From a virus: a DNA stretch of 28,457 bases. The notes beneath the pieces are model-generated. The model made no database searches, was not told the origin of the DNA, and worked only from the letters and a program-made list of their open reading frames with translations. Shown one piece after another: positions 1 to 28,457 of the stretch. The translations under genes and the position numbers were made by a program. The stretch covers positions 1-28,457 of the IMG/VR virus record IMGVR_UViG_3300042314_001860. The stretch is one strand, 5' to 3'. How positions within the stretch are numbered: the stretch's first letter is position 1; the number at the start of each line of letters is the position of its first letter.

Positions 1-271
1 CATCGATAGTAGTATAAAGACGTGGGTGAGTAAACTTAAATCGGTTTACTCCCTGCAAGTCATTGTTGATAAAAGTTTCTAGTGTTTGAGTTTGAGCTGT
101 GGTTAGTATAAAGCTAACGTCCATGGTACTTGGACGCTTGCTTCGGCGGCGTTGCTTTGCCGGACCCATGTCGGTTTGAGTTCGTATTACGTTAACACCA
201 ATGCTTTCCGAAAACCCCTTTTGGGGGCTTTGCGGAAAGTTGCCTGCTGTTGGCCAGTTTGGAATTGCCAT
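1..271 (-). CDS. Distal/minor tail protein, N-terminal part (runs off the left edge)
   Basis: The first 90 codons of a protein whose gene continues beyond base 1. The start MAIPNWPTAGNFPQSP, followed by a serine-rich segment, an RRR-S-KRP basic patch and a DVSFILTTAQTQTLETF stretch, resembles the small tail-tip proteins encoded directly downstream of the tape measure in many proteobacterial siphophages; this is recognition from memory. The ATG at 269-271 follows an AAGGAGAT ribosome binding site that lies inside the last codons of the tape-measure gene, and only 3 nt separate that stop from this start, so the two are translationally coupled. Position and family suggest a role at the tail tip, at the distal end of the tube. 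The exact family is unsure and the C-terminus is not visible. Confidence 0.7.
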   Translation of the reverse strand, partial: MAIPNWPTAGNFPQSPQKGFSESIGVNVIRTQTDMGPAKQRRRSKRPSTMDVSFILTTAQTQTLETFINNDLQGVNRFKFTHPRLYTTID

Positions 272-274
272 ATT

Positions 275-3200
275 TTATCTCCTTGCTAGGGCAGGTCTAG
301 TACCATAAGTACTAGAGAATGCATTTTGTGTTGCGGAACCAGTTTTAGCCACTTCTTGTGCAACCATGTCGCCAACCACAACTTCAATACGACGATTACC
401 GCGCGAGTCGGTTGTTTCACGTGTTTCGGCTTGTGCTGTTGAATAGTTGTTGACAACCACTTCAACATTACCACCACCACCGGGGTTACTAACTCCAAGG
501 TTGCCGTTGCTGTCACGCTTTAGGGGCATAATGGCTTCTGGGCCGGCTTCGCCCATTAAACCCGTGCCTTTGGCAAATTTAAACAGTGTGGGTGAGTCAA
601 CTATTTGGTTGGTAAATGCACCGCCTTTGGCAAATGCTTGAACTCCGTAGTCCCAAGCTCCACCTTTGGCCATTGGTAATGTTGCTAGTTGCGCGGCAGT
701 ATATCCACTTCCATAAGCGCCACTAGAAAGACCTAGCAGGTTCATACCTGCTCCAACTATACCTGAAGCTCCACCCAGCCCTTTAAATAACATTGCTTGT
801 TGTTGCTGAAGTTCGTAACGTAATAAGCCTTCTATAAAACTCTCAATCATAGAGCTAAAGCTTAGTTTACCTGTACGGGTAAACTCCACAATTGCATCTT
901 CCATTGATTTAAATGCACTTGTAAATAGTTCCGCGTATGCTTGTTGGCGTTGTGGTAATGCTCGTTGCTGTTCAGCAAGTGCTTCTGTTGCTGTATACAC
1001 TTTGTTGATACCCTCTAGCTCTTTTTGGTATACGGTGTTTGTTGCATTGTATCTTGCCAATATTTCGGGTAATTGAGCTTTTGTAGCACTTGAAAACTCT
1101 TTTGCATACGCAAGCATATCTACAGTATATTTTTGCACAAGTGCAGTTGTTTTGGCTTCACGCTGTTTTGCACGATCAATTTGGCCCAAAGAGTTTAGCT
1201 GTTGGTTATAATTATCTAAGGTAATCATACCCTTTTCGTACTCTAGCTGTAATTCTTGTTTACGTATATCTAACAAAGCCAGCTCAGTATCTCCGGTAAT
1301 TTTTGTTAGTGCTGTATCACGTTCTAGCGCAATGTTTTGAAGTTTCATTATTTCTAATTGACTATCAAGATTGTTTTTTCTGTCAGTTTCATTCTTGTTA
1401 GTTTCGTTCGAGGCATCAATAAGACCAGAAGATATTCCCAGCTGAGTTTTTGCTGTTTCAACAGCACTGCCTGCTAGTTTGGCTATTTCTTTATACCCTT
1501 TGCCTTGAGCTTCTATTTGTATTTTTGTAAAAACAGCTATTTGTTCTTGGGTGCCCAGTAGTGATATTTGCTTATTTAGTCTTGCTTCGTTGGCTGTATA
1601 TGCGGCAATAGTGTCTTGCTGCTCTTCTAAGGTATCTCTGCGGAACCCGTCACCTTTTAAGTAAGTTTCGCGATCTTGTATAGCTTGCTTTAGTTCATTA
1701 TCTATTTCATTTTTTGTTTTGGCAAACTGTGCAGCAACTGTATCTGCTTGTGTTTTAACAAGGTTCATCTGCTGTTGACTAGATATAGCTGCTATTTTTG
1801 CAAAAGTACCCTGTTGATCTTGCAAAGCTTTTAACGTTTCTGGAGTTTTTTCAAATTCACCGCTGCTAATACCTTTTGATATATTTTTACTGGTTAATAC
1901 TTTTTCACGTTTTTCTAGCTCTTTTAGTCTTGGATTATCCCTAGCCGCTTGTCTGACTGGTCCGGAAGTTTCAGTTAAAAGAAGTTTTTCTATATCAGCA
2001 CTTAGCAATGCCTTTTCAAGGCGTATAGGCAACAGTTCCATTTCTTTAATTAGACGTTGAGTTTCCAATATTTCTTGTTTTTGTAGCTCAAGTTTTTGAT
2101 TTTCTATTGACACACCCAGAGACAGCGTACCCTCTGTTTTAGGTAAGTAATCCAGCAAAGCTTTTTGATTATTTAAAACTCCGGCTGCTAGAGCTCTGGA
2201 AAAGCTTCCTTCTACTAATTCAAAGCCTTTTTTGATTGATTCTTCACTAGCACGTGCAAACTCTTTGGAAATTACCTGTAGCCCTGACTTAGTATCTGAT
2301 AATCTATCACGGAAACGGGCAAGGTCGGATTGTTCACGATCAAGCTGTTTTTGTATAGGGGCTTTATTAAGTCTACTATCGCGTTGCTTTTCTAGACCTT
2401 TTACGCGTTTTTCTGATTCAACTATTAATTTTTCATAAAATTCAGCAGAATTAGCCAAAGATAGAAATGCGTCCTTGCTTTGTATTAAAATCTGTTGTGA
2501 TTCAGGAGACAGTAGCTTTAATTTACTAACATCAGTTAAGATATCACGAAGTGCGCTTACACTTGCCACAGGATCCTTAAACGCTTCGGCTAAGTTAAAA
2601 CCTTGCATTGCAAGTTCTCTGCCAAAGTCTGTTAGCGGATCTTTTTGAGTTATTGAATTAGATAAGGTTGTATATGATCGGTCAAGTGCAGTAAAACCGT
2701 CTTTTATTGCACTCAAGGTATTTGCTGTTTTTTGTCCGGCACGGCTTGCTGCATCGAACACTTTGGCAATTTGTTCACCTTTGGCAATAATCTCGGACTT
2801 GTCAATATCGTCTAGTGCTCCGCTAATAGCTTTGGCTGTTAGTGTTTGTATGCCAAGTAGTTCTTTTAGTTTATTTTCTGCGGTTTTCTTAAGTTTAGGG
2901 TCGGTGATGCCTTTTAAACCTTCCGATACTTGAAAAGCAATGCCTCGCTCAAAATCTGATTTTAGGTCTTGACCAAACACAGATTTTATACCATCAATAA
3001 ATCGATCAAACACTCCCGACTTAGCGTCGGCTTCTTGAAGAGCTTTTACTGTAGATCCTATATTGTCACTTAGATTTGTAAATGCAGTTGCAGTAGCAAT
3101 AATAGCATCACTGCTTAAACTAGTACGGTACTTATCGTAAGTTAAGTTTAAAGCTTTGACGGCTTCTGTTCCGTTAGTTAATGTTTCATTTAGTTTTTCT

Positions 3201-4903
3201 TGTTCTGCCGCATTACTAGATAGTAATCCGCTTAACATTTGGTAAGCCCCAATAACTGCTGTAATTACTGCTATCCAGCCACTAAAAGCACTGACGAGTC
3301 CGCCTATACGAGTAATGGCTGCATTAGCTGCTCCAGCTATACCGGTTATAGCTCCGCGTACTTTACCAAGTTTTTCAGTTTTAATCTGTTCGATCATTTC
3401 CGCGTAAGCCACACGGAATCCATCAATAGCAGCAGTATCTCCGGCTTTGCTAATAATAGCAGAACCAGCAGCACTTTTTCGCTGACGCTCTGCATCAGCA
3501 CGTAACACGCCTATGGTAGAGGCTTTTCCGGGTTCGGTTTTACGTTCTGCTTCTAGTTTGTCCTGTACTTTAATATTATCTAAAGCTGCCTGTTTTGCTT
3601 CTCGTATTGTACTGGCTAATTGCTTATATATATTATCTTGGTTTTTTAACTTTTTACTGATATTATCCAATTTATCTACTTGAGTATCTTTTATATCAAG
3701 TATATTAGGTGTTGATATAATAGCTGCTACATCTTTACGAATCCGCCCCTTGGCTTGTTCTCGTATTTTATTTTCTAAATCGCCTAGCTTTGTTGCGGCC
3801 GCTTCAGCAGAAGCTTGAGACCTAGCTTCAATATCTTGACGACGAGATTCAGCAGCAGACACTGCGCGCTTTAACTTTTCATCTGCTAACCCCTTAGACA
3901 CTTCCGCAGCCTCTTTTAGACTTTTACGATATTCGCCAATAGCAGGAATTGCTTGCTTGACAATCATAGAACCAAGTGCAGCGATACCAAGTGTAAGGGC
4001 TGCAGGGCTAGAAGCTAGTAAGCCTACAAGCGGAACAATTGCCACGTTAATTATTTCACCAATACTTTGAGCTACGTTTTTTAATGTAGCCAGTAACTTA
4101 TCGTAAGGATTGGTATCAATCTTAATTTCACCAAATTTTTGGGCTCCCTCAGCTAGCACAGCATTTGCAAATGCTTGACGACGTTCAAAGTCTGTTAGTG
4201 CATTTGCGCTTTTACCAACACTACGAGCATAGTCTTCTGTGGCTTTACCAACTTTGGTAAAAATACCCAATTCGTCCAGCAATTCAGGTTCTAGTTTAGT
4301 AATACCGCGTGTTAGACGACTAACTGCATCACTCATGCCTACGCCAAGTGCCTGAGAAGCTTTTTTAGCTACTTCACCAAGTTTCAAGAACTGTGCTTGC
4401 GATAGCCCACTTGAAACAGCCTTGGCTGTGGCTTCCATACTCTCACGCAAACTAATAGCACCGCCACTAGCTTGCTCAAATCGTTTAGCTAAGCTGCCTA
4501 AAGCTACGCCACTGGCTGCACCAAGCTGATCCAAACCTTTTACCATGTTAGTGGTATTCATTGCCTGAGACAGTGCATTAAAAGCAGCACTTACTGCAAA
4601 TACGTTGGCAGCATATGTTGCATATAGGCGAACTAATCCGCCCAAGCCTTGCGCTTGGTTAGCAAAGTCACGGCCTGCTGCACCTGTGGCACCCATACCG
4701 CCACGAGCTCGACCATACTCTGTGCCTTCTCCGCCCATACCAGGCGTAAGGCTTGCTTTTACAGCTCGACTACCACTTTGAGTTCCAGTACTAAGCTGTT
4801 TTGTTTTTGTTAATTCTTTGTTTAAATCTTCAACGTCTTTTTTACGTGCTTTAACACTATTACTAGTATCTTCAAGACTTAAATTAATTTTTACTGTTGC
4901 CAT
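275..4903 (-). CDS. Tail tape measure protein
   Basis: A 1542-residue protein, the longest in the window, placed right after the two tail-chaperone frames as in lambda-like siphophages. It would set tail length and assist DNA passage. Coiled-coil segments rich in K, E, Q and A fill most of the length. Hydrophobic patches lie near residues 88-111, 275-325 and 515-565, the last Gly/Ala-rich, as usual for tape measures. The C-terminus holds a Gly-rich stretch and a GLMGEAGPEAIMPL motif, common near tape-measure ends (family knowledge). AAAGGAGC lies just before the ATG at 4903. It has its own promoter (4964-4992) downstream of a strong terminator, so its expression is separated from the chaperones. 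A virion of about 0.15 nm per residue would give a tail near 230 nm, a rule-of-thumb estimate. Confidence 0.95.
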   Translation of the reverse strand: MATVKINLSLEDTSNSVKARKKDVEDLNKELTKTKQLSTGTQSGSRAVKASLTPGMGGEGTEYGRARGGMGATGAAGRDFANQAQGLGGLVRLYATYAANVFAVSAAFNALSQAMNTTNMVKGLDQLGAASGVALGSLAKRFEQASGGAISLRESMEATAKAVSSGLSQAQFLKLGEVAKKASQALGVGMSDAVSRLTRGITKLEPELLDELGIFTKVGKATEDYARSVGKSANALTDFERRQAFANAVLAEGAQKFGEIKIDTNPYDKLLATLKNVAQSIGEIINVAIVPLVGLLASSPAALTLGIAALGSMIVKQAIPAIGEYRKSLKEAAEVSKGLADEKLKRAVSAAESRRQDIEARSQASAEAAATKLGDLENKIREQAKGRIRKDVAAIISTPNILDIKDTQVDKLDNISKKLKNQDNIYKQLASTIREAKQAALDNIKVQDKLEAERKTEPGKASTIGVLRADAERQRKSAAGSAIISKAGDTAAIDGFRVAYAEMIEQIKTEKLGKVRGAITGIAGAANAAITRIGGLVSAFSGWIAVITAVIGAYQMLSGLLSSNAAEQEKLNETLTNGTEAVKALNLTYDKYRTSLSSDAIIATATAFTNLSDNIGSTVKALQEADAKSGVFDRFIDGIKSVFGQDLKSDFERGIAFQVSEGLKGITDPKLKKTAENKLKELLGIQTLTAKAISGALDDIDKSEIIAKGEQIAKVFDAASRAGQKTANTLSAIKDGFTALDRSYTTLSNSITQKDPLTDFGRELAMQGFNLAEAFKDPVASVSALRDILTDVSKLKLLSPESQQILIQSKDAFLSLANSAEFYEKLIVESEKRVKGLEKQRDSRLNKAPIQKQLDREQSDLARFRDRLSDTKSGLQVISKEFARASEESIKKGFELVEGSFSRALAAGVLNNQKALLDYLPKTEGTLSLGVSIENQKLELQKQEILETQRLIKEMELLPIRLEKALLSADIEKLLLTETSGPVRQAARDNPRLKELEKREKVLTSKNISKGISSGEFEKTPETLKALQDQQGTFAKIAAISSQQQMNLVKTQADTVAAQFAKTKNEIDNELKQAIQDRETYLKGDGFRRDTLEEQQDTIAAYTANEARLNKQISLLGTQEQIAVFTKIQIEAQGKGYKEIAKLAGSAVETAKTQLGISSGLIDASNETNKNETDRKNNLDSQLEIMKLQNIALERDTALTKITGDTELALLDIRKQELQLEYEKGMITLDNYNQQLNSLGQIDRAKQREAKTTALVQKYTVDMLAYAKEFSSATKAQLPEILARYNATNTVYQKELEGINKVYTATEALAEQQRALPQRQQAYAELFTSAFKSMEDAIVEFTRTGKLSFSSMIESFIEGLLRYELQQQQAMLFKGLGGASGIVGAGMNLLGLSSGAYGSGYTAAQLATLPMAKGGAWDYGVQAFAKGGAFTNQIVDSPTLFKFAKGTGLMGEAGPEAIMPLKRDSNGNLGVSNPGGGGNVEVVVNNYSTAQAETRETTDSRGNRRIEVVVGDMVAQEVAKTGSATQNAFSSTYGTRPALARR

Positions 4904-4963
4904 TATTGCTCCTTTACTTAGAACTATTGGCTTTTAAAATTGCATCAATTTTTGCTACAGACC

Positions 4964-4992
4964 ATTATATCATGTAACCATTCCAGTGTCAA
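4964..4992 (-). promoter_or_regulatory. Sigma-70 promoter of the tape-measure gene
   Basis: On the minus strand TTGACA (4987-4992), a 17-nt spacer ending in TGA, then TATAAT (4964-4969): a full consensus promoter with an extended -10. It lies between the chaperone terminator and the tape-measure ATG, leaving a leader of about 50 nt. Confidence 0.85.
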
Positions 4993-5012
4993 ACCAAAAA
5001 ATTTTTAACGCA

Positions 5013-5045
5013 AAAAACCCGCGAGGTTTTAAGTCGCGGGTTTTT
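5013..5045 (-). terminator. Intrinsic terminator after the tail chaperones
   Basis: Perfect 12-bp stem AAAAACCCGCGA (5013-5024) with TCGCGGGTTTTT (5034-5045) and a 9-nt loop. On the minus strand the stem runs into T-rich sequence. The 3' end of the downstream chaperone frame (stop at 5029-5031) lies inside the loop, so the terminator overlaps the gene end. Confidence 0.9.
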
Positions 5046-5367
5046 GGTTTGCTTTTTTGGTGTTTATTTCTTGCGCACGAACATAGTCTATTAACCTAAC
5101 TAACATAGTAATAAACTTAGTGTCTTCTGCTTCGATTTCTGTGGCTGACAATACTTCTGTGATACCTATTAGGCTTTTGCCTAGGTAAAGACCACTCATA
5201 CTATCCCACTCATCTCGTAACATTCGGTACACTGCAAATGCTTGCTGCATTTCAATTGGAAAATCTTCTAACTCCACTGGTACTTCATGCTCAAGCGGTT
5301 CAGTACCAAGTGCTTCACACATCTCGTAGTATTGGTCTTTGGTCATACCAACACTGGAGTTTTGCAT
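5029..5367 (-). CDS. Tail assembly chaperone, downstream (T-like) frame
   Basis: 112 codons from the first ATG at 5367, but this frame stays open upstream past the end of the preceding gene to the slippery site at 5415-5421. The normal product is therefore probably the C-terminal half of a 259-residue fusion made by -1 frameshifting, as for lambda gpG-T. The protein is acidic and helical with a YYEMCEALGTEPLEHE segment; no enzymatic motif is visible. In the family, this half binds tape-measure protein while the tail tube polymerises. The start AUG has no clear ribosome binding site, which fits expression by frameshift. Independent initiation at 5367 cannot be excluded. Confidence 0.8.
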   Translation of the reverse strand: MQNSSVGMTKDQYYEMCEALGTEPLEHEVPVELEDFPIEMQQAFAVYRMLRDEWDSMSGLYLGKSLIGITEVLSATEIEAEDTKFITMLVRLIDYVRAQEINTKKANQKPAT

Positions 5368-5387
5368 GTAGTTAGTGAGCAGCTCGC

Positions 5388-5807
5388 TTAGCGTTTGTTG
5401 CTGCTCGTGGAAAAGTTTCCCAAGTCTGATACCTGTTCACTAATAAATGCGTCAAAGTTACTGGAATTTTTCATCAAGTACAGTGCGTTTTCTGCAGTAT
5501 ACTCCAGCTCATCTTCAAGATTTTGTCCTGTTAAGTCAACCGGTGCTAGCTGCTCCAAGTAACTTAGTTTTAGCCCACTCCAACCTTTTACAGCATTTTC
5601 AACATAAAGCTGTAAGAACATGTCTTCGTTGAAATCGTCAGATGCCTGACGGTTTTTGAAGCTGGTCTTAGTTGACTTTTTACGAATGTTTAAAAGTGTT
5701 TCACGCGATAAGAACGCCACACTAATTTTAAACCCAGCAAACCCAGGGTACTCGACCTCTACAGATTTTGAAGGAACTAACAGAGATTTTAAAGAGATAT
5801 TTGACAT
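5388..5807 (-). CDS. Tail assembly chaperone, upstream (G-like) frame
   Basis: 139-residue protein between the major tail protein and the tape measure, the usual place for the first chaperone. The N-terminus MSNISLKSLLVPSKSVEVEY precedes a predicted beta strand (FAGFKISVAFLSRETL), followed by helices, as in tail assembly chaperones of siphophages (general resemblance). It would coat tape-measure protein before tube assembly. About 28 nt before its stop the mRNA carries G GGA AAC in the correct codon phase for -1 slippage, giving a longer fusion with the downstream frame. I see no strong Shine-Dalgarno before the ATG at 5807. Function is inferred mainly from synteny and the frameshift. Confidence 0.8.
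   Translation of the reverse strand: MSNISLKSLLVPSKSVEVEYPGFAGFKISVAFLSRETLLNIRKKSTKTSFKNRQASDDFNEDMFLQLYVENAVKGWSGLKLSYLEQLAPVDLTGQNLEDELEYTAENALYLMKNSSNFDAFISEQVSDLGNFSTSSNKR
5415..5421 (-). promoter_or_regulatory. Programmed -1 ribosomal frameshift heptamer (GGGAAAC)
   Basis: The minus strand reads TTG GGA AAC in the upstream chaperone frame, i.e. X XXY YYZ = G GGA AAC. After a -1 slip, reading continues CTT TTC CAC GAG with no stop and joins the downstream frame. The distance 5807 to 5029 plus one base is 780 nt, exactly 260 codons. Lambda uses the close relative G GGA AAG at the same place. Confidence 0.85.
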
Positions 5808-5824
5808 ATTATTGTATTAGGTTG

Positions 5825-5855
5825 AAAAAAGAGGGTTGGGGATCAGGCCAACCCT
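5825..5855 (-). terminator. Intrinsic terminator after the major tail gene
   Basis: Minus strand: AGGGTTGG (5848-5855) pairs with CCAACCCT (5832-5839), and the stem is followed by a six-T run (5825-5830). It lies 14 nt after the major tail stop codon and before the chaperones; it probably lowers downstream expression relative to the abundant tube protein. Confidence 0.8.
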
Positions 5856-5868
5856 TTAAAAAGACCGA

Positions 5869-7002
5869 TTAAGCGTTTGCTGTAACGTAGTCGATAGTTA
5901 GTTCGTTTGATTGACCAATGTCAAATGCAGAACCTGTGTAACCTTGTGCAGTAAAGTTGATAGTTGTTGAAACAACTTGTTCAGCGTTTACAGCTGGAAT
6001 AGAAAGTACAACGGCAGGCATTGTAAAGTCAACGTGAGTTACGTTTGCACTGCCACCAACTGCAATCTTAATATAGAAAGCAGGGTTAACGTCGCTGCTA
6101 GAAGTTGCTAACATTTGCGACATTAGGTCGGCACTGTTTCCACTTCCTGTACGTAAGTAGCAGTTTAGGGTACCACTAATAGCACGAGTGCTAGTAAAGT
6201 AAGTAACTGGCTTGTTAACTTCAGCTAAGTTAGCTGGCGTTAAGTAAGTAACGTTGTTAGAGATTGTTAAGCTACCACCAGTTAATGCTAGTGTGTATGC
6301 TGTACCACCTGCGCCAATGCCAGCATCCAAGCTAACAGTTGACAATTTGTTGGCAATATAAGGAGCTGTTGTGTTCTTGCCCAGCGCAGTACCCGTTAAG
6401 CTGCCTGCAAAAGTAATAGTACCTGTACCGCTTAGCGTTGGTGTTGTGATTTGACGTAGCACACCGCCTTGACCTGCCCACTGAATTGATGCAATAGCGT
6501 CTAGTCCAAAATCAATTGTGGCTGTGTTTAACACACAGTTATCAATAATAAATGTAGTGGTGTCAATAGTAATAATCATACCAAACTTTTGTAGCTGGTG
6601 AGTATTACTGTTTTCAACTGTACAAGTGGCCTTGGGAATTCCGTCAGCCCAAGCAGCTGTAGCACTGCCAATAGCATCATCAGAGAACATTGCGTTCCAT
6701 AACACAGATTCTTCACAAGTAATATTAACACCAGCATCAGCAGGGCGCATATAAGTTGTAAACGAAAAGTCTGCTGGATCAAGAGCTGTGTTAAAACTGC
6801 GCTGACCACGAACAGGTGTAGCACCGGCTTCGTTTAGTGTAACAGTTTCTTGAGTTGTGTTTTGGCTAAAGCTGAAACCATCCAATACTTGGATTTCGCG
6901 TGTGTTAGTTGGAGTAAAGCCTGTTGAGGCCACTACACCTGTGCCTGAATTAACGTTCGTAGTAAAGAATACTCGACTGTTGCGAATTAAATTAAATGAC
7001 AT
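5869..7002 (-). CDS. Major tail (tube) protein
   Basis: 377-residue beta-rich protein with many T, S, G, A and N residues and few charges, placed between the tail terminator and the chaperones, which is the standard position of the tail tube subunit. The N-terminal region RNSRVFFTTNVN and the segment FSFSQNTTQETVTLNEAG resemble tube proteins of siphophages with an extended domain. At 377 residues it is longer than a minimal tube protein (about 150-250), and the middle (about 190-300), with alternating G/T-rich stretches, may be an added surface domain. A strong ribosome binding site (AAAGGAAATGAG) precedes the ATG at 7002 and a terminator follows, both fitting a highly made structural protein. 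Assignment rests on synteny and composition. Confidence 0.8.
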   Translation of the reverse strand: MSFNLIRNSRVFFTTNVNSGTGVVASTGFTPTNTREIQVLDGFSFSQNTTQETVTLNEAGATPVRGQRSFNTALDPADFSFTTYMRPADAGVNITCEESVLWNAMFSDDAIGSATAAWADGIPKATCTVENSNTHQLQKFGMIITIDTTTFIIDNCVLNTATIDFGLDAIASIQWAGQGGVLRQITTPTLSGTGTITFAGSLTGTALGKNTTAPYIANKLSTVSLDAGIGAGGTAYTLALTGGSLTISNNVTYLTPANLAEVNKPVTYFTSTRAISGTLNCYLRTGSGNSADLMSQMLATSSSDVNPAFYIKIAVGGSANVTHVDFTMPAVVLSIPAVNAEQVVSTTINFTAQGYTGSAFDIGQSNELTIDYVTANA

Positions 7003-7079
7003 ATCTCATTTCCTTTTAGTTAGTACCACGGTACCTTAACTAGACATTTATCTGTTGCTGGCACGTTCGGTACGGTTTC

Positions 7080-7517
7080 TTACATAATCTGGTATCGGAC
7101 TTGTAAGTTAATTTCACCAACTGCATAGGGAGCTAATAGCCCTTCATCAGTTGTAATTGACTGGATTAAAATCTCTGTGGTATCATATCCAGTATTGGTA
7201 TCATAGACCAGATTTCTATTGCTGTCTACGCAACGCTCTATGTCTTCTAATAGTTTTTCAAGCTCGTCTTGAGCTTCTTCGCCGCGACAGTAAACTTTAA
7301 CAGCAACACCTAAAAATCCCCATGCGAAATCGCCTGGATGGTATTCACGCATTTCCGAACCAGGCGTACAATACACCGCAGGAAAGTCTTGGACTTCGTC
7401 CCAGAACTTTAGCTTTGCGTATGCGTTGTTATTAAGATTGACTTGATAAGGTAGGTTGCCGTCAATTAGTTTAAGTTTTTCTGCTAGCGCTTTTACAATT
7501 GAAGTTCTACGACTCAT
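7080..7517 (-). CDS. Tail terminator / tail completion protein
   Basis: 145-residue protein that overlaps the preceding neck gene by ATGA (7514-7517), so the two are translationally coupled. Position between the neck gene and the major tail gene, size, and a mixed alpha/beta pattern (helix at the start, FAWGFLGVAVKVYCRG strand, DELEKLLEDIERCVD helix, C-terminal VGEINLQVRYQIM strand) fit the gpU-like tail terminators, which form a hexameric ring capping the tail tube. No catalytic motif is expected or seen. There is a 77-nt gap to the next gene with a ribosome binding site but no clear promoter. The family call is inferred from synteny and fold pattern, not from a decisive motif. Confidence 0.7.
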   Translation of the reverse strand: MSRRTSIVKALAEKLKLIDGNLPYQVNLNNNAYAKLKFWDEVQDFPAVYCTPGSEMREYHPGDFAWGFLGVAVKVYCRGEEAQDELEKLLEDIERCVDSNRNLVYDTNTGYDTTEILIQSITTDEGLLAPYAVGEINLQVRYQIM

Positions 7518-8914
7518 ACGTTTACCGCCCTTAATTTAGTTACTGCATATTCTGCAGCAATTTCTCTGATTGACCTGGAGATTAATGCTTTAGGGTCACG
7601 TGATTTGGGAGACTGTTGCTGTCCACCTTCACTAAACGTTGCATACGGGTTTTTCATATAACTATAAAAAGCAGTAATCATGCCTGTGCGAGACTCGGTT
7701 AGTCTTTCAACTTTAGCGCTGGCAGCTAGTCGACCTGTTCGGTAGTTTAGTACTCGACGACTATCTCCGTCACCCATGTTGGCACTGACCGCATCCTGCA
7801 GTCGGCTATTTATTAAGTTTTGCAGGCTAGTTAGGTTTGTGCTGCTTGGCCTGTTTTGCTCAAACTTAGGTACTGCTTTAACAGACTGCTTTAGTTTTTT
7901 AACTTGAGCTAGGTCTTTTTTTATCTGAGTTTTTGCCACCCTAGCGTCTATTGCTGCAGGCTTTGCATGAGCTACTTTTACATTAGGCGATCTGTATTCT
8001 TTAGAACTAACTTGTTTACCACGTAATGTGGCTACCATAGTTTCTTTGATTAAGTCCAACATCGAAGGCGAGCCCTTTGAACCAAGTAGCTTCTCCACGT
8101 TGTCTTCCATTAACTGCCTAATACGCTGCTCTGCGTCACCTTCGGTAAACTTAATTCCGCCACCTTGGGTAAATTTAATTGCACCTGGATTTAGATATTT
8201 ACGTACCGCCTTAGATAATGTTGCTTGTGCTCGACCAGCGGCTTCATTGTCCTCTACTAGTTGCATTTCAACTAGATAACTATTAGGTCTTTTTCTGTAT
8301 TTTGCGTATAAGCCATACCCTGGCGTTTTTAAATTAGAAGTAGCTAAGTCTTCAGCTTCTAGTTGCTTTTCGAGATCTTCTAAGAATCCTACTAACAGCT
8401 TTCTGGCTTGATCTGTTAGTGTATTATTTGTAGCAAGAGATTTGCGAGTTTGTGCCAGCTTTTTAGGAAAAATACCAAAAACGTGACCTTTTTGGAAGTA
8501 ATCACTTATCTGGATTTCTGGATTTCTTTTCTTGGCTTCTTCTAGTACAGTTTCAAATCCTGTGTCCAACAGCGTCGATATATTACCCATACTAATTCTT
8601 GGATAATACAGCGCTTGGCCCTCAACATAAGGCTCGTTAATGTCTTTGCCGGAACTTCCGCGACCATATTTAACAGAAGCTAGTTTTTTGAATACTTCTG
8701 TAACTTGGTCTGGGGAGGCTTGTGCTCCAGATAGTTTCTCAATTATATCCGATACTGTTTTAGTAGTGATATAAAAAGAGTTAAACTCTTTGCTTGATTC
8801 TTTTTTACGAATGTCTTTTGCAGACATTTTTAAGATATTATCTGTGCTCAGTCGTTGAAACCAAGCCTTGAGTGCCGGAGATTTTAAAGCTTCACTAAAA
8901 TCTGCTATACTCAT
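7514..8914 (-). CDS. Neck / head-tail joining protein, long form
   Basis: 466 residues. The C-terminal 110 (RTGRLAASAKVERLTES...TAFYSYMKNPYATFSEGGQQ, then RSIREIAAEYA) resemble the neck or tail-completion proteins of HK97-like phages, which are usually only 110-190 residues. The N-terminal 350 residues are Lys/Glu-rich and helical (ADIRKKESS, EEAKKRNPEIQISDYFQKGHVFGIFPKKLAQTRKSLATNN) and match nothing I can name. It may be a fusion of a phage-specific domain to a neck module. Start and stop overlap both neighbours by ATGA, indicating translational coupling in the head-to-tail operon. The structural role is inferred from position and the C-terminal pattern. Confidence 0.6.
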   Translation of the reverse strand: MSIADFSEALKSPALKAWFQRLSTDNILKMSAKDIRKKESSKEFNSFYITTKTVSDIIEKLSGAQASPDQVTEVFKKLASVKYGRGSSGKDINEPYVEGQALYYPRISMGNISTLLDTGFETVLEEAKKRNPEIQISDYFQKGHVFGIFPKKLAQTRKSLATNNTLTDQARKLLVGFLEDLEKQLEAEDLATSNLKTPGYGLYAKYRKRPNSYLVEMQLVEDNEAAGRAQATLSKAVRKYLNPGAIKFTQGGGIKFTEGDAEQRIRQLMEDNVEKLLGSKGSPSMLDLIKETMVATLRGKQVSSKEYRSPNVKVAHAKPAAIDARVAKTQIKKDLAQVKKLKQSVKAVPKFEQNRPSSTNLTSLQNLINSRLQDAVSANMGDGDSRRVLNYRTGRLAASAKVERLTESRTGMITAFYSYMKNPYATFSEGGQQQSPKSRDPKALISRSIREIAAEYAVTKLRAVNV

Positions 8915-9477
8915 GTATAATCCGCCACATAAAAGTCTAAGACGCGTTTAATGTGTGCAGGCAAGCTAGTAGTTGAAATGTATTCAATTTGCACAGCATT
9001 TGTGCCAGGTGCTTTAGTTGAATGAATAGCACCGTCATTTTTGCGATAGTATGTAACTAAGTCTAGTACTGCCAAACGCAGGTCTTCTGGTACTGTTTCG
9101 TATCCAGCAAAATAACTCACTTTATAACCATTGATCATTGGCTTAAATCCGCTGGGATCAATTGCTACTACAAAGTCTCCTGTTGGTACCCAGTCTGCGA
9201 ACTTGGTTAACTTAGCGTAAGTTTGGCCATAGTCTGTGCTTTGTTGAACACTGATAACTTGTGTGACAGGTGTTTCTTTTAAGATCAGCGAGCCGTAGCC
9301 TCCGTCAAATACTTCAGTTTTTGCTTCGTCGTAGTAGTCTACGAATGTGCGGCGGCAATATGTTTTTACTAGTTCGCTTACTTTTGGAATCAGTAGGTCG
9401 ATTTCTGCATCTTGATTAGTACTGGTGATGCTAGCGTATGTTTTATATTCCGCTTTTGTGATTAAATTTAGTCCCAT
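8911..9477 (-). CDS. Head-tail connector (adaptor) protein
   Basis: 188-residue protein following the capsid gene. The N-terminus (ITKAEYKTYASITSTNQDAEIDLLIPKVSELVKTYCRR) is the helical start typical of HK97 gp6 / phage_gp6-like connectors, which form a ring below the portal. A middle beta region (TEVFDGGYGSLILKETPVTQVISVQQ) and a late helical part (EDLRLAVLDLVTYYRKND) also fit that family. It ends in ATGA shared with the next gene. Tandem hairpins lie between it and the capsid gene, so its level may be set below that of the capsid protein. Confidence comes from motif pattern plus synteny. Confidence 0.8.
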   Translation of the reverse strand: MGLNLITKAEYKTYASITSTNQDAEIDLLIPKVSELVKTYCRRTFVDYYDEAKTEVFDGGYGSLILKETPVTQVISVQQSTDYGQTYAKLTKFADWVPTGDFVVAIDPSGFKPMINGYKVSYFAGYETVPEDLRLAVLDLVTYYRKNDGAIHSTKAPGTNAVQIEYISTTSLPAHIKRVLDFYVADYT

Positions 9478-9490
9478 TTAGCATACCTTT

Positions 9491-9544
9491 CTTGTTTTAT
9501 AAATGCACCAGAGTACATTTATAAAACAAGACCCCGAAGGGTCT
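9491..9544 (-). terminator. Tandem hairpins / terminator after the capsid gene
   Basis: On the minus strand AAGACCC-TTCG-GGGTCTT (9529-9544 region, 7-bp stem with a UUCG loop) is followed by GTTTTAT, a U-rich tract. A second perfect 15-bp stem, CTTGTTTTATAAATG (9491-9505) with CATTTATAAAACAAG (9516-9530), overlaps it. Likely a partial terminator or mRNA-stabilising structure behind the most abundant transcript. Confidence 0.75.
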
Positions 9545-9553
9545 TGCTGGGTA

Positions 9554-11479
9554 TTAAGCTACGAAACGTAGGGCCGAAACTGCTGGGCCTAGGTTAGTTG
9601 TAACTTGAGTCATGCCAGTACGTAGGCTAGCTACCATAACACGACGTTGTGTTTCTACTAGGTCTTGTGTGTCAACACGTAGACCGCGTTGATTACCAAC
9701 CAAGAAGTTACCTGGTGCAAAACAGATAGCGCCAACAGCGTCAGCAGCTTTGTCTGCAAATTCAGCGCTTACGATAACTGGAGTGTTACCAACTGCACCG
9801 ATTTGACCAGTTAACAGAGTGGCTTGTTGACCAACTTTGTCGACTGTTAGGAAGTTTGTGTCTTCTAGCAGGTCGTAGTAACCTTCTGTGCTTACGATGT
9901 AAACTAGTTCTGAAGGATCTAGACCCCAAGCACCTAGGTCACGACGCATAGCTTGTAGTTTTGCAACTGTCATTTTAGCAGCATCGCTGATATCTAGTGT
10001 AACTGCACTGGCGATATCATAGGTTGCTAGACCTTTAACTGGGTCTGAACCTGTACCTGCACCACGTAGCATAGCACGATCAACAGCGCGAGCAACACGG
10101 CGAACCATGGCGTCACGGATAACAGGCATAATTGCCAGTAAACTGTCTTCTTCTTCTTCGTATGCAACGTATTCGTTTGTGGCAACTTTGTATGCGTTTA
10201 GAGTGATTTCTTTTAGCGCGTGTGTTGCGTTGCTACCAGCTGAGGCTGTTGTACCGAATGCTGTGTTAGCCATCCATGTTGCAACACCAGCTTCTGGGTT
10301 CACAGGAATAGTCATCACGTTGGTTTGCATTGCAATACCACGTAGGTTAGGAGCAACAACTAAACGACGGCGAACTTCGTTTTCCATGTTTAATGAAACT
10401 TCTAGTTCCCATACATCGCTTGGCAGGTGAGCACCATACTTTTGTACCATTTCACGGCCAAACTTAGTGTCAGCTAAACCCTTACCAGCCATTTTAGCTA
10501 GGATAACAGCCTTTTCTTTGTCAGCATAAGACATTTCACCGGCTTTGCCGTCTGTGAATTGCATACGTGATTTTTGAATGGCTTCTAATTCAGCTGCCTT
10601 CTCTTTTAGGCTAGCTTCTAGGCCTGCAACCACAGACTTAGTTTCGTCGGCTTGAGCAGCAAAACGCTTCTCAACTTCGGCTAGTAGTGCTTCTGCACCA
10701 GTTGTGCTTGGTGTTGCTAGTGCAACAGCAGCTTTGATTTTTGCGTCTAGGTCAGCTTGTTGCGCATCGGCAGCAGCTTTTTCAGTAGCAGCTTTTTCTT
10801 GAGCAGCTAGCAGAGACTTAGTGGCTTGTTCGGCAGCAGCAGTAGCAGCGTCAGCCAACATTTTTTGTAGTTCTTTTGGATCCATTTTCCATTCCTCGTT
10901 AATTTCGCTTTTTGCTTCGCCGGAGGCTTCTAGCCCTTTAGCTGAGTTGCTTGGGTTAGCAAATTGCAGTTTGAAACTCTTAAATTCTTCGGCCGTGTCA
11001 AACGCCTTAGAAAGACTAAATAGTGTATTTTGATTAGCTGGAACACTCACAACTGATATTTCGTGCAGTTCCAGTTCTTTTACAACAAACAGCTCTAAGG
11101 CTGAATTATATTCCGCATCAGCGATACGGAAACCAATGCTAAAGGCGGTTAGCACGCCGTCTTTTACAAGACTAAAAACATCTCCAGCCGCTTTAGAGAT
11201 TCGGGCTTTAATCCACAAACCTTTTGCGTCAACGCGATGCTCGATCATCCTGCCGATAGGTTCACTGTGATTGTGGTATGCAAGAATTACTGGATTTTTC
11301 AAGTAGTTCTCGACACCTTTTTCCCACACGCTGGCAGGAACAATATCACCATGTCTATCAACGTCAACTGTGGATGCATAACCTTCAATGGTTACGCTTT
11401 CATCAGCTTCGTCTGCGGCAGGTAGACTGCTCTTTGTAAAAGAACTGTTTATAAACAGTACTTTACTTTTATCTACCAT
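9554..11479 (-). CDS. Prohead protease-major capsid protein fusion (HK97-type)
   Basis: 641 residues with three parts in one chain. Residues about 28-150 form a U35-like prohead protease: EGYASTVDVDRHGDIV, NPVILAYHNHSEPIG with H69, TAFSIGFRI with S114, and ELHEISVVSVPAN with E140 match the Ser-His-acid arrangement of the family. Residues about 196-310 are an Ala/Lys/Glu coiled coil, like the HK97 delta (scaffolding) domain. Residues about 320-641 form the HK97-fold capsid (LVVAPNLRGIAMQTNVMTIP, then VARAVDRAMLRGAGTG). In HK97 protease and capsid are separate genes; fused versions occur in other phages. Self-cleavage between delta domain and capsid, near residue 310-325, is expected. AAGGGG precedes the ATG. 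It sits after the portal and before the connector. Confidence 0.92.
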   Translation of the reverse strand: MVDKSKVLFINSSFTKSSLPAADEADESVTIEGYASTVDVDRHGDIVPASVWEKGVENYLKNPVILAYHNHSEPIGRMIEHRVDAKGLWIKARISKAAGDVFSLVKDGVLTAFSIGFRIADAEYNSALELFVVKELELHEISVVSVPANQNTLFSLSKAFDTAEEFKSFKLQFANPSNSAKGLEASGEAKSEINEEWKMDPKELQKMLADAATAAAEQATKSLLAAQEKAATEKAAADAQQADLDAKIKAAVALATPSTTGAEALLAEVEKRFAAQADETKSVVAGLEASLKEKAAELEAIQKSRMQFTDGKAGEMSYADKEKAVILAKMAGKGLADTKFGREMVQKYGAHLPSDVWELEVSLNMENEVRRRLVVAPNLRGIAMQTNVMTIPVNPEAGVATWMANTAFGTTASAGSNATHALKEITLNAYKVATNEYVAYEEEEDSLLAIMPVIRDAMVRRVARAVDRAMLRGAGTGSDPVKGLATYDIASAVTLDISDAAKMTVAKLQAMRRDLGAWGLDPSELVYIVSTEGYYDLLEDTNFLTVDKVGQQATLLTGQIGAVGNTPVIVSAEFADKAADAVGAICFAPGNFLVGNQRGLRVDTQDLVETQRRVMVASLRTGMTQVTTNLGPAVSALRFVA

Positions 11480-11493
11480 AATACCCCTTTGTG

Positions 11494-12678
11494 TTATTCC
11501 TTGGCGGAGGCGGGACGTCCTCCAGTGCTAGGATTTGCGGCTGAACCTGCAATGTTTGCAGGAATTCGTAAATCATCATTGCCGGCTTTGGCTTCATAGC
11601 GCAACTCTAGTCGGGCTTCGTTGGCTGAAATAATACCAGCGTTTACCAATGTTGAGTGATATGCGGCAATGTCTTTTAATTCTGGCTGCAGGGCACTAAC
11701 GGAGCTGGTAATAGCTTCTACGTCGTAACCAAAGTAGCGTTCTACAGCACTAATAAACTTGCGGTTCATTGGCAGTACTGTTTCTAAATAGAATAGTCGA
11801 AGGTTTGGCGAAATGTTGGCATTGTTGCCGCCTTGCAGCAAGATTGGAGGCACGCCAACAGCTTGCATGATTTTTTCGCCATGAGTTTTGATGCTGACAT
11901 CAAAATCCATGTCACGGAAATTGGTTTCGGCTAGCTGATGTGGCTTTAGGCCTGAATCCAAGATCACTGGTCGCTTGCCACCGTTTTTAACGTTGTACTT
12001 TTGCAACCAGTAGGCAATTGTTTTTTCTTTGGCAACTTGCGACAAGGTGTTGTCTGTGGTAAGTACTAGTCCAAACACAGCACCGTTATCAAAGAAGTTT
12101 TCTTGAAAGGTTTGCATTGAATACAGCAATTTAACGCTGCGATCTGCACTTTCCAGTCTGCTTGATCCACGATAGATACTATCCGAACTCAAATCACGGA
12201 AGTAAAAAACTTCAGACTCTTTGAAGTCTACCAATCCATTGTAGCGAAAGCCACGAATAAATGTTTTGGTGTCAGTCATGATTTCTACTTTGTCTGCAGG
12301 CAGGTGGTACATAAAAGTACCGTCAAAGTGTACGAAAGCATTGCCTTCTAGTACGAAATCTGTGAACAGTGCACTGCGAAAGTCTTGTGCACTTTGATAA
12401 GGGTTAGGTCGAAAGTTAAGCAGGGTGTTTAATGTTTTTTGGCGAATGCCAGCAACAACACCATCGTGTACTTTGTCTTTGACGTCATAGTCTAGGCTGG
12501 CTGCTGCGTTTACTAGTAAACTAACACTTCGATTAACTGCTTCTAACTTCTGAAAGCTTTGAAAGTAGGTGAGTTTTGCATCTGTACCAACTTGCGTGCC
12601 AGCATCTTGTGCAATGCGTTCTTGTGCAGGATTCAACTTTTGGCGAATCCAGTCTTGTGATTTTGCTATCCAACTCAT
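11494..12678 (-). CDS. Portal protein (HK97 family)
   Basis: 394-residue portal, the dodecameric DNA channel at one capsid vertex. The start MSWIAKSQDWIRQKL, the LLNFRPNPYQSAQDFRSALFTDFVLEGNAFVHFDG region and the GVPPILLQGGNNANISPNLRLFYLETVLPMNRKF region are hallmark patterns of HK97-type portals (family knowledge). Length agrees with the family (about 390-430). It has an AAGGA ribosome binding site, follows the HNH gene by 9 nt and precedes the protease-capsid gene by 14 nt, so these are one operon driven from the 13151-13179 promoter or from upstream. Confidence 0.92.
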   Translation of the reverse strand: MSWIAKSQDWIRQKLNPAQERIAQDAGTQVGTDAKLTYFQSFQKLEAVNRSVSLLVNAAASLDYDVKDKVHDGVVAGIRQKTLNTLLNFRPNPYQSAQDFRSALFTDFVLEGNAFVHFDGTFMYHLPADKVEIMTDTKTFIRGFRYNGLVDFKESEVFYFRDLSSDSIYRGSSRLESADRSVKLLYSMQTFQENFFDNGAVFGLVLTTDNTLSQVAKEKTIAYWLQKYNVKNGGKRPVILDSGLKPHQLAETNFRDMDFDVSIKTHGEKIMQAVGVPPILLQGGNNANISPNLRLFYLETVLPMNRKFISAVERYFGYDVEAITSSVSALQPELKDIAAYHSTLVNAGIISANEARLELRYEAKAGNDDLRIPANIAGSAANPSTGGRPASAKE

Positions 12679-12687
12679 TGTTTTTCC

Positions 12688-13119
12688 TTAAATAAATCGT
12701 GAGAAAAACGAGTTGTGCGTGCTTGTGGGTACGGCTTTATCACCATTGACGTGCTTTGATCGCTGGAGTTCGATCCAACGCTGCTGTTTAGGTTCGGAAC
12801 CTACTGGCGGAGCTTTGCCATATATTGAGTGCAGCGCTACATGATGCGGATTACAAAGGGTGTAAACTTTATCATATAACTCTGTATGGTGCTCAGCAAT
12901 AAATTCATCACGAACAGCTAAAATGCCTTCGTCTGTTGATATATCGTAACCTTTGTGCGCAGACCACGTTTCTAACAAGATTGTGATTGAGTGTAGGTGA
13001 TGAAGTTCCAGGTCTTTGTTTGTGTCGCAAACAAAGCACTGAGGTTTTTTATCGTATGCCGCCTTGGCTTTGTCGCGAACCCACTTTACTGGGATACGAT
13101 TGTTTGTGTTCTTGGCCAT
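12688..13119 (-). CDS. HNH endonuclease
   Basis: 143 residues. C28-F-V-C31, the H40-H41 pair after DLEL, then C89-N-P-H92-H93 with H97 give a zinc-bound beta-beta-alpha HNH metal site. HNH proteins beside the terminase are common in long-tailed phages and can be needed for cos cleavage or packaging; the same fold also occurs in homing nucleases. Here it lies between the large terminase and the portal, with its own sigma-70 promoter 32 nt upstream, and is followed directly by the portal. That placement favours a packaging role over a selfish element, though this is inference. The ATG at 13119 has an AAGG-type binding site somewhat far upstream. Confidence 0.88.
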   Translation of the reverse strand: MAKNTNNRIPVKWVRDKAKAAYDKKPQCFVCDTNKDLELHHLHSITILLETWSAHKGYDISTDEGILAVRDEFIAEHHTELYDKVYTLCNPHHVALHSIYGKAPPVGSEPKQQRWIELQRSKHVNGDKAVPTSTHNSFFSRFI

Positions 13120-13150
13120 TTTTTACTTGGACCTTCTTGAGATTACTAGT

Positions 13151-13179
13151 ATTATACATGGTATGCATCAAAAAGTCAA
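13151..13179 (-). promoter_or_regulatory. Sigma-70 promoter for the HNH-portal-capsid operon
   Basis: Minus strand TTGACT (13174-13179), 17-nt spacer, TATAAT (13151-13156). It lies between the large terminase stop and the HNH start and gives a short leader. Confidence 0.8.
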
Positions 13180-13214
13180 TACCAGAATTTATGTTGCAGG
13201 TAGAGTATTTTGAC

Positions 13215-13243
13215 TTGAACAACCAATCCAAACCGTGTATAAT
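13215..13243 (+). promoter_or_regulatory. Plus-strand promoter facing into terL (antisense)
   Basis: TTGAAC (13215-13220), exactly 17 nt, TATAAT (13238-13243) on the plus strand. The next plus-strand sequence is the complement of the terminase large gene and no plus-strand gene follows, so any transcript would be antisense to terL. It is back to back with the HNH promoter. Confidence 0.6.
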
Positions 13244-13265
13244 AGAATATTAAGTACAATACCGT

Positions 13266-14552
13266 TTACAATGTATATGTATAAAGAGCATAACGAATCG
13301 CATCAGCCATGTGAGAATAGTCATCATGCTTGGGACGCTCACGTTGTAAGCCTTCTTTGGTATCCCAACGATACTGGTCAAACACCGCTAAACAATGTGT
13401 GCAGTGTGGTGCTACCTTTAAACGACCCTGAGCTACCAGTGTTTGTACATATGCAATTCCAGGTAACACGTCCTTTTTAGCCTTGGTTGAAGCCAGGTCG
13501 TAGATGTATGCCAGGTCCGATGCAAACTGTGCAGCAGCCGAGTCAATAAAAATGGTTTCCACACCCCAACGCCCACACAGCTCCGCAAACGCACTGGCAT
13601 GATCAGCTGTGGTAGCTTCGTTTTTCAAGTACTCGTCAACAATCCAAAACACATCCCCAACCATATCGTACACAATAACCACAAACGCAGTATAATCACG
13701 ATAGCCAGGGTCGCAGCCAGCTATAGCTTCACCACGCAGGTCAACCGGCGGTTCGCAAACATCGGTAGCCGCTAGGCTATAAATCTGACCCTCAAACACA
13801 GTAAACGATGCCAAGTACTCTTGTTCAAATTCAGCACGCGACATTGACCTGCGTGCTTCAGCAACATCAGACTCTTGCATGCGCGTGTTCTCCGAATAAT
13901 CCGCTTGCAGGCTCACCCACTCTGGAAATTCACTGCTGAAACCACGATTCCAAAACTGGCTGAACCAGTTGTTGCGACCACGTGGTGTTGAAATAAAAAT
14001 TGCCTTAGCACCAGGCTTGTCTAGTGTGGGTCTGAGTGCGACGTTGAATGCGGCTTCACCATCCGATCCAAGCGCTGCTTCGTCAAATATAATAAGATCG
14101 TAACTGCGACCCACACAACTATCCACAGTACTCAACGAACCCATACGAATAGTCGACCCATTGTCCAACTCAATTATTTTGTCTTTTAAGTTATCTCTGG
14201 CAACTTCTAGGTCAAAGTGCTTGATTAGTCGGCGCTGTAGTTCAAACGATATTCCCGACAAGTTATAGTTGGGCGACATGATCAACACATTCGACCCAGG
14301 TACTAAACTCACCAATTGGCCTACCACGTTGGCTATGTAGGTTTTGCCAAGTCTGCGCGCTAGCGCAGCGCACACAAAACGGTACTTGGGGTCGTTGATG
14401 GCATTGATTAGTGCGGTTTGGGGTCTGTTGATGGTTTCATAAATGCCTAATAACTTCAAGTAGTTGACGATGGGTAACTTAATAAAACGAGTTTGTGCTG
14501 CGAATTCCACAATGTGTTCGCACTCAACATCTGGTCGGCTAATGGTTAGCAT
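13266..14552 (-). CDS. terL: Terminase large subunit
   Basis: 428-residue packaging motor. The ATPase half carries a deviant Walker A (ARRLGKT, residues 65-71), Walker B (LIIFDE, 153-158) and an FISTP coupling-type motif (187-190). The nuclease half carries the RNase H-like acidic residues D281 (CDPGYRD), D337 (IFIDSAA) and D410/D411 with D417 (DDYSHMADAIRYAL). It hydrolyses ATP to pump DNA into the prohead and cuts concatemers at the portal. Its ATG overlaps the small subunit stop by one base (TAATG), so expression is coupled. Length is near the short end of the family but all catalytic motifs are present. Confidence 0.95.
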   Translation of the reverse strand: MLTISRPDVECEHIVEFAAQTRFIKLPIVNYLKLLGIYETINRPQTALINAINDPKYRFVCAALARRLGKTYIANVVGQLVSLVPGSNVLIMSPNYNLSGISFELQRRLIKHFDLEVARDNLKDKIIELDNGSTIRMGSLSTVDSCVGRSYDLIIFDEAALGSDGEAAFNVALRPTLDKPGAKAIFISTPRGRNNWFSQFWNRGFSSEFPEWVSLQADYSENTRMQESDVAEARRSMSRAEFEQEYLASFTVFEGQIYSLAATDVCEPPVDLRGEAIAGCDPGYRDYTAFVVIVYDMVGDVFWIVDEYLKNEATTADHASAFAELCGRWGVETIFIDSAAAQFASDLAYIYDLASTKAKKDVLPGIAYVQTLVAQGRLKVAPHCTHCLAVFDQYRWDTKEGLQRERPKHDDYSHMADAIRYALYTYTL

Positions 14553-15028
14553 TAGACTCCTTCACCACTAATAAGACGTGACACCAGCTGCGAATACTTT
14601 GATCCGTCTAGTCCTTCATTGATTTGAACGTTTACTTGTTTGCTGGGGCCGCCTGGACCCTGACGCAGTTTTTCCAACTGAATTTCACGGTCTAACAAGT
14701 CCATCGACATTTTATGCGATATTTGTAGCAGCTCAGCAATATCCTTGGTGCTGCCAGTTTGGGATTCATGCAGCTCTTGAAACTTTTGTTTGAGCAGTGC
14801 GTCCATGGCAGCACGCATTTGAAACTTGTTGTTGTAGCCAGTGTCCATGAACACATGGTCGATATACGCTTTGACCTCGCGTCGGGCTAAGATCTCGGTG
14901 ACCAGTGTTGGAGCCAAGTCCAGCTCATCAGCCACACGTCGGGCGTCACATAGTTGCAGGTAGCAGTTGGCCACTTCCAACATTTCTGGGGCAATTTGCA
15001 GTGTTTCAGCAGGTAGGTTTTGTTGCAT
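14552..15028 (-). CDS. terS: Terminase small subunit
   Basis: 158 residues upstream of and overlapping the large subunit. The N-terminal half is a helix-turn-helix segment (LQLCDARRVADELDLAPTLVTEILARREVKAYID), as used by small terminases to bind cos or pac DNA. The central helices (YNNKFQMRAAMDALLKQKFQEL, TSTKDIAELLQISHKMSMDLLDREIQLEKL) would form the oligomerisation coiled coil. The last 30 residues are looser (GPGGPSKQVNVQINEG) and may contact the large subunit. AAAGGATACCCT precedes the ATG and a sigma-70-like promoter ends 18 nt upstream, making this the first gene of the late operon. The predicted recognition site would lie nearby, perhaps in 15029-15400. Confidence 0.88.
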   Translation of the reverse strand: MQQNLPAETLQIAPEMLEVANCYLQLCDARRVADELDLAPTLVTEILARREVKAYIDHVFMDTGYNNKFQMRAAMDALLKQKFQELHESQTGSTKDIAELLQISHKMSMDLLDREIQLEKLRQGPGGPSKQVNVQINEGLDGSKYSQLVSRLISGEGV

Positions 15029-15046
15029 AGGGTATCCTTTGGGGCA

Positions 15047-15076
15047 ATTATACCATGGGGGCGGGTGATCTCACAA
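15047..15076 (-). promoter_or_regulatory. Promoter of the late (terminase) operon
   Basis: Minus strand TTGTGA (15071-15076), 18-nt spacer ending in TGG, TATAAT (15047-15052). The 18-nt spacing and TGG-TATAAT match the repeated minus-strand promoter modules of the early region, so the same factors may control both. Confidence 0.8.
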
Positions 15077-15091
15077 GTGGATTTTTTTAGT

Positions 15092-15149
15092 GGGGTTTGG
15101 GTCAGTTGGGATGATTTGGGACGATGGGGACGATGGGGGCGGTTTAGGG
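15092..15149 (+). other. G-quadruplex-forming motif (seven G-runs)
   Basis: Within the 372-bp gap between terS and the first plus-strand gene the plus strand has seven runs of three or more G (starting at 15092, 15099, 15108, 15118, 15126, 15135 and 15147), all separated by loops of 3-7 nt. This satisfies the canonical G3+N1-7 rule several times over. It lies upstream of both divergent promoters, so neither transcribes it. It is a candidate DNA signal such as a packaging or replication site (inference). Confidence 0.75.
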
Positions 15150-15258
15150 TCGGCTGAGGCATGGTACGGCACCCAGATGGTTTTCGAATTTTTACCCAAT
15201 AGGCCGCGTGTGGGTGGGTACATAGGCATAGGTGTAAACTTTAGTCTACTAACCGCCC

Positions 15259-15353
15259 CTAGTACCTTTGTTTGTAAACCTACTATATTATGAGTACTTT
15301 TGTTTCCTAACAGATTTGTGAACCAACTAGCTAACATGTAACAGTTTGTAACA
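15259..15353 (+). repeat. Degenerate intergenic repeat and paired TGTAACA sites
   Basis: ACCTTTGTTTG and GAGTACTTTTGTTT are diverged copies of the TACTTTTGTTTGC motif repeated elsewhere. Two TGTAACA heptamers at 15337 and 15347 lie exactly 10 bp apart, one helical turn, immediately upstream of the first plus-strand promoter. They probably form an operator. Confidence 0.6.
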
Positions 15354-15366
15354 ATCTAAAAAACTG

Positions 15367-15394
15367 TTGACCACTTGCAAAAGCATGATATAAT
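15367..15394 (+). promoter_or_regulatory. First plus-strand promoter, predicted leaderless start
   Basis: TTGACC (15367-15372), 16-nt spacer ending in TGA, TATAAT (15389-15394). The ATG at 15401 is 6 nt after the -10, exactly where transcription should begin. Confidence 0.8.
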
Positions 15395-15400
15395 AAACCC

Positions 15401-15565
15401 ATGACAACGAAACAACAAGCCATTGATGCTATCATGGCACATGACCCCAAAGCCTACAGCATTGTTCAACATGACGAAAAAAACTTTTCTGCTGTTGTTG
15501 GGCGTGCTATTGCATATTATGTTATAATTGATGGTGTAATCACTGGAGATGTTTGGTATGAATAA
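15401..15565 (+). CDS. Small unknown protein, predicted leaderless
   Basis: 54 residues: MTTKQQAIDAIMAHDPKAYS, then an IVQHDEKNFSAVVGRAIAYY segment and an acidic end. No family is recognised. The ATG is 6 nt downstream of TATAAT, so the mRNA probably starts at the initiator codon without a ribosome binding site. It overlaps the following 30-residue gene by 8 nt (ATG at 15558), which supports both as real. First gene of the plus-strand block, so probably expressed early. Confidence 0.65.
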   Translation: MTTKQQAIDAIMAHDPKAYSIVQHDEKNFSAVVGRAIAYYVIIDGVITGDVWYE

Positions 15566-15650
15566 ACGTGAATTTTTTGATGCGCTTGGCTTTGCGGCTT
15601 GCATTGCCCTGCCCTTTGTGATATACTTTGCTTTTGTAATGAAACCCTGA
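15558..15650 (+). CDS. 30-residue membrane peptide
   Basis: Starts inside the end of the previous gene (8-nt overlap) and encodes a short basic N-terminus (MNKREF) followed by one hydrophobic helix, ALGFAACIALPFVIYFAFVM, at about residues 9-28. One membrane span is likely. It is followed 13 nt later by the GcrA-like gene. No family is known to me. The overlap and clear hydrophobic span make it plausible despite its size. Confidence 0.55.
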   Translation: MNKREFFDALGFAACIALPFVIYFAFVMKP

Positions 15651-15663
15651 AAGGAAAATTGAA

Positions 15664-15987
15664 ATGACTGCTAAAACTGTGAACTATACCCCTGAGCAAA
15701 CCCTGCAAATGGTTGCCGACTATCAAGCCGGTAAAACTGTGGAAACCATTGCTGAAGCATTGGGCAAAACTGTCCGGTCGGTTGTTGCAAAACTCAGCCG
15801 TGAAAAAGTTTATGTGGCTAAGACTTATGTTTCAAAAACTGGTGAGGCTGTTGTGAAAAAAGATGTTGTTGCCGATTACATTGGTGATGCCTTGGGCTTG
15901 GGTGAAGCTGATGTTGAATCGCTGACAAAAGCCAACAAAACAGCATTGAAAGCCATTGCGGATTTCATCAAGGCTGAAAAGACCTGA
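15664..15987 (+). CDS. GcrA-like small DNA-binding protein, paralogue 1
   Basis: 107 residues. NYTPEQTLQMVADYQAGKTV, then IAEALGKTVRSVVAKLSRE, form a helix-turn-helix that closely resembles the N-terminus of GcrA-type regulators (pattern: YT-E...L..LY..G.....IA..LG-..R-AV..KL.RL). A basic segment (YVAKTYVSKTGEAVVKKD) and a C-terminal helix follow. GcrA in Alphaproteobacteria binds sigma-70 at methylated promoters; whether this relative does so is not known. Ribosome binding site AAAGGA lies 9 nt upstream. It is one of four paralogues in this window (20347, 22037, and 24412 on the minus strand). A short hairpin follows the stop. A transcription factor or nucleoid role is inferred. Confidence 0.75.
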   Translation: MTAKTVNYTPEQTLQMVADYQAGKTVETIAEALGKTVRSVVAKLSREKVYVAKTYVSKTGEAVVKKDVVADYIGDALGLGEADVESLTKANKTALKAIADFIKAEKT

Positions 15988-15995
15988 TAGATTGT

Positions 15996-16012
15996 AGGGG
16001 ATTGCATCCCCT
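15996..16012 (+). terminator. Short terminator-like hairpin overlapping a promoter
   Basis: AGGGGA (15996-16001), TTGCA loop, TCCCCT (16007-16012), then GCTTTTGT. The loop and right arm also hold the -35 of the next promoter (TTGCAT, 16002-16007), so termination and initiation overlap here. Confidence 0.6.
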
Positions 16013-16030
16013 GCTTTTGTGTGATATAAT
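16002..16030 (+). promoter_or_regulatory. Sigma-70 promoter
   Basis: TTGCAT (16002-16007), 17-nt spacer ending in TGA, TATAAT (16025-16030), upstream of the gene at 16053 with a GGAG binding site. Confidence 0.75.
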
Positions 16031-16052
16031 TGTTTTTTAACTGGAGAATACT

Positions 16053-16364
16053 ATGAAATTGACAGCCGCTGAAAAAACTATCCGCAAATTGTTCAAACAA
16101 GACCTGGCCCAGGCTAAGGGACAAGTTTTCACTGATGAGGACTTTAGCATTACTGTGGTGGTTGTGCCTGCGTGTGGGCGTTTAGACTCGGCCTTTGTGC
16201 ATGTTGCCGTGGCACAATGTAGCTCAGGCGACGCATTCAAGCGCAAGCGCGGCGAACTGGTTGCGCTTGAGCGTTGGGCTGATGGTTGCGTGTTGAGCGT
16301 TCGCCGTAACGGGCGCACATTGGCCGATGTGTCCACGGATATGATGGAATTTTTGACAATGTAA
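16053..16364 (+). CDS. Conserved-looking small phage protein, unknown function
   Basis: 103 residues. A charged N-terminal helix (MKLTAAEKTIRKLFKQDLAQ) is followed by a beta-like stretch (ITVVVVPACGRLDSAFVHVAVAQC), a basic FKRKRGEL segment, then ALERWADGC. The pattern recalls small phage proteins that carry a core F-KRKRG-....L..W, seen from memory and not assigned a function. It is more GC-rich than most of the neighbouring plus-strand genes. It is preceded by a sigma-70 promoter and GGAG, and followed 9 nt after its stop by the covarying repeat hairpin. No catalytic motif is visible. Confidence 0.6.
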   Translation: MKLTAAEKTIRKLFKQDLAQAKGQVFTDEDFSITVVVVPACGRLDSAFVHVAVAQCSSGDAFKRKRGELVALERWADGCVLSVRRNGRTLADVSTDMMEFLTM

Positions 16365-16373
16365 TCTTTTGTT

Positions 16374-16403
16374 TGCAAACCAAATGTAATACTTTGGTTT
16401 GCA
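16374..16403 (+). repeat. Covarying intergenic hairpin, copy A2
   Basis: TGCAAACCAAA (16374-16384), 8-nt loop TGTAATAC, TTTGGTTTGCA (16393-16403): a perfect 11-bp dyad. In copy A3 the centre is CAAACAAAA with a matching partner, so bases change in pairs. Confidence 0.75.
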
Positions 16404-16435
16404 GCCGCGCCCAGCCCATATATCAGCGTATCCAT

Positions 16436-16455
16436 ATATAAGCATATGCTTATAT
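16436..16455 (+). repeat. 20-bp perfect palindrome
   Basis: ATATAAGCATATGCTTATAT is a perfect palindrome inserted between the hairpin and minus-promoter modules in this copy only. It may be an extra operator or a cruciform site; no binding protein can be named. Confidence 0.65.
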
Positions 16456-16466
16456 GTGGGCGCCAA

Positions 16467-16496
16467 ATTATACCATACAATTTGGGCACGTGTCAA
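16467..16496 (-). promoter_or_regulatory. Repeated minus-strand promoter B2
   Basis: Minus strand TTGACA (16491-16496), 18-nt spacer ending in TGG, TATAAT (16467-16472). It faces back toward the preceding plus-strand gene and the A2 hairpin. Confidence 0.8.
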
Positions 16497-16553
16497 GGGT
16501 TTGGTGATTGATTTTTTAAATCGGGCTGATTAATAAATACAATGATAGAAGCC

Positions 16554-16581
16554 TTGCCAAGATCAAAACCCGTGATATAAT
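16554..16581 (+). promoter_or_regulatory. Plus-strand promoter with leaderless start
   Basis: TTGCCA (16554-16559), 16-nt spacer ending in TGA, TATAAT (16576-16581). The same string TATAATAAACCCATG also occurs at 15389. The ATG at 16588 is 6 nt after the -10. Confidence 0.75.
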
Positions 16582-16587
16582 AAACCC

Positions 16588-16728
16588 ATGAACACAAACA
16601 CTCAAACCCCAAAACCACTGGTTCAAGATCGCAAGACTGGCGAGTATTACAACCCAGAAGAAAAGATGCAAGAATTAATGCAAAAGAACTGGTTTGTTGA
16701 ATTGCTCAAACGCATGAAAGACCGTTAA
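16588..16728 (+). CDS. 46-residue unknown protein, predicted leaderless
   Basis: MNTNTQTPKPLVQDRKTGEY..., then an acidic-basic helix (EEKMQELMQKNWFVELLKRM). It is hydrophilic and mixed in charge, with no recognised family. It starts 6 nt after TATAAT, so the transcript probably begins at the ATG. The next gene starts 2 nt after its stop, and its first five residues (MNTNT) are the same as in this gene. Likely a real cassette of three small genes. Confidence 0.6.
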   Translation: MNTNTQTPKPLVQDRKTGEYYNPEEKMQELMQKNWFVELLKRMKDR

Positions 16729-16729
16729 C

Positions 16730-16861
16730 ATGAACACAAATACTTATATTGTCCACAATTTGTCCGGCATATATTATGATATGCTTATGAATACATGCCC
16801 GAGTTGGGTTTGGACAGATCAAGAATTTGAAGATTATTTTGCAATGATGACTGGATGCTGA
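16730..16861 (+). CDS. 43-residue unknown protein
   Basis: MNTNTYIVHNLSGIYYDMLM... and an acidic end (TDQEFEDYFAMMTGC). The first five residues, and 15 of the first 15-16 bases, match the preceding gene start, suggesting a shared or duplicated initiation region. The spacing to the neighbours is 2 nt on each side. No family is recognised. Translation probably depends on reinitiation after the upstream gene. Confidence 0.55.
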   Translation: MNTNTYIVHNLSGIYYDMLMNTCPSWVWTDQEFEDYFAMMTGC

Positions 16862-16863
16862 AA

Positions 16864-17034
16864 ATGATTACTATCAAACCACAATATGAGTTAACTCGCA
16901 AAATGTGTGAATTGGTGGAATATTTTAATAAACTTGAAAAAGAATTAGAATATCCAAATTGCGAAGGTGAGGCGGATAAAAAACGAATACTTTTGTGTGC
17001 GGAACGTCAATTGATAATGGAAGGTAAATTGTAA
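16864..17034 (+). CDS. 56-residue coiled-coil-like protein
   Basis: MITIKPQYELTRKMCELVEYF..., with a heptad-like helix (ELVEYFNKLEKELEY), a charged linker and KKRILLCAERQLIMEG. Likely a small helical protein that forms dimers; no named family. The last gene of its cassette; the covarying hairpin A3 begins 10 nt after the stop. Confidence 0.55.
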   Translation: MITIKPQYELTRKMCELVEYFNKLEKELEYPNCEGEADKKRILLCAERQLIMEGKL

Positions 17035-17043
17035 CGCTTTGGT

Positions 17044-17075
17044 TTGCAAACAAAAATGAGTACTTTTGTTTGCAA
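17044..17075 (+). repeat. Covarying intergenic hairpin, copy A3
   Basis: TTGCAAACAAAA (17044-17055), loop ATGAGTAC, TTTTGTTTGCAA (17064-17075): 12-bp perfect dyad, 10 nt after a stop codon. Confidence 0.8.
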
Positions 17076-17087
17076 GTTGGCGCCAAT

Positions 17088-17117
17088 ATTATACCACATA
17101 ATATTGGGGCGTGTCAA
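17088..17117 (-). promoter_or_regulatory. Repeated minus-strand promoter B3
   Basis: Minus strand TTGACA (17112-17117), 18-nt spacer ending in TGG, TATAAT (17088-17093). A dyad, CCAATATTAT / ATAATATTGG, spans spacer and -10, so a repressor could cover the promoter. Confidence 0.82.
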
Positions 17118-17147
17118 GCACTTTCCCCAAAAAACAACGAAAACAAT

Positions 17148-17173
17148 TGTAACAGTCCAAGCCAATTGTTACA
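17148..17173 (+). promoter_or_regulatory. TGTAACA inverted operator-like repeat (C3)
   Basis: TGTAACA (17148-17154) and TGTTACA (17167-17173), facing each other, followed by CTTTATTTTGT. The same arrangement and downstream string recur at 18047-18072. Confidence 0.65.
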
Positions 17174-17203
17174 CTTTATTTTGTCCCAATAACAAAAAAA
17201 GCC

Positions 17204-17231
17204 TAGACAACCCCTAAAACCATGATATACT
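17204..17231 (+). promoter_or_regulatory. Plus-strand promoter of the HAD phosphatase gene
   Basis: TAGACA (17204-17209), 16-nt spacer ending in TGA, TATACT (17226-17231), 30 nt before the ATG with AAGGA binding site. Confidence 0.65.
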
Positions 17232-17261
17232 TGACACATCAACAACGCACAAGGATGCAAA

Positions 17262-17738
17262 ATGGCAAAGATTACTAAAGTTAGCATTTACGATATGGAT
17301 GGTACTATTGTTTGCAGTTTGCACAGGTATAGAACTATTGTTGACGATAATGGCGAACGTATTGATTTGGATTATTGGAGACAAAATGAATATCGCGCAA
17401 TGGATGATTCATTATTGCCATTAGCATCCCAATATCGCAAAGATTTGCAAGACGATAATACTTTTGTGATTATTGCCACTGCGCGAGTTTTGCATGATGC
17501 CGATAATGAGTTTATTAAAACTGTTTTAGGTGAACCCGATTATATTATCTCACGTTGTGATGGTGATACTACTTCAGGCGGTAAACTCAAAATCGCTGGT
17601 TTGGCTAAATTCTTTAATTTAAAGAATTTCAAAGATGCCGAATTTACATTTTATGAAGATAATACCACTTATTTAAAAGCGGTTTGTGATCGCTTTAATA
17701 TTCGCGGGGTTTATGTTCCAAGCAAACAAGGTCACTAA
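17262..17738 (+). CDS. HAD-superfamily phosphatase (nucleotidase / polynucleotide 3'-phosphatase-like)
   Basis: 158 residues. D11-M-D13-G-T is the HAD catalytic motif (nucleophile D11, acid-base D13), FVIIATAR with T73 is motif II, K108 or K110 in GGKLKIAG is the motif III lysine, and FYEDN (E132-D133) is motif IV. All four motifs are present, so the enzyme is probably active. Phage HAD enzymes of this size act as 5'(3')-nucleotidases or as the phosphatase half of T4-type polynucleotide kinase, healing RNA or DNA ends; the substrate cannot be read from sequence. No kinase P-loop is fused. It is a single-gene cassette with an AAGGA binding site, followed by a GAAA-loop hairpin. Confidence 0.85.
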   Translation: MAKITKVSIYDMDGTIVCSLHRYRTIVDDNGERIDLDYWRQNEYRAMDDSLLPLASQYRKDLQDDNTFVIIATARVLHDADNEFIKTVLGEPDYIISRCDGDTTSGGKLKIAGLAKFFNLKNFKDAEFTFYEDNTTYLKAVCDRFNIRGVYVPSKQGH

Positions 17739-17741
17739 AAT

Positions 17742-17763
17742 ATAATGGGCGAAAGCCCATTAT
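17742..17763 (+). terminator. GAAA-tetraloop hairpin after the phosphatase gene
   Basis: ATAATGGGC-GAAA-GCCCATTAT, a 9-bp stem with a GNRA loop just after the stop. There is no real T-tract, so it may be a transcript-end stabiliser rather than a strong terminator. A near twin occurs at 20681-20704. Confidence 0.6.
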
Positions 17764-17781
17764 TTCAATTGGAGAATTAAA

Positions 17782-17934
17782 ATGTTTAAAGCATTTGCAA
17801 GATTAATCAAACACTTTGTTTATAATCGCCCGGATAAAATATTGATTACATTAATGTTGCCGGTTCTTATGATTATTACTTTTAATTATCGTGATAATCT
17901 GCGAGAATATAAGGCATTCATTTTTGACAGGTAA
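17782..17934 (+). CDS. Small single-span membrane protein
   Basis: 50 residues. A basic amphipathic start (MFKAFARLIKHFVYNRPDK) leads into one hydrophobic span, ILITLMLPVLMIITFNY (about residues 20-36), and a charged tail. A GGAG binding site lies 8 nt upstream. Topology with the basic N-terminus inside is likely. No family is recognised. The covarying hairpin A4 starts 11 nt after its stop. Confidence 0.6.
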   Translation: MFKAFARLIKHFVYNRPDKILITLMLPVLMIITFNYRDNLREYKAFIFDR

Positions 17935-17944
17935 CACTTTTGTT

Positions 17945-17974
17945 TGCAAACCAAAATGAATACTTTGGTTTGCA
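17945..17974 (+). repeat. Covarying intergenic hairpin, copy A4
   Basis: TGCAAACCAAA (17945-17955), loop ATGAATAC, TTTGGTTTGCA (17964-17974): 11-bp perfect dyad, stem like A2, loop like A3. Confidence 0.75.
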
Positions 17975-17986
17975 GTTTGCGCCAAA

Positions 17987-18016
17987 ATTATACCACATAA
18001 TTTTGGCCCCTGTCAA
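17987..18016 (-). promoter_or_regulatory. Repeated minus-strand promoter B4
   Basis: Minus strand TTGACA (18011-18016), 18-nt spacer ending in TGG, TATAAT (17987-17992), with the 11-bp dyad GCCAAAATTAT / ATAATTTTGGC across it. Confidence 0.82.
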
Positions 18017-18046
18017 GGGGTTTTGCAAAAAAACAACATAAATAAT

Positions 18047-18072
18047 TGTAACAGCGTGGCGCAACTGTTACA
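18047..18072 (+). promoter_or_regulatory. TGTAACAG / CTGTTACA operator-like dyad (C4)
   Basis: TGTAACAG (18047-18054) and CTGTTACA (18065-18072), an 8-bp inverted repeat upstream of the SprT-like gene promoter, followed by CTTTATTTTGT as at C3. Confidence 0.65.
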
Positions 18073-18115
18073 CTTTATTTTGTGGGGTCTGCGAAAAAAT
18101 CGGGTTTTATTGGGG

Positions 18116-18121
18116 TATAAT
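18116..18121 (+). promoter_or_regulatory. -10 element with leaderless start (18128)
   Basis: GGGTATAAT with no clear -35. The ATG at 18128 is again 6 nt downstream, the third instance of this spacing. Confidence 0.6.
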
Positions 18122-18127
18122 TTCAGC

Positions 18128-18511
18128 ATGGACAAAAAATCACTTTCAACCCTCATACAGCGTGAGACTGTAATGATTTGGGATTCACTTTGTGAATTAT
18201 ATACACCTTTGGTTCACTACAATGAGCCAAAGATAGAACTTAACCCTTACTTGTGGCGTTGCGCTGGCAAATGTTTTCAAACTGAAAACCGCATACATTT
18301 GGGTTACAAATTTTTCAAAGCTAAACCAGAATACTTCAATACAATGATTGACGTTATTTTGCCGCATGAAATTATTCATCAAGCCGATTACAATCTTTTT
18401 GGCGAATCCGAAAAAATTTGCGGGCATGGCGAAAATTGGCAAAAAATCATGTTAGAATATGGTTTACCTGCAAATCCTTTTCACAAAATGGCGATTACAA
18501 AAAATGCTTAA
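18128..18511 (+). CDS. SprT-like zinc metalloprotease
   Basis: 127 residues from the ATG at 18128. H80-E-I-I-H84 is the HExxH zinc and catalytic motif, and H100 in CGHGENWQKIM is the third zinc ligand; the spacing and the W-x-x-x-M pattern are typical of SprT/SPRTN-like peptidases. A longer in-frame reading begins at 18023, but the -10 at 18116 with N6 before this ATG favours 18128. No C-terminal zinc ribbon follows, so it is a minimal catalytic domain compared with SprT of about 165 residues. SprT-like proteins can cleave DNA-protein crosslinks; the phage role is unknown. It overlaps the next gene by 8 nt. Confidence 0.85.
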   Translation: MDKKSLSTLIQRETVMIWDSLCELYTPLVHYNEPKIELNPYLWRCAGKCFQTENRIHLGYKFFKAKPEYFNTMIDVILPHEIIHQADYNLFGESEKICGHGENWQKIMLEYGLPANPFHKMAITKNA

Positions 18512-18719
18512 TATTCTCAGTTGGTTTGGTACTTTGGTTTCAATTTTGGGTTCGTTTGCAGTTGCAAGCGCAATGTTTAAATTGGGGTACGTTTTGTTTA
18601 CTTTTGGTTCACTGGCTTGGTTGATTGTGGCTTTTGTTCGCCGCGATCGTTCGCTTGGTGTACTAAATGGTACATTTTTCTTGGCAAACTTGTTGGGAAT
18701 TTACAACAACTTTTTTTAA
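18504..18719 (+). CDS. Small two- or three-span membrane protein
   Basis: 71 residues, overlapping the SprT-like gene by 8 nt, so translation is coupled and there is no Shine-Dalgarno. Hydrophobic spans lie at about residues 4-24 (ILSWFGTLVSILGSFAVASA), 27-43 (LGYVLFTFGSLAWLIVA) and 54-68, separated by the basic FVRRDRS loop. The GSFAVAS...LFTFGSLAWLIV pattern resembles small phage membrane proteins of unknown function. A transport or inner-membrane modulating role is only a guess. The following promoter starts within 10 nt of its stop. Confidence 0.7.
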   Translation: MLNILSWFGTLVSILGSFAVASAMFKLGYVLFTFGSLAWLIVAFVRRDRSLGVLNGTFFLANLLGIYNNFF

Positions 18720-18724
18720 AGTTT

Positions 18725-18754
18725 TTGTAAATTTTCGCAAAATCGTGTTATAAT
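18725..18754 (+). promoter_or_regulatory. Promoter of the exonuclease gene
   Basis: TTGTAA (18725-18730), 18-nt spacer, TATAAT (18749-18754) preceded by GTGT. Leader of about 20 nt with AAAG before the ATG. Confidence 0.7.
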
Positions 18755-18779
18755 CTAGGCTTACCAACTGAAAGCAATC

Positions 18780-19478
18780 ATGGCAAAAAAGCAATACTTT
18801 TGTATCTTGGACACTGAAACCACAATGGCCGATACAGTCGCAGATTTTGCGATGATTATCGTTGACCGTGAGGGCAAAATTTATAATCAATGCGCTGTTT
18901 TAGTTAATGGGCATTATGGTAATTTTGAATTGTTTCACGATAAAGCCGCAAATGACATTTGGGGTTATGCGGGTTTAGAAAAACGTAAATCCAATTATGC
19001 TATTATGTTAGATAATGGCACTAGAATGGTGGCTTCAGTTAATGCCATTAATAAATGGATTAATCAAGCCATTGGCAAATATAACCCTACATTAACCGCG
19101 TATAATCTGGCTTTTGACAAATCAAAATGCCTTAATACTGGAATTGATTTGTCTGGTTTTTCATCCGAGTTTTGTTTGTGGTCTGCTTCAGTTGGTAATA
19201 TTTGCAATAAAAAAGATTATCGTCAATTTGCCCTTGATAATCACGCATTTAATAAACCCACCGTTCATGGTAATATGACTTTCCAAACTAATGCGGAGAT
19301 TGTATGCGGTTTTATTAATGGCGAGTTTGTAAAAGAGCCGCATACTGCCCTAGAAGATGCCCGTGATTTTGAATTGCCGATTTTGAAAGCCATACTCAAA
19401 AAGCGTAATTGGAAAGATAATATCAAGCCTTATAATTGGCGTGATTTTCAAACCAAAAACTGGTTTGTTGCAAAATAA
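18780..19478 (+). CDS. DEDDh 3'-5' exonuclease (DnaQ-like)
   Basis: 232 residues. D11-T-E13 in ILDTETT is Exo I, D113 in AYNLAFDKSKC is Exo II, and H188 with D193 in HTALEDARDFELPIL is Exo III, so the full DEDDh set is present. The enzyme should remove 3' nucleotides from DNA or RNA with two metal ions. Phages encode such proteins for proofreading, recombination or host nucleic acid turnover; no polymerase is visible in this window, so the partner is unknown. It has its own promoter and is followed 4 nt after its stop by a hairpin. Length exceeds the bare domain (about 180) by a C-terminal KRNWKDNIKPYNWRD tail. Confidence 0.88.
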   Translation: MAKKQYFCILDTETTMADTVADFAMIIVDREGKIYNQCAVLVNGHYGNFELFHDKAANDIWGYAGLEKRKSNYAIMLDNGTRMVASVNAINKWINQAIGKYNPTLTAYNLAFDKSKCLNTGIDLSGFSSEFCLWSASVGNICNKKDYRQFALDNHAFNKPTVHGNMTFQTNAEIVCGFINGEFVKEPHTALEDARDFELPILKAILKKRNWKDNIKPYNWRDFQTKNWFVAK

Positions 19479-19481
19479 ATA

Positions 19482-19508
19482 AATATCGGGGCTAATAACC
19501 CCGATATT
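19482..19508 (+). terminator. Hairpin between the exonuclease and the next cassette
   Basis: AATATCGGGG (19482-19491), loop CTAATAA, CCCCGATATT (19499-19508): a perfect 10-bp stem 4 nt after the stop. No T-tract follows, so termination efficiency is uncertain. Confidence 0.6.
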
Positions 19509-19514
19509 AATCAA

Positions 19515-19631
19515 ATGAAAACATTTTGGATAATCGCACTAGTTTTGCACTTTTCAGAAGATAAACGGTTAGATTCTAGATATGATACTAACCCTTTTCA
19601 AATTCAAACTATCACGGAGATAATCAAATGA
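19515..19631 (+). CDS. 38-residue small protein
   Basis: MKTFWIIALVLHFSEDKRLD..., with a short hydrophobic start resembling a signal or membrane anchor and a polar tail. The stop overlaps the ATG of the PQ-loop gene (ATGA), which supports translational coupling. No family is recognised. There is no obvious Shine-Dalgarno upstream. Confidence 0.5.
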   Translation: MKTFWIIALVLHFSEDKRLDSRYDTNPFQIQTITEIIK

Positions 19632-19879
19632 TGGAATATATTGGCTGGATTGGTTCTATATTATTGGCATTTTGTGGATTACCACAAGCAATAGAATCTT
19701 ATAAAACCAAAAACTCGGATGGATTAACTTGGAGTTTTTTGATTATGTGGGGCGTTGGTGAGATATTCACTATTATTTATATTATCCCTAAATGGCATTG
19801 GCCCCTGATATTTAATTATACTGCCAACATTATATTTATCGGGATTATCTTATATTATAAGATTAAACCAAAAAGATAA
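19628..19879 (+). CDS. PQ-loop / SemiSWEET-like membrane protein
   Basis: 83 residues with three likely spans. The first (YIGWIGSILLAFCGLPQAIESYKTKNSDG) holds the PQ motif at residues 18-19 with the downstream S-x-G-x-T-W pattern typical of PQ-loop repeats; the others are FLIMWGVGEIFTIIYIIP and LIFNYTANIIFIGIILYY. SemiSWEETs have one three-helix bundle of about 85-100 residues and work as dimers to move sugars, and this length matches. What a phage copy would transport is unknown. It overlaps the upstream small gene by ATGA and is followed by an intrinsic terminator. Confidence 0.8.
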   Translation: MMEYIGWIGSILLAFCGLPQAIESYKTKNSDGLTWSFLIMWGVGEIFTIIYIIPKWHWPLIFNYTANIIFIGIILYYKIKPKR

Positions 19880-19880
19880 T

Positions 19881-19905
19881 AAAAAGCCCCAGGACGGGGC
19901 TTTTT
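19881..19905 (+). terminator. Intrinsic terminator after the PQ-loop gene
   Basis: AAAAAGCCCC (19881-19890), 5-nt loop, GGGGCTTTTT (19896-19905), T-run included. Confidence 0.92.
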
Positions 19906-19908
19906 GCA

Positions 19909-19958
19909 TTTGAAAACAAAAGTTTTACATTTTGAAAATGAATACTTTTGTTTTCAAA
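19909..19958 (+). repeat. Covarying intergenic hairpin, copy A5
   Basis: TTTGAAAACAAAAG (19909-19922) pairs with CTTTTGTTTTCAAA (19945-19958), 14 bp. Relative to A3 a C-G pair has become A-T on both arms, a compensatory change. The loop is longer than in other copies. Confidence 0.72.
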
Positions 19959-19969
19959 ACGGCGCCAAA

Positions 19970-19999
19970 ATTATAGCATATGATTTTGGCCCGTGTCAA
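19970..19999 (-). promoter_or_regulatory. Repeated minus-strand promoter B5
   Basis: Minus strand TTGACA (19994-19999), 18-nt spacer ending in TGC, TATAAT (19970-19975); dyad GCCAAAAT / ATTTTGGC retained. It belongs to the 440-bp gap 19906-20346, which otherwise holds the repeats and promoters listed here and no gene I can support. Confidence 0.8.
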
Positions 20000-20144
20000 C
20001 ATTTATTTATAACATATTTTTTGTAGGGGATTAAAAAACAACACAATTTTATGGTATAATAAATTGTGGGCGCGCCAAAAATTTTTGTGTACTTTTGTTT
20101 GCGGCGATTTCTGTGAACCAAAGTACTACAGGGCGTGCGCCAAA

Positions 20145-20173
20145 ATTATACCACACCTATAAAAAGTTGTCAA
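20145..20173 (-). promoter_or_regulatory. Repeated minus-strand promoter B6
   Basis: Minus strand TTGACA (20168-20173), 17-nt spacer ending in TGG, TATAAT (20145-20150). A degenerate A module with TACTTTTGTTTGC (20090-20102) lies beside it. Only this copy has a 17-nt spacer. Confidence 0.75.
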
Positions 20174-20208
20174 TAGGGGTTTATCCCTATGTTGTATTTT
20201 TGCACACC

Positions 20209-20326
20209 TGACTTTTTGGGCAAAAACCCGTTATAATAGAATCTTAGCAGGCAGTCAGGAAATCGGAAAAGACCTTACAAAAAATAAGTCTTGCAAGATA
20301 CCAAAAACCTGTTATAATAGAATCTT
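20209..20326 (+). promoter_or_regulatory. Duplicated plus-strand promoters before paralogue 2
   Basis: The 16-mer GTTATAATAGAATCTT occurs at 20230-20245 and 20311-20326, 81 bp apart, each centred on a -10. The second has TTGCAA (20291-20296) with 16-nt spacing to TATAAT (20313-20318); the first has only a weak -35. The pair gives tandem promoters for the gene at 20347. Confidence 0.7.
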
Positions 20327-20346
20327 CAACAGCAAAGGAAATCAAA

Positions 20347-20679
20347 ATGGAAAAGACTACAAAAGCGGTCAACTATACCGCAGAGCAAACCACCAAAATG
20401 GTGGCCGATTATGCCGCAGGTGTAACCGTTGAAGCAATCGCTGAAAGCATGGGCAAAACTGTTCGTTCGGTTGTTGCTAAACTGTCACGTGAAAAAGTCT
20501 ATGTTGCGAAAACTTATGTTTCCAAAACTGGTGAAGCAGTAGTCAAAAAGGACGCACACGCGGATGCAATTGGTGCAATTCTCAAATTGACCGAAGCTGA
20601 AACTGAATCTTTGGTGAAAGCAAATAAAACCGCTTTGGCTAAAATCTTTGAAGCATTGGCAAATTCTAAGCCAATCTGA
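20347..20679 (+). CDS. GcrA-like small DNA-binding protein, paralogue 2
   Basis: 110 residues, closely related to the gene at 15664: VNYTAEQTTKMVADYAAGVTV, then ESMGKTVRSVVAKLSREKVY, and the same YVAKTYVSKTGEAVVKKD segment. The helix-turn-helix and basic tail are almost unchanged; the C-terminal helix differs (LKLTEAETESLVKANKTALAKIF). It should bind DNA, with GcrA-type regulators as the nearest recognised relative. AAAGGA lies before the ATG. Two promoters upstream suggest stronger or differently timed expression than the other copies. A GAAA-loop hairpin and a long inverted repeat follow immediately. Recent duplication with 15664 is likely. Confidence 0.75.
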   Translation: MEKTTKAVNYTAEQTTKMVADYAAGVTVEAIAESMGKTVRSVVAKLSREKVYVAKTYVSKTGEAVVKKDAHADAIGAILKLTEAETESLVKANKTALAKIFEALANSKPI

Positions 20680-20680
20680 T

Positions 20681-20704
20681 ATAATAGGGCGAAAGCCCTA
20701 TTAT
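20681..20704 (+). terminator. GAAA-tetraloop hairpin after paralogue 2
   Basis: ATAATAGGGC-GAAA-GCCCTATTAT, 10-bp stem. Its right arm is also the left arm of the 19-bp inverted repeat starting at 20697, so two folds compete. Confidence 0.65.
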
Positions 20705-20843
20705 AAGATACTTTGACTAGGCATGGGTTTTATTAATGCTTATTTGAACAGTTACGCTTGTTACCACCCGTGCACGGGTTTTGAAGGGTAACCCGACTAA
20801 TTAAAATAAAATTTAATAAATTTGCAAAGTATCTTATAATAGG
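20697..20843 (+). ncRNA. 147-nt region closed by a 19-bp inverted repeat (structured RNA or switch)
   Basis: CCTATTATAAGATACTTTG (20697-20715) is perfectly complementary to 20825-20843. Inside, GTTACC (20760-20765) pairs with GGTAAC (20787-20792) around a CCCG-TGCA-CGGG hairpin (20767-20778), and CGGGTT/AACCCG is an alternative. The outer left arm also pairs upstream with the 20681 hairpin, a mutually exclusive fold. The right arm contains a TATAAT (20836-20841 region) before the next gene. Either a structured leader or riboregulator, or a DNA palindrome; no known riboswitch class is recognised. Confidence 0.55.
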
Positions 20844-20863
20844 ATTTTTAAAAGGAAATTAAA

Positions 20864-21049
20864 ATGGCTCAAATTTTTGGCGCATTATTCGGAACATATT
20901 TTCTGGTTTATCCGGTTATTTATTTTGTTTATAATTGGTTTATTCAAGAAATCGGTTATGCACAATATCAAATTCCGGGTTTTTGGGTTGGCATGGCGGG
21001 TTACTTGCTTTTTAATATTGTTAAAAATTCGATTTTTCGGAGAAAATAA
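20864..21049 (+). CDS. Small membrane protein
   Basis: 61 residues with two hydrophobic spans, about residues 3-25 (QIFGALFGTYFLVYPVIYFV) and 38-54 (GFWVGMAGYLLFNIV), and a basic end (KNSIFRRK). AAAAGGAAA lies 9 nt before the ATG. It directly follows the long inverted repeat, which may control it. The next gene starts 1 nt after its stop. No family is recognised. Confidence 0.65.
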   Translation: MAQIFGALFGTYFLVYPVIYFVYNWFIQEIGYAQYQIPGFWVGMAGYLLFNIVKNSIFRRK

Positions 21050-21050
21050 A

Positions 21051-21302
21051 ATGCTTTTTAATTTGCCAAGTTTTGCGGATAAACCCGTGATTATGACATT
21101 TGAACAATTGGGAATTAATTCCCAAGATTATAATGGCATGAGTTTTGCTAAAATCAGGCCAGAATATATTAATATTGCGGCTGATTATTTGCTGGAAGTT
21201 ACTGGTGATTATGATTATGAGTTATTCGCGCATTATGAATGGGAAATTGATTATGTCCAGCGATTAATTAAAATCCCCAGATCTGCATTTGTTCCTGATT
21301 AA
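21051..21302 (+). CDS. 83-residue acidic protein, unknown
   Basis: Starts MLFNLPSFADKPVIMTFEQL, then YNGMSFAKIRPEYINIAADYL, and a Tyr/Asp/Glu-rich end (EVTGDYDYELFAHYEWEIDYV). Strongly acidic and aromatic, without a named family. The ATG at 21051 has GGAG 10 nt upstream; a longer in-frame reading (from 20877) overlaps the membrane gene and lacks a binding site, so it is not used. An intrinsic terminator follows 5 nt after the stop. DNA-mimic inhibitors are often this acidic, but that is only a possibility. Confidence 0.6.
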   Translation: MLFNLPSFADKPVIMTFEQLGINSQDYNGMSFAKIRPEYINIAADYLLEVTGDYDYELFAHYEWEIDYVQRLIKIPRSAFVPD

Positions 21303-21307
21303 TTTTA

Positions 21308-21332
21308 AAAACCTCGAGATAATCGGGGTTTT
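21308..21332 (+). terminator. Intrinsic terminator
   Basis: AAAACCTCGA (21308-21317), loop GATAA, TCGGGGTTTT (21323-21332), one G-T pair, then ATTTTG. Ends the cassette starting at 20864. It begins the 550-bp gap 21303-21852 that holds repeats and the iterons but no gene. Confidence 0.88.
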
Positions 21333-21340
21333 ATTTTGTC

Positions 21341-21455
21341 TGAAAATGAGTACTTTTGTTTGCCATGCCGAAATGAATACTTTTGTTTGCAGTTTGGCGC
21401 CAAAATTATACCACAATTTTGCGGCCCGTGTCAACGACTGTTACAAACTGTTACA
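21341..21455 (+). repeat. Intergenic module copy A7/B7/C7
   Basis: Two direct copies of AAATGARTACTTTTGTTTGC (at about 21343 and 21371) replace the hairpin of other copies. They are followed by the minus promoter B7 and two CTGTTACA sites at 21438 and 21448, 10 bp apart. Direct rather than inverted arms show the element can be rearranged. Confidence 0.65.
21405..21434 (-). promoter_or_regulatory. Repeated minus-strand promoter B7
   Basis: Minus strand TTGACA (21429-21434), 18-nt spacer ending in TGG, TATAAT (21405-21410), facing the preceding gene end. Confidence 0.8.
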
Positions 21456-21538
21456 ATTGGGTGTTGTTTTTGTGCCACCTGGCACGATTCTTGCGCCGAA
21501 ACCGCCCGGTCATAATTATACTGTACCGGATGTTTTGT

Positions 21539-21638
21539 GACTGCGCGGTATAGATGCCGACTGAACAGTCTGGTCACCGACTAGTCGGTATAGATTGCGA
21601 CTAGTCGGTCCAGTTTGTGACTGCGGGGTCACAATTTA
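21539..21638 (+). repeat. Five 20-bp tandem repeats (iteron-like array)
   Basis: Units begin with GACT at 21539, 21559, 21579, 21599 and 21619, exactly 20 bp apart. Units 3 and 4 share GACTAGTCGGT; unit 1 is GACTGCGCGGTATAGAT; unit 2 is GACTGAACAGTC. GACTAGTC and GACTGaaCAGTC are palindromic. Weakly related sequence extends 20-40 bp upstream. Regular two-turn spacing implies protein binding on one DNA face, as in iteron origins or operator arrays. Confidence 0.75.
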
Positions 21639-21640
21639 AC

Positions 21641-21659
21641 CAGCATGGTAATCATGCTG
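21641..21659 (+). repeat. 7-bp inverted repeat beside the array
   Basis: CAGCATG, GTAAT, CATGCTG. It follows the iteron-like array by 2 bp and may be part of the same control region. Confidence 0.55.
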
Positions 21660-21774
21660 CGCCAGTGGTAATCCTTGTCAAGTGCAAAACCTTGGGCCTC
21701 GTGCGCCAGTGGCCGGTCAAGTGCAAAAACTTGAGGGTCCGCTGCGCCAAATTATAAGTGCAAAAGCTTGTGTG
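21657..21774 (+). repeat. Three imperfect repeats with GCGCCA...GTGCAAAA
   Basis: Each unit contains GCGCCA followed by a GTGCAAAA-CTTG segment (GTGCAAAACCTTG, GTGCAAAAACTTG, GTGCAAAAGCTTG) at about 40-bp steps. The last unit contains promoter B8. It looks like degenerate duplication of the minus-promoter module. Confidence 0.6.
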
Positions 21775-21780
21775 TGTCAA
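21751..21780 (-). promoter_or_regulatory. Repeated minus-strand promoter B8
   Basis: Minus strand TTGACA (21775-21780), 18-nt spacer, TATAAT (21751-21756), then TTGGCGC. The spacer sequence differs from other copies while the boxes and length are kept, so selection is on promoter function. It reads across the iteron array. Confidence 0.75.
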
Positions 21781-21796
21781 GACGAAATTTTTGATA

Positions 21797-21825
21797 TTGC
21801 AGCAATTATCCAAATTTTGTATAAT
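21797..21825 (+). promoter_or_regulatory. Plus-strand promoter
   Basis: TTGCAG (21797-21802), 17-nt spacer, TATAAT (21820-21825), 28 nt before the ATG at 21853 with AGGAGATAAC. Confidence 0.75.
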
Positions 21826-21852
21826 TATTACATCAACAGGAGATAACGGCTC

Positions 21853-21984
21853 ATGGCAACAAACGAATTTTTCACAGCGTATCAGTACGCGGCATTCGAT
21901 GAATTTGTGGATGCGGAACTATCGGAAATGTTTTGTGATACTACCACACAAGACGAAAATTTTGATCTTGATGTTCCATTCTAA
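21853..21984 (+). CDS. 43-residue highly acidic protein
   Basis: MATNEFFTAYQYAAFDEFVD..., then AELSEMFCDTTTQDENFDLD. It has only one possible basic residue apart from the initiator and is almost wholly acidic. An AGGAG binding site lies 9 nt before the ATG, and the gene is followed within 50 nt by the next. No family is recognised. A DNA-mimic or inhibitor function is possible but unsupported beyond composition. Confidence 0.6.
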   Translation: MATNEFFTAYQYAAFDEFVDAELSEMFCDTTTQDENFDLDVPF

Positions 21985-21996
21985 TCACGGTATAAT
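21968..21996 (+). promoter_or_regulatory. Plus-strand promoter for paralogue 3
   Basis: TTGATG (21968-21973), 17-nt spacer, TATAAT (21991-21996). The -35 lies inside the end of the acidic gene. Confidence 0.65.
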
Positions 21997-22036
21997 AATA
22001 TCTTTAACAGCGCAGAAACCAACCAAAGGACATATG

Positions 22037-22345
22037 ATGACTAAAGCAACCCCTCAAAACTACACTCCCGAGCAAACTGTGGAACTCGTCACAGGCTACC
22101 AGTCGGGCAAGACCGTGGAACAACTGGCCGAGACCCTGGGCAAAACCGTGCGCTCGGTTGTGGCTAAACTGTCGCGTGAAGGCGTGTACGTGGCCAAAAC
22201 CAAAGCCACCGGCCAACATCGCGTCAAGAAAGCCGAGCTGGTGGACAAGCTGGCCACGGCCTGCGGTGTACCTCCAGAAGTATTTGAGTCGCTGGAAAAG
22301 GCCAACCACGAAGTGCTTGAGCGACTTGTTGCCGAACTTGCTTGA
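22037..22345 (+). CDS. GcrA-like small DNA-binding protein, paralogue 3
   Basis: 102 residues from the second of two adjacent ATGs (22034 and 22037); the second has the better distance from AAAGGA. NYTPEQTVELVTGYQSGKTV, then LAETLGKTVRSVVAKLSRE, retain the helix-turn-helix of the family; the basic middle is shortened to KATGQHRVKKAE and the end has its own helix. The gene is far more GC-rich than paralogues 1 and 2 despite protein identity of about half or more by eye, which suggests a separate origin or different codon pressure. It probably binds DNA; target unknown. A weak hairpin-free leader and a promoter follow at 22370. Confidence 0.75.
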   Translation: MTKATPQNYTPEQTVELVTGYQSGKTVEQLAETLGKTVRSVVAKLSREGVYVAKTKATGQHRVKKAELVDKLATACGVPPEVFESLEKANHEVLERLVAELA

Positions 22346-22369
22346 GCCTTAGGGTCACAAAATCTACAC

Positions 22370-22398
22370 TTGATCTGTGACCCATTTCGCGATATAAT
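22370..22398 (+). promoter_or_regulatory. Upstream promoter of the RNA locus
   Basis: TTGATC (22370-22375), 17-nt spacer, TATAAT (22393-22398). No convincing gene follows, so the transcript may be a long leader or joint transcript with the RNA started at about 22601. Confidence 0.65.
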
Positions 22399-22565
22399 AT
22401 ATACTTAGAAATTGATAAAGAACCCAGTCGGGAATGGCTTAATGAATACCATGTGATTTACTCAACTGGTGCCAGTTCCGTCTCAGCAGCCGCAATCACT
22501 AACCAGTCACTGTACGTCGACACACCTGCGAAGCTAGCCTGATGACAACGATTGGAATTCTTTTA

Positions 22566-22594
22566 TTGATTTCACTCTTTATTTAGTGTATAAT
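22566..22594 (+). promoter_or_regulatory. Promoter of the giant RNA
   Basis: TTGATT (22566-22571), 17-nt spacer, TATAAT (22589-22594), giving a start near 22601. A second ATATAATAGG follows at 22599, so starts could vary by about 10 nt. Confidence 0.75.
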
Positions 22595-22973
22595 AGATAT
22601 ATAATAGGGTGACAGCGGATGCCAAAGTTGATGGCAATACGTCTTAATTGTGGAAAAGCGAAAGCCCCCGAGCCACAGCCCTTAGCCCCTATAATAAATT
22701 GCTCAAACTGTGCTAGCCAGGTCTGCTGGTGCATGTATGCAGATTAACCCCACCGGTAGGTCTCGGCCGAGACGGCGAAAGTGGTAGAATGCTGCAACTG
22801 TACCAGAGTTTGTTGAGTGATTTATTATGGGTGTTATGAGGGTCCAATTTGACTGGACGTAACAACTTAATGGTAGCCGAAAATTCTCTAGCTACCGCCC
22901 ACCTTTTTAGCCCGTAATATCTGGACGATGTTCCGTATGGTAAGTAGTAAAATACCTGCGTGGCTAAACTAAC

Positions 22974-23071
22974 CCTCTGATGAGCACATGCAAGTTGTGC
23001 GAAACTCTAAGGCCTCACAGCAAGTGTGCGTGATATTCCCACATCACCGCTTGCCGTACCTTAGGGTCAGG
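22974..23071 (+). ncRNA. Type I hammerhead ribozyme embedded in the giant RNA
   Basis: Core CTGATGA at 22977-22983; stem II GCACA/TGTGC (22984-22988 with 22996-23000) with a 7-nt loop; GAAA at 23001-23004, whose last A begins stem III; stem III ACTCTAAGG (23004-23012) with CCTTAGGGT (23059-23067), nine pairs with one G-U; then C17 at 23068, giving a GTC cleavage triplet. Stem I begins with AGG (23069-23071) and CCT (22974-22976), then an internal loop and a possible CCAGC / GCgTGG extension. All conserved core bases are present. Stem III is closed by a 46-nt loop with its own hairpin; both open ends lie in stem I. Cleavage is predicted between 23068 and 23069. Confidence 0.8.
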
Positions 23072-23751
23072 ACGAAAACCCAGCAAAACCGGGATGCCCT
23101 TCCCCTCTGAAGCCTAGTAGCCCTGTGCGAAACCCGGACGAGGCTACGGCAGAAAGTGAGTAGCTGGAAATGAGTAAGCCTAGTGAGCAGTTACTATATA
23201 AACTGCCGTCTTATCTGGTACCGACGTAAAAGGGTCTTGACTCTAGAGTGGTTGACTTAAATAGCCCGGTTTGGTATACCGAACGTAAAACATACCCGAG
23301 CTTGGCCCTCTTTACTGTGGCTCGACACGGATTGTCGTTAAATGGCCCCTGAGTGGTGCTTATCGCAAACTGAGCACCCGACCCTAAGTCGTTAAAAGTA
23401 GTGCAAACAGCTGCAGGAAGTCGCAAACCTGGCTCCGATCTAGTATCTGAGCGTAGAGCGTATCGAAACTGTTTGCAATGGTGCATGCGCTGGAACCGTA
23501 GCACCCGACCCAAAGCTGTGGCAGGTCGTTAAGATTGTCAGCAACGACAAAGCCCAAAGTCGATAAAAAAATGTGGTGGGCTGAAGAGCCGAACCAATAC
23601 TATTCTCACCTCTGTGTGCAGCCGATTTACAAACTCAACCAAGTTTGATCGAATTGCCACGGTTTAGGGTCGATGCAGTTAGCGTGGGTGGTACCCCCAG
23701 TAAGTCGTCGTATGAGACTAAAAACTAACAGCGAGTGCACTCGTGATTGTT

Positions 23752-23792
23752 CAAAAGCCCCAAGAGTTAGCTACTCTTGGGGCTTTTGTTTT
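23752..23792 (+). terminator. Intrinsic terminator of the giant RNA (bidirectional)
   Basis: CAAAAGCCCCAAGAGT (23752-23767), loop TAGCT, ACTCTTGGGGCTTTTG (23773-23788), then TTTT. A 16-bp stem with a T-rich end; it can also stop minus-strand transcripts from promoter B9. Confidence 0.95.
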
Positions 23793-23845
23793 GGGTGTTT
23801 TGGTCAGCTCGACATTTTTACGCCTAGTCTGTTGCGGTCTGCGCC

Positions 23846-23875
23846 ATTTTACCCCACGGTGGATAACCTTGTCAA
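23846..23875 (-). promoter_or_regulatory. Diverged minus-strand promoter B9
   Basis: Minus strand TTGACA (23870-23875), 18-nt spacer ending in TGGGG, TAAAAT (23846-23851), then GGCGC. Its transcript would run into the bidirectional terminator at 23788-23752 and remain short. Confidence 0.6.
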
Positions 23876-23985
23876 GTGGATTTTCACACACTTGACCCCC
23901 AGCTGCAGTGTGCAGCAGCAAATTGCCGAGTTTTGCTAACCTTGAGGTCGGCAAGTGCAGCCACCGTGTACATGAGTCACAAACG

Positions 23986-24012
23986 TGTTCGAATTTGGGA
24001 CAAATTCGAACA
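23986..24012 (+). repeat. 12-bp perfect inverted repeat
   Basis: TGTTCGAATTTG (23986-23997), GGA, CAAATTCGAACA (24001-24012). With a 3-nt loop it could be an RNA hairpin or a repressor operator between the RNA and the next minus-strand cassette. Confidence 0.65.
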
Positions 24013-24030
24013 TGACAATTACACAAACAA

Positions 24031-24064
24031 AAAAGCCCCAATATCACATGATAATGGGGCTTTT
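24031..24064 (-). terminator. Intrinsic terminator of the minus early operon
   Basis: AAAAGCCCCA (24031-24040) pairs with TGGGGCTTTT (24055-24064), with an inner TATCA/TGATA stem. Minus-strand reading ends in a TTTTTTG tract. It follows the GcrA-like gene at 24101. Confidence 0.9.
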
Positions 24065-24100
24065 GCGTTTGTAGCGTCAATTAAGTCGGATTGTGTGCAA

Positions 24101-24412
24101 TTATGGCAGTTTAGGGTCTTGCAGTGCGCGTTCGATCATTACCAGCACAGTTTTGTTGACTTTTTCTAATGATTCTAATAATTCTAGGTTGGCGTTGAGT
24201 AGTATGGCAATGCGTTCGATGTGCTCTGACTTTTTCACCGGCGTTTCACCACGCTTGTTCAAGTAGCTTTTCTTTTGGTAGACTCCAAGGCTGCTGAGCT
24301 TGGCAATTATGCTGCGTTCGGGCACGTCCAGCTCCAGTGCTAGCTGTGGCACCCCAACTCCACAGTTGTACTGTGCTACCATGTGGTCACAAATTTCTTT
24401 GGTGTATTTCAT
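24101..24412 (-). CDS. GcrA-like small DNA-binding protein, paralogue 4
   Basis: 103 residues from the ATG at 24412, which has GGAG 8 nt upstream; a longer in-frame start at 24481 overlaps the preceding gene and is not preferred. YTKEICDHMVAQYNCGVGV, then LALELDVPERSIIAKLSSLGVY, followed by KKSYLNKRGETPVKKSE, match the helix-turn-helix plus basic segment of the three plus-strand paralogues; GET-PVKK echoes their GEAVVKK. Divergence is much larger, so this copy is an old one. It is the last gene before the terminator at 24031-24064. DNA binding is inferred from the motif. Confidence 0.75.
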   Translation of the reverse strand: MKYTKEICDHMVAQYNCGVGVPQLALELDVPERSIIAKLSSLGVYQKKSYLNKRGETPVKKSEHIERIAILLNANLELLESLEKVNKTVLVMIERALQDPKLP

Positions 24413-24425
24413 GGGCGGCTCCAAA

Positions 24426-25472
24426 TCATAACCAAGGTAAATCAGAAGCAGGAGTTGCTTCAAGAGGTTTACTAAGCACAACCGTCGGTTGTGGAGCTTT
24501 AAAGATATTTACGTCAATTAATGGTGTAGGCATTTTGTCCCAGTTCATAGGGTCTAGTATCATATATTTAGTACGATTGCTGGGATGTGCTGCCCAGGTT
24601 TGGCATAACATAATTTTTACAAGACCGTTGCAGTCTGCTAGTTCTGTATCTCCTAAGTGATACAGCGAATATGTTGTAACAGCACTACGCTGCTTGCCTG
24701 CTTGCATTAAGCCAATTGCACGAAGTTCTAACAACCGCTCTGTATCTAGTTGCGGAGTTTCGGTTAACATAGCTTCACACAGTGATTCGTTAACTACAAA
24801 GTGTAGCGACTCTCGCTCCCAACGAGCGTAGTCTACACCATGGTAAAGTTTGTGGGCATACATAATAAGAGGCACTAGGGTGCAGTATTTTCTTGCTTCG
24901 GCACCATTCATTTTATCAAGATAGCTACTACGACCATCCATCATGATAAATCTGTAAATACCCAGGTCTCGCTCTGATTTAGGATCAAGGTTGTCTTTTA
25001 GGTATTGCAGACCCGAAATCGTACCATCCGACCCTAAATTGTTTAATTTGTGCTTGCTGAACTCAGCAACGATTTGATCTAAGAGCTTGATGCCCCATGA
25101 CTTAAGGTGGTATGGCTTAACAAAGTATTCAGCCAGTGCTTCGTTGCCAGCTTTTGAGCGTACCTGTCGTTGTTGTAGTGGGGTTAATTTAGGCGGATTA
25201 TACTCAAGGCCAAGATCGCCTTCGTAGCTTGTTTCTGTTTCGTCGATGCCAGCTAGCTTAATGGCGTCACTGCGACGCTGATCGTAGCTGGTGTCATACC
25301 GGCTTTGCAGTGCTTCTAGTGTATTAGTTTCAGCGGCATCTGCTGCTTCACGATAAATACGTGATGCTTCACTCCAAGGGATACTATCTATGTTACTAGA
25401 GTAGATTTTAGTGTTTAGTCGGTTTGTGGGTAGTCGTTTTTGAAAATACATAATTGTGAGCCTAAGTCTCAT
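24426..25472 (-). CDS. 348-residue unknown protein
   Basis: No family is recognised. It has an acidic, helix-rich N-terminal part (EASRIYREAADAAETNTLEAL), a mixed middle (QVRSKAGNEALAEYFVKPYHL and RFIMMDGRSSYLDKMNG) and a Pro-rich, unstructured-looking tail (FKAPQPTVVLSKPL). No Walker, HxH or acidic catalytic cluster is evident. The first ATG at 25472 and the in-frame ATG at 25451 are both possible; neither has a good binding site, and a TTTAGGGTC motif lies just upstream of the former. A 392-bp noncoding region with a hairpin RNA and a G-quadruplex motif precedes it. Its size is unusual among the small genes here, so it may be a key phage-specific protein. Confidence 0.6.
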   Translation of the reverse strand: MRLRLTIMYFQKRLPTNRLNTKIYSSNIDSIPWSEASRIYREAADAAETNTLEALQSRYDTSYDQRRSDAIKLAGIDETETSYEGDLGLEYNPPKLTPLQQRQVRSKAGNEALAEYFVKPYHLKSWGIKLLDQIVAEFSKHKLNNLGSDGTISGLQYLKDNLDPKSERDLGIYRFIMMDGRSSYLDKMNGAEARKYCTLVPLIMYAHKLYHGVDYARWERESLHFVVNESLCEAMLTETPQLDTERLLELRAIGLMQAGKQRSAVTTYSLYHLGDTELADCNGLVKIMLCQTWAAHPSNRTKYMILDPMNWDKMPTPLIDVNIFKAPQPTVVLSKPLEATPASDLPWL

Positions 25473-25501
25473 TGCGGATTTGACCCTAAACAGCAGCTAG
25501 T

Positions 25502-25523
25502 GGGCAGTGGGTCAGGGTGGGGG
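25502..25523 (+). other. Second G-quadruplex motif
   Basis: Runs at 25502, 25509, 25515 and 25519 (GGG, GGG, GGG, GGGGG) with loops CAGT, TCA and T. It lies on the plus strand just upstream of the 25472 start. It is in the transcribed leader if the promoter at 25781 is used; the mRNA would be C-rich. Confidence 0.7.
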
Positions 25524-25657
25524 CGGATTGCAGTACCAACGCAAAAAACCAAACCATTTATATTTTAAAGCTTTTTAAATTGTGTGCTTTAAAAATAAAA
25601 ATAGGTTGGCTGTTTGATCATTTGATACAGGTTGTGGAAGTTGTCGGCATCCAGGTC

Positions 25658-25730
25658 CGTGTTTAGAAGAAAGTGTGAGTGTTGAATTGCCGCAGGGGGC
25701 AAGGGGAACACTCACATTCTTTGAAACACG
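25658..25730 (-). ncRNA. Long nested hairpin in the 392-bp gap (leader or small RNA)
   Basis: CGTGTTT (25658-25664)/AAACACG (25724-25730), TGTGAGTGTT (25674-25683)/AACACTCACA (25707-25716) and TTGCC (25687-25691)/GGCAA (25698-25702) are nested and in order, making one rod of about 70 nt. It is positioned between the promoter at 25781-25809 and the 25472 gene, so a minus-strand leader role is likely. No class is recognised. Confidence 0.6.
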
Positions 25731-25780
25731 CTGTCTACAACAACTTCACATTAGATCTTGTTTAGTAGATCATTACATAT

Positions 25781-25809
25781 ATTGTATCACACTTTTTTCG
25801 AAAACACAA
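25781..25809 (-). promoter_or_regulatory. Possible promoter of the 348-residue gene and hairpin
   Basis: Minus strand TTGTGT (25804-25809), 17-nt spacer ending in TGA, TACAAT (25781-25786). The -35 is weak, but the extended -10 compensates. Confidence 0.5.
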
Positions 25810-25864
25810 GGTGTATTTTTTTGCTGGAGGTATTTTGTGATTTTTCTTGTGTGTGGCTGTGAGT

Positions 25865-26122
25865 TTAGCCGTTTAGTAGTGCTTTGGCTTTATTGGCAAT
25901 GTTACTGCGACTTGGGGTCAGGTCTAGCCACTGTGATTGTTCTAAGACTGCGAGAATTGCAAGGAAATCTTCTAGTTCTTGGATGAGTTCTTGTTTGTTA
26001 GTGGTGGCACGATCAGGGTGATGGCTTTGTTCGCCAAATCGGTTGATTTTCGAAACCGCTTGAATTACCTCAGCTGCTTCTTCCTGCAACTTGCAGATCA
26101 GGTATTGAGTTTTGTTTTGCAT
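25865..26122 (-). CDS. MazG-like nucleotide pyrophosphohydrolase, predicted leaderless
   Basis: 85 residues. KLQEEAAEVIQAV gives E14, E15 and E18 (the EExxE metal motif) and QELEDFLAILAVL gives E49 and D52 (ExxD), as in the all-alpha NTP pyrophosphohydrolases (MazG, dUTPase-like). It should hydrolyse nucleoside triphosphates to monophosphates and pyrophosphate with magnesium; phage versions clear noncanonical nucleotides or lower alarmone levels. The family usually needs a homodimer. TATAAT (26129-26134) lies exactly 6 nt before the ATG, with TAGACA 17 nt further up, so its transcript probably begins at the ATG. An alternative small motif with H35/H36 sits in a loop and is not catalytic. Confidence 0.8.
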   Translation of the reverse strand: MQNKTQYLICKLQEEAAEVIQAVSKINRFGEQSHHPDRATTNKQELIQELEDFLAILAVLEQSQWLDLTPSRSNIANKAKALLNG

Positions 26123-26128
26123 GTAAAT

Positions 26129-26157
26129 ATTATAACCCTTATGGTGGTGTTTGTCTA
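26129..26157 (-). promoter_or_regulatory. Minus-strand promoter with leaderless start
   Basis: TAGACA (26152-26157), 17-nt spacer, TATAAT (26129-26134), then 6 nt to the ATG at 26122. This is the fourth case of the spacing and the only one on the minus strand. Confidence 0.7.
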
Positions 26158-26251
26158 GGGTGATTTTTAGGGTTGCGGCTGATGTGGTTTTCAGCCAACT
26201 TGGTCTGTTGGAGTTTTGTTACATTGCAGGTAGCAACAAATCGGCTAGACT

Positions 26252-26527
26252 TTAATCAAAAGCGTGTACTACAAAGTAACCACCACCTTGATTGAGTTGA
26301 TAGCTGCACACATAACAGTAGCCGTCGGGAACTGTTTCACCAGTCATGGCCAAGTACACTTCGTATTCGTGTGCTTGTAGGTGCAAGTCCACATCAGCAG
26401 CAGCAACCTGAAACCATCCCATAAGACGGCCGTCTTGATCGTTGGTGTACCTGAGCTTGCATATGTGGTCAGCTTCCACTTGGATCTTGTTCATGCCAGG
26501 GTGCAGTCGATATTTAAGCATTCGCAT
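26252..26527 (-). CDS. Small conserved phage protein (DUF7352-like)
   Basis: 91 residues from ATG 26527 (a TTG at 26539 is an alternative start). The start MRMLKYRLHPGMNKIQVEAD, middle DVDLHLQAHEYEVYLAMTGE, and end YVCSYQLNQGGGYFVVHAFD resemble the small phage proteins with a T-G-x-x-(V/I)P-x-x-Y..Q..GG....HVF pattern (DUF7352); this is from memory. Function is unknown. GGAT is 7 nt before the ATG. The gene follows the membrane-protein gene by 4 nt and is the last of the overlapping run. Confidence 0.6.
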   Translation of the reverse strand: MRMLKYRLHPGMNKIQVEADHICKLRYTNDQDGRLMGWFQVAAADVDLHLQAHEYEVYLAMTGETVPDGYCYVCSYQLNQGGGYFVVHAFD

Positions 26528-26531
26528 GGTA

Positions 26532-26702
26532 TTATCCAATCCAGTAGTCGAGTACAGTAAACACGCTCCAAGCAGTGGCTAGCCCCACAACAATGCTGAG
26601 TGCCAGTGGTGGAATAAACCACAGTATTGCCACAAACAGTACCAGCAGTAGCAGTGTGGCCAGCAGGACTTTAGTGGGTGTTTGTTTTAGTTTAGCCAGC
26701 AT
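26532..26702 (-). CDS. 56-residue membrane protein
   Basis: MLAKLKQTPTKVLLATLLLL begins with a basic N-terminus and a hydrophobic span at about residues 11-31, continuing into a second, PPLALSIVVGLATAWSVFTVL (about 31-51). Probably two spans connected by a short PP turn. It starts inside the end of the preceding gene (11-nt overlap) and ends 4 nt before the next. No family is recognised; the overlap and composition make it credible. Confidence 0.6.
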   Translation of the reverse strand: MLAKLKQTPTKVLLATLLLLVLFVAILWFIPPLALSIVVGLATAWSVFTVLDYWIG

Positions 26703-27015
26703 CAACAATCTCCAAGAAGCGGTAAAGTGTCATGTCTTGTGGGTTGTATTCTGTGCCATCAATGTAAAACTGCATACGTTGTTTGCCATTGTCAGTTTCA
26801 TACATCCACCAGGTCAGCCAGTCCCAGAGTTCTGGCCCTAGTAATTCTTCAACAAGTTTGGTATACGCACTCTCTATTGGCTCGCACATGCTAAACAGGT
26901 AGTTGTCCGACCCTAAGCTGCGGAGTGCTGTGTTAACTTGATCAACCGCTGTGGATTGCTGGATGTTGGCCATGCAGTAGTTGTAGGCGATTTGGTGTGT
27001 GGGTTTAATTGTCAT
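26692..27015 (-). CDS. Conserved small phage protein, unknown
   Basis: 107 residues. The core LWDWLTWWMYETDNGKQRMQ..., then YNPQDMTLYRFLEIVDAG, is familiar from many phage proteins of this length, with a WWMYE(T/N) signature (recognition from memory). It is acidic and aromatic. It overlaps the upstream gene by 11 nt and the downstream membrane gene by 11 nt, which implies translational coupling. Function is unknown. Confidence 0.65.
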   Translation of the reverse strand: MTIKPTHQIAYNYCMANIQQSTAVDQVNTALRSLGSDNYLFSMCEPIESAYTKLVEELLGPELWDWLTWWMYETDNGKQRMQFYIDGTEYNPQDMTLYRFLEIVDAG

Positions 27016-27436
27016 AGTTTTCTTTCAAGTATTTGTTGGCAGCTTGACGAGTTGACCACGAATGTGCCACAGGCACAGGGCCAAATAGTGTGTAGGTGGT
27101 GTATGCTTGTAGCTTGCGTACAGTGGTGGGCATTGGTGTACGCAGTGAGCTCAATACCCACACAGGGTCACCGGCTTCAACCAGCACACCGTCAGCAGTT
27201 AGTGCTTGTGCTTGCGAGTTGAGTATGAGTTGTGCAAACTGTTCCAATTCTGCGTGTTGCACCGGGCCGATTGCAGCCCAAGCACGCAGTCTGGGAGTTT
27301 GGTTTAGGAGTTGTTTGAGGTTCATTTCGCTCGATTTGTCTGGAGCTGGACCAGTCTGTTGGGGTTGTAGCGGAATGCAACCGTGTTGGCTACAGTGTTT
27401 GACAGTTTCGCAAGCATCGCAAATTTGGTGTTTCAT
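27005..27436 (-). CDS. Zinc-ribbon-like small phage protein
   Basis: 143 residues. The N-terminal CDACETVKHCSQHGC segment (C6, C9, C15, and C20) may bind zinc, but no full ribbon is certain. A Pro/Gln linker follows, then a region with LRAWAAIGPVQHAELEQFAQL and a beta-like VLVEAGDPVWVLSSLRTPMP. No named family. The ATG shares ATGA with the preceding gene (27433) and the stop region overlaps the next start by 11 nt. Confidence 0.6.
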   Translation of the reverse strand: MKHQICDACETVKHCSQHGCIPLQPQQTGPAPDKSSEMNLKQLLNQTPRLRAWAAIGPVQHAELEQFAQLILNSQAQALTADGVLVEAGDPVWVLSSLRTPMPTTVRKLQAYTTYTLFGPVPVAHSWSTRQAANKYLKENYDN

Positions 27437-27594
27437 GGGTATCGTTCCAGTAATTGCTTTTGTTGTTGTGCCAACAGCTTCAAGTGTTGGTCTAACGGTT
27501 TATACTCACCGGTTTTTTGTGCAAGCTGCCACAGCTCATAAGCCTGTGAGTTTTTGGCTAGCACATGGGTTTTGTAGTTGATGTAGTTGTTCAT
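27433..27594 (-). CDS. 53-residue helical protein
   Basis: MNNYINYKTHVLAKNSQAYE..., then LKLLAQQQKQLLERYP. Basic to neutral, mostly helical. It overlaps the upstream gene by 59 nt in another frame and shares ATGA with the downstream one. The ATGA junction supports it; the long overlap is unusual and one of the two genes may be non-functional. No family. Confidence 0.5.
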   Translation of the reverse strand: MNNYINYKTHVLAKNSQAYELWQLAQKTGEYKPLDQHLKLLAQQQKQLLERYP

Positions 27595-27727
27595 AGTAAA
27601 TTTTTAAGTCAGGTGTTGTAGCATCACGCCACTCTGCGCACTGGTCGCCCCAGTGGTCGCGATAGGTGTATAGTCGTTGTAGGATTAACTGACCTCGCCA
27701 ATTGCAGCGAAATTGAAATGGTGTCAT
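27536..27727 (-). CDS. 63-residue small phage protein
   Basis: MTPFQFRCNWRGQLILQRLY..., with WGDQCAEWRDATTPDLKIYYEQLHQL. Basic, Trp- and Arg-rich. The ATG shares ATGA with the upstream gene, which supports it, but 59 nt overlap the next gene in a different frame. No family is recognised. Confidence 0.55.
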   Translation of the reverse strand: MTPFQFRCNWRGQLILQRLYTYRDHWGDQCAEWRDATTPDLKIYYEQLHQLQNPCASQKLTGL

Positions 27728-27903
27728 GGTAGTTTTGCAAAGTGTTTGTTTAGCACAGCCAACAGCTGATAGTATACGTCAAGCCCACTGTGGAAGTTGT
27801 GTATGGCATCCAGGTCTTTGACTAACCTGTAAAGCTGTACTTGCACATGTGGCGGCACTGTGTTGGTGTCACCTGATACATACTGTGTGTTAGACTTCAT
27901 CAT
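27724..27903 (-). CDS. 59-residue unknown protein
   Basis: MMKSNTQYVSGDTNTVPPHV, then helices QVQLYRLVKDLDAIHNFHSGLD and VYYQLLAVLNKHFAKLP. Two adjacent ATGs (27903, 27900) are possible starts. It begins 2 nt after the upstream stop and ends in ATGA shared with the next gene. It is hydrophilic and helical; no family. Confidence 0.55.
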   Translation of the reverse strand: MMKSNTQYVSGDTNTVPPHVQVQLYRLVKDLDAIHNFHSGLDVYYQLLAVLNKHFAKLP

Positions 27904-27905
27904 TG

Positions 27906-28184
27906 TTAACTCCAGGTACGGTGTGTTTCAGCAACCCACTCACGACCAGCATATTCCATTATTGTCCACACTACATCGTCTGGAATTTCCACAACTTTGA
28001 GTTTGGCATAACTGCCGCTGCTTTGCTCGCTGCCCAGGGTCTGCACAGCAAGCACAAAGTGTGGATCATTGCGTTCAACTGTGTACTCGTCTAGTTCTTT
28101 GCCACAGATTTCACGATATCTGGCCCGGGCCATTTCTGACACACCAAACCCGCCGTGTTGTGCGTTGATTACAATTTGTTGCAT
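27906..28184 (-). CDS. Conserved phage protein with acidic C-terminus, unknown
   Basis: 92 residues. MQQIVINAQHGGFGVSEMAR, then ERNDPHFVLAVQTLGSEQSS and KLKVVEIPDDVVWTIMEYAG, ending REWVAETHRTWS. The VIN..GGFG.SE, ..R.DP..V, VEIPDD and REWVAE.HRTW blocks match a small protein found in many unrelated phages (from memory, function unknown). It follows the upstream stop by 1 nt. Because the blocks are conserved over wide phages, it is real, though uncharacterised. Confidence 0.75.
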   Translation of the reverse strand: MQQIVINAQHGGFGVSEMARARYREICGKELDEYTVERNDPHFVLAVQTLGSEQSSGSYAKLKVVEIPDDVVWTIMEYAGREWVAETHRTWS

Positions 28185-28185
28185 G

Positions 28186-28389
28186 TTAGTCTCGTGGATG
28201 TGCGGTGTTGCAAAGCACTAAGATTGCTTGCAGCTCGCCATGTGTGAGTGCCACCAGTTTTTGGCCGATTGAGATATCCCAGCCTTCGCCGTTGGCCCAT
28301 GCACACACATCAATGACGGCATCTGAATCGGCGTGGTGGCAGTATTGACGGAGGTTGGTGTATACTGAGGGTCTGTTGTAAAATTTCAT
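28186..28389 (-). CDS. Conserved small phage protein, unknown
   Basis: 67 residues. MKFYNRPSVYTNLRQYCHHADSDAV, then VCAWANGEGWDISIGQKLV. The RQYCHHADSDAV...WANGEG pattern is familiar from small proteins in several phages (from memory). GGAAACAG lies just before the ATG at 28389, so it is probably the first gene seen of this operon. It ends 1 nt before the next. No catalytic role is known. Confidence 0.65.
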   Translation of the reverse strand: MKFYNRPSVYTNLRQYCHHADSDAVIDVCAWANGEGWDISIGQKLVALTHGELQAILVLCNTAHPRD

Positions 28390-28457
28390 GCTGTTTCCAA
28401 TCTGGTTGAGTGTGTGTCAAGGGCGTCATCTGTGGGGTTGTCAAGTGGATGCAAGTA
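28390..28457 (-). promoter_or_regulatory. Upstream region of the minus operon at the window edge
   Basis: Minus strand contains two TTGACA boxes (28427-28432 region and about 24 nt further), but no TATAAT lies at 17-18 nt from either, so the promoter boxes may be incomplete or lie off the window. The tandem TTGACA boxes resemble the -35s of the repeated modules. Confidence 0.35.

Follow-up and report, generated by a model that had tools for sequence, protein, structure and literature searches.

A candidate self-cleaving hammerhead ribozyme inside a long noncoding RNA of uncultured phages

Does a long noncoding RNA of a tailed phage cut itself by means of an embedded hammerhead ribozyme and, if so, to what end? 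The window (the whole stretch of DNA analysed here) is a 28,457-base IMG/VR virus record from a tailed phage, the large terminase of which is at best approximately 50% identical to the terminases of 113-118 kb Vibrio phages that we take to be T5-like. Giant phage RNAs have, to our knowledge, no known function. A review leaves open what hammerheads do in phages and bacteria (PMC6155905), and both questions meet in the RNA family described here, which offers dozens of natural variants. We consider it likely, judging from sequence, that the element is an active, cis-cleaving type I hammerhead in a long phage noncoding RNA; it may set the 3' end of a 5' product that often bears a tRNA.

The elements of the ribozyme, all on the plus strand, are as follows.

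22974..23071, +: type I hammerhead ribozyme (114 bits with model R1; covariation)
22974-22976, +: 5' strand of stem I, CCT (direct reading)
22977..22983, +: CUGAUGA box (C3-A9), CTGATGA in the DNA, invariant apart from N7
22984..23000, +: stem II and loop II (GCACA at 22984-22988, TGTGC at 22996-23000)
22989-22995, +: loop II, TGCAAGT (direct reading)
23001..23004, +: GAAA (G12, A13, A14, A15.1), invariant
23004..23067, +: stem III with inner hairpin, the outer 9 bp being 23004-23012/23059-23067
23068..23069, +: expected cleavage between C23068 (H17) and A23069 (N1.1), by hammerhead numbering
23069-23071, +: 3' strand of stem I, AGG (direct reading)

Every element of a type I hammerhead is present in the correct order, both by direct reading and by re-derivation with a script: CCT, CTGATGA, GCACA-TGCAAGT-TGTGC, GAAA, a 9-bp stem III with a long inner hairpin, GTC, and AGG. 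The script confirmed to the base what an initial annotation of this DNA had read, namely CTGATGA, a 5-bp stem II, GAAA, a 9-bp stem III, and GTC in type I order. As in type I hammerheads generally, stem I is an open helix whose outer ends are the 5' CCT and the 3' AGG, and stem II is closed by G10.1-C11.1 with GAAA next to it; A15.1 (23004) pairs with U16.1 (23067), and stem III runs on through 23012/23059. The hammerhead fold has a predicted energy of -31.5 kcal/mol versus -32.2 kcal/mol for the unconstrained minimum, a cost of 0.7 kcal/mol in a comparison that ignores core contacts. Folding of the full 1.2-kb RNA, which is unreliable at this length, did not yield the complete junction. A loose descriptor (stem II of at least 4 bp, stem III of at least 5, stem I of at least 3) matches the real window once and none of 400 first-order Markov shuffles of it. 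In the long class, UGNAANU is the prevailing form of loop II and AGGAYGAAA that of the 3' flank; no pairing or triple between stem I and loop II could be assigned.

At the gathering threshold, Rfam returned no hammerhead match, none of the hammerhead families (clan CL00010) reaching its cut-off in the window and no match being found in 11 loci with relatives. A search with the Rfam type I models, proposed in the initial annotation as a check, gave nothing usable even at a permissive threshold: over 171 bases the best score, for Hammerhead_3, was 12.4 bits versus a cut-off of 48.5, in the wrong register. The models probably cope poorly with a long stem III combined with a short stem I, which would explain this silence. 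Phage ribozymes may therefore be more numerous than counts based on current Rfam hammerhead models suggest, since those models miss the present type I subgroup.

Because Rfam misses the ribozyme, a family-specific model was built from relatives. An exact 29-mer of the 5' core retrieved 11 stretches of viral contigs, and the set was enlarged with a 3' anchor lacking the 5' core and with a core pattern in which the stems were free; a further 34 loci came from a search with two anchors that contain no ribozyme sequence and lie in a separate 5' domain of the RNA. Besides the window, 53 IMG/VR loci carry the motif, among them one near-identical to the window (L005) and two on a single contig (L008 and L011). 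As part of the set came via core patterns, conservation of the core is supported independently by the 5'-domain set, where 29 of the 34 loci hold the ribozyme. The five without it comprise two from a different, AT-rich phage (L046 and L049) and three related RNAs (L054, L055, and L065); these three indicate that the ribozyme is not indispensable. It occurs in 17 of 19 longer phage records, as a single copy in 16 and as two variants in one. The contig carrying L008 and L011 was considered as a tandem array and rejected, its two variants of one RNA at the contig ends being more likely assembly alleles. Five further loci (L014, L016, L018, L019, and L030) were discarded as chance matches of the 3' anchor. 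Outside the collected loci, blastn of the RNA against named phages and a strict pattern search of bacterial and archaeal genomes found no match. Three bacterial or archaeal matches to a relaxed pattern, about as many as the chance estimate, were set aside; two have no hammerhead pairing and the third (L089) is a weak fit. Two other phage contigs carry well-formed compact hammerheads outside this RNA family (L068 at 637, minus strand; L074 at 6469, plus strand).

Eleven core positions (C3, U4, G5, A6, G8, A9, G12, A13, A14, A15.1, and U16.1) are constant across the relatives. At N7, U, C, and A all occur (A in L064); the hammerhead box is written CUGAnGA, N7 being the one position known to be free (PMC10085705). 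H17 is C, once A, and never G, and A15.1-U16.1 is A-U in all 43 distinct sequences of the covariation set. L023, a candidate for loss of CTGATGA, was rejected as such: its row was misaligned by the model in one alignment, and by eye it carries CTGACGA together with a long insert in stem II. The initial annotation had named homologues losing core bases without compensation as evidence against its reading; they were looked for among the relatives and none was found.

All three helices are supported by covariation. In stem II, 98.8-99.0% of alignment cells are paired, with at least 41 double-change cells; the variants are GCACA/UGUGC, GCUGA/UCAGC, GCCGA/UCGGC, GCCUA/UAGGC, GCUUA/UAAGC, GCCAG/CUGGC, GCUC/GAGC, and GUCC/GGAC. 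Stem III covaries too, as does stem I, in which CCU/AGG becomes CCA/UGG (L047, L058, and L060) or CCUU/AAGG (L053 and L064). Over the whole structure there are 89 double-change cells versus 26.7 in shuffles and at most 35 with slid partners. The covariation score is 0.325 on the alignment fitted to the model (0.126 shuffled, at most 0.102 with slid partners), and a free MAFFT alignment gives a similar picture (0.318 versus 0.128 shuffled). Length varies in places: an extra U lies between A9 and stem II in L023, L051, and L064, and the stem II arm is much longer in L023 and L064. The identity of the window element as a type I hammerhead is thus strongly supported by comparison with its relatives. 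Since the core stays unchanged while the stems change in matched pairs, self-cleavage of the RNA into two parts is very probable.

The RNA around the ribozyme is delimited by the following features.

22370..22398, +: promoter-like site P1 (TTGATC-17-TATAAT), with TATAAT similarly placed in relatives
22566..22594, +: promoter-like site P2 (TTGATT-17-TATAAT), conserved in relatives, start expected near 22601
22601..23792, +: long noncoding RNA from P2 to the terminator, approximately 1.19 kb, predicted extent
22607..22681, +: 5' structured domain, GGGTGACAGCGG-hairpin-ATACGTCTTAATTGTGG...CCGAGCCACAGCCC, with 29 distinct copies and a covarying hairpin
23752..23792, +: intrinsic terminator, 16-bp stem and T run

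No plus-strand open stretch of 60 codons occurs in the long RNA. The consensus of the 5' domain is a 66-88-nt RNA-like element, GGGYGACAGCGG-hairpin-AYACGUCUUAAUUGUGG...CCGAGCCACAGCCC, which belongs to no Rfam family; part of it recurs in L046 and L049, from the very different AT-rich phage that lacks the ribozyme. At 22831-22903, immediately ahead of the ribozyme, GGGTGTTATGAGG...ACTTAATGG...CCGCCCACC seems to resemble the 5' domain in layout, as if the fold were doubled, judging by eye from the window and L053. We have good confidence that the ribozyme, the 5' domain, and the remainder form one continuous transcript. That the hammerhead lies inside a long structured noncoding RNA, as the initial annotation had it, is supported by the core and its covariation. 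So far as covariance models can tell, this long RNA is matched by no Rfam family, neither GOLLD nor ROOL: the GOLLD model found nothing at the gathering threshold in the window or in 11 loci, nor at an E-value threshold of 5 in 22350-23900 or of 1 in L011 and L057.

The two sides of the ribozyme differ among relatives. A tRNA-Glu(TTC) lies within approximately 10 nt 5' of the ribozyme in at least eight loci (L003, L006, L047, L051, L057, L058, L060, and L061) and approximately 100-300 nt before it in five (L008, L010, L011, L053, and L064); the window's own RNA contains no tRNA. From the cut the RNA extends 32-35 nt to the terminator in the compact class (L032, L034-L036, L038, L039, L042, and L043), where a bare terminator follows the ribozyme, and 105-881 nt in the other loci. 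In this mosaic RNA it is the ribozyme that stays fixed. In one relative (L053, 1-8957) a promoter-like TATAAT stands close upstream of the ribozyme, and eight tRNA genes and a permuted tmRNA share the locus.

Small HTH-like family genes lie on both sides of the RNA in the window (22037-22345, plus strand; 24104-24430, minus strand). They belong to a set of four paralogs (VRSVVAKLSREGVYVAKT), the other two being at 15664-15987 and 20347-20679, both on the plus strand. PHROG matches of the gene at 22037-22345, the third in order, are to a D5-like transcription regulator and a DNA binding protein, and the HTH protein had no match among named phages. An intergenic module in four copies (17031-17122, 17931-18029, 19930-20002, and 21350-21440) reads on the minus strand like a promoter (TTGACA/TATAAT) and carries an inverted repeat, CCAAAATTAT...ATAATTTTGG.

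A hammerhead makes one cut after C17, leaving a cyclic phosphate on the 5' product and a 5'-OH on the 3' product. During transcription of the present RNA, stems II and III would fold first and stem I would close next, followed by a single self-cut after C23068. The predicted 5' part of approximately 468 nt would contain the 5' domain, the tRNA-Glu in many relatives, and most of the ribozyme, and would end in a 2',3'-cyclic phosphate; the 3' part of approximately 724 nt would begin with a 5'-OH. These lengths follow from the expected start near 22601 (P2) and the terminator end near 23792, and a start at P1 instead would lengthen the 5' part. The likeliest role of the cut would be to trim the 5' product to a constant 3' end that excludes the terminator and the variable 3' part, since the RNA past the cut is dispensable and the 5' side often keeps a conserved domain and a tRNA. 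While catalytic activity itself is proposed with high confidence, this role is put forward tentatively. The family allows the cut site, the product ends, and the effects of the tRNA or the 3' part to be tested in vitro.

The cut might instead serve the 3' product, by releasing a 3' RNA that acts on its own and starts with a 5'-OH, or aid formation of an RNA circle. The 3' part is long, with conserved islands, in the window and many relatives, and the window has a gene (17262-17738, plus strand) resembling phage polynucleotide kinase (phrog_415); its product, perhaps a 3'-phosphatase, could in that case act on cyclic-phosphate RNA ends. However, the compact class has only a terminator past the cut; a circle would need two cuts, and there is one ribozyme per phage, the contig with two variants at its ends being the sole exception; and RtcB is absent from the 13 records searched. 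A search for RNA ligase (PF09414) gave weak matches in 5 of 12, one of them above the cut-off. We regard this explanation as unlikely.

Another reading is that the ribozyme is gated: a GACCCTAA-type element further upstream would pair with the substrate strand (TTAGGGTC and the scissile site) and block the cut until displaced. All ten compact-class loci have, 51-56 nt before CTGATGA, a stretch of 9-15 nt perfectly complementary to the substrate strand; in the L032-type compact RNA the upstream element is CCTGACCCTAAACCG. For L032 and L039 this complement is predicted to out-compete the ribozyme fold at equilibrium (mean pairing with the substrate strand 0.94, ribozyme stems at probability 0), and we counted this against an active ribozyme. 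The pairing is nonetheless weak in the other eight compact loci, and the window RNA has no GACCCTAA copy 5' of the ribozyme and only one 3' of it, at 23380. The complementarity may also be a by-product, because TTAGGGTC/GACCCTAA is a frequent DNA repeat. The 8-mer occurs 11 times on both strands of the window versus 0.4 expected, often between genes, and is perhaps a binding site or DNA repeat:

2895, 7590, 15144, 22349, 23061, 23380, 23664, 24111, 25030, 25482, 26909: 8-mer TTAGGGTC/GACCCTAA

Gating thus appears quite improbable, and an equally doubtful proposal is a new class of long tRNA-bearing phage RNA in which the hammerhead is the most constant part and the cut is gated upstream in some members; if true, the tRNA-bearing half would be freed only under certain conditions.

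A former hammerhead might have lost cutting and kept its core for folding alone, as a three-way junction. The low Rfam scores and the short stem I, of just 3 bp in the window, both of which we counted against activity, are in keeping with this. Yet the constraint is catalytic: G12, G8, C3, A9, and a cleavable H17 are retained, and the catalytically free N7 alone drifts, a pattern that a mere scaffold would not need. We judge such a relic very unlikely. Chance resemblance, for which Rfam silence might be cited, is negligible in view of the shuffles and is refuted by the homologues, with their conservation and covariation in 43 distinct sequences.

The preferred reading, an active hammerhead that sets a 3' end, places a known kind of ribozyme in an apparently undescribed setting. 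The initial annotation knew of no ribozyme embedded in a giant ornate RNA, and in the literature covered, which excludes most subscription papers and theses, we found no description of a hammerhead within a giant phage RNA; one paper, on drawing software, mentions hammerhead ribozyme and GOLLD jointly. Its suggestion that the 3' part is close to GOLLD in length carries no weight, as GOLLD is not matched even permissively, and the length of this part means little because it ranges from 33 to approximately 880 nt in relatives.

Perreault et al. (2011, PMC3088659) report hammerheads of phages and prophages in other settings, as well as hammerheads that are active despite variation in the core. 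Phage and bacterial hammerheads (PMC3088659; PMC6155905) resemble the present one in core, order, expected cut, and phage setting, and single intergenic copies are known. Those near phage genes sit in mRNAs or short intergenic RNAs, whereas here the ribozyme is a constant element of a long noncoding RNA that has a structured 5' domain and in many cases a tRNA, and it differs further in its long inner stem III hairpin, its stem I of 3-4 bp, and its silence in Rfam. HRIMA-1 and type SGC metagenomic hammerheads (PMC10085705) share the CUGANGA box and closely conserved stems but are permuted, unlike the ordinary type I order found here. ROOL (PMC12286853) is likewise a long phage noncoding RNA near tRNA genes, with no Rfam match here. 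GOLLD (PMC12286853) is also long, noncoding, and of phages, with tRNAs nearby and sometimes inside its linker; the cryo-EM paper on GOLLD and ROOL mentions these linker tRNAs and not a hammerhead. The tRNA inside some members of the present family is shared with GOLLD as a likeness of layout and not as membership. The conserved half of GOLLD is the 3' half, whereas the 3' half of the present RNA is its variable part.
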